A stretch of DNA of 64,000 nucleotides from Desulfovibrio sp. TomC (lineage in GTDB: Bacteria > Desulfobacterota > Desulfovibrionia > Desulfovibrionales > Desulfovibrionaceae). Each line of letters begins with the position of its first letter. Within the stretch, counting starts at the first letter, position 1. The DNA lies in contig NZ_JSEH01000001.1 of the NCBI RefSeq assembly GCF_000801335.2, positions 186,001-250,000 of the forward strand, in the 5' to 3' direction. Position numbers and translations under genes: made by a program. Under the pieces are notes generated by a model. It had not been told where the DNA came from. It ran no database searches and saw only the letters and a program-made list of their open reading frames with translations. Positions 1 through 64,000 of this stretch are shown here, piece by piece.

Positions 1-503
1 TGGCCATCGAGAATCCTGGCAACAACCGCTTGCGTCAGGCTCTGGCCGCCGCGACCGGCTTTGATTTGGTCATCATCGACTGTCCGCCCCACCTTGGTCC
101 TCTGGCCCGACAGGCGCTCACTGCGGCAAGCGGCGTCATCGTCCCCATGACCCCGGACTTTCTGGCCATGCAAAGCTTGGCCTGGCTCATGGACACCCTG
201 GCCGGTCTTTCAGCCGACCATCTGGCTCCCACCGTGGTCGGCATCGTGCTCAACCGTTTTTCCAGCCAAAAGCGCCTGCACCGCGAGGTGCAGGGCGCTG
301 TGGCCGAGCATTTTCCCGGCCTGGCCTTTGCCGGCGTCATTCGCGAAAACATCGCCCTGGCTGAAGCGCCGAGCTTTGGGCAGGACATTTTTCAGTATGC
401 GCCGCGCAGCGCCGGAGCTTCGGATTTCGCCAGAGTGTGCCGGGAAGCGGCGGCTCGGCTCAACCTTGCTCCCCTACCCGGGGCAAGCGGCATCGCCAGA
501 TAA
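1..503 (+). CDS. ParA/MinD-type P-loop ATPase, C-terminal part (5' end outside window)
   Basis: The reading frame is already open at base 3, so the gene begins upstream and only its C-terminal half is seen. The segment FDLVIIDCPPHLGPLARQAL is the Walker B and switch region of ParA/MinD ATPases; the later VVGIVLNRF and IRENIALAEAPSFGQDIF stretches match the ParA C-terminal pattern of helix and A-P-S-x-G-x-x-I/V motif. The family uses ATP-dependent dimerisation to position plasmids, chromosomes or chemoreceptor arrays. The next gene starts 11 bases after the stop, so the two are probably co-transcribed. The Walker A motif lies outside the window. In Desulfovibrio a ParA gene of this kind sits in a chemotaxis cluster, so an array-positioning role is possible but is inference. 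Confidence 0.85.
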   Translation, partial: AIENPGNNRLRQALAAATGFDLVIIDCPPHLGPLARQALTAASGVIVPMTPDFLAMQSLAWLMDTLAGLSADHLAPTVVGIVLNRFSSQKRLHREVQGAVAEHFPGLAFAGVIRENIALAEAPSFGQDIFQYAPRSAGASDFARVCREAAARLNLAPLPGASGIAR

Positions 504-514
504 GGACGTTGCAC

Positions 515-1417
515 ATGGCTACCCGTTCCAGACTCGGCCGCGACCCCTTGCAGGGCACAGCCAAACCTGCGGCCAAACAACCAGCCGCGACAAAACGCAA
601 ATCCCCGTCCCGGGCCAAAGCCGCCCCACAACCAGACGCGGTCGAACAAAACGCACCGCCAACCACCTTGACAAACGATCTGATCCGGCAGCCTGAGCCG
701 GCCGCCCCGGGCAACGGCCAGCAGGTCTTTGCGGCTGCACCCGCCAAGACGGACGCGCCCAGCCCAACCGGACAGGCTACCGCCCCACCCCCGGCTTTAG
801 GGCTGTCGCCAGCAGCTCCTGGCCTTCCTAGAGGGGACGACGCGTCCGACCAGACGACGCTGCCCGACCCGGCCGAAACGCCGACTGCGGCTGCGTCCGA
901 AACGGCGCAAGCGGATGCCCCGTCCGGGACGGCGGCCGGGCTCGTCGCTTCCCCGGGTCCCTGCCCGTCCCAAGCTGCGCCTGCCGCCCCGGACCAGGGC
1001 GCGCATCCGGTGGAGGTCTTTTTGCGCGGCGTTCTGGAAGGGTTGCTCCCTGAGGGAGAAGCTGTTTTGCGGGTGGAAGTCGATCCTGAGACCTTTGCCT
1101 TGCCGGTGGAAAAACTCTTTTATTTCAGCCATGCCCTGCAACGAATCGTGACGCCGATGGAGCTTGCGCAAGGTCCGGATTGGCGTCCGGGGGAAACCGC
1201 CGGACAACTTCCCGTGCTGACGGTCCGGTTGCGGGCGCACGGCGGCGATCGCCATGTGCTCACTCTTACTGATAACGGGGAATTCTTTCGCAGCCGACTG
1301 CCGGAATTACGACTACACATGGAGGCTTTGAAGCCGCTTGTGGCCTTTATCGTCAAACGCCAAGGGTCTGTTCGGTTGGCCCAGGGCCGTTCGATCACGT
1401 TTGAAATCATCGGCTGA
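515..1417 (+). CDS. Pro/Ala-rich protein with a possible degenerate CheA-like C-terminal domain
   Basis: A 300-residue protein; the ATG at 515 is chosen because it lies just past the ParA stop and the frame upstream overlaps ParA. Residues about 1-180 are low-complexity Pro/Ala/Gln/Thr-rich and probably unstructured. The last 120 residues look folded. A segment ending in LTLTDNGEFF followed by KPLVAFIVKRQGSVRL and ITFEI is reminiscent of the end of a CheA/GHKL ATPase domain, but the glycine boxes needed for ATP binding are missing. The product could be a scaffold or adaptor working with the ParA ATPase. I do not recognise it as a named family; the CheA resemblance is weak and by eye. Confidence 0.6.
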   Translation: MATRSRLGRDPLQGTAKPAAKQPAATKRKSPSRAKAAPQPDAVEQNAPPTTLTNDLIRQPEPAAPGNGQQVFAAAPAKTDAPSPTGQATAPPPALGLSPAAPGLPRGDDASDQTTLPDPAETPTAAASETAQADAPSGTAAGLVASPGPCPSQAAPAAPDQGAHPVEVFLRGVLEGLLPEGEAVLRVEVDPETFALPVEKLFYFSHALQRIVTPMELAQGPDWRPGETAGQLPVLTVRLRAHGGDRHVLTLTDNGEFFRSRLPELRLHMEALKPLVAFIVKRQGSVRLAQGRSITFEIIG

Positions 1418-1442
1418 CGTCGCACAGCCAAAGGAGCCGCGC

Positions 1443-1706
1443 ATGGAAAAGGACAAGAGCAAGATCAAGGTCGAAGGCGTGATGCAGATCACGGAAGTCA
1501 TCGCCAATCTGGAAAAATTGGCGACTGATATGAAGGCCGGACTGGTCACCATTGCGGCCGGGGAGGAATCCCTGACCCTACACCCGTCGGTGCTGGTCAA
1601 TGTGGATATGAAGGCCTCGCAGAAGAAAGACAAAGAGAAGTTCGCCCTCGAAATCTCCTGGAAAAAGCACAAGGAGATGGAAGGGTTCACGGAAATGGGC
1701 GAATAA
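1443..1706 (+). CDS. amphi-Trp domain protein
   Basis: An 87-residue, highly charged protein starting at the ATG at 1443, 25 bases after the preceding stop, with an AGGAG-like sequence upstream. It has the pattern of the small amphi-Trp domain: an N-terminal helix, a short strand pair around LTLHPSVLVNVDMKA, and the closing strand FALEISWKK with the conserved tryptophan. The molecular function of this domain is not established. It probably belongs to the same transcription unit as the ParA and Pro/Ala-rich genes. A long perfect hairpin follows 17 bases after the stop. Confidence 0.7.
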   Translation: MEKDKSKIKVEGVMQITEVIANLEKLATDMKAGLVTIAAGEESLTLHPSVLVNVDMKASQKKDKEKFALEISWKKHKEMEGFTEMGE

Positions 1707-1723
1707 TTTTAGCCCCTGTGCAT

Positions 1724-1763
1724 GTGTCGCCCTGGCCCGTTTTGCGTCGGGCCAGGGCGACAC
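1724..1763. terminator. Perfect 16-bp hairpin between convergent genes
   Basis: Arms GTGTCGCCCTGGCCCG (1724-1739) and its exact complement (1748-1763) enclose an 8-base T-rich loop. It lies between the convergent amphi-Trp gene (+) and HAD gene (-), so it can act as a two-way terminator or mRNA 3' stabiliser. There is no long T run after either arm, so factor-independent termination is not certain. Confidence 0.6.
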
Positions 1764-1806
1764 GCATGCGTCCGGACGACGGGGCTGACAAGCAGACTCC
1801 CAGTTA

Positions 1807-2553
1807 TCAGGGTTGTTCCTCAAAAAATCGGATGGCGTTTCGCAGTTCGCCGAAGCGGTAGATATTGTAATGGGCGGCAACGCCGTCCATTTGCTGCTGC
1901 CCCTGGCCGCTGGCAAAAAAGACCGTCCGCATTCCGGCCTCCCGGGCTCCATAAATATCCCGGTACATATCGTTGCCGACAAAGACCACTTCTTCGGGGC
2001 GCAGATGCATCCGCCGCAGGGTCAGGGCAAAGATGCGCGGATCGGGTTTGCGGTAGCCGAGGTCGCCGGAAACAACAATCGGGAAAAAATACTCGGCCAA
2101 GCCGACCATCTGCATCTCCGGCACGGCCCAGGCCGTCTGGGCATCGGACAGGGCGGCCAAGCGATAGTGCTGACGCAATTCGTCCAGAACCTCGCGCACG
2201 TCCGGATAGAGCTCCAGGCGATTGAGCGAGATGCCCCGGTAGAGCTCGGCCAGAAAATGCGGCAGTTGGGCCAGCTTGTTTTTGGGAAGCTCTGCCCCGC
2301 TGCGGGCCAGGCGGCTGGCGAGAAACTCCCGCCACACGGCCACGGCGTCGTATTCCGGAAACTGCTCCCCGCCCGCCCGCCGCTGCTCCTTGAGGATCTG
2401 ATAATAGCCCTCGCGCACATCACCCCGGCTGGTGCGAATGCCGTAGTATTTGAGCAGGTGGCTGATGGAGCGGTAGATCTGCTCGTTGCCCTCGTCGGTG
2501 TTGATGTCGATGAGCGTGCCGTTCACATCGCAGATGATTCCCCGAACGATCAT
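1807..2553 (-). CDS. HAD-superfamily hydrolase (variant motif I)
   Basis: A 248-residue HAD hydrolase. Motif I is CDVNGTLID (nucleophile Asp9), motif III is GYRKPDPRIF and motif IV is VFVGNDMYRDIYGAREAGM, with an alpha-helical cap between residues about 20 and 100. In typical HAD phosphatases the second acidic residue of DxD is the general acid/base; here it is Asn11, a change seen in HAD enzymes that are not simple phosphatases. The start ATG overlaps the stop of the upstream APH-family gene by 4 bases, so the two are translationally coupled and probably work on related substrates. The substrate cannot be told from sequence. Confidence 0.85.
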   Translation of the reverse strand: MIVRGIICDVNGTLIDINTDEGNEQIYRSISHLLKYYGIRTSRGDVREGYYQILKEQRRAGGEQFPEYDAVAVWREFLASRLARSGAELPKNKLAQLPHFLAELYRGISLNRLELYPDVREVLDELRQHYRLAALSDAQTAWAVPEMQMVGLAEYFFPIVVSGDLGYRKPDPRIFALTLRRMHLRPEEVVFVGNDMYRDIYGAREAGMRTVFFASGQGQQQMDGVAAHYNIYRFGELRNAIRFFEEQP

Positions 2554-3563
2554 GTGAGCCCTCCGAGCAAAATGACTTTGGCCTCATGGACCAGGCGTTT
2601 GCGGTACCAATCCTCCAACCAGGCGTTGCGGGCAATGCGCAGGAGGGTCAGGCCCAGGTGAAACGGCAGCCGGGCGGTCAACGCCGCAAAAGTACGCTCG
2701 CGGTCCGGGAAATGCCCGGCATATTCCCACAAGAAATGGCCGACAAACGGCTCGGCCCGGTCAATGTCGCCGGTCATCTGCAAAAAGCAGTGTTTGAGTT
2801 CGCCGCAAAGCCGCCCCACGTCGTAGATACGGTCGTCACGGTGCATCCGCTCAAGGTCGATGGCGTATACATCCTGACCTCGCCCGAACAGGAAATTGGA
2901 GGGCGTGGCGTCGCCGTGCACTGCCACCTGCACATCCTGCCACATGGCGGCCCGACCGGCGTAGCCATGCCCGAGCTCCCGCAGCCGGTCGATTCGGCGG
3001 GCGGAAATGCCGGCATTGGCGGCCAGATACCCGACCACCCGGTCGTAGTAGCCTTGGGTTCTGGCAAAATCGACCTGTTCCGGACCAGCGGTGGCGTTGT
3101 GCAGGCGGGCGAAGAAACGGGCCAGCCCGGAGAGCTTGCGAAACAGCCGTTCGCCACGGCCGCTGCCGGCTGCAGCTTCGATGACACTGTCGAGTTGTTC
3201 GCCAGCGACATGTTCGATGACAAGCAGATCGCCCAGGCTCGGGTTGACGCCCAGGGGACGGACCACATAGTCCGGCAGGGCATCAAGGCCAAGGCTTCGG
3301 GCAAAATCCAGGTTACGACGCTCATTCTCGGCGGACTGGGGCGCGTTGCTGCCGTTTAAACCCCTCAAATGGGCGTAAAATTTTCCCACAACTGTGGCCT
3401 GGGTCCATTTGTCTTCATACAAGTAGACGTCGCTGGCCGGTGAGATGCGGTACACCCGCCACCGGGGCTCACGGTCGGTGGCCGCCAATTGCGGCAAAAT
3501 GACGTCACGCAGATAGCTGTGCAGCGGGTCGGCGGCGGCGAGATGGCCGAGGTATTGGCGCAT
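2550..3563 (-). CDS. APH (aminoglycoside/choline kinase-like) family phosphotransferase
   Basis: A 337-residue protein starting at the ATG at 3563 (MRQYLGHLAA); the frame is open further upstream but that region overlaps the promoter side of the divergent CULT gene. The catalytic-loop (Brenner) motif is VHGDATPSNFLF and the metal-binding element is IDLERM, both as in the APH/choline kinase fold, where ATP-dependent phosphorylation of small hydroxyl substrates takes place. An N-terminal segment DVYLYEDKWTQATVVGKFY corresponds to the nucleotide-binding sheet with its lysine. It overlaps the following HAD gene by 4 bases, suggesting a kinase/HAD pair acting on the same metabolite. The substrate is unknown. 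Confidence 0.8.
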   Translation of the reverse strand: MRQYLGHLAAADPLHSYLRDVILPQLAATDREPRWRVYRISPASDVYLYEDKWTQATVVGKFYAHLRGLNGSNAPQSAENERRNLDFARSLGLDALPDYVVRPLGVNPSLGDLLVIEHVAGEQLDSVIEAAAGSGRGERLFRKLSGLARFFARLHNATAGPEQVDFARTQGYYDRVVGYLAANAGISARRIDRLRELGHGYAGRAAMWQDVQVAVHGDATPSNFLFGRGQDVYAIDLERMHRDDRIYDVGRLCGELKHCFLQMTGDIDRAEPFVGHFLWEYAGHFPDRERTFAALTARLPFHLGLTLLRIARNAWLEDWYRKRLVHEAKVILLGGLT

Positions 3564-3650
3564 GGCGACAACTTTGAAGCCGGCTGCGACAATTTTGTGC
3601 GGTAAGCCGGGTTGACGATTTCTTCGGAGTGTATAACCAGCCCCTGGTAT

Positions 3651-4106
3651 ATGCAAATTCTTCGGACTCTCCAACCAATCTCCCCTGCCGTCCTTTGCCT
3701 GCGCCGGCAACCGGACGAGCCCGGGGAGGTCGCCGTTCCGGCCTGGGATGCCGCGCTTGCTCCTGCACAGGATGTCACGACGCCGAAACTGGTATGCGCC
3801 CAGTGCTGCCTTCCGATCACAGCCGATGCTTGGCGTATCCCGGTGTCCGGTTCACACTCCCACGTTTTTGCCAATCCTTACGGGCAGGTGTTTCGCGTCG
3901 AGTGTTTTGCAGCCGCTCCAGGTTGTGTCACGGTTGGTCCGATCAGCCTGGATTTTTCCTGGTTTCCAGACACGGGCTGGCAGGTGGCCATCTGTGCGCG
4001 CTGCGGTCTGCATCTGGGCTGGCGCTATGCTCGCAATGCCGACGGCGGTTTTTTTTTCGGACTCATTCCCGAGCGCCTGCGTCGCAAAACGGACAATTTG
4101 GTCTGA
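3651..4106 (+). CDS. CULT-domain (cereblon-type thalidomide-binding fold) protein 1
   Basis: A 151-residue protein starting at ATG 3651. After a variable 45-residue N-terminus comes one CULT domain: zinc-binding CAQC (Cys49, Cys52) and CARC (Cys115, Cys118), the pattern GSHSHVFANPYGQVF, and SWFPDTGW followed by HLGWRY and FFFGL. This is the beta-tent fold that in eukaryotic cereblon binds thalidomide and cyclic-imide degrons. The three tryptophans of the aromatic cage are all present (Trp104, Trp110, Trp124), so a cyclic imide or uridine-like ligand could bind. No signal peptide or second domain is visible. The physiological role of bacterial CULT proteins is not established. A second CULT gene follows on the same strand. 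Confidence 0.85.
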   Translation: MQILRTLQPISPAVLCLRRQPDEPGEVAVPAWDAALAPAQDVTTPKLVCAQCCLPITADAWRIPVSGSHSHVFANPYGQVFRVECFAAAPGCVTVGPISLDFSWFPDTGWQVAICARCGLHLGWRYARNADGGFFFGLIPERLRRKTDNLV

Positions 4107-4269
4107 TTTATGCTTGGTGGAGTTTCAAGTAGGTTGCCCGGACAGCTTGCCAGATTCCGATGGCTGCCTATCTTAAACTTGACCAAGCAAGTAGGAAATT
4201 GCCTCTTTGACCGCAAAGCCAAGACGGGTGCGCCGACAATGCACCCAGGCCACCCGGGAGGGTGCAAAC

Positions 4270-4725
4270 ATGAACAAACACCTGACGCTTATCCCCACGA
4301 CTCCGCCCATCAGCCTTTCCTGGGAGGAGGATGCGAGCGGGCCGGCAGAGCCCGTGAAGCCGATCTTCAATAATCCGTCTCTGGCCACAGCCGATCGCAT
4401 GGTCTGCGCTCATTGCGGCGAGGACATCACGCACTCCAGCCTGCGAATCGCCGTCCACGGCTCCCATCGTCATGCCGTGCCCACCGAGTATGGCATCGAT
4501 CAGGAAATCGGCTGTTTTTCCCTGGCTCCGGGATGCCTGTCCGCCGGGCATTTCGCCCTGGATTTCGGCCATCAGGAAGATGGCTACTGGCAGATGGCCC
4601 TGTGCGCCAGTTGCGGCAACCATCTGGGCTGGCATCATCAGACCGACAGCGACATCGGTTTTTACGGGCTGATTCTTGACCATCTGGCCGCCGCGCCCGA
4701 AGACAGTCGAGAAAAAGCTGCTTAA
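4270..4725 (+). CDS. CULT-domain protein 2 (altered aromatic cage)
   Basis: A 151-residue protein with a strong GGGAGG ribosome site before the ATG at 4270. It carries one CULT domain with CAHC (Cys46, Cys49), GSHRHAVPTEYG, CASC (Cys112, Cys115), HLGWHH and FYGLI, aligning over its length with the CULT protein encoded 163 bases upstream. The first cage tryptophan is replaced: the SWFPDTGW segment of its neighbour is here GHQEDGYW, so the cage is His101, Trp107, Trp121. The pair looks like an old duplication with diverged ligand preference. The 163-base spacing leaves room for a separate promoter. Confidence 0.83.
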   Translation: MNKHLTLIPTTPPISLSWEEDASGPAEPVKPIFNNPSLATADRMVCAHCGEDITHSSLRIAVHGSHRHAVPTEYGIDQEIGCFSLAPGCLSAGHFALDFGHQEDGYWQMALCASCGNHLGWHHQTDSDIGFYGLILDHLAAAPEDSREKAA

Positions 4726-4769
4726 CGGCGCTTGGCGCAAGAACCGCTTCTTCCTACCCGGTTTTCGCT

Positions 4770-4821
4770 CTGAAAGCCTCCCGCCGGAGGCTTTCAGCCC
4801 CGGAGGCAGCACTGCCCCCGG
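4770..4821. repeat. Two adjacent intergenic hairpins
   Basis: A perfect 12-bp stem CTGAAAGCCTCC (4770-4781) pairs with 4786-4797 across a 4-base loop, and is followed by a near-perfect 10-bp stem at 4800-4821 (one mismatch). Neither is followed by a T run. GC-rich paired hairpins of this style occur between genes elsewhere in this window and probably belong to an interspersed repeat class. Confidence 0.5.
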
Positions 4822-4845
4822 ACCCGCCCCACCGTCCCCGAGCAT

Positions 4846-4874
4846 AAAAAAAGCCGGGGACCGAAGCCCCCGGC
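4846..4874 (-). terminator. Rho-independent terminator of the 4897-5139 gene
   Basis: On the minus strand GCCGGGG/CCCCGGC arms (4868-4874 and 4853-4859) close an 8-base loop and are followed by seven T residues (4846-4852). It lies 22 bases past the stop of the small minus-strand gene. Confidence 0.85.
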
Positions 4875-4896
4875 CTGTATCGGCGCGAAAACGAAT

Positions 4897-5139
4897 CTAG
4901 GCGGCACTGACCGTGACAACGTCTTCGAATTCGGCTGTCACTTTGAAGGTCTTGCCGCCGGCATCGACAAAAAAGTCGTTACCCGGAAAGAGCTGTGTTG
5001 TGGCCGTGAAGGCGTCGCCAATGTAGACGTCCTTGGCCTCGCCGTTGGTTTCGAAACGGATGGTCGTCCCGTCGCCAAGCGTGACCATTTGTTCGTGGTC
5101 AATGCTGACCGGCAAATCGGCCTCGGTGAAGTTGCTCAT
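4897..5139 (-). CDS. Small conserved-looking acidic protein, unknown function
   Basis: An 80-residue acidic protein. The start at 5139 (MSNFTEADLP) is chosen because GGAGG lies 5 bases before it; an ATG 12 bases upstream overlaps that ribosome site. The sequence is mostly alternating beta strands (TIRFETNGEAKDVYIGDAF, KTFKVTAEFEDVVTV), suggesting a small beta domain; there is no signal peptide, cysteine or membrane segment. It is a single gene with its own strong terminator and a good ribosome site, so it is likely expressed well. No family recognised. Confidence 0.65.
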   Translation of the reverse strand: MSNFTEADLPVSIDHEQMVTLGDGTTIRFETNGEAKDVYIGDAFTATTQLFPGNDFFVDAGGKTFKVTAEFEDVVTVSAA

Positions 5140-5256
5140 CCTCTCCTCCATGTTTGGCGGTTTCAGGCCTATGGCACCCGCGCCGTGCGGGTCGAAACCA
5201 GAGGGATTTGAGCCAACTTACGCCCGATCTGCCCGAAAGCAAAGACTTTTCTCAAA

Positions 5257-6228
5257 TTACCATCCCAGCACGTAGGCAAAAATCAACGGGGCCACGATGG
5301 AGGCGTCGGAGTTGATCATGAATCGGGGCGTGTCGATGTCGAGCTTGCCCCAGGTGATCTTCTCGTTGGGCACAGCACCCGAATAGGAGCCATACGACGT
5401 GGTGGAATCGCCGATCTGGGCGAAGTAGGCCCAAAACGGCGTGTCTTCCCGCTCCAGGTCCTGAATGAGCATGGGCACGACGCAGATGGGAAAATCGGCT
5501 GCAATGCCGCCGCCGATCTGGAAAAAGCCGATGGGCGTGCCGGCCTTGCCCTGCTCGGTGTACCACTTAGCCAGGACTTCCATCTGCTCGGTGCCGGTGC
5601 GGATGGCGCTGTGGCTCTTGACGTTGCCCAGAATCACTTCGGCGCAAAAAATATTGCCAAGCGTGCTGTCTTCAAAACCCGGGGAATAGATGGTCAGGCC
5701 CTTTTCCTTGGCCGCCAGCACCCAGGAGTGCTCCTTGGGGACCTGGAAGAACTGCTCGATGTCGGGCTGATCCAGCAGGGCGTACATGTATTCGTACGGG
5801 AACATGGGCTTGCCGGAATCGGCAGCGGCGGCCCACAGCTTGGAGATGCGGCGCTGCACCTGGCGCAGGACGCCTTCGGGAATGCAGGTATCCGTAACCC
5901 GATTGAATCCCTGGTCGTACAGCGCCTTTTCCGCCTCGGGCGAAAGGTCGCGGTACTCGGGGACCATCTTGTATTCGTTATGATTAAAGAGGTTGAACAG
6001 GTCCTCTTCAAGGTTGGCGGCGGTGCAGCTGATGGCATGGACCTTGTCCTGGCGGATCATCTCGGCCAGGGAAATACCCAATTCACAGGTGCTCATGGCG
6101 CCGGCCATGGTGAGAAACATCTTGCCGCCCCGGCCCAACAGATCGTTCCAGGCCTTGGCCGCATCGAGCGTCTCGCGGGCGTTGAAGTGACGGAAATTGG
6201 TTTCCATGAAACGGGATATGGAAGACAT
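5257..6228 (-). CDS. Deoxyhypusine synthase family protein
   Basis: A 323-residue protein with AAGGAGT before the ATG at 6228. It shows the deoxyhypusine synthase fold signatures: KMFLTMAGAMSTCELG for NAD binding, FFQIGGGIAADFPICVVPM, and a C-terminal EKITWGKL in which Lys295 corresponds to the catalytic lysine that forms the enzyme-imine intermediate, followed by INSDASIVAPLIF. In eukaryotes and archaea this enzyme transfers the aminobutyl group of spermidine to eIF5A; bacteria have no eIF5A, and bacterial relatives act on small amines, for example as homospermidine synthases. It follows the GDPD gene by 14 bases in the xseA-dxs run. The exact substrate here is inferred only. Confidence 0.88.
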   Translation of the reverse strand: MSSISRFMETNFRHFNARETLDAAKAWNDLLGRGGKMFLTMAGAMSTCELGISLAEMIRQDKVHAISCTAANLEEDLFNLFNHNEYKMVPEYRDLSPEAEKALYDQGFNRVTDTCIPEGVLRQVQRRISKLWAAAADSGKPMFPYEYMYALLDQPDIEQFFQVPKEHSWVLAAKEKGLTIYSPGFEDSTLGNIFCAEVILGNVKSHSAIRTGTEQMEVLAKWYTEQGKAGTPIGFFQIGGGIAADFPICVVPMLIQDLEREDTPFWAYFAQIGDSTTSYGSYSGAVPNEKITWGKLDIDTPRFMINSDASIVAPLIFAYVLGW

Positions 6229-6242
6229 TCTAACTCCTTGGG

Positions 6243-7064
6243 TTATTCCCGGGCGGGACCGTCGCCTTGGTCGGCCCGCTCCTCAATGGCACCCGGGGAC
6301 GTGGGCAAAAAGCCCTCGAAAACAATGTTGTCCCCATGACGCAAGGCTTTGACTCTATCCTCTCTCGATCGCACCGTCCAGAGCAGAACCGGCCATCCAA
6401 GCCATCGGACCAGAGCGACCGGTCCATGCGGCAGTCCCCGCCAGCCATAGGCAATACAGTGGGGTCGGGCTATGGCGGCATGGAACAGATTGGCATAGGC
6501 GAACCGCTTGAGCCGGCCCATGGCCGGTGCGTCGGCAAAATCGCAGGCAATGAGGCAGCGCGGCAGCTCCGGGGCCAGGAAGGCCAGACGGGCCAGCGAC
6601 CAGGGATGAAACGAGGCCACGACCACCGGGCCGGAGTACCCGGCCAACAGGGCGGCCACGGCCTGTTCCAGACGCCCCGCCCGGCCCTGAGACTTGAGTT
6701 CGATATACAGCGGCACCCGGCCGGCCACCAGGGACAAGACCTCGGCCAACAGCGGCGGGTGCTCCCCGGAGCCCAAAAGACAAAGGCGGGGCAGATCAGC
6801 GCAGGTCAGCTGGTCGAGAGGGCCGGCCTGTCCGGTCAGACGGTTCAGGCCGCGGTCGTGAAAGACCACAACGCCGCCGTCGGCCAGAAGCCGCACGTCG
6901 CATTCAATGCCGTATCCGGCGTCACAGGCGGCTGCAAAGGCCGGCAGGGAGTTCTCCGGGCCGGTATCCGGGCCATGGAGGCCCCGGTGAGCAAAGGGGA
7001 CGGCGGTCAGCCAGTCCAGGTCCCTCCCCGGACGCTTGGCCGACGAGGCCTGGCTACACCGCAA
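6243..7064 (-). CDS. Glycerophosphodiester phosphodiesterase family protein
   Basis: The catalytic GDPD pattern is clear: FAHRGLHGPDTGPENSLPAF (HRG and PEN), then YGIECDVRLLADGGVVVFHD (E-x-D and the catalytic His) and YIELKSQGR. These TIM-barrel enzymes hydrolyse glycerophosphodiesters to glycerol-3-phosphate and an alcohol. The start is uncertain: there is no ATG outside the dxs coding region, so I use an in-frame TTG at 7064 that overlaps the dxs stop; ATGs at 7139-7148 would overlap dxs by about 90 bases. No signal peptide is convincing, so a cytoplasmic enzyme of about 273 residues is likely. Confidence 0.8.
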   Translation of the reverse strand: MRCSQASSAKRPGRDLDWLTAVPFAHRGLHGPDTGPENSLPAFAAACDAGYGIECDVRLLADGGVVVFHDRGLNRLTGQAGPLDQLTCADLPRLCLLGSGEHPPLLAEVLSLVAGRVPLYIELKSQGRAGRLEQAVAALLAGYSGPVVVASFHPWSLARLAFLAPELPRCLIACDFADAPAMGRLKRFAYANLFHAAIARPHCIAYGWRGLPHGPVALVRWLGWPVLLWTVRSREDRVKALRHGDNIVFEGFLPTSPGAIEERADQGDGPARE

Positions 7065-8955
7065 GCAGGCGAACAAGGGCAGCCTTGATGCCGTTTTGGT
7101 CAATGCCGCAAAGCGCCCGCAGGGCATTTTGTCCGCCATGCTCCACAAAGGCGTCGGGCAGGCCCAGCCGGTGTACGGTCAACCCGGAGAGTGCCCCGGC
7201 GTCGGAGAGCAATTCCAGTACGGCCGCGCCAAAGCCCCCCTGAAGCACATTTTCCTCGACCGTCAGCCACAGTGGATAGCGGCCGGCCAGGGCAAGGAGT
7301 TGCGCTTCGGGCAATGGCTTGATGAAACGGGCGTTCAACACCGCCACTTCCCTGCCCGTCTCGGCGGCCAGGGCATCGGCAGCCGCCACGGCCGGCATGA
7401 CCCGGCTGCCGATGGCAACGATCAGGGCATCGCTTCCCTCGCGCACCATCGCACCCTGGCCGAGGGGCAACGGTTCGACGACCTCGGGCACGGGCAGGCC
7501 CACGCCGGCCCCGCGGGGATACCGAATGGCGACCGGACCGTCATGGGCCAGGGCGGTGGCCAGCATGGCCGGCAGTTCGGCTTCGCTGCCCGGGGCCATG
7601 AAAACAAGATTGGGGATGTGACGCAGATAGGAAATATCAAAAGCCCCGTGATGGGTGGCTCCATCCTCGCCTACCAGCCCACCCCGGTCGAGGCACAGGG
7701 TCACGGGCAGATTTTGCAGGCACACGTCATGGACAATCTGGTCGTAGGAGCGCTGCATGAAGGTGGAATAGATGGCAACGACCGGTTTGTAGCCGGCCAT
7801 GGCCAGTCCGGCGGCAAAGGTCACGGCATGCTGCTCACAGATGCCGACGTCCACAAAGCGTTCGGGGAGTTCCGTGGCAAAACGCGACAGCCCCGTGCCC
7901 TCGGGCATGGCGGCCGTGATGGCCATGACCCGGGGGTCGGCCTTGGCCGAAGCGAGCAAGGCCTCGCCAAAAACCTGGGTGTAGCTCGGGGCGCAGACCC
8001 CGACTTTTTCCACCAGCCCGGTTTCCGGCTCAAAGCAGCCCACGCCGTGGAAATAGGTGGGATTGTTCTCGGCCGGCTCGTAGCCGCGTCCTTTCTTGGT
8101 CAGCACATGGACCAGCACCGGTCCCTCAATGTCTTTGACTTCCTTGAAGACCTCAATGAGCCGCTCGGTATTGTGCCCGTCGATGGGACCAAGATAATTG
8201 AACCGAAACGCCTCAAAGAGCATTCCGGGCGTGAAAAAGCTCTTAAACGACTCCTCGCCGCGACGGACATAGCCCATGAGGTCGCCGCCGTAGGGCAAGG
8301 AACTGATCCAGCTTTCCATGTCCTTTTTGAGCCGCTTGACCCAGCGCTGGTTAAGCTTGCGGCTTAAAAAGAGCGAGAGCGCCCCGACGTTTTTGGAGAT
8401 GGACATTTCGTTGTCGTTCAGTACGACAATGAGCCGTCCGCCCCACCCTCCCGCCTGGTTCAGTCCCTCGTAGGCCAGACCGGCGGTCATGGAACCATCG
8501 CCGATAATAGCCACCACGTCGTGGTCCTCACCCTTGCGGTCCCGGGCCATGGCCAGCCCCAAGGCGGCCGAGATGGAGGTGCTGGAGTGGCCGACGCCGA
8601 AGTGATCAAAGGGGCTCTCGGCCGGACGCGGAAAGCCGCTGACCCCGCCCATGGTTCGCAGGGTGTGAAACTGTTCCTGACGGCCGGTCAGAATTTTGTA
8701 GGCATAGGCCTGATGCCCGACGTCCCAGACAAGTTTATCCCTGCCGGGATCGAAGGCGGCAAGCAGGGCCAGCGTCAGTTCCACAACCCCCAGCGACGGG
8801 GCCAGATGGCCGCCGTTCATGGATACCGTGCCGATGATGACCTGCCGGATCTCGTCGGCCAGCACGGTCCTTTCCTCGGCGGAAAGACCGGCCACGTCAT
8901 GCGGATGCTTGATGCGCGTGAGGATGTGAAGGGCCGCGTCGCTCATTGCCGTCAT
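7054..8955 (-). CDS. dxs: 1-deoxy-D-xylulose-5-phosphate synthase
   Basis: A 633-residue thiamine-diphosphate enzyme that condenses pyruvate and glyceraldehyde-3-phosphate in the first step of the MEP isoprenoid pathway. Seen: KLVWDVGHQAYAYKILTG, the ThDP motif beginning GDGSMTAGLAYEGLN, NDNEMSISKNVG, and the transketolase central and C-terminal domains (DVGICEQHAVTFAAGLA, LTVEENVLQGGFG). Length is normal. The ATG at 8955 has AAGGA 8 bases upstream. It sits directly downstream of ispA (38-base gap), so early and middle steps of isoprenoid synthesis are co-expressed. Confidence 0.97.
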   Translation of the reverse strand: MTAMSDAALHILTRIKHPHDVAGLSAEERTVLADEIRQVIIGTVSMNGGHLAPSLGVVELTLALLAAFDPGRDKLVWDVGHQAYAYKILTGRQEQFHTLRTMGGVSGFPRPAESPFDHFGVGHSSTSISAALGLAMARDRKGEDHDVVAIIGDGSMTAGLAYEGLNQAGGWGGRLIVVLNDNEMSISKNVGALSLFLSRKLNQRWVKRLKKDMESWISSLPYGGDLMGYVRRGEESFKSFFTPGMLFEAFRFNYLGPIDGHNTERLIEVFKEVKDIEGPVLVHVLTKKGRGYEPAENNPTYFHGVGCFEPETGLVEKVGVCAPSYTQVFGEALLASAKADPRVMAITAAMPEGTGLSRFATELPERFVDVGICEQHAVTFAAGLAMAGYKPVVAIYSTFMQRSYDQIVHDVCLQNLPVTLCLDRGGLVGEDGATHHGAFDISYLRHIPNLVFMAPGSEAELPAMLATALAHDGPVAIRYPRGAGVGLPVPEVVEPLPLGQGAMVREGSDALIVAIGSRVMPAVAAADALAAETGREVAVLNARFIKPLPEAQLLALAGRYPLWLTVEENVLQGGFGAAVLELLSDAGALSGLTVHRLGLPDAFVEHGGQNALRALCGIDQNGIKAALVRLLAV

Positions 8956-8992
8956 TGCGTTTTTTCCTTGTCCCTGCCGAGGCTTGCAACCG

Positions 8993-9892
8993 TCACTGCA
9001 CCCGGACAACGATGTAGCGGGCCAGATCCCGTAAAAAATCGGCGGCCTCGCCCACATACGGCTCAAGGGCGGCCACGGCGGCGGCTACGCGGTCCTCGGC
9101 CAGCCGGCGGCTTTCGTCAAGACCGATCATGGACGGGTAGGTGTTCTTGCCCTGCTCCCGGTCGCTGCCCACGGGTTTGCCCAGGGTGGCGGCGTCGCCG
9201 ATCTCATCAAGAATATCGTCGACGATCTGAAAGGCCGCGCCAATGGCCTCGCCGTATTCCCGGGTTCGAGCCACACCCTCCTCGCCTGCGCCGGCCAGAA
9301 TCGCCCCGCAGACACAGGAGGCCGTGATGAGCGCACCGGTTTTAAGCGTCTGCATCCGGGCCAGTTCGGCCAGGGTCACGCCCTCTCGGGCGGTGTAGTC
9401 CATGTCCAGGACCTGGCCGCCGACCATGCCGGCTGCCCCGGCGGCCCGGGCCGCTTCGGACAAGGCCGGCAGGACCAGTTCAGCGCCAACGCCCGGCCAG
9501 GCGCGGCCCATGCAACCAAAGGCCTCGGTCAACAAGGCGTCGCCGGCCAGGATAGCCCCGGCTTCGCCGTAAATCTTATGATTGGACGGCCGGCCGCGAC
9601 GCAGATCGTCGTCGTCCATGGCCGGCAGGTCGTCATGAACAAGGGAATAGGTGTGAATAAGCTCGAAGCCGGCGGCAAAAGGCATGACCCTGGCCCGCTT
9701 GGCCTCGAAAAGTTCGGCAAAGGTCAGGCACAGGACCGGCCGCAGGCGCTTGCCGCCGGCCAGCAGGGAATATTCCATGGCGGAAAGCAGATTTTCCGGC
9801 ACGCCGCGTTCCCGCATCCGCACACCGAACCGCTCCCGCAAATAAACCTCGACCTCGGCCGCCAACGCAGCCAACCGTTCCTTCACCGTCAC
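8993..9892 (-). CDS. ispA: Polyprenyl (farnesyl/geranylgeranyl) diphosphate synthase
   Basis: A 299-residue trans-isoprenyl diphosphate synthase. The first Asp-rich motif is HDDLPAMDDDDLRRGRPSNH and the second is FQIVDDILDEIGD, both binding magnesium and the allylic diphosphate. The DDx4D form of the first motif is the bacterial farnesyl diphosphate synthase type. The chain-length residues before the first motif (YSLVHDD) fit C15 to C20 products. Its ATG overlaps the xseB stop by 4 bases; the xseA-xseB-ispA-dxs order is widespread in bacteria. Confidence 0.95.
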   Translation of the reverse strand: MTVKERLAALAAEVEVYLRERFGVRMRERGVPENLLSAMEYSLLAGGKRLRPVLCLTFAELFEAKRARVMPFAAGFELIHTYSLVHDDLPAMDDDDLRRGRPSNHKIYGEAGAILAGDALLTEAFGCMGRAWPGVGAELVLPALSEAARAAGAAGMVGGQVLDMDYTAREGVTLAELARMQTLKTGALITASCVCGAILAGAGEEGVARTREYGEAIGAAFQIVDDILDEIGDAATLGKPVGSDREQGKNTYPSMIGLDESRRLAEDRVAAAVAALEPYVGEAADFLRDLARYIVVRVQ

Positions 9893-10152
9893 AACGCCTC
9901 CCCGACCGGACCGGCAGCGCCGGTCCCCTCGTCGTCTTTCACGTCAAAGGGCCGCAACGTCCCGTCCTCGCCCGCCAGGGCGATTTCCATCCGGGCGGCC
10001 TCCAGCCGCTTGCGGCAGGTCCCCACCAGCCCCATGCCCTCTTTGTACAGGGCCACGCCCTTTTCCAGCGGCACGTCGCCGGCTTCCAGGCGCACGGCTA
10101 TGCGCTCCAAACGCTCCAGGGCCTTTTCAAAGGATTCTTCTTTCACGCTCAA
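9889..10152 (-). CDS. xseB: Exodeoxyribonuclease VII small subunit
   Basis: An 87-residue protein with the XseB helical hairpin: SFEKALERLERIAVRLEAGD, then PLEKGVALYKEGMGLVGTCRKRL. Several XseB subunits bind one XseA to form the single-strand-specific nuclease. The stop of xseA overlaps its start by 4 bases and its own stop overlaps ispA by 4 bases, so all three are translationally coupled. The last 20 residues are acidic and variable. Confidence 0.95.
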   Translation of the reverse strand: MSVKEESFEKALERLERIAVRLEAGDVPLEKGVALYKEGMGLVGTCRKRLEAARMEIALAGEDGTLRPFDVKDDEGTGAAGPVGEAL

Positions 10153-11558
10153 GGCTTTTCTCCAGCATCCGGCCGGTTTTCCGACACAACGGCCCGGACG
10201 CGGCCTTCATACACCATGATGTCGAGCTTGTCGCCGGGGCGCACATCGGCTTCCCGGCGCAGAAATTTCCCGGTGCGGGCAACTGTCGTCAGGCTGTAGC
10301 CCCGGGCCAGCGGTCCGGTCGGGTCCAGGCCGGCCAGATGCGCCTGGGCCAACTCCAGTCGCCGCTCACGGTCGGCCAGATACATCCTGGCTGCCGTCGT
10401 CAGTCGTTCCAGACGTCGGTCCAGGGTTTGCTCCCGGACATCCAGGCTCTGGGCGTCAAAACGTCGGGACACCCGGGCCTCCAGATCGTCCAAGCGCCGG
10501 GCAATGGCGTCCAGGTAGCCAGTCCCGGCCCGGGCCAGCCGCCCGGTTGCGCCGGCAAAGGCCTCGTCCAGCCGGGCCAGCCGCCGCGCCGGCGACAACC
10601 AGGACAGTCCCCGGGCCAAAACAGCCAGCTCCCGCTCCCGGGTCGCCAGGAGTTGCGAAGCCAGCCGGCGAAGGGCCATTTCGGCGTCATCCAGGCGCTG
10701 GGCCAACTGCTCGCGCTCAGGCCACAAGAGCTGGGCAGCATGGGAGGGCGTGGCCGCACGGACATCGGCCACCATGTCGGCGATGGTCACGTCCACTTCA
10801 TGGCCGACACCGGTCAGGACCGGCACGGGCGAGGCAAAGATGGCCCGAGCCACGTCCAACGTGTTAAAAGCCCACAAGTCTTCCAACGAACCGCCGCCGC
10901 GGATGAGCACCAACACCTCGGCCCAGTCGTCGGCCACAGCCCGCAGCATGGCCCGCACGATGCCGGCCGGGGCGGCGTCTCCCTGCACCAAGGTTGGATA
11001 GACCCGGACCTGCGCCCCATGCCCGCGCTCGCGGCCGATACGGATAAAATCACGCACCGCAGCCCCGGCCGGGGCCGTTATGACCGCCACCCGGCCAGGA
11101 TGCGGCGGCAGCGGCCGCTTCCTGGCCGTCTCAAAATAGCCCTTGGCCGCCAGATCCTTTTTGAGCGCCTCAAATTCCAGCCACAACCGGCCAGCCCCGA
11201 CCTCCTGCACCACCTCGGCCACCAGCTGGTAGACGCCGCGCTGGGCATAGACCGTGAGCCGCCCGGCTACCATGATCTCCATGCCGTCGCTGAGCAGTTC
11301 CGCCAACGGCCGGTCCAGGACTTCGCCGGTCAGCGGATCATAGCGCTCCCCGCCCGCCGATACCCGGCCGGCCTGGGCGCCGCGAAACCAGACCACGGCC
11401 AACGAGGCCTCGGCGTCGCGCAAGGAAAAATAAAAATGCCCGGACCCCGGACGCGACAAATTCACCACCTGCCCGCGCACCCAGACAAAGGGGAACTCCG
11501 ACTCGACCACGTCCTTCAAGGACCGCGTCAGCTCACCGACTTCAAACACATGGGGCAT
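10149..11558 (-). CDS. xseA: Exodeoxyribonuclease VII large subunit
   Basis: A 469-residue protein with the XseA order: N-terminal OB fold (FPFVWVRGQVVNLSRPGSGH), then the nuclease domain with VAVITAPAGAAVRDFI, LIRGGGSLEDLWAFN and TGVGHEVDVTIADMVADVRA, a long coiled coil, and a C-terminal segment GYSLTTVARTGKFLR. The start at 11558 (MPHVFEVGEL) matches the family N-terminus; the frame upstream of it runs through a non-coding hairpin. It is the first gene of the xseA-xseB-ispA-dxs run. Confidence 0.95.
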   Translation of the reverse strand: MPHVFEVGELTRSLKDVVESEFPFVWVRGQVVNLSRPGSGHFYFSLRDAEASLAVVWFRGAQAGRVSAGGERYDPLTGEVLDRPLAELLSDGMEIMVAGRLTVYAQRGVYQLVAEVVQEVGAGRLWLEFEALKKDLAAKGYFETARKRPLPPHPGRVAVITAPAGAAVRDFIRIGRERGHGAQVRVYPTLVQGDAAPAGIVRAMLRAVADDWAEVLVLIRGGGSLEDLWAFNTLDVARAIFASPVPVLTGVGHEVDVTIADMVADVRAATPSHAAQLLWPEREQLAQRLDDAEMALRRLASQLLATRERELAVLARGLSWLSPARRLARLDEAFAGATGRLARAGTGYLDAIARRLDDLEARVSRRFDAQSLDVREQTLDRRLERLTTAARMYLADRERRLELAQAHLAGLDPTGPLARGYSLTTVARTGKFLRREADVRPGDKLDIMVYEGRVRAVVSENRPDAGEKP

Positions 11559-11587
11559 TAATTGTGTCCGTGAGACTGGGAGACGAA

Positions 11588-11634
11588 CCGGGGGAGGGAA
11601 CCTTTTTTTTGGAAAAAAGGGTTCCCTCCCCCGG
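11588..11634. repeat. Long GC/AT-layered hairpin upstream of xseA
   Basis: A perfect 15-bp stem, CCGGGGGAGGGAACC (11588-11602) with 11620-11634, encloses an inner T-run/A-run pairing that extends it by about six pairs. It lies 30 bases upstream of the xseA start. The layout (GC stem outside, T/A stem inside) is that of a two-way terminator; it also resembles an interspersed element type I associate with Desulfovibrio genomes. It could separate proS from xseA or sit in the xseA leader. Confidence 0.6.
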
Positions 11635-11952
11635 ACCCCCACCCTCCCCAAAAACTTTTCAAGGGGTTACAGGGGAATGGCCGGCCATTTGCGCCACTGC
11701 GTTAAGCCAGCAAAAGGTCAGTAAATCCTATCAATCGAAAGCACTTTGCAAAAGGGACCAGAGCCGCACAACACACCCTCCAGACAACCCTCGCGACACG
11801 AGCATTCGCTTCACTGCCGTGGCCCCACACATCTTCTCAGGTCTTCAGGGTCTGTATTCCCTAACCTGTCGTCATCACTCGCACAACCGTGCCCCCTGTC
11901 TGGTCGCTCTTGCGCGAACCTGTCGGCCCCGCTTCGGGACCGAGGGCAACTT

Positions 11953-12022
11953 GGGGTACGCCGTTGGGGCCGGTGCGACCGGCGCGCCAGCGACGGTCGT
12001 ATCGGCCCCAACGGCGCACCCC
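11953..12022. repeat. Imperfect inverted repeat with 29-base arms
   Basis: Left arm 11953-11981 and right arm 11994-12022 pair with three mismatches (core CGCCGTTGGGGCCG present in both) around a 12-base loop. No coding sequence is visible between or beside the arms. It may be an RNA hairpin, a nested remnant of a miniature mobile element, or a protein-binding cruciform. Confidence 0.65.
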
Positions 12023-12114
12023 ATTCTCGGCAGTCACCCGCCGCAGCACATCCTCCCGACCCGCTTCCCGCACTCCCGCCGCCCCATCCGGGGGTCCGGG
12101 GGGATGATCCCCCC

Positions 12115-12182
12115 GGCAGGTCCAGGACAGCGTCCTGGCAGGGTCCGGGACAGCGTCCCGGCAGGGTCCGGGACAGCGTCCC
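12115..12182. repeat. Three tandem 22-23-base repeats, each with an internal hairpin
   Basis: Units at 12115-12136, 12137-12159 and 12160-12182; units 2 and 3 are identical and unit 1 differs by three substitutions and one base deletion. Each unit contains GGGACAGCGTCCC or its variant, which can fold into a 5-bp hairpin, and unit 1 keeps pairing through compensatory changes (AGGACAGCGTCCT). The array begins 17 bases after the proS stop on the minus strand. Confidence 0.75.
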
Positions 12183-12198
12183 AGTCTTCTCCTCCCCC

Positions 12199-13926
12199 CT
12201 ACTCCAGTCCCCAGCCCTGATGGACGCCGGCACGCCAGGTGGCGAAGGCCTCGAAGAAACCTTCCAGCGAGAGTTCGCCCTTCTCATTGGTGCGGCGGTC
12301 CTTGGTTTCAACGATGCCGCGGGCCAGGCCTTTGCCGCCGAGCGTCAACTGGATGGGGAAGCCGATCAGGTCAGCGTCCTTGAATTTGACGCCGGGGCGT
12401 TCGTCGCGGTCGTCAAGGAGCACCTGGATACCGGCAGTGGTGAGCTGGTTGTAGATTTCATCGGCTTTGGCGTTGGCCGTGTCGTCCTTGGGGCTGAGAT
12501 TGATCAGCGCCACTTCGAAGGGGGCGATGGGTGGCGGGAAGACAATGCCGGAGGCGTCGTTGTTCTGTTCGATGCAGGAAGCCACGATGCGCGACACGCC
12601 GATGCCGTAACAGCCCATGATCATGAACTGTTCCTTGCCGGCTTCGTCCAGGAAGGTGGCGTTTAGCGCCTGGGAATACTTAAGGCCCAGCTTGAAGACG
12701 TGGCCGACTTCGATGCCTTTGGTGAAGGTCAGCATCGCGCCGCATTTGGGGCAGGGATCGCCCGGGGCGACTTCGCGCAGATCGGCAAAGGAAACAATGG
12801 TCGCGTCACGACCGAGGTCCACGTGGAGCAAGTGGGCGTCGGCGGCGTTGGCCCCGACGATCCAGTCCGAGGCCAGGGAAAGTTCGCGGTCGGCGTAGAT
12901 GGGAAGCGAAAGCCCCACCGGCCCGGCGAACCCGACTGGGGCGTTGGTGGCCTTGACGACCTCTTCCGGGGTGGCCAGCCGGATGTCTTCCTTGGCACCT
13001 ATCAGGTTTTTGAACTTGATCTCGTTGAGTTCGCGGTCGCCGCGCACCAAAGCGGCCACGGGCTTGCCGTCGGCGATATAGAGCAGCGTCTTGACCACGG
13101 CTGCGGGGGCGGCCTTGAGGAAGGCGGCCACTTCCTCAACGGTATGGCTGCCCGGGGTGGCGACTTTCTCGGCCGGCGGGCAGGCCGGGACAGCGCCGGC
13201 AGGCGGACAAACGGCCTCGGCCTTTTCGAGGTTGGCCCCGTAGTCGCAGTCCGGGCAGGCCACGATGGTGTCCTCGCCGGTGGCGGCCAGGACCATGAAC
13301 TCGTGGGAGAACGAGCCGCCAATGGCCCCGGAATCGGCGGACACAGCCCGGAACTTGAGGCCCAGGCGGGTGAAGATGCGGGCATAGGCCTCATACATGG
13401 CCCAATAGCTGGCATCGGCCCCGGCCTCGTCCTTATCGAAGGAATAGGCGTCCTTCATGACGAATTCCCGGCCGCGCATAAGGCCAAAGCGGGGACGGAT
13501 CTCGTCGCGGAACTTGGTCTGAATCTGGTAGAGATTGACCGGCAACTGGCGGTAGGAACGGATTTCGTGGCGCACCAAATCGGTAACCACTTCCTCGTGG
13601 GTGGGTCCGAGGCAGGACTCTCGGTCGTGGCGGTCGACGAAGCGCAGCAGTTCGCGGCCGTAGAAATCCCAGCGGCCGGATTCCTTCCACAGGTCGGCGG
13701 GCTGCACGGCCGGCATGAGGATTTCCAGCGCCCCGGCCCGATCCATCTCCTCGCGCACAATGTTGGCGACGTTGTTGAGCGCCCGAAGCCCCAGGGGCAA
13801 ATAGGTGTAAATGCCAGCGGTTAGTTTGCGGATCATGCCGGCGCGCAGCAGGAGCTGGTGGCTTATGACTTCGGCCTCGGCCGGGGTTTCCTTGAGGGTG
13901 GGGGCGTAGTAGCGGCTCAGTCGCAT
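12199..13926 (-). CDS. proS: Prolyl-tRNA synthetase (bacterial, with editing domain)
   Basis: A 575-residue class II aminoacyl-tRNA synthetase. N-terminal [15 protein letters not shown] and motif 1 region [20 protein letters not shown], motif 2 [20 protein letters not shown], and motif 3 [18 protein letters not shown] are all present. Residues about 225-380 form the YbaK-like editing insertion ([20 protein letters not shown]) that removes mischarged alanine. The C-terminal anticodon-binding domain follows. AAGGAATC precedes the ATG; the first 10 bases overlap the end of ispG, so the two are coupled. Confidence 0.97.
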
Positions 13927-15020
13927 GCGGATTCCTTTTTTTCGGTAATAAAGCGTTCCAGTTCGTCCATAAAGGCCGGGATGAGGTTGGCGGCCCCGCG
14001 CACTTTGCCAAGCACCTCGCCCTTGCGGAAGATGATGCCGCAGTCGCGCCCGCCGGCAATGCCGATGTCGGCCTCCCGGGCCTCACCCGGGCCGTTGACC
14101 ACGCAGCCCATGACGGCCACGGTAAAAATTTCAGGGACGCCGCGAAGGCGTTCTTCCACGGCCTCGGCCAGCCCGACCAGATCGATTTCCGTGCGCCCGC
14201 AGGTGGGGCACGAGATGATCTCCGGCCCACGGGCGCGCAACTCCAAGGAACGCAAAATCTCGTAGGCCACGCCGATTTCGGTCACCGGATCGCCGGTCAA
14301 AGACACCCGCAGCGTGTCTCCCAGGCCTTCGGCCAGGAGGATACCGAGGCCTACGGCGGATTTGACGGCCCCGCGCATGGGCGTTCCAGCCTCGGTGACG
14401 CCGATGTGCAGCGGATAATCGACCGTTGCGCCAAGCAGGCGGTAGGCGGCGATGGTGCGCAGCACGGACGAGGATTTAAGCGAGACCTTGATGTCGTAAA
14501 AGCCCCGGGCTTCGAGGAAGGCGATGTGTTCAAGCGCGCTTTCGACCATGGCCTCGGGGGTGGGGCCGCCGTGTTTCTTGAGCAGTTCCTTGGCCACGGA
14601 CCCGGAATTGACGCCGATGCGGATGGGGGCCTTGTGCGCCTTGGCCGCGTCCACCACGACGTCCACAGCGGCTTCGGAGCCGATGTTGCCGGGATTGATG
14701 CGCAAGGCGTCAACGCCGGCCTCCAGGGCGGCCACGGCCAGGCGGTGGTCGAAATGGATGTCGGCGATAAGCGGCGCCGCAGCGCCGGCCCGAATGGCGA
14801 CCAGGGCCTTGGCCGCGGTCTCGTCGAGCACGGCCAGACGTACGATCTCGCAGCCGGCCTCGGTCAGGGCCGCAATTTGCTCCAGGGTGGCGTCCACATC
14901 CCGGGTGTCGGTGTTGGTCATGCTTTGGACGCGCACGGGATTGTCGCCGCCGATGCCGACGGAACCGACTTGCACCGTCCGGGTCGGGCGTCTTGGAGCG
15001 AGAGGCGATGTTTTTTGCAT
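13917..15020 (-). CDS. ispG: 4-hydroxy-3-methylbut-2-enyl diphosphate synthase (flavodoxin-type)
   Basis: A 367-residue iron-sulfur enzyme of the MEP pathway, reducing MEcPP to HMBPP. The N-terminus [20 protein letters not shown] is the family signature; the TIM barrel follows, and the C-terminal [4Fe-4S] domain has [13 protein letters not shown] and [18 protein letters not shown]. The short form without an insertion domain is the normal bacterial type. It overlaps proS by 10 bases. With dxs and ispA 5-6 kb away, this window holds several isoprenoid steps. Confidence 0.96.
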
Positions 15021-15091
15021 GGGAAACGTGGGTTAGGTATTGTTGAACCGCAGCGGACGCCAGGGAAAACGCCTCCGGCCAACCGAGATGA

Positions 15092-15403
15092 CTAGCCGCC
15101 CTGCCCGACGCCGGTGATGGCCAGACGCACCTCGTCGCCGCTTTTTTGGGCAACCGTGCCGTCGACACGGCAATCAGCGTCTTTTTTGCCCAGGGCGAAA
15201 AGCTTTTCAATGATGTCCTTGGCCGTGGCGTCGTCGCAAATCAGGTAGTGCTTCTTGTCCTTGGTTTCAAAGGACAGACAAATGGTTTCTTTCTGGGGAT
15301 ATTGCATAACGCCCGTCACCCTGCCGGTGAGGGACACGGTTTCAGCGGCCAATCCAGTCGCTGCGGTCAGAATCAGGACGACAGCCAGTATCCATACGCG
15401 CAT
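15092..15403 (-). CDS. Small exported protein, unknown function
   Basis: A 103-residue protein. AAGGAGG lies 8-9 bases before the ATG at 15403, fixing that start over the TTG one codon earlier. Residues 1-20 (MRVWILAVVLILTAATGLAA) are a clear Sec signal peptide. The mature part is about 80 residues with two cysteines (ICLSFE, YLICDD) that could form a disulfide and a third in ADCRVDG, and reads as a small beta/OB-like domain (VSLTGRVTGVM ... VRLAITGV). It lies 71 bases upstream of ispG on the same strand. No family recognised. Confidence 0.65.
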   Translation of the reverse strand: MRVWILAVVLILTAATGLAAETVSLTGRVTGVMQYPQKETICLSFETKDKKHYLICDDATAKDIIEKLFALGKKDADCRVDGTVAQKSGDEVRLAITGVGQGG

Positions 15404-15442
15404 CAATACAAACCTCCTTGACGCGACAGCGGCAACGCAGGG

Positions 15443-15757
15443 TCAGCGGGAAAGAGCATCATCATCGGCCGGGTCGGTCCGACCGGAGCCGGTGAGCAGC
15501 CACAGGAGCAGGCATACGGCTGCAACCCAATACAGCACATCCCGGCCAAGAAGCCAGCTGGCGGCATTGCGCAATCCTGGCGGCTCCAGGGTGAAAACCC
15601 GGCGCACCACGATATCGGGCACAAAATCCCCAAGCGGCCACTCCAGCCACAGCCCCTCCCGCCAAGCGACAAACAGCCGCATGGCCAGCAAGCCATACAG
15701 GGCCGCCAGACTTACCCACAGGCAGCCCCGGCCAAAGGTGTCGCCAGGAATTTTCAT
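15443..15757 (-). CDS. Small inner-membrane protein, unknown function
   Basis: A 104-residue protein with two predicted membrane helices, one near the N-terminus (CLWVSLAALYGLLAMRLFVA) and one near the C-terminus (VLYWVAAVCLLLWLL), joined by a roughly 45-residue loop rich in aromatic and charged residues. A GAGG ribosome site precedes the ATG. It is 39 bases upstream of the small exported protein gene, which suggests the two form a unit leading into ispG and proS. No family recognised. Confidence 0.55.
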   Translation of the reverse strand: MKIPGDTFGRGCLWVSLAALYGLLAMRLFVAWREGLWLEWPLGDFVPDIVVRRVFTLEPPGLRNAASWLLGRDVLYWVAAVCLLLWLLTGSGRTDPADDDALSR

Positions 15758-15989
15758 GCCGCCTCAACCTTGTGCGCCGTATCCGGGTGGCGGCACTATA
15801 CGGATGGCGCGCCTGCCTGTAAACGGCTGTGCTGCAATGGCGGCATGTGGCCGCCCCTTTGCTGCAATGCACCATGGGACAGGCAACAAGGCTGGAGTGG
15901 GCATGTGGGCATGGCGCGCCGGACAAATTTAAAGGAATTGCCCCAGACTATTGCATGAAGTGCAGCCAAAAGGAAGGGCGGACGCCCCG

Positions 15990-16724
15990 TCAGGAGCTGG
16001 CAGGCTGACCAGCCAAATAAGCCAAGGCCTGTTCCCGGTCGGCAAACCGGGGGGCCTTGTCGGTGATGCCCAGGCGGTCGAGCACTCGCATGAAATTGTC
16101 GGCCAGACCAAACACGGCCGCCCGGCGGCCCGAGGCCAGACAGGCGTCGGCCAGAGTGAGCAGGATGTCAAGACCCGCGCCGTTTATCGAGGCATTGGGC
16201 GTAAACGCAAAAAGAATCGCCCGGGCTGCGTCCATCTCCCGAAACGCCCGGGTCAGAAATGGCTCGGTTTCGCCGGTGAGACTGCCCCGGATGTGGATGA
16301 CGCCGACCTCCCCTTCCCTGGTGGCGGCCACATCGCCGTAACTGCCGGCCGATTCGACCATATCCAGGCGGGCTCCCGCCCGACTCAGAGCAGCTTCCAG
16401 GGTTTCCCGGCGGATGGGCTTGTCGATAAAATCCGTGGCCCGGAGTCCCAGGGCGGCCAGGGCCAGATCGGTGTCGCCATGGCCAGTGATGACAATGACC
16501 TCAGTGGCGGGTCGACGGGCTTTGATGGCTTTGAGGACCTGCAGGCCGTCCATGCCAGGCATCTTGATGTCGGTGAGCACGAGGGGCGGGGACTCGGCGT
16601 CAAAGAGGGCCAAACCCTCCTCGCCGCTGGCCGCAACCAGCACCCGATAGCCGTAGGCTCCGAGATAGAGCTCGAACATCTGAAGCGTGGGCCGTTCGTC
16701 GTCGATAACCAAAATGGTGCGCAT
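15990..16724 (-). CDS. Response regulator with REC and STAS domains
   Basis: A 244-residue protein starting at ATG 16724 (MRTILVIDDE). Residues 1-120 form a receiver domain: acidic pair Asp8/Asp9, phosphoacceptor Asp52 in VLTDIKMPGMDG, and the conserved lysine in FIDKPIRRE. Residues about 130-240 look like a STAS (anti-sigma antagonist-like) domain: GEVGVIHIRGSLTGETEPFL and SINGAGLDILLTLADA. STAS domains act by protein-protein binding, so the output would be a partner switch, not DNA binding. It is the last gene of the solute-binding protein/kinase/regulator operon. The STAS assignment is by pattern. Confidence 0.82.
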   Translation of the reverse strand: MRTILVIDDERPTLQMFELYLGAYGYRVLVAASGEEGLALFDAESPPLVLTDIKMPGMDGLQVLKAIKARRPATEVIVITGHGDTDLALAALGLRATDFIDKPIRRETLEAALSRAGARLDMVESAGSYGDVAATREGEVGVIHIRGSLTGETEPFLTRAFREMDAARAILFAFTPNASINGAGLDILLTLADACLASGRRAAVFGLADNFMRVLDRLGITDKAPRFADREQALAYLAGQPASS

Positions 16725-16778
16725 AGGGGCTCCCGGACCGTCTCGCATGTGGCTGTTTGCTGGCTTGGGGCGGCGACG

Positions 16779-18776
16779 TCAAGCTCCGCGGCCGGGTCTG
16801 TCCCGGGCGGCCGGAAAAGTCAGTCGAAACACGCTTCCCTGGCCAGGGGCGCTGTCGACTTCAATTTCGCCGCCGTAATCCCTGACGATGCCGTAGGTTA
16901 TGGCCAAGCCCAGGCCCATGCCCTGGCCGGTTTGCTTGGTGGTGAAAAACGGTTCGAAAATCTTGCGTCGCTCGGATTCCGGGATGCCGGTCCCGGTATC
17001 GGAAACAGACACCATGACCTGCCCGTTGACGCTTCGGGAGGTGATGGCCAGACGCCGGGGTCGATCCCGGCCGCGCGGATCAATCATGGCGTCGCGGGCA
17101 TTGACCACAAGGTTGAAAAAGACCTGCTCCAGCCGGTTGGCGTGGGCCTTAATCGGGGCATCCGCCAGAAGGTCAAGCGTAATGTCGATCCCTTGCAAAG
17201 CCAATTCATGGCCGATCATGGTAAACACGCCACGAATTGGCTCGTTAATATCCACTTTCTCCAGCCTGGGTTCGGACTTGCGACCGAAATCGCGCAGATG
17301 GCCGATTATGCCCGCAGCCCGGTCCACCTGCTGGCTGACCTGCTCGGTGACTGTGGCCAAGGCCGCCGGTGTAGGAGAATTGCCGCTCTCCACCACCATC
17401 TTCAGGTAGTCGCTGCCGATTTTGATGGCATTGAGCGGCTGGTTCAGTTCGTGGGCGATGCCGGCGGACATCTCGCCCAGGGTCTTCATTTTGCTGGCCT
17501 GGATGAGCTGGGCGTCTTTTTCCACCAGCTCGGTGATGTCGGTGGCCGACACAATGACCGCATCGCGCCCCCGGTAGGCGATGCGGCAGGCGTGGACGTT
17601 GACGTAGAGCGGATTGCCGTCTTTTCGCACATGGCGCAGCTTGGGAAAAAGCACCCGGCCCGGGGCGTCGCGGTCGCGCAGATAGCCGGCCACGCCTCCG
17701 CCATCGGCTTCCGGCTCCAGATCGGCTACATTGCGGCCGGACAGTTCCTTGCGCCCGTAGCCGTACACCGCCTCGGCCTGGGAATTGGCATCGAGGATGC
17801 GGCCGCTCCCCGCATCGACCACAAAGACGGGATCGGGGTTGCTGTCGAAAAGGGAGCGGTATTTCTCCTCGGACTCACGCAACCGGCGGCGGTACAGGCG
17901 GATGCTCCAGATCATGTTGCTAAAGGACTCGGCGAGCTGGGCCACTTCGTCGCCGCCGCCGTCTTTGCGGTAGAACCGGCACTCCCGGCAGGTGCGGGAA
18001 TTGACCAGACTGGAGGTCTCGGAATCGGCGCGATTTTGATCGAAATGCCAGCAGGGCAGATCCGTGTCGGCATAGGCTTGGCAGTGTTTGACGGCGTCGT
18101 CGGACAGGCCGAGCATGGCTTCGGGCGCATCCATACTGCCCCGGCTGATGGCGTCGGCAGCCTGGGTCAGCCGGGAAAGCGGCCGGGCCACGGCATTGGA
18201 CAGGCGAAGGACAATGAGGAACATGACCACGGTGACGGCTGTGATAAAACCCAAAAAGGTGGTGCGTAGTTTTCCCACCAGGGAATCGATGTGGCTCTTG
18301 GACAGCCCGACATGGACTGCGCCCAGCGTGTAAATGCCTTCGCGCACGGGAACTGCAATGTCGATGGCCTGGGCGCTGTCAAAATCAACCAGATCAATGC
18401 CGTACTCCCGGTTCTCGGACAGGGGATTAATCTTGCGCAGGTCCTCGGGAAACGGCCGGATAAAGGTGTTGGCCAGGATGCGTCCTTCATTGTCCCGGAT
18501 GAAAATGTAGGAAACCAGCACCTTGCGTTCGCCAAGTTGGGCCGCGTCGAACACCAAGCTGACCAGATTGGCCCGGTCCTTGTCCAGGATAAAGCCGCTG
18601 GCCCGTTCGGCAATGCTCTGGCCGATGGCCACGCCGCGCTGTTCGAGTTCGCGGTTAAGACTCGTCACCAAAATCCAGCGGGCCAGGATGGCAATGACGG
18701 CGCTGACCAGGAGCACCACCGCCATGGTGCCGCCAAACATCTTGAGCTTTAAGCTGACCCGTTGGGGAAACGGCAT
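16779..18776 (-). CDS. Membrane sensor histidine kinase (HAMP, Cys-rich insertion, PAS, HisKA, HATPase)
   Basis: A 665-residue kinase. Membrane helices at about 17-38 and 173-192 flank a roughly 130-residue periplasmic sensor; HAMP follows ([18 protein letters not shown]). Residues 230-270 hold four cysteines (Cys232, Cys242, Cys263, Cys266, the last two as CRECRFY), a possible metal or redox site. A PAS domain covers about 305-425. The phosphorylated His442 lies in [16 protein letters not shown]; the ATPase has [24 protein letters not shown] and [11 protein letters not shown]. It starts 4 bases after the stop of the solute-binding lipoprotein gene, which probably feeds it ligand information, and signals to the REC-STAS regulator downstream. 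Confidence 0.93.
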
Positions 18777-18780
18777 ACGG

Positions 18781-20103
18781 TTACCGGTCGGATCCGACTG
18801 CGCCAGGGCCGCCTGCGCCGTCGAGTTCAGTGGGAACAGACGTCATCTTGGCCGAAGCCGCCAGGATCTCCTTGATGCGCCCCCAATCCGTGACCATCTG
18901 AAAGTGGCCGTGGTCAAACCGGGTGAAATAGACCCGTTCCAGGCCCTGATGGCGGTCTTTGGCGAAGCTGACTGGACTGGCGATGCCCACGGAAAAATTG
19001 GTGATGGATTCGATGGCGTCGAGGAAGTGTTCCCGGGTCAGTTCCCGACCGGCCCGGCGAAGGCCCTCGACCAGCACCCGGGCGTTTATAAACCCTTCCA
19101 AGCCGACCACATTGGGGCGTTCCTCGGGAAAGGAACGGGCCAGGAGCCGGGCGTAGTCCATAACCCCGGTCAACAACGCAGCCGCCTCAGGCAGATCCGG
19201 CGGCGGCGCCACCTGGGACATCAAAAGCGGCGTGTCGTCGCCGGGTCCGAGAATCCGGGCAATCTCGTCGGCTCCGACAAAGGAGACGGCATAAAAAAGA
19301 CCCCGGTAGCCCCTGGCCCGGGCCAGCTTGATGGCCTTGGCGCAGGGACCGTAGGTGCCGATCATCACGATGGCCTGGGGATTGGCTTCCAAGAGACGCC
19401 CCACCCCCTCCTCCACGTCCATGGTGCCCCGGATGTAGGACCCACGGGCCACCGGGGCCAGCCCCAGGGATTTGAGCGCCATTTCCGTGCCCTTGAGTCC
19501 GTCAAAGCCGTAGGCGTCGTACTGATACAGCACAGCCACCCGGTCAAAGCCGAGATCGCTGACGAGATGGTCTACGGCAGCGGCAGTCTCCTGGTAATAT
19601 GAGGCCCGGATGTTGACGATGTAGCGGCGAAACGGAAAACGCAGGACATCGGCCCCGGTGAAGCTGCCGACAAGCGGCACACGGGCTTCTTCCAAAAGCG
19701 GAATGATCTTGGCGGTGGTCGGGGTGCCGACGTAGCTGAACAGACAGAACACGCGGTCTTCGACAATGAGCTGTTGGGTGTTGGCCACGCAGCGCGGCGG
19801 GTCGTAGCCGTCATCAAGGGTGATGAGCTTGATGGTCCGCCCGGCCACCCCGCCGGCTTCATTGACGGCGTTTAGATAGGCCTGCGCCCCGTAAAGCGTC
19901 TGTTTGCCAAGATAGCTGGCATGGCCGGTGAGCGGCAGGGAACAGCCGATGGTCACGGTGTCGCTGGTGACGCCCGGGGTGCTGGTCGCACCTTTTTCAG
20001 GCGACGACTCTCCCGAACAGGCGGCCAGGACGACGGTCACGACGCAGGCGGCCAACACGGCCAAGCCTCGCATGCGGCGGGAAATTGGTGTGGAGATGCC
20101 CAT
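18781..20103 (-). CDS. Branched-chain-amino-acid-type solute-binding lipoprotein
   Basis: A 440-residue periplasmic type I solute-binding protein of the LivJ/amide-binding class. The start at 20103 gives a lipoprotein signal (VTVVLAAC, lipid Cys29). The two-lobe fold is seen in TIGCSLPLTGHASYLGKQTLYGAQAYLNAVNEAGGVAGR and the closing hinge near VNIRASYYQETAAAVDHLV. No permease or ATPase genes are adjacent; instead the histidine kinase gene begins 4 bases after the stop. This arrangement suggests that the protein works as a sensor component and not in transport. The ligand is unknown. Confidence 0.9.
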   Translation of the reverse strand: MGISTPISRRMRGLAVLAACVVTVVLAACSGESSPEKGATSTPGVTSDTVTIGCSLPLTGHASYLGKQTLYGAQAYLNAVNEAGGVAGRTIKLITLDDGYDPPRCVANTQQLIVEDRVFCLFSYVGTPTTAKIIPLLEEARVPLVGSFTGADVLRFPFRRYIVNIRASYYQETAAAVDHLVSDLGFDRVAVLYQYDAYGFDGLKGTEMALKSLGLAPVARGSYIRGTMDVEEGVGRLLEANPQAIVMIGTYGPCAKAIKLARARGYRGLFYAVSFVGADEIARILGPGDDTPLLMSQVAPPPDLPEAAALLTGVMDYARLLARSFPEERPNVVGLEGFINARVLVEGLRRAGRELTREHFLDAIESITNFSVGIASPVSFAKDRHQGLERVYFTRFDHGHFQMVTDWGRIKEILAASAKMTSVPTELDGAGGPGAVGSDR

Positions 20104-20193
20104 GGCTGAGGATAGCAGACGAGGCCAGGGGTTGGTCAACCGGTGTGACGGGCCAAACGGGCCGGCCGGACCGGCCGCGCAAACCGCCGCAGT

Positions 20194-20219
20194 CGGGAGG
20201 CCGTGGCAGCGGCCTCCCG
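20194..20219 (-). terminator. 10-bp hairpin past the end of fdhB
   Basis: A perfect stem CGGGAGGCCG (20194-20203) with 20210-20219 and a 6-base loop, 20 bases after the fdhB stop on the minus strand. It is followed by GC-rich sequence with no real T run, so it is either a weak terminator or an mRNA-stabilising hairpin before the solute-binding lipoprotein gene. Confidence 0.5.
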
Positions 20220-20239
20220 AAGCGGACGGAAGCGGGAAC

Positions 20240-20962
20240 CTAACCGAGAACCCGAAGCGGACGCATGACCTTCGCCAGGAAGGCCTTGCGGCTTAAGGGC
20301 CGTGGTCCGGCGTCTCCGAACTGGACGTATTTGTAGTAGGCGCTGGGCGGGAACGGGCACAGGAAGATGACCCGCACCGAATCAGCGTCCACCAGCTCGG
20401 CCTTGGGGAACTTGACCTTGAGCTTTCCCAGGCGTTCCCGGGCCATGGCCAACATTTCGTCACGGTCGCCGAAGTTCATGGTGCCGGTGGGACAGGTCTT
20501 CACGCATGAAGGCACCATGCCGGCATGGATGCGGTCGTTGCACAGGTCGCACTTGTACATGAGCTTGGTGGCCGCATCGACGCGGGGAATGTCATAGGGA
20601 CAGGCCTCGCGCACACCCTGGGCGTTTAAGCCCTTGCACTTCTCAGTAAACACCACGGCCCCGGTCTCAGGGTCCTGGACAATGGCGTCAGGGACTTCGG
20701 AATCACCGACCATCTTGCAGGGCGCATCCAGGCAGTGGCGGCATTGGTCCGGAAAGAACAGCCACTGGAACGTGTCGTCGATGGTGGTTTCGGTAAAGCG
20801 CACCACTTTGAGCGTCTGCCAGGACAGATCCGGCGGATTCTGGTGCGAACCGGTATTTTCCGTTTGCTCCACGGGTTTATTCTTCCACTGCTTGCAGGCG
20901 ATCTGGCAACCCCGACAGCCGGTGCAGCGCGACAGGTCGACAAAGAAGCTCTTTCCATTCAT
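20240..20962 (-). CDS. fdhB: Formate dehydrogenase beta subunit (four [4Fe-4S] clusters)
   Basis: A 240-residue electron-transfer subunit starting at ATG 20962 (MNGKSFFVDL). Four cysteine groups bind four [4Fe-4S] clusters: CTGCRGCQIACKQWKN, CRHCLDAPCK, the group ending REACPYDIPR, and YKCDLCNDR with SCVKTCPTG. It has no signal peptide or C-terminal membrane anchor, so it is presumably exported with the Tat-signal alpha subunit and forms a soluble periplasmic heterodimer like the D. gigas enzyme. It begins 14 bases after the fdhA stop. No cytochrome subunit gene is nearby. Confidence 0.93.
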   Translation of the reverse strand: MNGKSFFVDLSRCTGCRGCQIACKQWKNKPVEQTENTGSHQNPPDLSWQTLKVVRFTETTIDDTFQWLFFPDQCRHCLDAPCKMVGDSEVPDAIVQDPETGAVVFTEKCKGLNAQGVREACPYDIPRVDAATKLMYKCDLCNDRIHAGMVPSCVKTCPTGTMNFGDRDEMLAMARERLGKLKVKFPKAELVDADSVRVIFLCPFPPSAYYKYVQFGDAGPRPLSRKAFLAKVMRPLRVLG

Positions 20963-20976
20963 GGCGTCGGTCCTCC

Positions 20977-23900
20977 CTAGGCCTTGCGCACGTTGACCAT
21001 GAAGGCCTTGGTCTCGGGGATGCCCGTATTGGGATCGCCGACTGACGGACACAGGATGTTGGCCGAATCACCGCCGTTTTTGGGCCAGGTCCAGCCATAA
21101 TGCCAGGGGATGCCCACCTGGTGGATGGTCTGGCCAAGCACGGTAAACGGCTGGATGCGTTCGGTGACGATGGCCTTGGCCCAAAGCGACCCGCGGGTGC
21201 AGTCGAGAATGACCTTTTCACCGTTTTTAATGCCGCGCATCGTGGCCAGCTCCGGGCTCATCTCGCAGAACATCTGCGGTTCCGCCTCAAGGAGCCAGGG
21301 AGAGTTGCGGGTCATGACGCCGGTCTGCCAGTGCTCGGTCACCCGGTAGGTGGAGCAGATAAACGGATACCGGGGATCGCAGGAGGCGTGAATGTCGGCC
21401 GGGCCGGTGAACTTGAGCGCCGTCGGGTTGTGCAATTGCTTGGAGAAGGGGTTCTCGGCAATGGGACACTCCAGCGGCTCGTAGTGCTCGGGCAAGGGGC
21501 CGTCGTTGCGGCCCGGGCCAAAGATCTGGCCCATGCCGTCGCCGGTCATGATAAACGGGAACTTGCCCTTTTCGGTGTCGGCCATGGGTGGCCAGGGACC
21601 GTCAGGCACATCGCCTTCCCATTTGCCGTTGACCCAGGCAATGACCGGCTTGTCCGGCTGGTAGGGCTTGCCTTGGGGATCGACCGAGGCACGGTTGTAG
21701 AGCACCCGGCGGTTGACCGGCCAGGCCCAGGACCAGGCCGGGAACAACCCGATCTTGGCCTGCATGGCCGTTTGGGACTTATCGCGCCGGGCGGACATGT
21801 TCTTGTCGGTGTAGGAACCGCAATAGACCCAGGTGCCGGAGCAGGTGGAGCCGTCGTTTTGCAGCAGGGCAAAGCTCGGCACCGGATCACCGGGCTTAAA
21901 GGTCTTGTCCGCGTCGCCGACCTTGAGGGTTTTTTCCGTGAGGAAATAGCCGTTGATGCGCTTGGCGACCTTGTGGGGATCGTAGATGTGGTTGGTGGCC
22001 ACATCCCAATTGAGGTTTTTGATGGGATCGGGATAGGCCCCGCCTTCTTTGGCGTAAAGCTCCCGGATCTTTTCAAACAACTCATAGATAATATCGCCAT
22101 CGGGCTTGGAGTCGCCGGACGGTGCCTGGGCCACATTGCGCCACTGCATCCAACGGCCGGAGTTGGAGATGGAGCCTTCCTTTTCAAAGGACACGGCGCA
22201 CGGCAGATAAAAGACCTCGGTCTTGATCTTCTTGGGGTCCATGCCCGGGCCCTTCCAGAAGGAACCGGTCTCGGTCTCGAACATGTTGACCGTGACCATC
22301 CAGTCAAGCTTGGTCATGGCCTCACGGGTCTTGTTGGAGTTGGCGGTGCTGGCGGCCGGATTCTGGCCCCAGGCGAAAAAGCCCTTGAAGGCTCCGCCAA
22401 GCATGACGTCAAACAGCGACAGCCAGGAGTAGTCCTTGCCCGGCTCAAGCTTGGGCAGATAGGAATAGCCGGTGTCGAGATCCTGGTTGGGATACATCGA
22501 CTTGATGAAGCTGGCCAGGTACTTGGGCCGGTTGCCCCACCAGTTGGCGCTTTGCGGTTCCTTGGTGACCGGGGTGTTCTTCTCGTTGTACTCGGCCAGG
22601 GTCTGCATCGCCGCCGTGGGCGTGGGGATGTAGCCGGGCAGAATGTGGAAGAGCAGCCCCTGGTCGGTGGAACCCTGGACGTTGGCCTCGCCGCGCAGGG
22701 CGTTAATGCCGCCGCCGGCCACACCCATGTTGCCAAGAAGCAGCTGGATGATGGACATAGCGCGGATGTTCTGTACGCCGACGGTGTGCTGGGTCTGGCC
22801 CATGGCGTAGAGCATGGTGCCGGACTTTTCCGGTTTGCCCGTGGCGGCGTAGGTCTGGTAGACCTTCTGCAAATCGGCCACCGGGGTGCCGGTAATAGCC
22901 GAAACAGACTTCATGTCATAACGGTCGTAATGGGCCTTCATGATCTGGTAAACGCAACGAGGATCTTTGAGGGTCGGATCCTTCTTGATGCGTCCCTGGT
23001 CGTCCTTGGCAAAGCTCCAGGTCGACTTGTCATAGGCGCGCTTCTCAGCGTCAAAGCCGCTGAACAGGCCGTCCTTGAAGTCGTACTTGTCGCCCAGGAT
23101 AAACGAGGCATTGGTATAATTGACGACGTAGTCTTTAAAGATCAGGTTGTTGGCCAGGATGTACCGGATGAGACCGCCGAAGAAGGGAATATCGGAGCCG
23201 GACCGGAGCCGGGCAAACACGTCGGCATGCTGGGACGTACGGGTGTAGCGCGGATCCACGTGGATCATGGTCGCGCCCTTGTCCTTGGCCCGAAGCACCC
23301 ATTTAAACGAGATGGGATGGTTCTCGGCGGCGTTGCTGCCGATAATGAAAATGCAATCCGAATTGACGATGTCGATCCAGTGGTTCGTCATCGCCCCGCG
23401 TCCGAACGACTCTGCCAGAGCCGCTACAGTTGCGCTGTGTCAGATACGGGCCTGGTGCTCAATGTAACTTAACCCCATGGCCCGGAGCATGGCCTGGTAG
23501 ATCCAGCATTCTTCGTTGTCCATAGCGGCGGAACCGACCGAGGCGATGCCTTCGCAGCGGTTGACCACCCGGCCCTTGCTGTCCTTGGTCGTAAAGCTGC
23601 CGTCGCGGGCTTCCTTGACCTTGCGGGCAATGCGGTCGAGCGCCCAATCCCAGGATTTTTCTTCCCAGTTCTCGCTGTAGGGAGCACGGTACATGACTTT
23701 GAGAATACGGCGGTCGTTTTTCCCAAGCTGGTAATGGGACGCACCCTTGGGACACAGAGCGCCTTCGTTGATCGGATGGTCGGGATCGCCCTCAATGTTG
23801 ACCACCCTCCCCTTGCCGTCCTTGTCCGTGCTGGCTATGAGCCCGCAGCCCACCGAACAGTAGCAGCACACCGAGGTGGTCTGCTTGGTGAACTTGAGTT

Positions 23901-24015
23901 TGGCCGCCTGCGCTTCAGCATAGGCCGGCTTCAGATCGAAGCCGAGTCCGCCGAAAGCGGTCACTGCGGTCGTCGCGCCAGCAATTTTCAGGAACTCTCG
24001 CCGGTTCCACTCCAT
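20977..24015 (-). CDS. fdhA: Formate dehydrogenase alpha subunit, selenoprotein (in-frame UGA = Sec192)
   Basis: A 1012-residue molybdo/tungsto-enzyme oxidising formate to CO2. The N-terminus has a Tat signal (NRREFLKIAGATTAVTAFGG). The [4Fe-4S] site is SVCCYCSVGCGL plus the later ALCPKG. The frame is broken by one TGA at 23442-23440, set in EHQARI-U-HSATVAALAESFG, exactly the selenocysteine context of formate dehydrogenases; a hairpin follows directly. Reading through, the frame stays open to 20977 with all the bis-MGD-binding regions and a normal length, so this is one selenoprotein gene and not two fragments. fdhB follows; accessory genes lie upstream on the same strand. Confidence 0.95.
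23406..23442 (-). promoter_or_regulatory. Sec UGA codon and candidate bacterial SECIS hairpin in fdhA
   Basis: The UGA (23442-23440) is followed 15 bases later by GCGGCTCT-GGC-AGAGTCGT (23424-23406), an 8-pair stem with two G-U pairs and a 3-base loop. Bacterial SECIS elements lie directly after the UGA within the coding sequence and bind SelB. The spacing is in the usual range. Pairing was done by eye. Confidence 0.75.
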
Positions 24016-24093
24016 GGTCCGTCTCCTTGCCGCTAGGCGTTCATCACAATCCCGCCGCCAGGCTTGCGGCGTCGGGCTTTGACCCGTGTGGTG

Positions 24094-24113
24094 TTATGCT
24101 AAATTTAGCATAA
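24094..24113. promoter_or_regulatory. Perfect 20-base palindrome upstream of fdhA (candidate operator)
   Basis: TTATGCTAAATTTAGCATAA is a perfect palindrome, 78 bases upstream of the fdhA start and in an AT-rich patch unlike the surrounding GC-rich DNA. This is typical of a dimeric repressor or activator site. The cognate regulator is not identifiable from the window; a molybdate- or formate-responsive factor would be logical but is speculation. Confidence 0.6.
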
Positions 24114-24153
24114 GTTAAAAATAACATATACTTCAGTGCAAAGGATCACTCTT

Positions 24154-24182
24154 TATCTAAAAAGCGGGCCGCACGGGGTCAA
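24154..24182 (-). promoter_or_regulatory. Candidate sigma-70 promoter for fdhAB
   Basis: On the minus strand TTGACC (24182-24177), 17 bases, TAGATA (24159-24154). Transcription would begin near 24147, placing the palindrome at 24094-24113 in the leader, 34-53 bases downstream. The -10 hexamer is a moderate match only. Confidence 0.4.
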
Positions 24183-24193
24183 AGAAAACCGTA

Positions 24194-25054
24194 TTAGTTA
24201 AGATCTGGCACTAACGAGGCAATGTTGGCGAGTAAAATCGGCAGGATATCCTGGTCTCGATGGTTGTAGCGAAACTCCAACTCCTTCAGATAGAGCGGAA
24301 ATTTCCGGGCTGTGACGCCATGAAACCGGATCAGCCGCTCCCGGGCATACGGCCAGAACCCGGCCTGTCGGGGGTCGACCTCAGGAGCCCGGCCGGCCAC
24401 CTCGACCAACCGGCGGTTGAGCAGCTCCGAGCCGCAGGCGACCAGGGCGTCATAGCGCAGATACCGATCGGAATAGACAATGGACCCCAGGCGCGACAGG
24501 GGCAGGGAGAAATTACGGTTGAAATGCAGTAGATCCTGCGGGGCAAGGGTTGGCAGATAATCGATAAACACCATGTCGCCGCGTTCCAGAATGCCAAAGA
24601 CCGGAATGGCGGCCAGGGGCGCCTCGGGACCGTCGGGCCGCATGGCGCGCGCCGCCGAACCGAGTTCAGCGCCGAGCGGACTTTTCAGAATCTCCAAGCC
24701 GTCCAGGCTGGCGGCCAGGATGGACAGGCGAACCACCGTGGCGGCCTTGTAGGCGGTGTTGTAGGCCATCCCCAGGGCGGCGGCCATGGCGTGGGCGGTT
24801 TCGTCAGCGGCAAAAAGAACCAGCAGGCGCAGCCACTGGCGCGGCGTGAGGCCAGCCAGGCCGGCGAACCGGCCGGACAGGGCATGAAAAGTGTAGCGAC
24901 ACGAGGCACAACGCACCCGCCCCTCGGCCAGGACATAGGCCTTGCCCGTCCCGCATCGCGGACACACGGGACGCCCTGCGGGCCAGCAATGGCGTTCCAG
25001 GAACTTCCGAGCGCTCTCCTCGGTCCGGACATGCCGGGTCAGATCAAGAGCCAT
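24194..25054 (-). CDS. IS1595-type transposase-like protein within the formate dehydrogenase operon
   Basis: A 286-residue protein with an N-terminal zinc ribbon of the IS1595 type (CPRCGTGKAYVLAEGRVRC then CASC and YTFHALSGR), and a C-terminal part with VYSDRYLRYDAL and KEFPLYLKELEFRYNHR-like features of IS1595 transposases (seen here as FPLYLKELEFRYNHRDQD). I see no terminal inverted repeats or target duplications around it. It begins 13 bases after the moaA stop and its stop is just before the fdhA promoter region. The position and intact frame suggest a domesticated, co-transcribed protein, perhaps a regulator. Whether its catalytic acidic triad is complete is unclear. Confidence 0.75.
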   Translation of the reverse strand: MALDLTRHVRTEESARKFLERHCWPAGRPVCPRCGTGKAYVLAEGRVRCASCRYTFHALSGRFAGLAGLTPRQWLRLLVLFAADETAHAMAAALGMAYNTAYKAATVVRLSILAASLDGLEILKSPLGAELGSAARAMRPDGPEAPLAAIPVFGILERGDMVFIDYLPTLAPQDLLHFNRNFSLPLSRLGSIVYSDRYLRYDALVACGSELLNRRLVEVAGRAPEVDPRQAGFWPYARERLIRFHGVTARKFPLYLKELEFRYNHRDQDILPILLANIASLVPDLN

Positions 25055-25066
25055 GCAGCCTGCAGC

Positions 25067-26071
25067 CTAGCCGCCAATAGCCGACATGTCCCTGGCCTTG
25101 GACGTGCCTCCGGGGTTTAAGACCTCGTAGCCAAGCGGTTTGGTCCGCAGAGCCATGGCAATGATCTGGCGGACCTTGGGCAGGCCCAGGACGGGATTGC
25201 GCAGGATGGGTCGCAGCCGGTACTCGCGCTCGGAAAAAAGGCAGGTGCGAAGCTTGCCGTCGGCCGTGATGCGCAGGCGATTGCAGTTGTCGCAGAAGTG
25301 TTCGCTTAAAGGCGAGATGACGCCGAACCGGCCAGCCCCGTCCACAATGCGGTGCATCTTCGCCGGACCGCCGGCGGCCCGGTCATGGTCGTCAGGCACG
25401 AGTTCGGCCGTGCGGGCGGCCATGGACAGCACGTCCCGGGCCGAGATGTAGTTTTCCGAGCGCCACAGATTCCCATCGCCGACCGGCATGAATTCGATAA
25501 AGCGCACGTCGATGGGTGCGGCCTTGGCCATGGCGACAAAATCCGGAATTTCCACGGTGTTGATGCCTCGAAGGGCCACGGCGTTGAGTTTCACCCGCAG
25601 TCCGGCGGCCAGGCATTCATCCAAGGCCCGGCGCACGGCATCCAGGCGGTCATGCCCGGTGATGCGTTCAAATTTCTCCCGATCCAGCGTGTCCAGGGAG
25701 ATATTGACGGCGCGCACGCCAAGCTCGGCCAGGGTGGCCGGATGGCCGGCCAACAGGGTGGCGTTGGTAGTGATGCGCAGGTCCACATCGGGAAAGCGGG
25801 TGCGGATCGAGGCCACAAAGGTCATGAAATCGCGCCGGGCAAACGGTTCCCCGCCGGTCAGCCGGACCTTGGTGATGCCCATGTCCCGGGCCAGGGACAC
25901 AAGGTCGAGCAGTTCCTCGTAGCGCAGGATTTTGTCGTGGGGAATGAAGGTGATGCTGCCCTTGGGGCGGCAGTACATGCAGGCGAGGTTGCAGCGATCG
26001 GTGACGGACAGGCGCAGGTAGCTTACCTCACGGCCTCGCCCATCGCGCAGTACGGCGGCATTGCCGGTCAT
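25067..26071 (-). CDS. moaA: GTP 3',8-cyclase (molybdenum cofactor biosynthesis)
   Basis: A 334-residue radical-SAM enzyme catalysing the first step of molybdopterin synthesis. The N-terminal cluster motif is CNLACMYCRPKG, followed by the LTGGEPFARRDF element; the second [4Fe-4S] site has FCDNCNRLRITADGKLRTCLF. The C-terminus ends in a Gly-Gly pair (MSAIGG), needed for catalysis in MoaA. Its ATG overlaps the mobA stop by 4 bases. Placement in the formate dehydrogenase operon ties cofactor supply to the enzyme. Confidence 0.96.
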   Translation of the reverse strand: MTGNAAVLRDGRGREVSYLRLSVTDRCNLACMYCRPKGSITFIPHDKILRYEELLDLVSLARDMGITKVRLTGGEPFARRDFMTFVASIRTRFPDVDLRITTNATLLAGHPATLAELGVRAVNISLDTLDREKFERITGHDRLDAVRRALDECLAAGLRVKLNAVALRGINTVEIPDFVAMAKAAPIDVRFIEFMPVGDGNLWRSENYISARDVLSMAARTAELVPDDHDRAAGGPAKMHRIVDGAGRFGVISPLSEHFCDNCNRLRITADGKLRTCLFSEREYRLRPILRNPVLGLPKVRQIIAMALRTKPLGYEVLNPGGTSKARDMSAIGG

Positions 26072-26679
26072 ATCCCCTCCTCCATGCCTCGGGCCCGGAT
26101 CAGGTCCGGCGGCGAATTGACGTTGAAAAAGGCCCGGGCTGCGGCAGAGTCCTCCCGGCTGTAATCGACATGGCAGCGCAGTTCTTCAGGGAAAATCGCC
26201 GAAAGTCGGCGCTGACCCGCCAGCAGACAGCGTCGCAACACCTCGGCCCCGGCCGGATCGTAGATGGCCACCAGGGATTCCACAAACCCTGTCTCGATGA
26301 TGCGGTAGGTGGTCATGATCGCCGTATTGGGGCGTTCTCTCCAGGCGGCAATCAACCGTACCAGGGTGGCTTCATCCAAAAAGGGGAGATCGCACGACAC
26401 AACCAGACACGGCCGGCCCGTGGCGGCAAGGACGGAAAGCACCCCACCGGCCGGCCCAAGCTCAGGGGTTTCGTCAGCCACCCAGGGGACGGCCAGTTCA
26501 AAGGGCGACGGGTCGCGCCCGGACACCAGCACCTCGCCGGTGACGGCGGCCACGGTATTGGCCACCCGCCGAAACAGCGGCTGGCCAAAAAACGTCAGCC
26601 AGGCTTTGTCCCGGCCCATGCGACTGCTTTTGCCGCCAGCCAGGATAACGCCAAGAGGCATCGGCCCGGTCGGGGTCAC
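26068..26679 (-). CDS. mobA: Molybdenum cofactor guanylyltransferase
   Basis: The nucleotidyltransferase signature is LGVILAGGKSSRMGRDKAWL, followed by SCDLPFLDEATLV (metal-binding Asp) typical of MobA, which joins GMP to molybdopterin to give MGD, the cofactor form used by formate dehydrogenase. I start at a GTG at 26679, which overlaps the fdhD stop as GTGA and has GGCAGGGT upstream; an ATG at 26661 without a ribosome site is the alternative. About 203 residues, normal for the family. The stop overlaps moaA by 4 bases. Confidence 0.88.
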   Translation of the reverse strand: MTPTGPMPLGVILAGGKSSRMGRDKAWLTFFGQPLFRRVANTVAAVTGEVLVSGRDPSPFELAVPWVADETPELGPAGGVLSVLAATGRPCLVVSCDLPFLDEATLVRLIAAWRERPNTAIMTTYRIIETGFVESLVAIYDPAGAEVLRRCLLAGQRRLSAIFPEELRCHVDYSREDSAAARAFFNVNSPPDLIRARGMEEGI

Positions 26680-27389
26680 ATGCCGACCCTGCCGCTTGGA
26701 TCGGTAAAGACCGTGAAGCGTTCCTCGGCGTCCCGGGCGAACCCGACCAGGGTGATGCCGGCCTCCTGGGCCGCAGTCAACGCCGCTCCGGTCACGGCCG
26801 AGCGGCTCACCACCATACGGATGCCGGCCCGCAGCGCCTTGTGCATCATGCTGGCCGTCACCCGGCAGGACAGGAACAGGACCAACTCCGGCAGGCAAAG
26901 CCCCAGGCGCAGGCCGTAGCCGGCCAGCCGGTCCAGGCAGTTGTGGCGGCCGATATCTTCGGCCCGCACGACAAATTCGCCGATCCCGGTGTCGTAAAGC
27001 GCTGCCCGGTGAAAGCAGCCGGTATCGTTCCAAAGCCCGGGCTCGGCGATAAACCGGCGCATCAGGCCAAGCAGTTCGGCTGCCGGCAGCCCTCGGGGCA
27101 GGGCCGTATCCGGGGCCGGGCGCGTGTCGGGCCGGACGTCCAAATCAAAAAAAAGACCCTCGGCCGCTGTCATGACCGGAAGCTGTCCCGCCGGGAGCAT
27201 ATCCAGGGCAGCATGGCCAAGGACCAGTACTTCCGGGTCAAGCGGCGCGGCATAAAGCGTTTTTTTCCCAACGCCGGCGACCGTCAGGGTGACCCGGATC
27301 TCCGTGGCCACGTCGTCGGTGATGTCGGAAAACCTGCCGTTGCGGTAGCGACGACAGGGCACGGATCGGGTCAGGGGCGCATCAAGCAT
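26676..27389 (-). CDS. fdhD: Formate dehydrogenase accessory sulfurtransferase FdhD (lacks the CxxC loop)
   Basis: A 237-residue FdhD. The family segments NDTGCFHRAALYD, AEDIGRHNCLDRLAGY and LSCRVTASMMHKAL are all present. FdhD passes sulfur from IscS to the molybdenum cofactor of formate dehydrogenase. In E. coli the persulfide is carried by a Cys in a CGxCG loop; here the equivalent stretch, around DTRPAPDTALPRGLPAAELL, contains no cysteine. Other cysteines (in TGCFHR or RHNCLD) might substitute, or the protein may only bind the cofactor. Its ATG overlaps the fdhE stop by one base. Confidence 0.9.
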   Translation of the reverse strand: MLDAPLTRSVPCRRYRNGRFSDITDDVATEIRVTLTVAGVGKKTLYAAPLDPEVLVLGHAALDMLPAGQLPVMTAAEGLFFDLDVRPDTRPAPDTALPRGLPAAELLGLMRRFIAEPGLWNDTGCFHRAALYDTGIGEFVVRAEDIGRHNCLDRLAGYGLRLGLCLPELVLFLSCRVTASMMHKALRAGIRMVVSRSAVTGAALTAAQEAGITLVGFARDAEERFTVFTDPSGRVGM

Positions 27390-28273
27390 TAAAACCCCCA
27401 GGCGGACAATACCGGCCGGTTATACCCCTGTCCCCGGGCCGCCATGTCCAGGGTCAGGGATTCCAGGTCGTCCAGGACCGGGACGCTGGCCCGGTCAAAT
27501 TCCCGAAAATCCGTGGTTTTGATATAGCACTTGCAGGTCAGGCAGACATGCACGAAATACCCCGGCTCTTCCGCCGCAGAAAATACTTCGAGTTTTTTGG
27601 CGTCTTCCTCGCCGCAATACGGGCACATGAGGCGTCTGGCCCGGTATTCGAGCTGGCAAAAGGAGCAGGTCAGATGCCTGGCCCCTTCCTTGCCCACAAG
27701 CCGGGCCATGAGCGGCGGGCTGGCGCAGGTCGGGCATTGGCCGAACTCCCAGGAGCGGTCGACGGGGAAATGGGCGTGGACCGCCTCGCTCACGGCCGCC
27801 AGCCGGGGGGCCAGAGCTGCCTGGACGAGAAAATTGAGCAGCCGCGGCGCACTGGGCGTGCGTTCGCCAAAGGCCGCAAAGAAGCTGTCGTCCCCGGCCA
27901 GATGTTGGCGTACGGCCTTGGCCAGATCAAGTTCGCCGGACTGTCTGGCTGCGGCAATACCATCCATGGCTTGAACCAGATGGGCTTCATTGTCCCGGAC
28001 AAAACCGGACAACTCGTCAAAAAGGGCCTCCATCCGGACCATGTCCACAGGGAAAGCATCACGGGCCAACATGGGCGCCCCGCGCAGGACCCGCTCAATG
28101 TCTTCAAGCATCCCGGGAACAATCTCCACGGACTCCGAGGCCCTGGCTGCAAGCTGCGCCTTGGCCGTGGCTGCAACCAAAGCCAGCATGGAAGCCGGCA
28201 GGACCGTTTTCTTCGACAGGGCTTCGAGTTTTTTAGTCAATAATTTAGATTCGTTGTCTGCATCGAAGGGCAT
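27389..28273 (-). CDS. fdhE: Formate dehydrogenase accessory protein FdhE
   Basis: A 294-residue protein with the FdhE zinc/iron cysteine pairs in the C-terminal half: CPTCASPPLM, CSFCQLEYRARRLMCPYCGEED and CLTCKCYIKTTDF. The N-terminal half is alpha-helical. FdhE is needed for maturation of formate dehydrogenase before or during Tat export. This is the first gene of the minus-strand run fdhE-fdhD-mobA-moaA-(IS1595-type)-fdhAB; all junctions down to the IS1595-type gene are 1-4 base overlaps or a 12-base gap. Confidence 0.93.
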   Translation of the reverse strand: MPFDADNESKLLTKKLEALSKKTVLPASMLALVAATAKAQLAARASESVEIVPGMLEDIERVLRGAPMLARDAFPVDMVRMEALFDELSGFVRDNEAHLVQAMDGIAAARQSGELDLAKAVRQHLAGDDSFFAAFGERTPSAPRLLNFLVQAALAPRLAAVSEAVHAHFPVDRSWEFGQCPTCASPPLMARLVGKEGARHLTCSFCQLEYRARRLMCPYCGEEDAKKLEVFSAAEEPGYFVHVCLTCKCYIKTTDFREFDRASVPVLDDLESLTLDMAARGQGYNRPVLSAWGF

Positions 28274-28326
28274 GATGACTCCTTAAAAACGGTCCCGGTT
28301 GCCAGAGACGCCCGGGCCTTGATGAC

Positions 28327-28355
28327 ATTATGGTGACGCAAACCGGGAATGGCAA
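28327..28355 (-). promoter_or_regulatory. Candidate sigma-70 promoter of the fdhE operon
   Basis: On the minus strand TTGCCA (28355-28350), 17 bases, CATAAT (28332-28327), 54 bases upstream of the fdhE ATG. Both hexamers differ from consensus at one position and the spacing is ideal. Confidence 0.55.
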
Positions 28356-28776
28356 GGAAACAGATGCCCCCACCAACCGGCACGAGGCGTTCCGCCGAGC
28401 CTGGGGCTACTGGGCCACTGGCAACCGGACCAACGGCGCCGGTGTTTGTGTGGGCAATTGGTCAATACAGACCGGCGCTGTCAAGGGCGTCGCCGTATTT
28501 CCGGAGCGGTTTCCGACCTCCCGGAGGCGTTTTCCCCACTTGCCGGGACAGGAGAGGCAAGCGGTTTCGCAGGCCTTGACGCCGCGCCGCGCTGACGCAG
28601 CCAAGAAACCATATGACGACCGACGTCTGTTCCAGGCCAAACAGTGGGGAGCAGGGTTGACGTCGGCGGCTCTTGGCCGCAGTCTTGGGCCATGCGGCGA
28701 TGCAAAGCGGCCTTGTCCCACAGCCCAGGCCGGCGCACAGTGGACTTTGACGCTCTAACACGGTGAGGCGAATTCC
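28356..28776. other. About 420-base gap between divergent fdhE and transporter genes
   Basis: A 142-codon open frame on the plus strand (28330-28758) overlaps the fdhE promoter, is rich in Arg/Gly/Thr without any recognisable domain and has no ribosome site, so I do not call it. No strong promoter for the transporter gene at 28777 and no RNA gene are recognised. Confidence 0.5.
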
Positions 28777-30453
28777 ATGGGCTGGTTGACGGCATTATTG
28801 ACGTCTTCGTCGGCGGTTTCGGCCGTCGCGGTACTGGGGCTTGTGGCCGCAACCGGACTGGCCCTGGGCCGCATTCCGGTTGCCGGCGTGCGCCTGGGCG
28901 TCGGCGGCGTGCTCTTTAGCGGACTGGCCGCCGGCCATTTCGGACTTGGGCTCGACCATCATGTCCTGGAATTTGTCCGGGAATTCGGGCTGATCCTTTT
29001 TGTCTACGCCATCGGGATGCAGGTCGGTCCGGGGTTTGTGGACTCGCTGCGCCGCCGGGGACTGCGGCTCAATGTCATGGCTGCGTTCATCGTCGTGTTG
29101 GGGGCCGGACTGGCTGCCGCTTTTCATCTGACCGGCCTGCTCCCCCTGCCGGTGGCCGTCGGCCTCTACAGCGGGGCCGTCACCAACACGCCCGCCCTGG
29201 CCGCCGCCTCCCAGGCCTTTGCCGAAGTGGCCCCAGCCCTGGCCGAGCACCATGTCGGACAGGCCGGACTAGGCTATGCCGTGGCCTATCCCTTCGGCAT
29301 CTTCGGCATCATCTTAACCATGCTCGTGCTGCGTCGTCTCTTTCGCATCGACCCGGCCAAGGAGACGCAACAACTTGAAGCCCTGCTTCGCAGCCATGCC
29401 CCGCCGCTGACTGCCGCCACCATTGAAGTCGCCGCTCCGGCTGCGTTCGGGCTGGCCTTGTCCGGGCTGGCGGCGACGACGACCGACGGCGTGGTGGTGT
29501 CGCGGATTATGGACCACGGCACGGTGCGGGCGGCCGGGACAGACACAATCCTGACGCCGGGAATGCTGCTCCATGCTGTCGGCCGGGCGGATGCCGTCGA
29601 GGCCCTGTGCCGACAGGTCGGCCGCAGAAGCCAGGCCGATCTGCCGGCCCTGCCCGGCCCGCTGGAAGTGCGCCAGCTGATCGTCACCCGGTCGGCCGCT
29701 GTCGGACGCACCGTACCGGAACTGGGGCTGGACCAGGGACATGACGTGGCCGTCACCCGAATCATCCGCTCGGGCACGGAATTCTCCCCAGGCCCGGACG
29801 TGCCGCTGCACTGGGGCGACCGGTTGCGCTGCGTCGGCACGGCCGAAGCCCTGACCGGGGCCGAGGCCCAGGTCGGCAATTCGAGCCGGGACTTGGCCAA
29901 GCCCCACATTTTGCCCATCTTTATCGGCATCCTGCTCGGCACGGCCCTCGGCAGCATCCCCGTGCCGGTGCCGGGGCTGCCTACCAGCGTGCGCCTGGGC
30001 GTGGCCGGCGGTCCACTCCTGGTCTCCATCCTGCTGTCGCGGCTGCATCATTTCGGGGGGCTGGTCTGGTATCTGCCCCAAAGCGCCAATCTGCTGCTGC
30101 GGGAAATCGGCATCACCCTTTTTCTGTCCTGCGTGGGTCTGGCCGCCGGCAGCCGCTTCGTGGCCAGCATCGCCTCGGGTCAGGGGCTGGTCTGGTTCGC
30201 GGCCGGGGCCGTCATCACCTTCGTGCCCCTGCTCACCGCCGGCGTCATCGGCCGGGTTTTTCTGCGCTGCAACTACGCCTCGACTTGCGGGCTGCTGGCC
30301 GGTTCCATGACCGATCCCCCGGCCCTGGCCTTTGCCTCCCAGATGCTCGGCGGCGACGCCCCGGCCTCGGTCTATGCCACGGTCTATCCCCTGGCCATGA
30401 TCCTGCGCATCGTCACCGGGCAACTCCTCGTGCTGACGCTTTTTTCCGGATAG
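28777..30453 (+). CDS. YidE/AspT-family antiporter-like membrane protein with RCK_C domains
   Basis: A 558-residue membrane protein with the duplicated architecture of the aspartate:alanine exchanger (AspT/YidE/YbjL) family: about five helices (from VSAVAVLGLVAATGLALG to ILTMLVLRRLF), a cytoplasmic region at about 190-370 with two RCK_C/TrkA-C-like domains (RIMDHGTVRAAGTDTILTPG; IIRSGTEFSPGPDVPLHWGD), and a second set of helices. The repeated GLILFVYAIGMQVGPGF and GITLFLSCVGLAAGSRFV segments and TNTPALAAA / TDPPALAFA motifs are family hallmarks. The substrate is probably a carboxylate or amino acid but cannot be fixed. GGTGAGG lies 13 bases before the ATG. Confidence 0.88.
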   Translation: MGWLTALLTSSSAVSAVAVLGLVAATGLALGRIPVAGVRLGVGGVLFSGLAAGHFGLGLDHHVLEFVREFGLILFVYAIGMQVGPGFVDSLRRRGLRLNVMAAFIVVLGAGLAAAFHLTGLLPLPVAVGLYSGAVTNTPALAAASQAFAEVAPALAEHHVGQAGLGYAVAYPFGIFGIILTMLVLRRLFRIDPAKETQQLEALLRSHAPPLTAATIEVAAPAAFGLALSGLAATTTDGVVVSRIMDHGTVRAAGTDTILTPGMLLHAVGRADAVEALCRQVGRRSQADLPALPGPLEVRQLIVTRSAAVGRTVPELGLDQGHDVAVTRIIRSGTEFSPGPDVPLHWGDRLRCVGTAEALTGAEAQVGNSSRDLAKPHILPIFIGILLGTALGSIPVPVPGLPTSVRLGVAGGPLLVSILLSRLHHFGGLVWYLPQSANLLLREIGITLFLSCVGLAAGSRFVASIASGQGLVWFAAGAVITFVPLLTAGVIGRVFLRCNYASTCGLLAGSMTDPPALAFASQMLGGDAPASVYATVYPLAMILRIVTGQLLVLTLFSG

Positions 30454-30515
30454 CGAGGTAATCCCGTCCATGGACACGACCGGCTACGACTTCGCTGCGG
30501 CAGGAGGCGGCAGGG

Positions 30516-31157
30516 ATGCCACAGGCTGACGACATCTGCCGGCGCTATGAGGGCATAGCCGACTGGTTTACAGCCACACGCTTTGCCGGCGACCCGCCTA
30601 TGGAGTCGGCCTATCTGGCGGCAGTGACCAAGGCTCTGGCCCCCGGGGCAGCGGTTCTTGATCTGGGCTGCGGCGCCGGCGAACCGCTGGCCGGCTATTT
30701 CATCCGGGCCGGGCATCCGGTCGTCGGCATAGACGGTTCACCGGCCATGATCGCCCGGTGCCGGGAGCGGTTCCCGGCCATGACCTGGCTAGTCGGCGAC
30801 ATGCGCCGCCTGTCCCTTGGCCGGACCTTTGGCGCGGTCCTGGCCTGGGACAGTTTTTTTCACCTCGGCTACGACAACCAGCGGGCCATGTTTGCGGTCT
30901 TTGCCGCCCACACAAGCCCGGGCGGCCTGCTCCTTTTCACCAGCGGCCCCGACCACGGCGAAGCGACCGGGATCATGGACGGACTGGCCTTTGCCCACTA
31001 CAGCCTGTCCGCCGCCGAATACGAGGAGCTTCTGACGCACCACGGCTTTGCCGTGCTGCAACATGTGGTCGAGGACCCGGATTGCGGCGGGCATACGGTC
31101 TGGCTGGCCAAGAAGGAAATTTCCGAAATTCTGCCGCACACCGGCATTTCGGCCTGA
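30516..31157 (+). CDS. Class I SAM-dependent methyltransferase
   Basis: A 213-residue Rossmann-fold methyltransferase with GGAGG 8 bases before the ATG. Motif I is VLDLGCGAGEPLAGYF, motif II has VVGIDGSPAMIARCRERF, and motif III is MTWLVGDMRRL, followed by AVLAWDSFFHL. It resembles the UbiE/Methyltransf_11 group; the substrate is not determined. It lies 62 bases after the transporter gene on the same strand and is convergent with the Crp/Fnr gene. Confidence 0.85.
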   Translation: MPQADDICRRYEGIADWFTATRFAGDPPMESAYLAAVTKALAPGAAVLDLGCGAGEPLAGYFIRAGHPVVGIDGSPAMIARCRERFPAMTWLVGDMRRLSLGRTFGAVLAWDSFFHLGYDNQRAMFAVFAAHTSPGGLLLFTSGPDHGEATGIMDGLAFAHYSLSAAEYEELLTHHGFAVLQHVVEDPDCGGHTVWLAKKEISEILPHTGISA

Positions 31158-31190
31158 CAGTCGAGGGCGTAAGGCACCCGGCCAGGGTCA

Positions 31191-31898
31191 TCAGCAGGAC
31201 CATTCGGACAGGGCGTCGACAATGGCGTCGGGATCAAGCAGGCGGATGCGCTGGCGCGACACGGCGATAAGGCCGCGCTGCTCAAAGGCGGCCAGGGTCT
31301 CGCTGACGGTCTGCTGGCAGGACCCGGTCATGGCGGCGATCTGGCCCTGGGTCAGGCGCACCGGGACATCGACCGGTCCGCCCCTGGCCTGGGCGATTTC
31401 GTCGTGGGACAGGCAAAGCAGCAGTTTGAGCAGCCGGGTGGGCACGCCGCAGGTCATCACATTTTCGAGTTGTTCACTCAAATAGCGGATACGGCTGCCC
31501 AGGACGCCGATGACCCGACGGGCGAGCAACGGTTCATCCAGCATAATCTCCAGGAAGCGGTCGCGGTCGATCTCCAGCAGCACACAGTCGGTCAGGGCCT
31601 GGGCCGAACACTTACGCCGCTCGCCCCCGACCACCTCGGCCAGACCGAACATTTCCCCGGGTGAGCGAATGAAAAACGTGGGTTCCTTGCCGTGCAGGGA
31701 GACCCGAAAAATCTTGATGGAGCCGCTGTCGAGGTAAAATGAACGGTCGCACCGATCATTTTCAAAAAAAACGATCTCGTTTTTTTTGATCCGCCGCTGC
31801 ACGGCGAGCTGGCGAAAGGCCGCAAATTCCCGTTCCAGTCCGTCGAAAAAACCGCCCTTGAGGAGATGCCAGTCCATCTGGCCTGCTTGCTGTACCAT
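31191..31898 (-). CDS. Crp/Fnr-family transcriptional regulator
   Basis: A 235-residue regulator: an N-terminal cNMP-binding-type beta roll (residues about 25-135, with GEMFGLAEVVGGERRKCSAQ), a dimerisation helix, and a C-terminal winged helix with recognition helix around LTQGQIAAMTGSCQQTVSETLAAFEQRG. No FNR-type N-terminal cysteine cluster is present. The effector-site arginine/serine pair of Crp is not obvious, so the ligand is unknown. It is the last gene after the DASS transporter and AprA/AprB-like pair on the same strand, the natural local regulator of that module. The gap before it contains a strong hairpin. Confidence 0.9.
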   Translation of the reverse strand: MVQQAGQMDWHLLKGGFFDGLEREFAAFRQLAVQRRIKKNEIVFFENDRCDRSFYLDSGSIKIFRVSLHGKEPTFFIRSPGEMFGLAEVVGGERRKCSAQALTDCVLLEIDRDRFLEIMLDEPLLARRVIGVLGSRIRYLSEQLENVMTCGVPTRLLKLLLCLSHDEIAQARGGPVDVPVRLTQGQIAAMTGSCQQTVSETLAAFEQRGLIAVSRQRIRLLDPDAIVDALSEWSC

Positions 31899-31934
31899 CG
31901 GGCAGAGATAGTTGTTTGGCCGGCCAGGTCAAGG

Positions 31935-31974
31935 CCGGTCGCGCGGACGCGGGATTGCCGCGCCGCGCGACCGG
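31935..31974 (-). terminator. Extended hairpin between the AprB-like and Crp/Fnr genes
   Basis: Perfect 12-bp arms CCGGTCGCGCGG (31935-31946) and 31963-31974 continue, after one bulged base, into an inner 5-bp CGCGG/CCGCG stem with a 5-base loop. It lies 36 bases upstream of the Crp/Fnr start. With no T run, it may be a processing or attenuation site that lowers regulator expression relative to the enzyme genes. Confidence 0.55.
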
Positions 31975-32077
31975 ATCAATCAGGCCGGGCTGTGTCGCGT
32001 CCTTGGCATCCGTTCAGGCGAACACGGCTGGCAGCGTCACGCAACAAACCTATTTTCATTTGCAAACTCGGATAGCT

Positions 32078-32425
32078 CTATGACGAACCGCCCTGCTCGT
32101 CGGCAACCTCCAGACGATTGCGATACTTGTAAGTGATCGTCTCGCCGTGGATGTCCGTGCATTTCCAGGTGATGTTGTTTTTTCCCATGATCGGCATCAA
32201 CCGGGCTTTGTGATAGCCGAGCTGATAGGGAATGCGCGTTTCGATGGCGTTTCGCGGGCACATCTTGACGCAGGACATGCAGTCCCAGCAATCACGGGCG
32301 GCATGACAGTGGGATTTCCCGTCAGCCCCAACATAGAGGAGATCGCCCGGACAGGCCTCTTCGCAAAACGATTCCTCGCGTCCCTGGCAGCCGTTGCATT
32401 TTTTGTGGTCGATAATCGGCGGCAT
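32078..32425 (-). CDS. AprB-like ferredoxin (two [4Fe-4S] clusters)
   Basis: A 115-residue ferredoxin with AAGGAGG 6 bases before the ATG at 32425. The cysteine pattern CNGCQGREESFCEEACP then CWDCMSCVKMCPRNAIETR is the arrangement of APS reductase beta subunits, including the insertion after CxxC. The C-terminal tail (ITWKCTDIHGETITYKYRN) also follows AprB but is shorter than in true AprB. It presumably passes electrons to or from the AprA-like flavoprotein encoded 11 bases upstream. It is not the canonical apr operon, where aprB precedes aprA. Confidence 0.85.
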   Translation of the reverse strand: MPPIIDHKKCNGCQGREESFCEEACPGDLLYVGADGKSHCHAARDCWDCMSCVKMCPRNAIETRIPYQLGYHKARLMPIMGKNNITWKCTDIHGETITYKYRNRLEVADEQGGSS

Positions 32426-32436
32426 GTTGTCCTCCT

Positions 32437-34194
32437 TTACGGCTTGTACCGGTCGCCCGACACGATCTGCTCGTAGGGCCGGGTGAATGTTTCGATGGCT
32501 CCGGTGGCCATGTCCCGGCGGCTTTCCACATGGCAGTCGTAGGCCGGATCGATCTCGGGATAATCCGACCGTGTCTGCCAGCCCTGCCAGCGGGTCTCCT
32601 TGCGGAACTTGAGATGATGGCACAGCACTTCGGCCACATCGATCCGGTCGATGACCTCATGCACGCTCATCAGATCGTGCAGGTTCTCGGCCTTGAGATA
32701 GACCGTCTGGGACCGCAGCATGGCCAGGTGCTTGAGGGCGTAGTCCAGGCGCTCTTCGTTGGTGCGGTAAAACTGGCTGGTGCCGCCGGCGTATTCGTCC
32801 ATGAGCCGTTGCAGGCGTTCTTCCATTTCGATGGCGCGCAGGCCGTCAAAGTCGACGTCGTGCAACAGCGGCCCGTAGACGCGCGCCTTTTCCGCCTCGA
32901 TCTGGGCCATATCTGGTTCGGGCAACGCCAAACCCTGCATGTAGGCCATGGCGCCGCGAAGGGCCAACTTGCCCTCGGCCGCACAGCCGCCGACGAACTT
33001 GTTGGGATTGCCCCCGGCCGTCTCGCCGGCGGCAAAAAGGCCAGGGACGGTGGTCATGCGGTCAAGGCCCACCCAAAAGCCGGACTGGGTGTGGCCGCCG
33101 ACGATGTAGGGGTCCGACCCGTAGATCTCAATCGGTTCCTTGACCGGGTCCTGGCCCCGGCTGGCCAAAAAGAGCACGAAGCTCGGACGTTCATTCAAGT
33201 AATCCGTCATCATCTGCTTGGCCAACTCCGGTTCCATGCCCCGGGTGTCGCAATAGGTGGGACCGCGGCCGGCCAACCATTCCTCCATGGGCGCGTTGGC
33301 CCGGATGTAGCGCGGGGCCTTGTCGCCGCCGAGGTGGGCGTAGCGGGTCTGCATGATGCGCTCGCCCTTGGCATTGATGATCGGGGCCTTGTAGCCGACT
33401 GAGATGGTGTCCACCGGACCGCAGAAGTCCTTGGTCCGGGTGGCGACCCAGCGCTGCTCCATGGAGGTCATTTCCGCACCCTGGCGGATGCCCACGGCAT
33501 AGCCGGTACCCACGCAGTAAGGACACATCCAGATCTGATGATGGCTGTCGGTGGCGTCGGCGGTGTAGCTTTTATACAGGCCAGCCGCACCGCCGGTGGC
33601 GTTGATGGTGGCCTTGGCGTGAAATACGTAGAACTTGCCGTCGCGCACGCCAAAGCCCAACGCGCCAACGCAGCGCTCCCCGTCCATGAGTAACTGGGTG
33701 CAGGCCACCCGGTTGTAAACCACCGCACCGGCTTCGATGGCTTTTTCGGCCATAATCGGTTTAAGCTGCTCGCCGTGAATCGAGATGTCCCAGGCTCCGC
33801 GATAACGGATCTTGCCTTCGGCGTCGCGCAGGATGGGCAGGCCCCAACGCTCCAGATCGTCCACGGATTCGTTGAGTTCCCGGGCATTGGACAGGGCCAG
33901 ATCCTCGCGGATGGGGCCGCCGCCGACTTGGGAGCGGCACCAACGGACCAGATCCTCCGGGGTTTTGCCGTCCGGGATGTAGGTGTTGATGGCGTCCATG
34001 CCGGCCGAGCAGGCTCCGGACCGCATGATGTGGGCCTTTTCCATGATGACCACTTTGAGGTTCGGATCGAGCTTGGCCGCTTCTACCGCCGAGAAGCAGC
34101 CGGCGTTGCCGCCGCCGATAATGAGCACGTCGCAGGTCACATGCACGGTTTCGACGGCGTCCAGGGTCAGGGGATTGTCTGCCATATGCGGCAT
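32437..34194 (-). CDS. AprA-like FAD-dependent oxidoreductase, substrate unknown
   Basis: A 585-residue flavoprotein of the fumarate reductase/APS reductase alpha superfamily. The FAD-binding motif is VLIIGGGNAGCFSAVEAAK (residues 23-41). Segments MEQRWVATRTKDFCGPV (from residue 245), GGHTQSGFWVG (His368) and the C-terminal HHLKFRKETRWQGWQTRSDY align with AprA, whose active-site Arg and His fall in the equivalent places. It is about 70-80 residues shorter than true AprA. The GAAGGAG site precedes the ATG at 34194. The order transporter-flavoprotein-ferredoxin and the absence of sat or qmo genes suggest a paralogue with another anionic substrate, not the main sulfate-reduction enzyme. Confidence 0.85.
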   Translation of the reverse strand: MPHMADNPLTLDAVETVHVTCDVLIIGGGNAGCFSAVEAAKLDPNLKVVIMEKAHIMRSGACSAGMDAINTYIPDGKTPEDLVRWCRSQVGGGPIREDLALSNARELNESVDDLERWGLPILRDAEGKIRYRGAWDISIHGEQLKPIMAEKAIEAGAVVYNRVACTQLLMDGERCVGALGFGVRDGKFYVFHAKATINATGGAAGLYKSYTADATDSHHQIWMCPYCVGTGYAVGIRQGAEMTSMEQRWVATRTKDFCGPVDTISVGYKAPIINAKGERIMQTRYAHLGGDKAPRYIRANAPMEEWLAGRGPTYCDTRGMEPELAKQMMTDYLNERPSFVLFLASRGQDPVKEPIEIYGSDPYIVGGHTQSGFWVGLDRMTTVPGLFAAGETAGGNPNKFVGGCAAEGKLALRGAMAYMQGLALPEPDMAQIEAEKARVYGPLLHDVDFDGLRAIEMEERLQRLMDEYAGGTSQFYRTNEERLDYALKHLAMLRSQTVYLKAENLHDLMSVHEVIDRIDVAEVLCHHLKFRKETRWQGWQTRSDYPEIDPAYDCHVESRRDMATGAIETFTRPYEQIVSGDRYKP

Positions 34195-34243
34195 GGGGTG
34201 TTCTCCTTCGCTTTTGGTCGCAAGGGTTGGTTGCAGGACGATA

Positions 34244-35800
34244 TCAATAGGGCCAGGGCGCGGCCGGATTCCAGACCGGCAGCCCCATCAGGGCATACCA
34301 AGGGGCCATGACGCAGATGCCAAAGGCAATGGCCAGCAGGATGCACACCCAGCCCGAACGGGCGTAGTCGGCCGTGCTGAAGGTGCCGGTGCCGTAGGCG
34401 ATGACGGCGGCCGTAATCTGGGTGGGCAGCAGATAAGCGAACGTGTCCACGTTGCAGATGAGCAGCGTGAAGGCCACGGGGTGAAGTCCCAATTTGGGAC
34501 CCATGGCGAAGACAATGGGAGCCAACATGGCCACGGCCGCCACGTTGGAGAGCATCCCCACCCGCAGCACCTGGGTGCCGAGCATCATGACGAGCAGTGT
34601 TTGCCACCAGCCCATGCCCTGCACCAGCACATGGATATGCTCGGCCATCCAGCCGGCCAGACCGGACTTGGACATGGCGTCGGTCATGGTGATGGCTCCG
34701 CCAAGGAGCAGGAAGGTGCCCCAGATGGTGCGGTCCTGCACGGCCTTCCACTTGAAGGGGAAAAGCCCCGGAATAAAAAGGATCATGATGCCGACCAGCC
34801 CGACCACGCCAAGCTGGTACTGGTGCAGGCTCAGGGGACTGCCCTTGCCGGTCATGAAAAGGACGCCCACCAGACCAAAGACGGCCAGCATGGCTTTTTC
34901 CGGCCGGGTCATGGGACCAAGGGCGGCGTGTTGTTTGTGGATCTGTTCATGACCGCCGGCAATGACCACGCCTGCTGTCTTAAAATGGAAACGCACCCAC
35001 CACTGGGTCAGGGCGAACATGAGGACATAGGGAACGTGGAGAATCATCCAGCTGAAATAGCCAAGGTTTTTAAAGCCGCTTTTCTCGAAAAGGCCGGTCA
35101 TGATGAGGTTTGGCATGTGTCCGGTAAGGATGAAGATGCCCGAAATCATGCTGGCGTAGACCATGGACTGGATAACGATGGCCTTTTTGGCCTCGCGTTC
35201 CCGGGGCGTGTCGCCAAGGAGCTTGGTGATGCCCTGCACCACCGGCATGACCGTGGCCGCTCGGGCGTTGGCCGCCGGGATAAGAAAGGCCAGCACCACG
35301 TTGACCCAGAACATACCCCAGATGATGCGGCCCACACTCGACGCCTTGAGCTTGTCGAGAATGGCCAGGGCGATGCGCTTGTCCATGCCCAGGAGCTGGA
35401 TCAGCGCGCCAGCGAAAAAGGCGAACAGGCACAGCCAGACCTCGTGGGTGGTGAAACCGGAAAACACCTGCCCCATGGGTGGATTGCCGTTGTTCCAGGG
35501 AAGAGCCCGGGTGAGGATCAGGAGCGTTGGAATGGAAATGCCGGTGATGCCGACCGGCATGGCCTCGGTGACCCACATGACGCAGGCCCAGGCCAGGATG
35601 GCCAGCACGGACAGGCCTTCGCTCTTAAGGCCCTCCGGCAGGGGCAACGCAAAGTTGATAATGAAAAACAGCGCCCAGGCAGCCACGTATCCGGTCCAGG
35701 CGATCCGTGGGTTTTGCCCGCACAGGGTCAGGTTTTCGGAGACGTAGGTTCCAAACCCTCCCCGGCATTCGTTGACGGTCGCAGCAGCCCCATTGGCCAT
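34244..35800 (-). CDS. DASS (SLC13) family sodium:anion symporter
   Basis: A 518-residue membrane protein with AAGGAGG 8 bases before the ATG at 35800. It has about 12 helices and the SLC13/DASS hallmarks: an early PEGLKSEGLSVLAILAWACVMWVTEAMPVGITG region (an S-x-T-P-type re-entrant equivalent appears as AANARAATVMPVVQG) and a second half with LLGGAITMTDAMSKSGLAGW and SNVAAVAMLAPIVFAMG. The family imports di- and tricarboxylates, sulfate or related anions with sodium. As first gene of the module it probably brings in the substrate of the AprA-like enzyme. Confidence 0.88.
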   Translation of the reverse strand: MANGAAATVNECRGGFGTYVSENLTLCGQNPRIAWTGYVAAWALFFIINFALPLPEGLKSEGLSVLAILAWACVMWVTEAMPVGITGISIPTLLILTRALPWNNGNPPMGQVFSGFTTHEVWLCLFAFFAGALIQLLGMDKRIALAILDKLKASSVGRIIWGMFWVNVVLAFLIPAANARAATVMPVVQGITKLLGDTPREREAKKAIVIQSMVYASMISGIFILTGHMPNLIMTGLFEKSGFKNLGYFSWMILHVPYVLMFALTQWWVRFHFKTAGVVIAGGHEQIHKQHAALGPMTRPEKAMLAVFGLVGVLFMTGKGSPLSLHQYQLGVVGLVGIMILFIPGLFPFKWKAVQDRTIWGTFLLLGGAITMTDAMSKSGLAGWMAEHIHVLVQGMGWWQTLLVMMLGTQVLRVGMLSNVAAVAMLAPIVFAMGPKLGLHPVAFTLLICNVDTFAYLLPTQITAAVIAYGTGTFSTADYARSGWVCILLAIAFGICVMAPWYALMGLPVWNPAAPWPY

Positions 35801-36012
35801 ACTTCCACCTCCTTTGGTCGCCGCAGCGCGGCATGGATGGGAAGTCGTAGCCCGGCAGGCCAAAGGACACTATCGCGGCGACGATAAAGACGTGGAGACC
35901 GCGAGGGATTTGTGAAAAATGTATCTCACCTAGGCTCCAGACAAGGGAACCACCCCGGCAGATCGGCATAAAGCGTCCCCCAGGCTCAGCCAAACCCCTC
36001 CACCGGCTATCC
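35801..36012. promoter_or_regulatory. Upstream region of the DASS/AprBA-like operon
   Basis: No gene is seen between the DASS start and the YaiI gene. On the minus strand GTGAGATACATTTTTCACA (35929-35911) has two inverted TGTGA-like half-sites at wider spacing than the Crp consensus, the only candidate site for the Crp/Fnr protein encoded at the operon end. The assignment is tentative. Confidence 0.25.
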
Positions 36013-36102
36013 CTGGCTGCCACTGCCGCGTAGGGCAACAGCTTATAGAGCGATTCAAGCACCGCCTGTTTATCTGGCTGCCACTGCCGCGTGGGACAAC
36101 AG
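36013..36102. repeat. Direct repeat, two 29-base copies 61 bases apart
   Basis: Copies at 36013-36041 and 36074-36102 share CTGGCTGCCACTGCCGCGT and differ at two positions overall. They lie in the non-coding gap between the divergent DASS and YaiI genes. The spacing of about six helical turns fits two protein-binding sites, but a recent local duplication explains it equally well. Confidence 0.7.
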
Positions 36103-36191
36103 GGTGACAAGCCTCGTTCACCCTGCTACCAGCCTGCCTTTACAAGTTGGCAGCCGCCTGTCAGGACGACTCGCCTGCCCAAGGAAATTTC

Positions 36192-36644
36192 ATGCACATC
36201 TATGCCGATGCCGACGCCTTGCCCGGCCCCATCAAGGAAATCCTCTGCCGCGCCGCTGTTCGCCTGGGTCTCCGGTTGACGCTGGTGGCCAACAAGACCC
36301 TGCAGATCCCCGCTTCGCCGCTGATCGCCGCCATCCGGGTGGGCCAGGGGTTCGACGTGGTGGATGCGGCCATCGTGAAGCTCGTTTCGCCCGGCGATCT
36401 GGTCATCACAGCCGATATTCCCCTGGCCGCCCTGGTCATCGAAAAGGACGGCCATGCCCTCAACCCCCGGGGGGAACTCTATACCAAGGACAATATCCAG
36501 GGCCGTCTGGCCATGCGCAACCTGCTCTACGAACTGCGAAGCAGCGGCGTGACGACCGGCGGCCCTCCGCCATTTCACAACCGGGACAAAGAGGCCTTTG
36601 CCAACCAGCTCGACATCTTCCTGACCCGACACGCCAACCAGTAA
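36192..36644 (+). CDS. YaiI/YqxD (DUF188) family protein
   Basis: A 150-residue protein with AAGGAAA before the ATG at 36192. The N-terminus [18 protein letters not shown] and the later [26 protein letters not shown] are signatures of the YaiI/YqxD family, a PIN-like fold with conserved aspartates of unknown activity. A C-terminal [19 protein letters not shown] is also conserved. The next gene, an EamA transporter, follows 49 bases later on the same strand; no functional link is evident. Confidence 0.92.
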
Positions 36645-36693
36645 GCTGCCGCGTCATCTGCTCCGACGTCCCACCGGCAACAGGACCCTTCCC

Positions 36694-37611
36694 GTGAATA
36701 CAAAACTTCGCGGCTCCCTCGCCGCCCTGGCCGCCACCATGCTCTGGGCTGGCAATTTCGTCGTGGCCCGCGGGATTGCACATGATATCCCGCCCATTCA
36801 GTTAAATTTCTGGCGCTGGGCGCTGGCCTTCCTGTGCATCCTGCCCCTGGCCCTGCCGAAACTGCGGACCGATTTGCCGGTCATCCGCCGGCATTGGCGC
36901 TATCTGACGGCCATGGCCTTTGTCGGCGTCGCGGCGCTCAACGCCTGTGTCTACAAAGCCGGCCAGACCACGGAAAGTCTCAACATGGCGCTTTTGGTGC
37001 CGAGCGCTCCGGTCGTCATCATTATCCTGTCACGCATCGTGTACGGCGAACCCATCACCCCGCGACGCCTTGTGGGCGTGTTTGTCGTTCTCCTTGGCGT
37101 CGTGGAACTTGTTTCCCGTGGCGACTGGCAACACATTGCCTCCCTCAAGTTCATGGCCGGGGATTTGTGGGCTTTGGCCGGAGCAATCTGCTTTGGCGTC
37201 TATTCGCTCTTCATTCGAAAGCGTCCGGCCGCCATTTCCATTGAAGGATTCAACGCTGCGATGTTCGGTCTGGGCCTTGTGCTGTTGCTTCCGGCAGTGC
37301 TTTGTGAAGTCGCCGTCCTGCCAAAGCCGGTCTGGAACAGCCACGTTGTGCTCGGCGTCCTCTATGCAGGCATTGGCTGCTCCTTTGCCGCATACCTGCT
37401 CTGGACAAAGGCCATCGCCTCCATCGGCCCTGTTTTAGCCGGAATCGTCTACTATTCCCTGCCGCTTTTTACGGCTATCGAGTCCTTGCTGCTCCTTGGC
37501 GAGCGCATTTCCCTGTCCCACCTTATCGGCGGCGGCCTCATCGTGTTCGGGATCATGCTGGCAACCCTGGACCTGCGTTTCCTCTCCCTGCGCCCGCAGG
37601 GGAAAGACTGA
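36694..37611 (+). CDS. EamA/DMT-family drug/metabolite transporter
   Basis: A 305-residue protein starting with GTG at 36694, with ten membrane helices in two EamA repeats: the first from LAALAATMLWAGNFVVARGIA, the second from GDLWALAGAICFGVYSLFIRK. The end of each repeat shows the family pattern (ESLLLLGERISLSHLIGGGLIVFG). EamA proteins export or import metabolites such as amino acids; specificity cannot be read from sequence. A strong hairpin follows 20 bases after the stop, though its T run serves the opposite strand. Confidence 0.9.
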   Translation: MNTKLRGSLAALAATMLWAGNFVVARGIAHDIPPIQLNFWRWALAFLCILPLALPKLRTDLPVIRRHWRYLTAMAFVGVAALNACVYKAGQTTESLNMALLVPSAPVVIIILSRIVYGEPITPRRLVGVFVVLLGVVELVSRGDWQHIASLKFMAGDLWALAGAICFGVYSLFIRKRPAAISIEGFNAAMFGLGLVLLLPAVLCEVAVLPKPVWNSHVVLGVLYAGIGCSFAAYLLWTKAIASIGPVLAGIVYYSLPLFTAIESLLLLGERISLSHLIGGGLIVFGIMLATLDLRFLSLRPQGKD

Positions 37612-37630
37612 CCGCTGTTGCAGCTCTGAC

Positions 37631-37661
37631 AAAAAAGACGGCCCCTTAAACAGGGGCCGTC
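37631..37661 (-). terminator. Rho-independent terminator (minus), possibly bidirectional
   Basis: Nine-bp arms GACGGCCCC (37637-37645) and 37653-37661 with a 7-base loop; on the minus strand the stem is followed by six T residues (37636-37631). It ends the Pro/Tyr-rich protein gene and may also stop the convergent EamA transcript. Confidence 0.85.
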
Positions 37662-37677
37662 TGCAGCAACGCTTTGT

Positions 37678-37983
37678 CTACCACCTTCTCGGCGGCGGGT
37701 AATATCCCGGAGGAGGATAATATCCCGGAGGCGGCGGGTAATAATACACCGGCGGCGGCGGGTAATACACCGGTGGCGGAGCAACATAGACCGGCGGCGC
37801 GGGTGCGTAGTACGGCGCCGCCAGCAGCCCGCCAACCACGCCTCCCAACACACCGGCTCCGAAGGCTACGCCGGCTCCCGGCCCCGGTCCCGGCCCTGGA
37901 CCAGGGCGCGGTTGGGCCAATACGACACTTGCCGAAAGCATGAGTCCGCATACGCCCAGCACGACAAATTTCATTCGCATCAT
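37678..37983 (-). CDS. Exported Pro/Tyr-rich low-complexity protein
   Basis: A 101-residue protein; GAGG lies 6 bases before the ATG at 37983. Residues 1-23 are a signal peptide ending SASVVLA-Q. The mature part has three low-complexity zones: a PGPGPGPGPG run, a glycine-zipper-like hydrophobic stretch (GAGVLGGVVGGLLAA), and a C-terminal array of PPP-Y units (PPPVYYPPPPVYYYPPPP and similar). Such proteins sit in the outer membrane or cell surface; tyrosines could cross-link or stack. A strong terminator follows 17 bases after the stop. No named family recognised. Confidence 0.7.
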   Translation of the reverse strand: MMRMKFVVLGVCGLMLSASVVLAQPRPGPGPGPGPGAGVAFGAGVLGGVVGGLLAAPYYAPAPPVYVAPPPVYYPPPPVYYYPPPPGYYPPPGYYPPPRRW

Positions 37984-38296
37984 AGGTGTCCTCGTGCCTT
38001 GTCTGCCAACTTCAGGTTGTTTTCCTGGCATACCGCTACATATAACCATCTCTTCAAAAATAGCCAGCAGATACCGGGGAGGGACAAATGGGGAGTATTG
38101 TGGCCACCTCTCGGATTCTTCCGGACAGCTATCGGAAATTCCCACCGATGCGGTGGCCGGCTTTCCTGTTCGTGGCTCCGGGCAAACAGAGGTGGCAACG
38201 ATCAGGCCGCGCACGGCAGCAGCTCCTGAAAATGGGCATCTGGCCGAACCGCAACTGAAGCCATTTTGGGAGCATCTGGGGGATAAAATGGAGGGG
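37984..38296. other. About 310-base gap between the Pro/Tyr-rich gene and the tRNA terminator
   Basis: No gene, RNA element or good promoter is recognised. The region must contain the promoter of the Pro/Tyr-rich gene on the minus strand. Confidence 0.5.
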
Positions 38297-38331
38297 CAAA
38301 CAAAGAGCACCCGCCCATGAGACGAGTGCCC
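38297..38331 (-). terminator. Terminator of tRNA-Leu
   Basis: On the minus strand GGGCACTCG (38331-38323) pairs with CGGGTGCTC (38313-38305) through two G-U pairs, followed by TTTGTTTG. It lies 26 bases past the 3' end of the tRNA. Confidence 0.65.
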
Positions 38332-38357
38332 GAAGAATAAAATATATGAAATCAGTC

Positions 38358-38442
38358 TGGTGCGAGAGGGGGGGCTCGAACCCCCATAGCCTAAGCCGCC
38401 AGATCCTAAGTCTGGTGCGTCTCCCAGTTCCGCCACTCTCGC
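38358..38442 (-). tRNA. tRNA-Leu (anticodon UAG), CCA encoded
   Basis: An 85-base class II tRNA. Acceptor stem GCGAGAG/CTCTCGC, discriminator A and encoded CCA (38361-38358), anticodon stem CCAGA/TCTGG with loop CTTAGGA giving anticodon UAG, a long variable arm, and T arm GGGGG-TTCGAGC-CCCCC. The UAG anticodon reads CUA and CUG-type leucine codons. It stands alone between thiD and its own terminator. Confidence 0.96.
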
Positions 38443-38566
38443 ACAGGTTCCCAACCGACGGGCGTTTGTGCTTACGCGAATTGCCCAACTTAGACAATAT
38501 CCCAACAATCACACGAAGACTGCAAACCTGGTAAAAGGCAAGTCCGTTTGCAACCAATGTCCCGGA

Positions 38567-39394
38567 CTAGGCTTGACCCCCCAGTCGCGCGTATGGAGCC
38601 AGATGATTGACTGGCCCGTCGCCATGGCCAAGATCCCAGGCTGTTTCCAGCGCCAATTGCAAATAGTCCCGAGCCGCTTCCACCGCTTCCGGCAAGGCCT
38701 TGCCCAGAGCCAAGTGGGCGGTAATGGCCGCAGACAACGTACAGCCCGTCCCGTGGGTGTTGTGCGTATCCACATAGGGTCGGACCAGTTCCCATCCCCG
38801 GCCATCGGCCAATACCAGACGATCCGCCACAAACCCGGCTTCGATAGCCTCGCCAGAGGCAAAATGCCCCCCCTTGAGCAACACCGCTTGCGCGCCCAGA
38901 GCCAGCAAGCGACGAATGACCGTGTCGGCGTCCTCACGGCTGACAATCGCCATGCCGGCCAGCAACTCGGCTTCGTGCCGGTTGGGCGTTATCAAATCCG
39001 CCAAGGGGAACATCCGGGTTTTGAGCGCGTCTACAGCCTCAGACTCTAGCAGGCGCGCCCCGGATTGGGCCACACACACCGGGTCGACCACCAGCGGGAA
39101 GTCCTTGTCCGCCAGTCCGTCGGCCACAGCGGCTATGATGGCCCCGGAAAAGAGCATCCCGGTCTTGGCGGCCCGGATAGGAAAATCGGTTCGAACGACA
39201 CGTAGCTGTTCGGCCACAAATCCCGGAGTCGGGGCCTCAATGGCTGTCACGGCGCGCGTATTCTGGGCGGTCAGGGCGGTAATGACGGACAGGCCATAAC
39301 AGCCCTGCATCATAAACGTTTTGAGATCGGCCTGGATGCCGGCTCCGCCGCCGCAATCAGATCCGGCAATGGTCAGGGCGCAGGGATATGCCAT
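38567..39394 (-). CDS. thiD: Hydroxymethylpyrimidine/phosphomethylpyrimidine kinase
   Basis: A 275-residue ribokinase-fold enzyme making HMP-PP for thiamine synthesis. Signatures: [21 protein letters not shown] at the N-terminus, [36 protein letters not shown] and the anion-hole motif [17 protein letters not shown] with the catalytic Asp replaced by Cys position typical for ThiD (GTGC). No TPP riboswitch is recognised upstream; the gene is 35 bases after the flippase-like gene, so it may be read from an upstream promoter. Confidence 0.94.
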
Positions 39395-39429
39395 AGTTCC
39401 TCTCCGTAACGCCAGGGAGGTTGTCAGAC

Positions 39430-40389
39430 TTACGAATCCAGTGCGTCCTCGCTCTCACGGATTTTGCTGAGCTTGAGTCCGCTCTTCGCCAGGATCAGGA
39501 GCCCGGCTACGGTCACCGGAATAAACTGCACCATATGGAGAACGAGTCCGGCAGCCAAGGCCTGCGCCCGGTCGACGCCGAAAAGGCCCAGCGAAAAGAC
39601 CACTGCCGCTTCAAACACGCCAAGGGCTCCCGGCGACGAGGGCATGGCCATGCCAAATGACGAGATGACGAACACGGCCGCCGCATGGCCATAGGTCAGC
39701 GGCAGCCCGGCCACCCACAAAAGGACCAGGAAGGTGGAGCCAGCGTAGAGAATCCAGCACACGAGCGTATACAGGCCAAGGACCGCCATAAAGCCCGGCG
39801 TGACACCGTGGAGCACCTGCAATTTGAGTTCGGCCAGAAATTCGGCCAACCGCTCGGACGGTATTTTTTCAATGATGCGGCCGACGAAATCCGGATAGCG
39901 GCGCACCACCCACAAGCCGACCCATATGCCGCCGACAGCTGCGCCAAGGGGAACAAAGGCCATCTTGAGATCAAAATAAAACGCCACGACCATACCCATG
40001 GCCAGGATGGCGTTGAGATCGAAAAAGCGCTCCCAAAAGACCATGGAAATACTGCGCGACAGGGAAAATTTGCACTCCCGACGCAAGTAAAAGGCCTTGG
40101 CCAGTTCGCCGAGCTTGGCCGGCACGATGTTGTTGACGGCCATGGACATCAAAAAAGCCTTAAAGCAGGTCCAGGGGCCGGCTTTAAAACCCGAGAGGAA
40201 ATCCAGGCGCAGGGCCATGACCCCATAGCCGAGAAAGGAAAAAACCGTGGTCCAAAACAGCGCCATGTGGTCGTAGCGCAAAAGCGTGTCCCACAAATCA
40301 CCGAAATCAAGTCCCCAAAAGGCGTAGACCAGACAGGCCCCGACCAGAACCAGACGAACAAGCAGACTGGCGGCTTTTTTTACAAGCAT
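39430..40389 (-). CDS. Flippase-like / lysylphosphatidylglycerol synthase TM-region (UPF0104) membrane protein
   Basis: About 319 residues with seven to eight membrane helices. The UPF0104 pattern is seen in [21 protein letters not shown], followed by [15 protein letters not shown] and, near the end, [28 protein letters not shown]. Homologous regions form the flippase part of MprF and stand-alone versions are lipid-glycan membrane proteins of uncertain role. I use the ATG at 40389, with GGAGG 11 bases upstream; an ATG at 40407 is the alternative. Confidence 0.87.
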
Positions 40390-40437
40390 CGCGGGCCGTT
40401 CCTCCATGTTTCCGGGATGGAACCCGGAAGTTGTCGA

Positions 40438-42612
40438 TCAAACATTGAAAAGCTCACGCAGGCGGTAGTTGAGATGGGTGTAGCGCCGGTCGCCGCCGGC
40501 ATTTTTAAGCCCGAGCATAAGCGCTCGCCGGCTGCCGACCAGCACGGCCAGACGTCTGGCCCGGGTCAGGGCGGTATAAATGAGGTTGCGGCGCAACATG
40601 ACGTAATGCTGTGTCAAAATAGGGACCACCACCGCCGGGTATTCACTGCCCTGGGACTTGTGGATGCTTACGGCATAGGCCGGAGCCAGCTCATCGAGTT
40701 CAGAGCGGTCATAGGGGACACTGCGGCCGTCAAAGGACACAAGCAGCTCCCCTTCCTCGGGGTCCGCCTCGACAATGTGCCCCAGATCGCCGTTAAACAC
40801 GTCCTTCTCGTAATTATTTTTGGTCTGCAGCACCCGGTCATGCAGACGAAAACGCAGATTGCCGCGCACGACTTCCGGTCCCGTGGGATTAAGCCGCGCC
40901 CGCAGGGCCTCGTTCAGGGATTGCGTACCGGCCTCGCCCTTGTGCATGGGCGAAAGCACCTGCACATCCCGCATCGGGTCGAGTCCGTAGACTTCGGGAA
41001 TGCGCTCCCCGACCAGAGCGGTGATCAGGTCGCGCACAGCGGTTGGATCATCCTGCTCCACCCAGAAAAAATCCGCGTCAGGCGGTTTTTTTTCGGCCGC
41101 CAGGGGGAACTGGCCATTATTGACCCGGTGGGCATTGACCACGATCATGCTTTCCCGAGCCTGGCGGAAAATATGCGTCAGCCGGGCACTGCCGACGCTG
41201 GCGCTGTCCAGGATGTCTTCCAGGACATTGCCCGGACCGACAGAGGGCAGTTGGTCGGCATCGCCGACGAGGATGAGGCGCGACGTAAAGGGCAAGGCCC
41301 GCAGCATATGGCCGCAAAGCCGGGCGTCGAGCATGCTGACCTCATCAACCAGCAGCGCGTCGGTTTTAAGCTTGTTGTCCTCGCACAGGGCAAAGGAGCC
41401 GTCAGGCGCGGACTGCAGCAGACGGTGCAGGGTGGCGGCCGGTTGCCCGGTGGCTTCGGAGAGTCGTTTGGCCGCCCGGCCCGTTGGGGCGGCAAGTTTT
41501 ACTTTTAACGACAGCTTGTCAAGAGCGGCCACCACCATGCGGGTGATGGTGGTCTTGCCGGTGCCGGGGCCGCCGGTGATGACAAAGACCTTGTTGGCGC
41601 AGGCATCGACCACGGCCTGGCGCTGCTCCGGGGAAAGCTGGATGCGGGCCTCGGATTCAAGCGCCGGCAGGAGCTTTTCAACCTTGCCCCGCAGTTCGGC
41701 CCCGGGATGGTTGGCCAGTTCCTGGATGCGCCGGGCGATCTCCACTTCCAGGGCGTAAAAATGGCGCAGATAGACGGCGGATTTGATGCCCTGGGCCGGC
41801 AGATCCTCGACCTTGACCCGCTTTAAGGTCTCAAGGCTGCCAAGCCCCTCTTCCAGGCGTTCCGGCGCCACGTCCCCGACCATGGCCGCGGTCTTTTCGA
41901 AAAGGATGTCCTTGGGGACAAACAGATGGCCCTGCTCGCCCATAGTAAAGAGCACATAGGCCAGGGCGGCCTGGATGCGCTCGGGGCTGTCCGGGGCAAA
42001 GCCCAGGCGAAGGGCCATGGCGTCGGCGGTCTTGAAGGCAATGCCCCGGATCTCGTAGGCCAGTTCGTAGGGGTTGGCCCGGATGCGGGCCTCGGCTGCG
42101 TTGCCGTAGAGACGCTGAATCTTGGCGGCGTGGGTGGTGGCGATTTCGTGGGTCTGCAAAAAGAGCATGAGCGACCGGATCTCGTTCTGGGCGTCCCAGG
42201 AGGCCTTGATTTCCTTGAGCTTCTTTTTCCCGACACCTTCCACTGCCAGCAGTTTTTCCGGTTCGCTGTCGAGAATCTCCAGCACCTGCTCGCCAAAGGC
42301 GTCCACCAGACGTGTGGCCAAAACCCCGCCAACACCCTTGATCTGGCCCGAGGCCAGATAGCGGCGGATGCCGTTGATCGTGGCCGGCATTACCCGCTCG
42401 GCCGTTTCGACCTGAAACTGACGACCGTACTTGGGATGGGTGGACCAGGAGCCGGAGACCCGCAACACCTCGCCCGGGGTGACCCGCTGCACCGGCCCGA
42501 CCACGGAAAAAGCGCCCGGTTCGTCCTTGGAGCTGACACGGGCGATGAGGAAGCCGTTTTCCTCGTTAAAAAAGGTGACGGTCTGGACCTCCACCGTAAG
42601 TTCGATTGCCAT
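40438..42612 (-). CDS. recD2: RecD2-type ATP-dependent DNA helicase
   Basis: A 724-residue SF1B helicase. N-terminal OB and helix-hairpin-helix region (VEGVGKKKLKEIKASW) precede the motor: Walker A VFVITGGPGTGKTTIT, Walker B LLVDEVSMLD, GDADQLPSVGPG, and the late motif YAVSIHKSQGSEYPAVV. RecD2 enzymes unwind 5'-3' without RecBC and contribute to DNA repair. The gene lies 24 bases after recR, in the run dnaX-ebfC-recR-recD2. Confidence 0.95.
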   Translation of the reverse strand: MAIELTVEVQTVTFFNEENGFLIARVSSKDEPGAFSVVGPVQRVTPGEVLRVSGSWSTHPKYGRQFQVETAERVMPATINGIRRYLASGQIKGVGGVLATRLVDAFGEQVLEILDSEPEKLLAVEGVGKKKLKEIKASWDAQNEIRSLMLFLQTHEIATTHAAKIQRLYGNAAEARIRANPYELAYEIRGIAFKTADAMALRLGFAPDSPERIQAALAYVLFTMGEQGHLFVPKDILFEKTAAMVGDVAPERLEEGLGSLETLKRVKVEDLPAQGIKSAVYLRHFYALEVEIARRIQELANHPGAELRGKVEKLLPALESEARIQLSPEQRQAVVDACANKVFVITGGPGTGKTTITRMVVAALDKLSLKVKLAAPTGRAAKRLSEATGQPAATLHRLLQSAPDGSFALCEDNKLKTDALLVDEVSMLDARLCGHMLRALPFTSRLILVGDADQLPSVGPGNVLEDILDSASVGSARLTHIFRQARESMIVVNAHRVNNGQFPLAAEKKPPDADFFWVEQDDPTAVRDLITALVGERIPEVYGLDPMRDVQVLSPMHKGEAGTQSLNEALRARLNPTGPEVVRGNLRFRLHDRVLQTKNNYEKDVFNGDLGHIVEADPEEGELLVSFDGRSVPYDRSELDELAPAYAVSIHKSQGSEYPAVVVPILTQHYVMLRRNLIYTALTRARRLAVLVGSRRALMLGLKNAGGDRRYTHLNYRLRELFNV

Positions 42613-42636
42613 GGCGTGCCGCTTCGTCCCGTAGGC

Positions 42637-43251
42637 TTAGAGGTCCTGGCGGTAGCGCAGGGACTGGGACAGGGTTTCCTTGTCCACGTATTTGACTTCG
42701 GCCCCCAGGGGGATTCCCTGGGCCAGTCGGGTGAGGCGGACAGCGGGATACTCGCGGCCCAGAAGATTTTTGATGTGCGAGGCCGTGGATTCGGCAGCCA
42801 GAGTCGCCCCAAGGGCCAGAATGCACTCCGTGATCTCGCCCTCGGCCAGCCGGGCGCGCAGAACGTCCAGGCGCAGCTGCCCGGCGGAAATCCCTTCCAG
42901 GGGATCGAGCAGGCCGCCAAGAACCAGATAGCGGCCGGCGAAAAGCCCGGTCTCCTCGATCTGCATGATGGAGTCCCACTGGGCCACCAGACACAGCTGG
43001 TCATGGTTGCGGCTGGGATCTGCGCACACCGGGCACACCGGCGTCTCGGACAGGCCGGCGCAGTGACGGCACAGACACAGCCGCTCACGCAGGCGCAAAA
43101 TGCCGTCGCCCAGGGAATCGGCCCGGGCGCGCGGCCATTCGAGCAGCGTCATGGCCACCTTGAGGGCGGATTTCGGGCCAAGACCCGGAAGCCGGGAGAG
43201 TTGCTCCACCAGTTCCACCAGAGGGACGGGCAGGGTCGTTTGCGATGCCAT
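42637..43251 (-). CDS. recR: Recombination mediator RecR
   Basis: A 204-residue RecR. Helix-hairpin-helix LSRLPGLGPKSALKVAMTLL, a zinc finger CRHCAGLSETPVCPVCADPSRN with four cysteines, and a TOPRIM domain (CLVAQWDSIMQIEETGLFAGRY ... LALGATLAAESTASHI) are in the normal order and length. RecR loads RecA with RecO/RecF at gaps. The dnaX-ebfC-recR arrangement is conserved in many bacteria. Confidence 0.96.
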   Translation of the reverse strand: MASQTTLPVPLVELVEQLSRLPGLGPKSALKVAMTLLEWPRARADSLGDGILRLRERLCLCRHCAGLSETPVCPVCADPSRNHDQLCLVAQWDSIMQIEETGLFAGRYLVLGGLLDPLEGISAGQLRLDVLRARLAEGEITECILALGATLAAESTASHIKNLLGREYPAVRLTRLAQGIPLGAEVKYVDKETLSQSLRYRQDL

Positions 43252-43341
43252 GGGCGGGTGTCCGTTTACGTATGAAAACTGTGCGGCCGGGCCGGCCGGC
43301 AGGGGATCCTGCCGGTCGACGCCAACGGATGGGGCGGAAGG

Positions 43342-43653
43342 TTAGAACAGGCCGGGCACCTTGATGCCGCCGGTGATCTGGCCCATTTCGGCCTCCATCA
43401 TGGCCTTGGCCTTCTTGATCCCGTCATTGACGGCGGCCAGGATCAGATCCTGCAACATCTCCACATCATTCGGGTCCACGGCCGTCTTGTCGATGGTCAG
43501 GGCCTTTAATTCATTGGCCCCGGTCACCACGGCCGTGACCATGCCGCCGCCGGCCGAGCCTTCGACGGTGCGCTCCTGGAGGTCTTCCTGGAGCTTGGCC
43601 ATTTTTTTCTGCATAACCTGGGCCTGACGCACCAGTTCACTCATCCCTTTCAT
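43342..43653 (-). CDS. ebfC: YbaB/EbfC nucleoid-associated protein
   Basis: A 103-residue protein with the N-terminal helix MSELVRQAQVMQKKMAKLQE and the beta-sheet core GGGMVTAVVTGANELKALTID, ending in the helix with AMMEAEMGQITGGIKVPGLF. The family forms tweezer-like dimers that bind DNA. It starts 12 bases after the dnaX stop and is followed by recR after 90 bases, as in most bacteria. Confidence 0.95.
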   Translation of the reverse strand: MKGMSELVRQAQVMQKKMAKLQEDLQERTVEGSAGGGMVTAVVTGANELKALTIDKTAVDPNDVEMLQDLILAAVNDGIKKAKAMMEAEMGQITGGIKVPGLF

Positions 43654-43665
43654 GCTGCTTCTCCT

Positions 43666-45465
43666 CTATCGGGGCTTGCGTTCAATGATTTCCGCGTCAA
43701 ATGTCGTCACCGCCTGGCGCACTTCCGGCCGGGCGTCGATGTAGTCCTTGAGATCCTGGGGCGACATGCGGTCGGATTCCTGGCCGCCCTCCTCCACCCG
43801 CACGGTCACGCCCTGCCCAAAATATTCCGACGCCAGGGCGGAGAGCTGGCGAAACTTATCCGGATGGATGAGCTGGCCCCGGTGAAAGGCGTTGGCACAG
43901 CCGATGACCACTTCGCCGGGAGCCGGGTCCGGGTGATAAACGCCGCGGGCCTGTTTGAGGCCGGCGATCTCGCCCTTCTTGGCGGCAAAACGCTTAAACC
44001 CGTCCCAATTCTGCGGGCCGGCCGGGGCTGTCCGGGCAGGAGCCTCGCCCATCGGATCCACCGGCGCGCCTGCGGCCGCAGCCGGCTGGTAGGCACGAGA
44101 CGGGGCCTGGGCCGCAGGGGGCATTTGAGCCGCTTGCGGCGTCTGAACCGGAGCCTGAGCCGAGGACGAGGCCTGGGACAGCACCGGGGCCTGGGGTGCG
44201 GTCGGGGCCGGCCGATGCTGCCCATAGGGGGCCGGCTGATCGGCCAGAGGCTGGGGGCGATAGCCGCCTTGCCGGGGGGCCTGGGGCGCGCGGCCCGCGC
44301 CTGACCCGGGACCGGAGGCCGCTGCCGGCGTTGCCGGCGCGGAGCAGGCGGCGAGATTTTGCAACGGGAGCAGGCGCGGCAGATAGGCCATGTTGAGCAG
44401 CAACAGCTCCAAGGCCAGGGCCGGTTCCAGGCTCGTCTGCACCCGGCGCTGGCCCTCCAGCGTCATCTGCCAGCAGGCATGGATGTGGGCGGCCTCGATG
44501 CGACCGGCCCAGTCCAGCCATTGCCCGGCTTCCTCAGCCGGCAGATCGACCACGGACAGGGCCTTTTCGCCGGCTTGGCGCAAAAGAAAGAGGTTGCGCC
44601 ACATGGAGGCCAGCTCGCGCAGAAAAAAGCCGATATCCAGGCCCTTGTCGAGCACTTGGCGCAGCACTTCAACCACACCCGGTCCGTCCTCGGCCCGGAT
44701 GGCTTCGATCAGCCCGAAAAAGACGTCCTGCCCGGCCAGCCCGAGGACGTTTCGGGCGTCGGACTCGGTCAACTCCGCCCCGCCAAGGGCCAGGACCTGG
44801 GCCAAAAGCGACATGGAATCGCGCACGCTGCCGGCCCCGCGCCGGGCAATAAGGCTCACGGCCTTTGGCTCAAAGGGAACGGTCTCGCGCGTCAGCAGGC
44901 TGACCAGATGGGCTTCCAGCTCGGCCTGGGCCAGGCGTTTGAACAGATAGTGCTGGCAACGGCTGATGATGGTGGCTGGAAACTTGTGCGGCTCGGTGGT
45001 GGCCAGAATAAAGGTCACGCGCGCCGGCGGCTCTTCCAGGGTCTTGAGCAAGGCATTGAAGGCCGCCGTGGTCAGCATGTGGGCTTCGTCGATGATGAAG
45101 ACCTTGTAGCGGCTGTTGAGCGGCGCATAGCCCACGTCTTCTTTGAGACGGCGGGCGTCGTCGACCTTGCCGTGGGTGGCGGCGTCGATCTCGATGACGT
45201 CGGGGCAGACCCCGGCGGTGATCTGGCGGCACTGGGAGCAGACGTTGCAGGGCTCGGCCGTGGGCGCTGTTTCACAGTTGAGCGCCTTGGCCAGCACCCG
45301 GGCCAGCGTGGTCTTGCCCACGCCGCGGGTGCCGCTGAACAGATAGGCCGGAGCAATCCGGTCCTCGGCGGCGGCCCGGGACAGGATGCGTTTGACGGCC
45401 TCCTGGCCGGCCACGTCGGCGAAGCGCTGCGGTCGATATTTGGCAGTAAGGCTGACAGTGCTCAT
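43666..45465 (-). CDS. dnaX: DNA polymerase III subunits gamma/tau
   Basis: A 599-residue clamp-loader ATPase. Walker A is FSGTRGVGKTTLARVLA (around residue 45), the zinc site is CETAPTAEPCNVCSQC, Walker B with sensor is VFIIDEAHMLTTAAFNALLKTLEEPP, followed by VTFILATTEPHKFPATIISRCQ. Residues about 385-480 are Pro/Ala/Gln-rich linker; the tail resembles the tau C-terminus. No poly-A slippage site for a separate gamma product is obvious. It is the first gene of the dnaX-ebfC-recR-recD2 run. Confidence 0.96.
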   Translation of the reverse strand: MSTVSLTAKYRPQRFADVAGQEAVKRILSRAAAEDRIAPAYLFSGTRGVGKTTLARVLAKALNCETAPTAEPCNVCSQCRQITAGVCPDVIEIDAATHGKVDDARRLKEDVGYAPLNSRYKVFIIDEAHMLTTAAFNALLKTLEEPPARVTFILATTEPHKFPATIISRCQHYLFKRLAQAELEAHLVSLLTRETVPFEPKAVSLIARRGAGSVRDSMSLLAQVLALGGAELTESDARNVLGLAGQDVFFGLIEAIRAEDGPGVVEVLRQVLDKGLDIGFFLRELASMWRNLFLLRQAGEKALSVVDLPAEEAGQWLDWAGRIEAAHIHACWQMTLEGQRRVQTSLEPALALELLLLNMAYLPRLLPLQNLAACSAPATPAAASGPGSGAGRAPQAPRQGGYRPQPLADQPAPYGQHRPAPTAPQAPVLSQASSSAQAPVQTPQAAQMPPAAQAPSRAYQPAAAAGAPVDPMGEAPARTAPAGPQNWDGFKRFAAKKGEIAGLKQARGVYHPDPAPGEVVIGCANAFHRGQLIHPDKFRQLSALASEYFGQGVTVRVEEGGQESDRMSPQDLKDYIDARPEVRQAVTTFDAEIIERKPR

Positions 45466-45516
45466 GGGGCGTGTCCGGGCGATCCTGGCGCGGTGGTCGG
45501 GACCGCCCGGGGATGG

Positions 45517-46443
45517 TTACAGGCTATAACGGTACAGCCATTTGGCGTAGGCCGGGTTTTCACCCTTGACCACCTTGAAGAAGGCCGCCTGGAGAGCCTT
45601 GACCACAGGACCGGCATGGCCCTCGCCGATGACCCGGCGATCGAGTTCACGAATGGGGGTCAGCTCGGCGGCGGTGCCGGAGAAAAAGGCCTCATCGGAC
45701 ATGTAGACTTCATCACGGGTAAACAGCTGTTCCACCACGTCGTAGCCAAATTCCTTAGCCAGGGTGATGAGGCTGTCGCGGGTGATGCCGGCCAAAATCG
45801 AGGTCAGGGGCGGCGTCTTGATGCTGCCGTTTCGCACGATAAAGACGTTTTCCCCGGTGCCCTCGGCCACATAGCCGGTGGGATCGAGCATGAGCGCCTC
45901 GTCGTAGCCGTCGGCCAGGGCCTCGGTCTTGGCCAGCACGGAGTTGACGTAGTTGCCGACCACCTTGGCCTTGGTCATCATGACGTTGACATGGTGGCGG
46001 GTATAGCTCGAGGTGCAGATACGGATGCCCTTTTCCAGGGCTTCAGCGCCAAGATAAGCGCCCCACGGCCACACGGCAATGGCCACCCGGATGGGGTTTG
46101 GCCCGGGATTGACGCCCATGGCCTCGCCAGAGCCGATAAAAATGATGGGCCGGATGTAGCCGGCGGTCATCTTGTTGGCCTGAAGGGTCTCGATGCAGGC
46201 CTTGGCCAGCTGGTCCCGGGTGTAGGGGACCTTCATGTCCATGACCTTGGCCGAACCAAGCAACCGGTCGATGTGCTCGTTTAGGCGGAAGACCGCTGAG
46301 GAGCCATCGGTGCACTCGTAGGCCCGAATGCCTTCGAACACGCCGACACCGTAATGCAACGTGTGGGTAAGGACGTGCACATTGGCCTGGTCCCAGGGCA
46401 CCATCGCACCGTCCATCCAGATAAAATCAGTCCGAACACCCAT
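45517..46443 (-). CDS. ilvE: Branched-chain-amino-acid aminotransferase
   Basis: A 308-residue PLP enzyme of fold type IV starting at ATG 46443 ([12 protein letters not shown]). Seen: [33 protein letters not shown], the catalytic lysine region [21 protein letters not shown], and [17 protein letters not shown]. It transfers amino groups to and from leucine, isoleucine and valine. Length is typical of bacterial IlvE. It is followed by dnaX after 51 bases but the two are probably unrelated functionally. Confidence 0.95.
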
Positions 46444-46566
46444 GATCCAACCCCCGTGCTGGAAACGTTTTCCGGGGAGCTTCCCGGATGGCGTCATGAT
46501 TGCGCCGGCTATGGCCAAAACGTAAACGTGGCAACTTAGGCGCTTTGCCCTTCGGGGTCAAGACGG

Positions 46567-48357
46567 TCACGCCCTGGCGGACGGCAGGGCAGCCGGCGTC
46601 CCCTCGCCGCGCAACTCGTCGATGAGCCCTTCGATCACCCGGGCCTGCTCGGCCAGATCGGCCACAGCTCCAGCCGCCTGTGCCATGGCCTGGGCCGTAT
46701 CCTCGGACACTCGGCCCACATCGGCAATGGTGCTTTCAATGGATTCGCTGGCGGCCGACTGCTGCTCGGAAGCGGCGGCAATGGAGCGCACCTGATCCGA
46801 GGCCGTTTCCACAAGGCTCACAATGGCGCTTAGCGCCTGCCCGGACTCGCCGGCCAGGGTATTGGCCGTTTCGATGACTGCGGCGGCTTCGCGCACGCCG
46901 GCCACGCCTTTCTGGGTACCGATCTGGATGTCCCGGATGGCCTGCCCCACCTCGGCCGTGGCGGTCATGGTCTTTTCCGCCAGCTTGCGCACCTCGTCGG
47001 CCACCACGGCGAATCCCCGGCCGGCGTCGCCGGCCCGGGCAGCCTCGATGGCGGCGTTCAAGGCCAGCAGGTTGGTCTGATCGGCAATGTCGGAAATGAC
47101 CCCGAGCACCCGGCCGATGCCCTCGGCCTGGCTGCCGAGTTCGCCCATGTTCCGGGCCAGATCCAAGGCCTTGTCCCGGGCGGCGCTGATACCGTCGACA
47201 GCCCGGCGGACCACGATCGCTCCGCTTGCCGCCTTGTCCCGGGCCGCTGCCGCCGTTCCGGAGGCCGTGGCCGCGCTGTGGGCCACATCAACCACCGTGG
47301 AACGCATCTCGCCCATGGAGGCCACGGCTTCGGACAGGCGCAAGGACTGTTCCTGCGCCCCGTGGGTGGCCCGCTCGGTATGTCCGGCCAAGGCGTCGGC
47401 AGCCCCGGTCAGCACGCCGACCACCTCGGCCAGCCGACCAGCGGCATGGAGCATGCCTTCCTGCCGGGCGTTCTCGGCGGCCAACCGATGTTCGTCGGCG
47501 GCCTCCATGGCCGTGCAGGCCTTGGCCGCTTCGGCCGCAGCGTCCTCGCCCCGGGCCAGGGCCGTGGCGATGTTTTCCTTCAGGGAGTCAAGCATCCGGC
47601 GCAAGGCGTCGGCCAATTGGGCAATCTCGTCACGACCGGCCACATCCAACCGGGCTTCGAGATCACCGTCGGCAACAGCCCGGGCAAAAGCCACGCCCCT
47701 GGTCAGGGGCCGGGTAATGGACAAGGTGATGATGATGCCAAGCAGCGCCGAGACGGCCACGCACAGGGCTCCAACGACCATGAGCACGGTTGTCCGTTTG
47801 CCGACGTCGGCCAGGGCCGCGTCTGCCTGGGAGTCGGCCAGGGCACGGCTGCGTTCCAGCAGAAGATTGAGCGACTCCATGGCTTTTTTCTGGGAAAGGG
47901 TGGAAATGCCGATGGACAGGGTCAGGGCATTGCTGCGCTTGCCGTTGGAGACCAGGTCAAGCACCTGGGCATTGGTCTTGCGCCAGGCAGCCAGGGCGTC
48001 GTTAAATGCCTTCCACTGGACCGCTTCCTCCTCCCCCAGGGTCAGACCGTCGACTTCGGCCCGACCGGCATCGACCAAAGCCAGCCCAATCCGCAGATTG
48101 TCCCGTTGCCGGTCAAATTCCTTGGAATTGGCCAGTTCCGGCACCAGGATGGTGCGTTCGGCCGACTGGGCGGCAAGCAAGCCTTCCTTGACCATGCCAA
48201 GACCGGCCACGCACGGCAGCGTGTTGCCGGCCACCTCGGACAGGGCTGCGCCAGTGCGCAAAAGCCCCTGATAGCCAATGAAGCCGATGGCCAGGGCGGC
48301 CAGCGAGGTGACGACGATGAGGGTGAAAAGCTTGACGCCGACCTTGACGTTGCCCAT
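46567..48357 (-). CDS. Methyl-accepting chemotaxis protein
   Basis: A 596-residue chemoreceptor with AAGGAGC 6 bases before the ATG at 48357. A first membrane helix at about 8-30 ([20 protein letters not shown]), a four-helix-bundle-type periplasmic sensor to about 185, a second helix ([22 protein letters not shown]), HAMP, and a long cytoplasmic coiled coil with the signalling tip ([35 protein letters not shown]). No C-terminal CheR-binding pentapeptide is visible. The ligand is unknown. It stands alone between ilvE and the TPR protein gene. Confidence 0.93.
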
Positions 48358-48451
48358 GGCTTTGCTCCTTGAAACGACCAGGCACATCAGCGCCCAGGAT
48401 CAGCCTGGATGGTTGTGGTTGGGCTGTGTTTGCCCTGCCGCGCCTGCCCTG

Positions 48452-49333
48452 TCAAACTTCGGGCGACGGCCTGGATTGCGGCCCTGCGTCTTCGTCGGCG
48501 TCAAGCGCCCCGGGCGGCTTGTCCAAGGGCGGCGGCAGCGCCTCCAGGGGCGGCTCGGCCAAGGCCTCGCCCCGCTCCCGGGAATCCAAAAAGGCCAGAA
48601 AGGTTTTGGCCTCGGGGAAGTCGGCATTAAGGCGCAGGGCCTTGCCGAGTATGGCCCGGGAACTTTTCAGCCGTCCCTTTTCAAACAGCGTCCGAGCCAT
48701 ATTATAGAGAAGATGCTCGTCAGTGCGGCACAAGAGGTAGGCTCGGCTGTAGTAGCGCATGGCTTCGTCGTACATGCCAAGCTTTCGCATCTGGATGCCG
48801 AATGCATTATAAAGATGCTTATGCTCGGGCAAAAAAGCCGCGTCGATGCGCATGATTTTGTGGAACACGGCATCGGCGTTGTGTTTTTCCTGGCGCTCCA
48901 GGTAGGTCAGCCCCAGACCGAAGGCCGCCTTGACGTGTTCCTCATCCAGCCGCAAAATGACTTTGTATTCAAATTCGGCGGCAAAAAGCTCCTGGCGCTG
49001 CCGATGGGCGTCAGCGGTTGAGACAGACTCCTCCAGCCGACGCATAATCGGCACAACCTTGTTGAGATAAATCGATGGTTCAGGCTGGTATTGGGTCAGC
49101 AGCTGCTCACGGGTGATAAACCGCTTGGTTCCGGAAGGGATGAAAGTGCGGTTGAGGCGCTGGATGGCCACCCGTCCCAGCTCGTCTTGCTGCTCGGCAT
49201 AAAAAAAGATGCGCTGACTGGCCCGGCTGATGCCCGCGATGCCGAGCAGTCGCTGCGAATCAATGGAAAAAACGCCCTTGACGGGCTTGTGGCCGGAAGC
49301 GGCCCTGGTATGGGAAACGGGTGGTTCTGGCAT
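48452..49333 (-). CDS. TPR-repeat protein, unknown function
   Basis: About 293 residues from the ATG at 49333 (MPEPPVSHTR); upstream sequence in frame belongs to the shared promoter region. The first 110 residues look like a small alpha/beta domain (VKGVFSIDSQRLLG, ASQRIFFYAEQQDELG, SGTKRFITREQLL). Residues about 125-255 carry TPR helices (AAFGLGLTYLERQEKHNADA, HLYNAFGIQMRKLGMYDEAM, HLLYNMARTLFEKGRLKSSR). The tail is Pro/Asp-rich. It is divergent from the HD-GYP gene, and similar pairs of TPR and signalling genes suggest a regulatory role, which is inference. Confidence 0.75.
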   Translation of the reverse strand: MPEPPVSHTRAASGHKPVKGVFSIDSQRLLGIAGISRASQRIFFYAEQQDELGRVAIQRLNRTFIPSGTKRFITREQLLTQYQPEPSIYLNKVVPIMRRLEESVSTADAHRQRQELFAAEFEYKVILRLDEEHVKAAFGLGLTYLERQEKHNADAVFHKIMRIDAAFLPEHKHLYNAFGIQMRKLGMYDEAMRYYSRAYLLCRTDEHLLYNMARTLFEKGRLKSSRAILGKALRLNADFPEAKTFLAFLDSRERGEALAEPPLEALPPPLDKPPGALDADEDAGPQSRPSPEV

Positions 49334-49418
49334 GACGCTTGGCAGAGTGTATTCCGTTTCATACCCACGTCCGGGGTGTTTCGGCAAGCTGTCTGAAAAA
49401 GCTGGCGAACCAGGCGTG

Positions 49419-49448
49419 TTGACAGTTTTTTTTCCAGGCGCGTATAGT
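49419..49448 (+). promoter_or_regulatory. Strong sigma-70-type promoter of the HD-GYP gene
   Basis: TTGACA (49419-49424), an 18-base spacer containing a T8 run, and TATAGT (49443-49448), 81 bases upstream of the HD-GYP start. This is the best promoter match in the window. Confidence 0.75.
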
Positions 49449-49529
49449 CTGTGATGCCGCGACGACACCCGTCGCAACCGGCAAGCGCAGAGCGGACGGG
49501 CCGACATCCACGCACCCCCAGGGAAGGCC

Positions 49530-50816
49530 ATGCAGATAGACGAATATCCGATATTGGTGGAACAACTTTGTCCGGGGCTTTTTATTCGCATTGACGAACC
49601 CGGTCTGTCCCACCCCTTCCCGCCCAAGGGATTCAAGCTGCGCACAGAGGCCGAGGTGGCCAAGGTCGTTGGCCTGGGGCTTGCCCATGTCTATTGCGTC
49701 CCCGACAAGTCCGATCGCCTGCCTATTTCCCTGGAAGAACTCGACGGTCTGGTCGGAAAACGCCAGAAAGGTCCCTGGGCCACCGCCCGCACCCCGGTTT
49801 CGGCAGAACTTTCAAGTCTCAAACGAGAGACGATTGAGCGCAACAAGGACCGCATCGAACGGTTTGCCGCCTGCGAACGTCGGTACGAAAAGGCCATGGA
49901 CAAGGTGGTCGAGGCCATTAAAAAGGTCAGTTCCCCCAACGCCGAAGTGCTGGAGGCGGCCGGGGAAGTCGTTGGTCCCATGGCCGAGATGTTTCTCTCC
50001 GACCTGGACGTGCTCATAAACGTCATGACCTCCAAGATGCGCGACGAGGCCAAGCACTACCACGCGTTGAACGTGGCTGTGCTGTCCATGATGCTGGCCA
50101 AGGAGATGGGCCTGGGCAAAACCGAGATCGAAGAGGTCGGGGTCGGCTCACTGTTTCACGACGTCGGGAAGGGGCGGGTGCCCATCCAGCGGTTTTCCAA
50201 GGGCAACATGGTGACCATGAGCAAGGTGCTCAAGGAATACTACATGGAACATCCCAAGATCGGGGCCAAGATGCTGGCTGCCGTCCCGGGATTTCCGCCC
50301 TCGGCCCAGATGCTGGTCCTGCAGCACCACGAATTGCTCGACGGCACAGGTTTTCCGGCCCGGGTCCAAGGGACGGCCATGGTTCTTGGGGCGCGCATTG
50401 CCGCCGTGGCCAACGTCTACGACCGTTTTTTAAACGCCAAAGACGGCAGCGCCCTGCGCACCCCGCACGAGGCCATGAAGGCCCTGTATAAACGGCGCGG
50501 CCCGCTTGATCCCAAGGCCGTGACCATGTTTATCCGCAAGCTCGGCGTCTACCCCCCGGGCTCCCTGGTCGAACTCTCCAACACCATGCAGGGTATGGTC
50601 GTCTCGGCCAATATGAGCGACTCCCTGCGCCCGAGCATCAAGGTCTACCACCCGGACATCCCCAAACGCGAGGCGCTCATCATCGATCTCACCATCGAAA
50701 CCGAACTGACCGTGGTCAAGGCCCTTCGCCCCGAAGCGCTGAGTCCGGATGTGCTGTTGTACCTTAATCCCGGCAAGCAGGTATCCTACTATGTGGACGC
50801 CGCGCCCCGGTCCTAG
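49530..50816 (+). CDS. HD-GYP domain protein (probable cyclic-di-GMP phosphodiesterase)
   Basis: A 428-residue protein. The N-terminal 100 residues match the DUF3391-type region often found before HD-GYP domains. The catalytic domain has the HD pair in LFHDVGKGRVP and the GYP-equivalent motif HHELLDGTGFP, with Phe in place of Tyr; upstream histidines in KHYHALNVAVLSMMLAKEMG complete the metal site. HD-GYP enzymes hydrolyse c-di-GMP. GGAAGG precedes the ATG. The adenylate cyclase gene follows 30 bases later on the same strand, putting two nucleotide second-messenger enzymes in one operon. Confidence 0.88.
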   Translation: MQIDEYPILVEQLCPGLFIRIDEPGLSHPFPPKGFKLRTEAEVAKVVGLGLAHVYCVPDKSDRLPISLEELDGLVGKRQKGPWATARTPVSAELSSLKRETIERNKDRIERFAACERRYEKAMDKVVEAIKKVSSPNAEVLEAAGEVVGPMAEMFLSDLDVLINVMTSKMRDEAKHYHALNVAVLSMMLAKEMGLGKTEIEEVGVGSLFHDVGKGRVPIQRFSKGNMVTMSKVLKEYYMEHPKIGAKMLAAVPGFPPSAQMLVLQHHELLDGTGFPARVQGTAMVLGARIAAVANVYDRFLNAKDGSALRTPHEAMKALYKRRGPLDPKAVTMFIRKLGVYPPGSLVELSNTMQGMVVSANMSDSLRPSIKVYHPDIPKREALIIDLTIETELTVVKALRPEALSPDVLLYLNPGKQVSYYVDAAPRS

Positions 50817-50846
50817 TTTCCGTCTGCCGCTGCAACGGAGCCGCCC

Positions 50847-53800
50847 GTGATCCGTCCGGGCTCGCCGGCCCGCGCTCTCATGCGGACCCTGCGCACCGGC
50901 CTTTCCCAGCCGCCGGGATCGGACATCACTGCCCTCTTGCCTCTGGCCCGCCAAACCCTGGCTTTTATTGACCGCAGTGCCGCAGACGACCCGGCCACTG
51001 CCGCCGATGCGTCCGAACTGGCCTTTCTCCTGGCTGCCCTGCTCAACGCCGGGGATGAACATTTCACCAGACAGGCCTTTCCCATGCTCTTTCGCTTGGG
51101 GGTCGAAGGCGAGGTGCTCTCCGTCACCCACCTGGAAACCATGCCCGAGGAGCAGGCCCTGTCCCTGCTTGGAAGCCTGGGCGACGAGGAAAAGCTCCTT
51201 TTTGCCAACGCCTTTTTCCGTCGCCCCCGGGCCGAGCGCCCCAAAACCGCTGCCCTTTGCCTGGAAGTCATTGCCGACGTGGTGGAGCGCACCCCGGATG
51301 AACTGCTGATACTCCTGGATTTGCTGGCTAACCGCCACGAGTATCCGGCTCTGCCGCTGCGAAACGCCCTTATCCGGGGACGTCTGGGCATGTGGCTCAA
51401 GCGGCTTATCCAGATGGATCTCTCGGCCGAACAGACCCGCTACATGGCCCGGGTGGCCGGACGGTTGCGCGAACCCGGGCTGGTGGAACAACTGGCTGAG
51501 CGCCTGGGCGATATCGACGAAGTGTCGGCCGAAATCATTTGCCGGGCCCTGGCTGAAACGCCGGGCATTGACGCCGCTATCGTCGCCCAGCCGGTAAAGA
51601 CCCTGATCGAGGCTGCAGAACCGTCCCTGGCCGCCGCCGCCCTTTGCGCCTTGGTGCGCTGCGACGAGATGCAGGCCGCCAGTGTCTGCGCCGCCCTGGC
51701 CGCTGCCAACCCCGGCCGTATTCCCGAACTGGCCCCGGCCCTGGCCGCCATGTCGCTCCCCGCTTTTGGCCAAGCCCTGCGTGAAATGCCGCCGCAGACC
51801 CGGCGCGCCATGCTGTGCGCCGTATACTGCATCCTGGCCGCCGCCCTGCCGGGAGCGACCCAGGCCGCCGCCCGATCCATCGCCAAGGCCGGCATGGCCC
51901 CCAAGGCGCTGCTTTCGGCCCTGGCCGCGGATCTGGGCCACCGTTCCCGGGCCGCCTCGCGCCCTTTTCCCAAACGCCCCCCTCTCCCCGGCCAGACGTC
52001 GGCCACGGGAGCGCCCAAAGGTCTGTGGAGCCGGGTCAAAACCCTGGTTGCCGCCCCGCCGCCCGGCCCGTCCTCCGAACCATCGGAGACCCTGCGCCGG
52101 GACATGGCCACACCGGGCGCCCAAATCCACAAGCGCCAGATCATGTGGACCAACCTTGACGGGGCAAATGTTGCCGCGGTGGTGTTTTCACGCTGTTCAC
52201 TCAAAGCGGCCAGCTTCATTGAGGCCGTCCTCGCCGGGACAAGCTTTGTCGGCGTCCAGTTTTCCGACGTCAATTTCGAGCGATCCCGATTAAACGGCGT
52301 TTCTTTTCGGGCCTGCCGCTTTCTCAACTGCCGCTTCAACGAGGCCATCCTCCAGGATGTGCAGTTTATGGACTGTGAGCTGCGCCTGTGCGCTTTTGGC
52401 GGCGTAATCGGACGGGACGTGTCCATGACCGGATTTGACGCCCTGGAATGCGATTTTGTGGGCGCTGCCCTGTCCGGACTCTCGTTGGTGCGCTGCCGGC
52501 TGCGGGCGGTCAGCTTCATCCGAGCCGTACTGGACGATCTTGCCTGCCGAGGCGTCCTTTTTTCCGACTGCTTGTTCGAAATGGCCGCTTTTGAGCGGGC
52601 ACGCCTGGTCAGTGTGCGCACCGAAGGCTGCTACTTCGCGGCCTCGCGTTTTTCCGGACCAACCGATGAACCGGACATTCTCGGGGCCATGGCCAAGGAC
52701 GAGGCCCTGGCCGTCATTGACGCCCTCGGCGCCGGATCGCCGCTGCCCCCGGACCTGACCGATGGTCCCGGACTGCGCCTGCTGGCGGCCGTGTGCGACG
52801 GCGTCCTTTCCGGTCGGGATATCCGTCGTCGCCGGCTGACGCTGCTGGCCAACAACAAGCGGCGTCTGGCCTGGGCCAGACGCCGGCTTGGCCCGTCAGC
52901 AGCCGCCTTCCTGGAGATGTTGCCGGGGTTGATCGAGGCGCCGCTTGTGCGCGAGGAAACCGGCATCCGCCCCGGCCCGGCGGCCCGCATCGCCGGGTTT
53001 GCCCCCAACCTGACCGCCGCCCGCCTGCTGGCCGCCCATTTCGGCGACCAAGCCGACACAGGGCAAACCATTCCGGAAGACGCCATTGCCGTGGAAGCGG
53101 TCTATACCATCGGCAGCGTGGGCACCGTGGCCCAGACCGAAGATTCCGACCTCGACATCTGGGTGTGCATCGCCCAGGCCGATGCCGCCCGTCCGGACCT
53201 GCCTGCGTTCCAGGACAAGCTCGATGCCATCAGCCGGCAGGCCGAGCGCGACTATGCCCTGGAAATCCATTTTTTCCGCATGAGCGTGACCGACATCCGC
53301 GACAACATTTTCGGTTACTCCGAAGACGAGGGCTACGGCTCGGCCCAGGGCTGCCTGCTCAAAGAGGAATTCTATCGCACGGCGCTGGTGGCGGCCGGCA
53401 AAAAGCCGGCCTGGTGGTACGCGCCGCCGGGCATCGGCCAGGAGGCCTATGAGCGATCCCTGGCAGCCATGGCCCGCTCGACGCCGGACGTGGCGGCCGA
53501 CACCCTGGATTTCGGCTGTGTGCGCTCCATAGCCGGCGACGAATACTTTGGGGCCTCGTTGTGGATGATTGTCAAATCGCTGACCAGTCCGTTCAAATCC
53601 ATTATCAAGTTCGGCCTGCTGGAAAAATACGCCGCGCACCCGGGTGATCCGGAGCTGTTGTGCGAGACGCTCAAGGCCTTCATTTTCGCCAATCAGGGGG
53701 GGCTTTGGCGCTGTGACCCCTACGCCCTGCTATTTCGGGAGGTCAGCCGCCACTACCAGGAAGACGGCCAGACCGGGGCCGTGGAATTGCTGCGGCAGGC

Positions 53801-54734
53801 CTTTTTGCAAAAAACCGGTTTCGATCCCTGCGACGAATACGCCAGCCGTACCGGCGAAACCATTCTTGACCACTTTTTTCCCTATGCCCCGCCGTCGTTT
53901 CGTTCCTGCCCGCCGCCGACGAAAAAGACCGGGGGAGCAGAGGAAGAGGGGTTTGCCCGGGCGACAGCATTGTGCGACGCTATCTCCACCTATTTTCTCA
54001 AGGCCTATGAACGGCTCAAGACCCGAAGCACGGCCCTGGGCAACAGCGGCGGACTGACGGAACGCGACCAGACCATGCTGTCGCGGCGTATCGGGGCGAG
54101 TTTCGGCCGGCGGGTGGGCAAAATCATGCGCCTGCCCTTTTTGCGGCCGGGACGACATCTCTTTGCCTCGCTGGAAATCGGCCTGGAAGATGGGAAATCC
54201 CGTGACGCCACGTTTGTGGCCCGGGGTGAAGCGGCCGGGGGGGATCGAAAGGCGCGCCAAAAGGAGACGCTTCGCCAGGAGGCCTCGGTGGTGCGGCTGG
54301 CCGTCTGGCTCGTTGCCAACGAACTGTATCGCCCGGGGCTGCATGTCCAAGCCACGCTGCTGCCTGCGCCGCTCACCCTGCCGGATTTCACCGGACTTAT
54401 TAACGCCGTCTACGACGTCTTCCCGGCCCGGGAAACCTTTACTCCCCCCCTGTCCTGGGGGCTGGCCGACGAGCGGGTCACAACCGCCCTGCTGGTCGTC
54501 AACATGCTCGCCCCGCGCGAGGAACGCGGCACGGTCAGCATCGATACGCTCTACGCCACCAACTGGGGAGAACTCTTTCACCTGGAGCGCACAGCCGCCC
54601 TGGAACCGCTGGCCCACTCGCCCCGGGACTATCTCATTGAATCCATGGGGTTGACTCTTGATCCCGACGCCCGCATCGAAGTCTTTGTCCCGGTCAAATC
54701 CCAATGCCAGGCCGTGCGCCGGGCCAGACGTTAA
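50847..54734 (+). CDS. Large class I adenylate cyclase with HEAT-like and pentapeptide-repeat regions
   Basis: A 1295-residue protein starting with GTG at 50847 (GGAG upstream). Residues about 1-400 are alanine/leucine-rich helical repeats, possibly HEAT-like. Residues about 435-605 carry pentapeptide-repeat-like sequence (CSLKAASFIEAVLAGTSFVG, CRFLNCRFNEAILQDVQF). The class I cyclase catalytic domain begins near 700, with the nucleotidyltransferase motif YTIGSVGTVAQTEDSDLDIW around 753-772 (two metal Asp residues). E. coli CyaA is about 850 residues, so the N-terminal 600 residues are an extra module, perhaps for scaffolding or localisation. It would make cAMP for Crp-type regulators such as the one at 31.2 kb. 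Confidence 0.87.
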   Translation: MIRPGSPARALMRTLRTGLSQPPGSDITALLPLARQTLAFIDRSAADDPATAADASELAFLLAALLNAGDEHFTRQAFPMLFRLGVEGEVLSVTHLETMPEEQALSLLGSLGDEEKLLFANAFFRRPRAERPKTAALCLEVIADVVERTPDELLILLDLLANRHEYPALPLRNALIRGRLGMWLKRLIQMDLSAEQTRYMARVAGRLREPGLVEQLAERLGDIDEVSAEIICRALAETPGIDAAIVAQPVKTLIEAAEPSLAAAALCALVRCDEMQAASVCAALAAANPGRIPELAPALAAMSLPAFGQALREMPPQTRRAMLCAVYCILAAALPGATQAAARSIAKAGMAPKALLSALAADLGHRSRAASRPFPKRPPLPGQTSATGAPKGLWSRVKTLVAAPPPGPSSEPSETLRRDMATPGAQIHKRQIMWTNLDGANVAAVVFSRCSLKAASFIEAVLAGTSFVGVQFSDVNFERSRLNGVSFRACRFLNCRFNEAILQDVQFMDCELRLCAFGGVIGRDVSMTGFDALECDFVGAALSGLSLVRCRLRAVSFIRAVLDDLACRGVLFSDCLFEMAAFERARLVSVRTEGCYFAASRFSGPTDEPDILGAMAKDEALAVIDALGAGSPLPPDLTDGPGLRLLAAVCDGVLSGRDIRRRRLTLLANNKRRLAWARRRLGPSAAAFLEMLPGLIEAPLVREETGIRPGPAARIAGFAPNLTAARLLAAHFGDQADTGQTIPEDAIAVEAVYTIGSVGTVAQTEDSDLDIWVCIAQADAARPDLPAFQDKLDAISRQAERDYALEIHFFRMSVTDIRDNIFGYSEDEGYGSAQGCLLKEEFYRTALVAAGKKPAWWYAPPGIGQEAYERSLAAMARSTPDVAADTLDFGCVRSIAGDEYFGASLWMIVKSLTSPFKSIIKFGLLEKYAAHPGDPELLCETLKAFIFANQGGLWRCDPYALLFREVSRHYQEDGQTGAVELLRQAFLQKTGFDPCDEYASRTGETILDHFFPYAPPSFRSCPPPTKKTGGAEEEGFARATALCDAISTYFLKAYERLKTRSTALGNSGGLTERDQTMLSRRIGASFGRRVGKIMRLPFLRPGRHLFASLEIGLEDGKSRDATFVARGEAAGGDRKARQKETLRQEASVVRLAVWLVANELYRPGLHVQATLLPAPLTLPDFTGLINAVYDVFPARETFTPPLSWGLADERVTTALLVVNMLAPREERGTVSIDTLYATNWGELFHLERTAALEPLAHSPRDYLIESMGLTLDPDARIEVFVPVKSQCQAVRRARR

Positions 54735-54799
54735 AGCAACGCTTTAGCTTTTCGCCTGCACCCAGGTCCGCTGCAAACCGGCCGCCCCTTCCAGAGGCG

Positions 54800-55276
54800 C
54801 TACCGGTGGACAGTTTCCTCGACCGGTTCGGCGTTGAGCGGCACAGGCGGCGTCAGGTACAGTCTGTTGCTGTCGAAACGATTGGCCGCACGGAACCACA
54901 GCCAGTAAAACGACGGTGTGACAATGCGCCGGTTGCCGACCCAGTCCATGAGCAGATGACCGGTGATCCCGATGGTCAGGCCCACGCCCCAGGCGGCAGC
55001 CACCCCGGTGCCGACGAGCAGCCATAGGAAACAGACCAGCTCAAAGGAGTGCAGAACCAGATACAGGCGGGGCAGACGGCCTTCTTCGCAACTGGCAAAA
55101 AAGTGCTGCGTGCCGTCCCAGCGCTTGTTGCACAGCATGTAGTCCAGGACATGGTCGCAATCGATCAGCACGCTGGAGACGCCGGCCATGAAGGCGGCGG
55201 AAAACCGTCCGCCAGTGGCGGCGTAGGCGGCAACGGCCAGCGGAATGGCACTGAGACAATGGGATGCAAGTTTCAC
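54800..55276 (-). CDS. Membrane protein with metal-dependent-hydrolase-like motifs
   Basis: A 158-residue membrane protein with about four helices. The histidine/aspartate motifs DCDHVLDY, LHSFELV and GHLLMDW are spaced like those of YdjM/LexA-regulated inner-membrane hydrolase-like proteins (DUF457 type), where they bind metal. The substrate is unknown. Its start overlaps the stop of the 82-residue gene by 4 bases, so the two are coupled. It is convergent with the adenylate cyclase gene; a small AT-rich hairpin (54732-54746) lies between them. Confidence 0.7.
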   Translation of the reverse strand: MKLASHCLSAIPLAVAAYAATGGRFSAAFMAGVSSVLIDCDHVLDYMLCNKRWDGTQHFFASCEEGRLPRLYLVLHSFELVCFLWLLVGTGVAAAWGVGLTIGITGHLLMDWVGNRRIVTPSFYWLWFRAANRFDSNRLYLTPPVPLNAEPVEETVHR

Positions 55277-55521
55277 GAGTCGGTCTTCCTTGCTGCGGCC
55301 CGGCGGCCGGCCTGGGTCAGCCGGCCGCTGTAGGCCGAGATGTCGTATTCGTAGTAGTCCAGTTCAAACAAGCGGCGAAAAAGCCGCCAGGACCGGGCCG
55401 GTCCCAGTCCCAGGGACGTGGCGGCCTCGCCCGGCATCACGCGGTCCGGAAAGGGCGCATCGGGCAAGCTGGCCAGGGCCACAAGCAAACGCCGGGCCTC
55501 CGGTTCCAGATCGTCATCCAT
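55273..55521 (-). CDS. Small protein with a winged-helix-like sequence
   Basis: An 82-residue protein rich in helices: EARRLLVALASLP, then GEAATSLGLGPARSWRLFRRLFELDYYEYDIS and SGRLTQAGRRAAARKT. The order helix, helix-turn-helix, strand and C-terminal LT-x-x-G-R resembles a minimal winged helix that could bind DNA. It overlaps the following membrane protein gene by 4 bases. No named family recognised. Confidence 0.6.
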   Translation of the reverse strand: MDDDLEPEARRLLVALASLPDAPFPDRVMPGEAATSLGLGPARSWRLFRRLFELDYYEYDISAYSGRLTQAGRRAAARKTDS

Positions 55522-55776
55522 GGGCTAGCCCACTGCCGGAGGCTGGTTGCCTGCAAAGGCGGCCGGCGTCAAGGCGCGTTTGCCCACTCCCCCGGCTGGC
55601 AGCGTTGTCTCGGGTTGCGCCAGACAATTCCCATCATGTTTGTTAGGCAACAACACCATGAATTTATAGATTTTATTCACAATAAAACAGCAATGCCTTT
55701 TTGTGAAAGCGATGCGCGGCGCAGCAAGGGCGAGATGGAGGCAGAGTTCCAAAGCTGCGCTGCGCTGCCTGTGGGC
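55522..55776. other. Non-coding gap with an AT-rich island
   Basis: A 255-base gap past pgm. Bases about 55640-55700 are markedly AT-rich and include TTTTATT-CAC-AATAAAA (55671-55687), a perfect 7-bp inverted repeat. It may terminate pgm or carry the promoter of the 82-residue gene on the minus strand. No gene is seen. Confidence 0.5.
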
Positions 55777-57429
55777 TTACACCCCGGCAGCGGCCAGGGC
55801 CGCGTCCACGATCTCCTTGGCCTCAGTCTGCAAAGCCTTGAGGTGGTCGCGGCCCTTGAAGCTTTCAGCATAGATTTTATAGACGTCCTCGGTGCCTGAA
55901 GGCCTGGCGGCAAACCAGCCGTTTTCCGTGGTCACCTTGAGACCGCCGATGGCCGCGCCATTGCCCGGGGCGGTGGTGAGCCGGCCGGTGATGGCCTCGC
56001 CGGCCAGGGACGCGACCTGCACCATCTCGGGCGAAAGCTTGGCCAGGACGGCCTTTTGCGCCTTGCTGGCCGGGGCGTCCGTGCGCTCATAGACCGGCTC
56101 GCCGTAGCGGGCCGTCAGGTCGGCGTAATGGGCGGCCGGGTCCTTGCCGGTCTTGGCCGTGATTTCGGCCGCCAGCAAGTCCATGATGATGCCGTCTTTG
56201 TCCGTGGTCCAGACCGTGCCGTCGGTGCGCAGATAGGAAGCCCCAGCGCTCTCTTCACCGCCAAAGCCGAACGAGCCGTCAACAAGGCCCGGCACGAACC
56301 ATTTAAAGCCCACCGGCACCTCGCACAGCCGTCGGCCAAGCCCGGCCGCCACCCGGTCGATCATGGCGCTCGACACCACGGTCTTGCCCACGGCCGCGTC
56401 GGTCCGCCAGCGCTTGCGCGTGGCAAACAGATAGTTGATGGCCACGGCCAGATAGTTGTTGGGGTTCAAGAGTCCGGCCGAGCGGGTGACGATGCCGTGG
56501 CGGTCGTAATCGGGATCGTTGCCAAAGGCGATGTCGTAGGCGTCGCGGTGCTCAATCAGCCGGGCCATGGCATAGGGCGAGGAGCAATCCATCCGGATTT
56601 TCCCATCCCGGTCCACGGTCATAAACGAAAAGGTCGGGTCCACCACGTCGCTTATAAGCGACAGGTTCAGGCCATAGCGTTCAACCAGGGGTTCCCAGTA
56701 GGCCACGCCCGAGCCGCCCAGCGGATCGACGCCGATGCGGATGCCGGAGTCGCGGATGGCGGCCATGTCGCAGATATTGGCCAGATCGGCCACGTAGGGC
56801 GCGATATAATCATAGTGCTCAACGCACGCCGCAACCAGGGCAGCGGCCAGGGGGATGCGGCGCACCCCGACCAGCCCCTTTTCCAGAAGAGCGTTGGCCG
56901 CTTCCTGGACGGATTTGGTGATGTCGGTGTCGGCCGGACCGCCCGAGGGCGGGTTGTACTTGAAGCCGCCGTCTTCCGGGGGATTGTGCGAGGGCGTGAT
57001 GACGATGCCGTCGGCTAAAACACCCTTGTGGTCGCGGTTGAAGGTCAGGATGGCATGGGAAATGACCGGCGTTGGCGTATAGCCCCGTCCGGTCTGGATG
57101 CGTGTGGCCACGCCGTTGGCGGCCAGGACTTCCAGGGCGGTGATCCAGGCCGGTTCGGACAGGGCGTGGGTGTCCATGCCGAGATAGAGCGGCCCGCTAA
57201 TCCCCTGCCCCTGGCGGTAGTTGCAAATGGCCTGGGTGGTGGCCAAAATATGGTCTTCATTAAAGGAGCCGTTAAACGACGTCCCACGATGCCCGGAGGT
57301 GCCAAACGACACCCGGCACCCGGGGTCGGTCGGATCGGGTTTGACGGCATAGTAGTCGGCGACCAGACGCGGCACATTGACAAGCAGCGAACGCGGCGCC
57401 GGTTTGCCGGCGAGGGGACTGACGGGCAT
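55777..57429 (-). CDS. pgm: Phosphoglucomutase (alpha-D-glucose phosphate-specific)
   Basis: A 550-residue enzyme interconverting glucose-1- and glucose-6-phosphate. The phosphoserine loop is [15 protein letters not shown], the metal loop [11 protein letters not shown], the sugar loop [11 protein letters not shown] and the phosphate-binding loop [15 protein letters not shown]. Length matches E. coli Pgm (about 546). AAGGAGG lies 7 bases before the ATG at 57429, so translation from here is likely. The frame, however, stays open upstream through a zinc-ribbon regulator coding segment (57430-57822) with no stop in between, so a 681-residue fusion could also be made. Confidence 0.94.
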
Positions 57430-57822
57430 GGGAATTCCTCCTTGAACTGTGGCCTGTTCATAGTGCCGCAATGGGGCGGAATCGTCCACATTGGACGACG
57501 ATTCCAGGGAAAATCGCGGGGGGTCGATGCGCAGGCTGCGGCAGATGGGGCATTTGCCGGGTTTTCCCAGCCGGTCACGCTTGGCAAACACATGGCCGCA
57601 ACCGAGGCATCGGGCCGGATGCACAAGCAACCGGGCAGAAGAACGGCGAAGGGAACGTTGCACATGCTCCAAAGCGTCCACGACGGCTTTTTCGCCGGCC
57701 CGCACCAGACCGGACAGCTCCAGGGCCGTGGCCGGGGCATCAAGGCCGGCCAGCGCATCACGCAGCGCCTGGGCCAGGGTCTTGTCCCGACAGGGCGCAA
57801 TCGCGGCTTTTGGAGGACGCAT
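57430..57822 (-). CDS. Zinc-ribbon regulator-like segment in frame with pgm
   Basis: From ATG 57822, 131 codons lead without a stop into pgm. Residues about 1-65 look like a winged helix ([33 protein letters not shown]) and residues 71-105 are a zinc ribbon with Cys72, Cys75, Cys91 and Cys94 ([32 protein letters not shown]). Stand-alone proteins with this layout, about 100-110 residues long, are typical small transcriptional regulators of sulfate reducers. Residues 106-131 read like former non-coding sequence. Either the stop was lost, giving a fusion with Pgm, or both products are made. Confidence 0.7.
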
Positions 57823-57837
57823 GGCGGCGGATGACGG

Positions 57838-58560
57838 CTAGAGGCAGTACTTCCAGACGTCCTGGACCGTGGCGAAGAGCATCAGGCCCAAAAGCGCCAG
57901 CCAGCCGCCGACGGCTGCCGGCAGATAGAGCCGCGACAGGCGGCTCCACAGGCGCGTGGCCACGTCAAAGACCATCTTGCCGCCGTCGAGCGGCAGCACC
58001 GGCAGCAAATTGAACACAGCCAGCGACAGGGACAGGTGGGCGGCCAGGATGCCATAACGCATGGCGTCCGCCTGGGCGAACCGACCGCCCTCAGCCACGA
58101 TGCCAACCACGCTGCTGACCTGTGCGGGATGGTGGAAAAGGCCGGCCAGTCCGGTCAGGATGGTGGCCAGGGTCTGCCCGGTCAAAAGAAACGGTTTGAT
58201 GGCCAGACCGAGCCAAGTGGCTCCAACCGGAATCGGAGCGGCCAGGCACAGCGCCCCGTAACAGGCCAGGGCAAACAGGACATTGGCCAGGGGGCCGGCC
58301 AGGGAAAAAAGCAGGCGCTTGCCAAGGGGCAGGGCCAGATAGGCCCGTTCGTCCGGCAGGTCCGGCAACACATAGCCGCCAAGGGGCACGGCGCACAGGC
58401 AGTAGCGCACCCCGCCAACCGTGCGGCTGGCCACCACCGGGCCAAAGCCCAGGGCAAAGCGGGCAATCGGCACTCCGACCAACCGGGCCGCCACAAAATG
58501 GCCCAATTCATGGATAAATATCAGGACGCCGAGGAGCGCGACGACAGCCGCGTAGCTCAT
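57838..58560 (-). CDS. Site-2 protease-like M50 membrane metallopeptidase
   Basis: A 240-residue polytopic protein. The zinc-binding HELGH motif is at residues 17-21 and the third ligand is in LLPVLPLDGGKMVFD; the FALGFGPV strand next to the active site is also present. No PDZ domain is found between the two halves, unlike RseP, so it belongs to the short RIP type. It starts 41 bases after the zinc-ribbon gene. Its substrate may be a membrane-bound regulator, but none is evident nearby. Confidence 0.9.
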   Translation of the reverse strand: MSYAAVVALLGVLIFIHELGHFVAARLVGVPIARFALGFGPVVASRTVGGVRYCLCAVPLGGYVLPDLPDERAYLALPLGKRLLFSLAGPLANVLFALACYGALCLAAPIPVGATWLGLAIKPFLLTGQTLATILTGLAGLFHHPAQVSSVVGIVAEGGRFAQADAMRYGILAAHLSLSLAVFNLLPVLPLDGGKMVFDVATRLWSRLSRLYLPAAVGGWLALLGLMLFATVQDVWKYCL

Positions 58561-58600
58561 GGCCAGCCTCCGTCAGACCGGGATAAGCCCGGCCGGCGAT

Positions 58601-58846
58601 TCAGATAAAATCCGGGTCGATGGCCGCCTTGCCGCCGGCCATGACCAGCTTGACGAAGCGCACCGAGCGGTCGTCCACCGGCACGATGGGAAACCGCCCC
58701 CGGCAGGCGTCACAGGCGATCATGGTCGGCTTGACCGGGGCCACCACCGGCACTTCGCGCCGACAAAAAGGACACGGATAGAGAAAAACGAGTTCTACGC
58801 CCACGGGTTTGGCCGGGGTCAGCGGTTTGCGTTGTTCGGTACTCAT
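58601..58846 (-). CDS. Small zinc-ribbon protein
   Basis: An 81-residue protein with two cysteine pairs, CPFC and CDAC, separated by 20 residues (positions about 25-50), forming a probable zinc ribbon, flanked by short strands (GVELVFLYP, IVPVDDRSVRFVKLV). Its ATG overlaps the gpmI stop by 4 bases. It could bind nucleic acid or protein; no named family recognised. Confidence 0.7.
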   Translation of the reverse strand: MSTEQRKPLTPAKPVGVELVFLYPCPFCRREVPVVAPVKPTMIACDACRGRFPIVPVDDRSVRFVKLVMAGGKAAIDPDFI

Positions 58847-60375
58847 GCCTGCTCCGTGACGAGACTGACGCCGGTCATGGCCGCCGGCACGGGCAATCCG
58901 GCCAGGGTCAGAATGGTGGGGGCGATATCGCCGAGTTTGCCCGGGGAAAGGGTCGCCCCCCGGCGGTCCGGGTCCACCAGGATCAGGCGCACGGGATTGA
59001 GCGTATGGGCCGTCATGGGGCCGCCGTCCGGGGCGATCATTTCCTCGGCATTGCCGTGGTCGGCCGTCACCAGCATCCGCCAGCCGGCCGCAGCCACGGC
59101 TGCGGCAATGCGGGCCACGCAGGCGTCCACAGTCCTGACTGCGGCCTCGGCCGCCTCCAGGATGCCGGTGTGCCCCACCATGTCGCAGTTGGCCAGATTG
59201 ACCACGGTCAGGCTGTGGCCCTGATCCATGGAAGCCAGAAAGGCGTCGGTGACGGCCGCCGCGCTCATCTCGGGCTTGAGGTCATAGGTGGCCACCTCGC
59301 GCGGCGAGGGAATGAGCCGGCGGGCTTCCCCGGGGAAGGGCTCCTCGCGGCCGCAATTGAAAAAATAGGTGACGTGGGCGTATTTTTCCGTCTCGGCCAG
59401 TCGCAACTGGGTCAGCCCCTCCCGGGAATAGACCTCGCCCAGCACATCGGTGACGGCCACCGGGGCAAAGGCCGCCGGCAGTCCAAACGAACCGTCGTAC
59501 TCGGTCATAGTGGCAAAGGCGGAAAGTTTCGGCACGCGACCCCGGGCAAAACCGTCGAAATCGGCGGCTGTCAGCGCCCGGGTGATCTCCCTGGCCCGGT
59601 CGGCCCGGAAGTTGAAGAAAAAGACGGCATCCCCGTCACGCATGCTTCCTTCGCCGTCGGGAAGCACGCGGGGCTTGACGAACTCGTCGGTCTCTCCGGC
59701 GGCATAGGCAGCCTCGACAGCGGCGACCGGGTCGGTGAACGCCTCGCCAATACCCTCGGTCAGGGCGGCGTAGGCCGCAGCCACCCGCTCCCAACGGTTG
59801 TCGCGGTCCATGGCGTAGTACCGGCCGATCAGGGAGGCGATGCGCCCTGTACCCAGATGCTTGAGGAATCCGTCGAGGTCGGCCACGTAGCCGGCCCCGC
59901 TCTGGGGCGGGGTGTCCCGGCCGTCGAGCAGGGCGTGGACCAGGACGTCGCGCTGGCCCAGGCCGGCCAGGGCGGCAATGAGCGCCTTGGCATGGCGCAG
60001 GTGGCTGTGCACTCCGCCGTCGGACACAAGGCCCATGAGGTGGACCCGCCCGCCTGCGGCCAGGGACGCCCGAGCCAGTTCGGCCAACACCGGATTATTG
60101 GCTAGGGAGCCGTCTTCCATGGCGATATCGATGCGGGTCATGTCCTGGTAGACGATCCGACCGGCCCCAATGTTCATGTGGCCGACTTCGGAATTGCCCA
60201 TAAAGCCGTCCGGCAGGCCCACGGATCGGCCCGAGCAGGCCAGGGTGGTGGACGGATAGGCGGCCAGCAGGCGGTCGATGGCCGGAGTGCCGGCTTCGGT
60301 CACGGCATTGCCGGGTCCGGCCACAGCCACCCCCCAGCCGTCCAGGATGAGCAGCAGGGTCGGAGTCGGTTTCAT
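58843..60375 (-). CDS. gpmI: 2,3-bisphosphoglycerate-independent phosphoglycerate mutase
   Basis: A 510-residue enzyme of glycolysis/gluconeogenesis. The N-terminal metal Asp is in LLILDGWGVAVAG, the phosphoserine in GNSEVGHMNIGAGR, followed by the phosphatase-side signature HVTYFFNCGREEPFPGE and VTADHGNAEEM with the C-terminal metal ligands. Length is typical. It overlaps rsfS upstream and the zinc-ribbon gene downstream by 4 bases each, giving a tightly coupled run that ends with pgm. Confidence 0.97.
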   Translation of the reverse strand: MKPTPTLLLILDGWGVAVAGPGNAVTEAGTPAIDRLLAAYPSTTLACSGRSVGLPDGFMGNSEVGHMNIGAGRIVYQDMTRIDIAMEDGSLANNPVLAELARASLAAGGRVHLMGLVSDGGVHSHLRHAKALIAALAGLGQRDVLVHALLDGRDTPPQSGAGYVADLDGFLKHLGTGRIASLIGRYYAMDRDNRWERVAAAYAALTEGIGEAFTDPVAAVEAAYAAGETDEFVKPRVLPDGEGSMRDGDAVFFFNFRADRAREITRALTAADFDGFARGRVPKLSAFATMTEYDGSFGLPAAFAPVAVTDVLGEVYSREGLTQLRLAETEKYAHVTYFFNCGREEPFPGEARRLIPSPREVATYDLKPEMSAAAVTDAFLASMDQGHSLTVVNLANCDMVGHTGILEAAEAAVRTVDACVARIAAAVAAAGWRMLVTADHGNAEEMIAPDGGPMTAHTLNPVRLILVDPDRRGATLSPGKLGDIAPTILTLAGLPVPAAMTGVSLVTEQA

Positions 60376-60863
60376 AACGCGCTCATCGGGCCTTGCGGGT
60401 CTTGCGAATCGTCCTGATCGTCCAGTTCGTCCGCATCATCCAACGCATCCGGATCATCATCCAGCGGGTCTTTCGGCCCTTTCGTGCGCTGGGGCAGGGT
60501 CAGGGCAAGAGGCTTGCCCTCAGACCACAGGCCTTCGATATTGTAAAAGGACCGCTGGTCTTCCTGAAAGATATTGACCAGCACGTCGTTGAGGTCGAGC
60601 AGCACCCATTGGCCGGTATTGTAGCCTTCCATGCCAAGGTAGGAAAAGCCGTGATCGCCGCAGTTGGCCAGGACATAGTCGGCCAGAGCCTGGGCCTGAC
60701 GCACGCTGGCCGCCGAGGCCATGACCATGGCGTCGCAGATGGGGCTCAAGCCGGCGACGTCAACGGCCTTGATGTCTTTGGCTTTTTTTTCATGAAGCCA
60801 CAGGGCCACCCGGGCGGCCTTGTGGGCAGGGGAAAGATTGGCATCAGTCGGTTTTGCGGGCAT
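60372..60863 (-). CDS. rsfS: Ribosomal silencing factor RsfS
   Basis: A 163-residue protein; residues about 20-125 are the RsfS domain: KKAKDIKAVDVAGLSPICDAMVMASAASVRQAQALAD and GYNTGQWVLLDLNDVLVNIF, the sequence that binds ribosomal protein uL14 and blocks subunit joining in starvation. The C-terminal 35 residues are an acidic Asp-rich tail, longer than in most homologues. Its stop overlaps gpmI by 4 bases. It is divergent from the paaK-type gene. Confidence 0.94.
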   Translation of the reverse strand: MPAKPTDANLSPAHKAARVALWLHEKKAKDIKAVDVAGLSPICDAMVMASAASVRQAQALADYVLANCGDHGFSYLGMEGYNTGQWVLLDLNDVLVNIFQEDQRSFYNIEGLWSEGKPLALTLPQRTKGPKDPLDDDPDALDDADELDDQDDSQDPQGPMSAL

Positions 60864-61042
60864 TTCATCTCCAAAAAATAGTCATGCCGTCCGGTTCCCG
60901 GACAACGGCAGTGCTCTACGCGATTTGCCGACGTCCCGCAAATGCGCAGCCCTCATTTTTCCCGGCCCTCACTTGACGCCGCCGGTTGCTTTCGGCAGGA
61001 ATCTCCCTTGGATGCGCCTATGACGCCATTTGGAGGAATCCC

Positions 61043-62344
61043 ATGATTTTCGATATGGACATCGAAACCCTGCCCAGGGAAGATCTCGAAGCCCTGCAAC
61101 TCAAGCGGCTGAAAACACAGTGCGAACGGGTCTACGCCAATGTGGCCTTTTACCGCCGGGCCTTTGATGAAGCCGGGATCAAGCCTGCCGATATAAAAAG
61201 CCTGGCCGACCTGCGCTATCTGCCGTTCACCGAAAAGCAGGATCTGCGCAATCATTATCCCTTCGGCCTGTTTGCCGTGCCCAAGGACAACGTGGTCCGC
61301 GTCCATGCCTCCTCCGGCACCACCGGCCGGGCCACGGTGGTCGGCTACACCCAGCGCGACATCGACACCTGGGGCAGGCTGGTGGCCCGGTGCTTTGCCG
61401 CCGCCGGAGCGACCCGCCGCGACATCATCCACGTGGCCTACGGCTATGGCCTTTTTACCGGCGGTCTCGGGGCGCACTACGGAGCCGAGCACCTGGGAGC
61501 CATCACCGTTCCGGTTTCCGGCGGCGGCACGCGGCGTCAGGCCATGCTGCTCAAAGATTTCGGAGCCACGGTCATTTGCTGCACTCCTTCCTACAGCCTG
61601 GTGCTGTACGAGACGGCGCTCGAAGCCGGCATCGATTTCAAGGATCTGCCCCTGCGGGTGGGCGTCTTTGGCGCCGAACCCTGGACCGAAGAGATGCGCC
61701 GGGACATTGAGACCAAGATGGGCATCAAGGCCATCGACATTTATGGCCTGTCCGAAGTCATGGGACCGGGCGTCGGCATCGAGTGCGTTGAGGCCCAGGC
61801 CGGCGCGCACCTCATGGAAGACCATTTCCTGTGCGAAGTCATCGACCCGGTGACCAAGGAGCCGGTGGCTCCGGGAGAGGCCGGCGAACTGGTCATCACC
61901 ACGCTGACCAAGGAAGCCCAGCCGGTCATCCGCTACCGCACCCGCGACATCACCCGCCTGGTGTATACGCCGTGCAAATGTGGCCGCACCTTTGCCCGGA
62001 TGCAGCGCGTCCATGGCCGCAGCGACGATATGCTGATCATCCGGGGAGTGAACGTCTTCCCGTCCCAGATCGAGAGCATATTGCTGGAAACCGAAGGGCT
62101 CACCCCCCACTACCAGCTTGTGGTGCGCCGCGACGGCAACCTCGATACGCTGACCGTCCAGGTGGAAGTGGATGAAAAGATCTTCTCCGACGAGGTGAAA
62201 AACCTCCAGCGCCTGGAAGGCAAGATCCAGAAGAACATCAAGGAATTCCTGGGCGTCACCGCCCAGGTCAAGCTTGTGGAACCCCGGGGCATCCAGCGCT
62301 CCGAGGGCAAGGCCAAACGTATCCTGGACCTGCGTAACGACTAA
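61043..62344 (+). CDS. paaK: Phenylacetate-CoA ligase family enzyme
   Basis: A 433-residue adenylate-forming enzyme with GGAGG 6 bases before the ATG at 61043. The AMP/ATP-binding motif is [14 protein letters not shown], the second motif [12 protein letters not shown], and the hinge region [21 protein letters not shown], with the catalytic lysine in [12 protein letters not shown]. It makes aryl-acetyl-CoA from aryl acetates. In anaerobes a PaaK next to an ACT protein often goes with indolepyruvate oxidoreductase, pointing to aromatic amino acid breakdown. The ACT-domain gene follows 34 bases later. Confidence 0.94.
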
Positions 62345-62378
62345 CGGCTCAGCAGCCGACATCCCGGAGGAAGACGCC

Positions 62379-62810
62379 ATGAAAGCCGAACAGATTTCCA
62401 TTTTTCTGGAAAACCGGACCGGTCGCCTGGAAGAAGTGACCCGCGTCCTGGCCGAAGCCGGCATCAGCATCCGCGCCCTGTCCCTGGCCGACACCTCGGA
62501 CTTCGGCATCCTGCGCCTTATTGTCAGCGACCACGAAAAAGCCAAGGCGGCGCTGAAGGAAAACGGCTTCACCGTGGGCCGAAATGCCGTGGTGGCTGTC
62601 GAAGTTTCAGACAAGCCCGGCGGACTGCACGCCATTTTGAGCCTGCTCAACGCCGGCGGCGTCAATGTGGAATATATGTACGCCTTCGTGCACCAGTGCG
62701 AGCGTTCGGCAGTCATCATCTTCCGCTTCGACCGCACCGATCAGGCCATTGAGCTGTTGCAGAAAAACAATATCGCCATCATTCCCGGGGACAAGCTCTA
62801 CACCATCTAG
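62379..62810 (+). CDS. ACT-domain protein (two ACT domains)
   Basis: A 143-residue protein with GGAGG before the ATG at 62379. It consists of two ACT domains: the first from QISIFLENRTGRLEEVTRVLAEAGI, the second from VVAVEVSDKPGGLHAILSLLNAGGVNVEYMYAFV. ACT pairs bind amino acids and regulate partner enzymes. It sits directly after the phenylacetate-CoA ligase gene and probably senses aromatic or branched-chain amino acids for that pathway; the ligand is inferred. Confidence 0.9.
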   Translation: MKAEQISIFLENRTGRLEEVTRVLAEAGISIRALSLADTSDFGILRLIVSDHEKAKAALKENGFTVGRNAVVAVEVSDKPGGLHAILSLLNAGGVNVEYMYAFVHQCERSAVIIFRFDRTDQAIELLQKNNIAIIPGDKLYTI

Positions 62811-63246
62811 TCCCGGCCCCGACACCCGCGCGCGCCGTCAGCCGTCAGCCGTCCCCCGGCCCTGCGGCGCGCGCCAAAGCCCATATCCCCTGGCCCAAAC
62901 CGGGGACAAGCGTCATCCCCCTCTGCCCCAGACCGCTCCCCCGCCGCCGCCCTGTCCCTGATCACATCCAACCCCGTCCAACGATGCGTCAGACGAGTTC
63001 TTGCCGCGCGTTGTCCTGGGGCCGGGTTGTCTGGTCACAGCCGCTGCCGCCGAGTCCCGTCTCCTGGCTACGTGTCCGACCAGCCCCAGCCTGCCCCGGC
63101 TGGACGCAACCTGCTTCTGGCCTGGGAGCGCACCGACCGCACCGTCTGGCCTGGCCTGAAACAGGATTTCGGCGCAGCCGTCGCCGCGCAGGCTCCGGTC
63201 TCACTGACGCAGCCAACCAAATCACAGAGCCCTGGTCAACAACGCC
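62811..63246. other. Non-coding gap between the ACT gene and the rtcB promoter
   Basis: A 436-base stretch with very high C content. Short open frames of about 90 codons on both strands are Arg/Ser/Pro-rich, lack ribosome sites and overlap each other, so none is called. No tRNA, riboswitch or strong hairpin is recognised. Confidence 0.5.
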
Positions 63247-63277
63247 TTGACAAAAGTCACTCCCCATGGGCTACCAT
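63247..63277 (+). promoter_or_regulatory. Candidate promoter of rtcB
   Basis: A perfect TTGACA -35 hexamer (63247-63252) is followed 19 bases later by TACCAT (63272-63277), a fair -10 match with slightly long spacing, 59 bases upstream of the rtcB start. Confidence 0.4.
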
Positions 63278-63335
63278 CGCCTTATTCTTCTGAATTTGGC
63301 CAAGTCTAATCCTTCTGGCCCAAAGGACCGCTGTC

Positions 63336-64000
63336 ATGGGACCTGTGCTCCGCCAAATCGAGGCTCTGGCCTGGGAATTGCCGCAGACCGGGGCCATGCG
63401 CACGCGGGCCGTTTTTTACGGCAGTCAGGCCGCGGCCAAGGCCCTGGAGGACGGTGTCCTGACACAGCTCGCCAATGTGACCGGATTGCCCGGCGTCGTT
63501 GGCCCGGTCCTGGCCATGCCCGACGCCCATCCAGGCTATGGATTTCCCATCGGCGCGGTGGCGGCTTTCGACCCGGAGGCTGGCGGCGTGGTATCGGCCG
63601 GAGGCGTGGGTTTCGACATTGCCTGCGGCGTACGCACCCTTGTCGGCAACCTTTCCCGGCAGGACGTCGAACCGGTGCGGGAACAGCTGGCCGACCGCCT
63701 TTTCGCCCGCATCCCCTGCGGCCTCGGCCAGGGCGGGGCGCTTCGCCTGTCGGACGCCGCCATGGACAGGATGCTTCGCGGCGGCGCGGCCTGGGCCGTG
63801 GGCCAGGGCTACGGCGAAGCCGGCGACCTGACCCGATGCGAGGAGGGCGGCGTCATGGCCGGAGCCGATCCAGCGGCTGTGTCCGGGCTCGCCCGCAAGC
63901 GCCAGCGCGACGCTCTGGGAACGCTCGGTTCCGGCAACCACTATCTTGAAGTGCAATACATCGACGAGATATACGATCACCCTGCCGCCGCCGCCTACGG
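63336..64000 (+). CDS. rtcB: RtcB-family RNA ligase (3' end outside window)
   Basis: The frame from ATG 63336 stays open to the window end (221 codons seen). Segments MPDAHPGYGFPIGAVAAF and GGVGFDIACGVRTLVGNLS are RtcB hallmarks; the aspartate and cysteine of DIACG bind manganese. Later GTLGSGNHYLEVQ holds the GNH metal motif. RtcB joins 2',3'-cyclic phosphate and 5'-OH RNA ends using GTP. The GTP-accepting histidine lies beyond the window. An archease gene may follow outside. Confidence 0.92.
   Translation, partial: MGPVLRQIEALAWELPQTGAMRTRAVFYGSQAAAKALEDGVLTQLANVTGLPGVVGPVLAMPDAHPGYGFPIGAVAAFDPEAGGVVSAGGVGFDIACGVRTLVGNLSRQDVEPVREQLADRLFARIPCGLGQGGALRLSDAAMDRMLRGGAAWAVGQGYGEAGDLTRCEEGGVMAGADPAAVSGLARKRQRDALGTLGSGNHYLEVQYIDEIYDHPAAAAY

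Follow-up and report, generated by a model that had tools for sequence, protein, structure and literature searches.

Adjacent CULT genes in Desulfovibrio sp. TomC: a canonical tri-tryptophan cage beside a paralog that lacks part of it

The 64,000-nt stretch of Desulfovibrio sp. TomC analyzed here (the window; contig NZ_JSEH01000001.1, positions 186,001 to 250,000) carries two neighboring genes for CULT (cereblon-type) proteins on the same strand, and the question they raise is whether both encode the same kind of imide receptor or whether one of them has been put to another use. Bacterial single-domain CULT proteins are already known, mainly from delta-proteobacteria in the account given in PMC4287342. 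The closest known protein is MsCI4 of Magnetospirillum gryphiswaldense (cereblon isoform 4, MGR_0879; PDB 4v2y), in which W79, W85 and W99 are described as forming the pocket, Y101 as forming its floor, and the backbone of F77 and W79 as binding the imide (PMC8900816). According to the structural description of MsCI4 in PMC4449219, N50-P51 and W79 sit in two flexible regions that hold and carry W79, the region of the NPxG hairpin fixes this residue by a hydrogen bond, thalidomide and uridine are bound with low micromolar affinity, and a YW/AA mutant is deficient in binding. Cereblon itself is reported to recognize C-terminal cyclic imides (PMC12117711; title of PDB 9nr3). All residue positions given below follow the MsCI4 numbering.

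Both products are 151 amino acids long and they are ~40% identical: CULT1, which we call type A, is encoded at 3651..4106 and CULT2, type B, at 4270..4725, both on the plus strand. In phmmer searches they matched MsCI4 with E values of 5e-26 (CULT1) and 4e-17 (CULT2, residues 43-145), which confirms the initial annotation of a same-strand CULT pair, and the homology of CULT2 to CULT proteins extends over the whole domain (type B profile, E 8.6e-20). The zinc signature of two CxxC motifs is present in both proteins, as had also been noted at the outset. For CULT1, the structural modeling then proposed yields an AlphaFold2 model that superposes on MsCI4 and has the beta-tent fold; W79, W85 and W99 are all in place, as are F77, Y101 and the NPxG motif on the inserted hairpin, and CULT1 is a plain member of the bacterial CULT family. 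CULT2 retains W85 and W99, but W79 is replaced by His within FGHQ (FSWF in the canonical form), TEYG stands at the place of NPxG with TE for NP, so that Asn50 and Pro51 are replaced together with Trp79 and Phe80, and position 101 is His. Judging from its sequence, we call CULT2 a CULT-derived variant, since it is a CULT protein by descent and by its zinc signature but lacks the full set of three Trp and the NPxG motif. The suggestion that both proteins carry the imide-binding site is therefore supported for CULT1, with its intact thalidomide-type cage, but not for CULT2, which is without Trp79, Phe80 and Asn50.

The proposed placement among the CULT, Yippee and Mis18 proteins stood as far as MsCI4-type homology is concerned, but not for Yippee-Mis18 itself (PF03226), which gave E values of 0.18 for CULT1 and 0.046 for CULT2 (12.4 and 14.3 bits, below the Pfam cut-off of 26.6 bits). 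Yippee, Mis18, MsrB and GFA are beta-tent relatives of the same fold class as CULT in the classification of Lupas et al. (2015; PMC4287342), and no Pfam family matched CULT1 or CULT2 above its cut-off; a GFA match was seen for CULT2 only, at E 0.056 and under the cut-off. When searched singly, type B members gave weak Pfam matches to zinc-binding families, among them PknG_rubred in 5 of 11 (best E 6e-4), which we take as a probable reflection of CxxC similarity. The distance to vertebrate cereblon is larger: its thalidomide-binding domain (4ci1, from chicken according to PMC4287342) is matched by CULT2 only at E 0.17 and by the type B profile at 0.03, and the CULT proteins described here differ from cereblon in having neither a LON domain nor the DDB1-binding part.

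We infer that the pair belongs to Solidesulfovibrio (14 genomes) from the named relatives that carry type B genes, which are Desulfovibrio sp. DV (89% identity to CULT2), S. aerotolerans (74%), S. magneticus (73-75%) and S. alcoholivorans (60%), together with two MAGs. The genus holds 32 CULT open reading frames (ORFs): 11 intact type A genes and one broken type A, 14 of type B, and six of a third type, C, which is present in six species in the gene order A, C, B. Two or three CULT matches adjoin in 12 of the 14 species, with the broken type A as one of the three in G259. No adjacent multiple matches were found elsewhere among 348 genomes of the class, which bears out the remark that a same-strand pair is unusual, and in a phylum sample of 395 genomes the one outside genome with a second CULT match has it as a fragment on another contig. 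Three weak matches from the family (G042, G125 and G070) were dropped when a CULT profile gave no confirmation. Against the B profile, which contains 11 of the 14 type B genes and not the other three, the type B genes score 233-289 bits and the type C genes 162-182 bits, and nothing outside the genus exceeds 103 bits (348 class genomes).

The two main types differ in how well they are retained. Type B is found in all 14 species and is open across the domain in each; for the type B gene of G267, "intact" refers to the domain only, because the start is unreadable in frame owing to an undetermined base. An intact type A occurs in 11 of the 14; G259 has a broken copy, and G258 and G261 have none. 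In the gap where the gene would be expected, G261 shows a remnant of type A (E 7e-7, against 4e-4 for the best of 40 shuffles) and G258 a borderline one (E 7e-5, against 1e-4 for the best shuffle). We also observed a conserved N-terminal segment before the zinc domain of type B (HLTL..TT.PP ... N..LA..DR; window 4270-4400) that is variable in type A and in CULTs outside the genus; a regular-expression search for this motif gave 20/80 and was set aside.

As a reference for the residues of the three types we used 108 full-length CULTs that lie outside the genus; 71 of them belong to the family, 34 to further families in the phylum sample, and 3 are named records. Left out of this set were the duplicates L102, L107 and L117, the fragment L172, the partial sequence L173, MsCI4 itself and L158, which has a TAG inside; the broken A copy in L034 was likewise left out of the type A counts. 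In L158, the sole CULT match of genome G245, the TAG lies at the codon of the first cage Trp and may be a natural nonsense codon, a sequencing error or a sign of decay. W79, W85, W99, N50 and F80 are present in all 108 outside sequences and P51 in 107, position 101 is F, Y or W in all 108, and all four zinc Cys are found in 107. Fifteen columns are at least 95% conserved in this set, and each of the 11 type A sequences keeps all 15. Among the 20 sequences of types B and C, by contrast, N50, W79 and F80 each occur in none and P51 in four, while the other 11 columns are kept with the exception of column 61 (19 of 20, with one F-to-Y change). CULT2 and its 13 orthologs are alike in having no Trp79, Phe80 or Asn50 and in having His rather than an aromatic residue at position 101. 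Since the B and C losses fall on N50, P51, W79 and F80 and the other columns are kept, the loss is concentrated in the imide site and in the hairpin that holds it. Two further positions set type B apart: all 14 have Q at position 56, where 101 of the 108 outside CULTs have F or Y, and 13 of the 14 have an acidic residue at position 55. The best 10 of 44 order-level matches by the B profile are canonical as well. All 11 type A sequences carry Thr at position 83, a residue present there in 0 of the 108 outside CULTs, and because of this type A may be drifting too.

Without W79, F80 and the NP of the hairpin, CULT2 is unlikely to bind thalidomide-type imides in the canonical mode, and we infer from these replacements that it has lost imide binding. 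An alternative is that both proteins bind the same imide- or uracil-type ligand, CULT2 more weakly or more broadly, so that the pair would extend the dosage or range of one receptor. CULT2 does keep W85, W99 and the zinc Cys, and the chief caution is that the two canonical hydrogen bonds to the ligand in MsCI4 are made with backbone atoms (residues 77 and 79), so that an incomplete pocket might bind all the same. However, N50, W79 and F80 are missing from 20 of 20 type B and C sequences, and position 79 in type B may be H, Q, L, K, G or T, a variability that one would not expect at a site holding the same ring; we regard a shared ligand as unlikely.

A further proposal concerned the neighboring genes. 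Upstream of the pair and on the minus strand lie an APH-type phosphotransferase (2550..3563, start codon picked by eye; PF01636, E 7.8e-12) and a HAD-family hydrolase (1807..2553; PF00702, E 2.5e-20), from which the initial annotation had drawn the hint that the CULT proteins work with them in a small-molecule or damaged-protein (cyclic imide) pathway. In each of the 14 species of the genus the kinase and HAD genes do flank the CULT locus, and to this extent the survey of co-occurrence suggested at the time was positive. However, they are transcribed away from the CULT genes and were found beside CULT in none of the 51 stretches from other genera (five of which span only 2-3.5 kb). Among 288 family genomes, moreover, nine outside the genus have the kinase at E <= 1e-40; eight of these lack any CULT match, and in the ninth the two lie on different contigs. 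A common pathway is accordingly improbable, and we judge the two genes to be bystanders outside the system.

Downstream of CULT2, an 84-aa ORF (4897-5151, minus strand) with no Pfam or NCBIfam family over cut-off is followed by a gene for a deoxyhypusine-synthase-like protein (5257-6228, minus strand; PF01916, E 2.7e-37), whose best score of 95.5 bits against 450 is well under the listed NCBIfam equivalog cut-offs. Both are present in 12 of the 14 species, with identities in 11 genus relatives of 76-83% for the ORF and 85-97% for the deoxyhypusine-synthase-like protein; in one of the other two species the contig stops directly after CULT2, and in the second, G258, the 2.6 kb that are left contain neither gene. 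Clusters of ORFs within 7 kb of CULT genes that recur in at least three genera (named by eye) were regulator-like (32 ORFs, 9 genera), ABC-transporter-like (13 ORFs, 5 genera) and LysR-like (16 ORFs, 3 genera). The two largest clusters of the whole set merge unrelated and antisense frames, recurring clusters lie at scattered distances or come from a single genus, and the nearest LysR-like ORFs are nearly all in g38; as candidate partners of CULT they were rejected as large superfamilies or genus synteny. By eye, no gene is common to the nearest ORFs of 18 loci, although two of the loci (g16 and g2) share one similar neighbor. PCMT (PF01135), tested for co-occurrence with CULT, is over its cut-off in 282 of 288 genomes and is thus too widespread to be informative.

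A weak sigma-70-like element between the two genes (TTGCCA-16-TATCTT, 4147..4174, plus strand; 1 found vs 0.5 expected) could be a separate promoter for CULT2. Aligned in 13 relatives the site looks conserved by eye, but a strict rescan requiring at least 9 of 12 matches recovers it in only 4 of 13. No RNA element scored above its gathering score in window positions 1-12000. There is no phage or plasmid match that would indicate a mobile origin of the CULT genes, searches of viral contigs with short CULT1 patterns found none, and PHROGs and PADLOC gave no matches. Elsewhere in the window, we noted an Amphi-Trp domain protein (1443-1706, plus strand; TIGR04354, E 6e-17) lying downstream of two ORFs, one with no family match and one that is ParA-like by eye; a formate-dehydrogenase-like ORF (named by eye; 20977-24015, minus strand) with one in-frame TGA at 23442-23440, after which the same frame continues and which looks like a selenocysteine codon; and short tandem repeats at 12112-12182 (23 nt, 3.1 copies) and 37717-37799 (21/24 nt, 2-3 copies).

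If CULT1 and CULT2 formed a heteromer, Trp79 of CULT1 might complete the CULT2 pocket in trans. The genes adjoin in the genus, and an intertwined MsCI4 dimer with Trp79 contributed in trans has been reported for one crystal form, which its authors themselves describe as "seemingly highly artificial" (PMC4449219). The retention pattern speaks against such an arrangement, since type A is absent in two species and broken in a third, so that type B does not need it in these three; we consider a heteromer very improbable.

The origin of the two genes was examined with a tree of 112 domains, in which the bootstrap is not fully settled. Types B and C share one branch of length 1.28 with support of 100/100, and the individual types are supported at 97/92 (B), 100/96 (C) and 84/76 (A), whereas the three types jointly lie on one side of a branch with support of only 79/86. 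These sequence relationships fit a duplication close to the base of the genus, with fast change on the B/C stem thereafter; both genes most likely arose there, when a single-domain CULT gene was duplicated in tandem. Median dN/dS (Nei-Gojobori, own script) is 0.27 in type A and 0.36 in type B, with type C at 0.23; dN is higher in A than in B in 46 of 55 species pairs, and the synonymous divergence of type B is also lower than that of A. As the median dN/dS of B is not below that of A, the retention of type B has no match in stronger per-site constraint. That CULT2 is a decaying duplicate without function, as its loss of residues present in 108 of 108 outside CULTs might suggest, is scarcely credible given that type B has an uninterrupted reading frame over the domain in all 14 species, with a median pN/pS of 0.45, an omega of 0.36 and 60 invariant columns in 11 aligned sequences, and that the copy broken or missing in 3 of 14 is the canonical A instead.

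We therefore favor, with fair though far from complete confidence, an overall explanation in which tandem duplication gave rise to an ordinary imide/uracil-cage binder, CULT1, and a repurposed scaffold, CULT2, with the kinase and HAD genes as bystanders. By analogy with MsCI4, CULT1 would be a zinc-held beta-tent whose three-Trp cage probably accommodates a small ring that presents an imide edge; candidate ligands are a uracil- or uridine-like ring, or a cyclized Asn or Gln at a protein C-terminus. CULT2 has kept the zinc signature and two Trp while giving up the first cage Trp, the adjacent Phe and the NP of the hairpin, and probably uses the resulting remodeled, more polar face for a different ligand or a protein partner. 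Because CULT2 has lost part of the pocket yet is present in every member of the genus examined, the CULT fold has probably been reused for something else.

CULT2 differs from MsCI4 both in its missing N50, P51, W79, F80 and Y101 and in being one of an adjacent pair, and we found no report of cage-less or tandem bacterial CULT paralogs in the open-access literature searched, which is no proof of their absence. In that literature, ligand searches for bacterial CULT proteins start from the three-Trp cage. A cage-less paralog indicates which CULT positions are dispensable without loss of the protein, and, having lost the NP hairpin together with Trp79, it is informative about what keeps the cereblon pocket in shape. 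The side-by-side arrangement of a cage-bearing and a cage-less copy amounts to a built-in control, with which binding screens or deletions would separate the role of the fold from that of the cage; should CULT1 and CULT2 both prove to be imide binders, the pocket as usually defined would be too narrow. Whether types B and C constitute a new functional class of CULT proteins seems to us evenly balanced: they may represent a scaffold freed from the imide cage and directed at a different ligand, chemical mark or partner, which the genus would keep more faithfully than the imide receptor from which it came.
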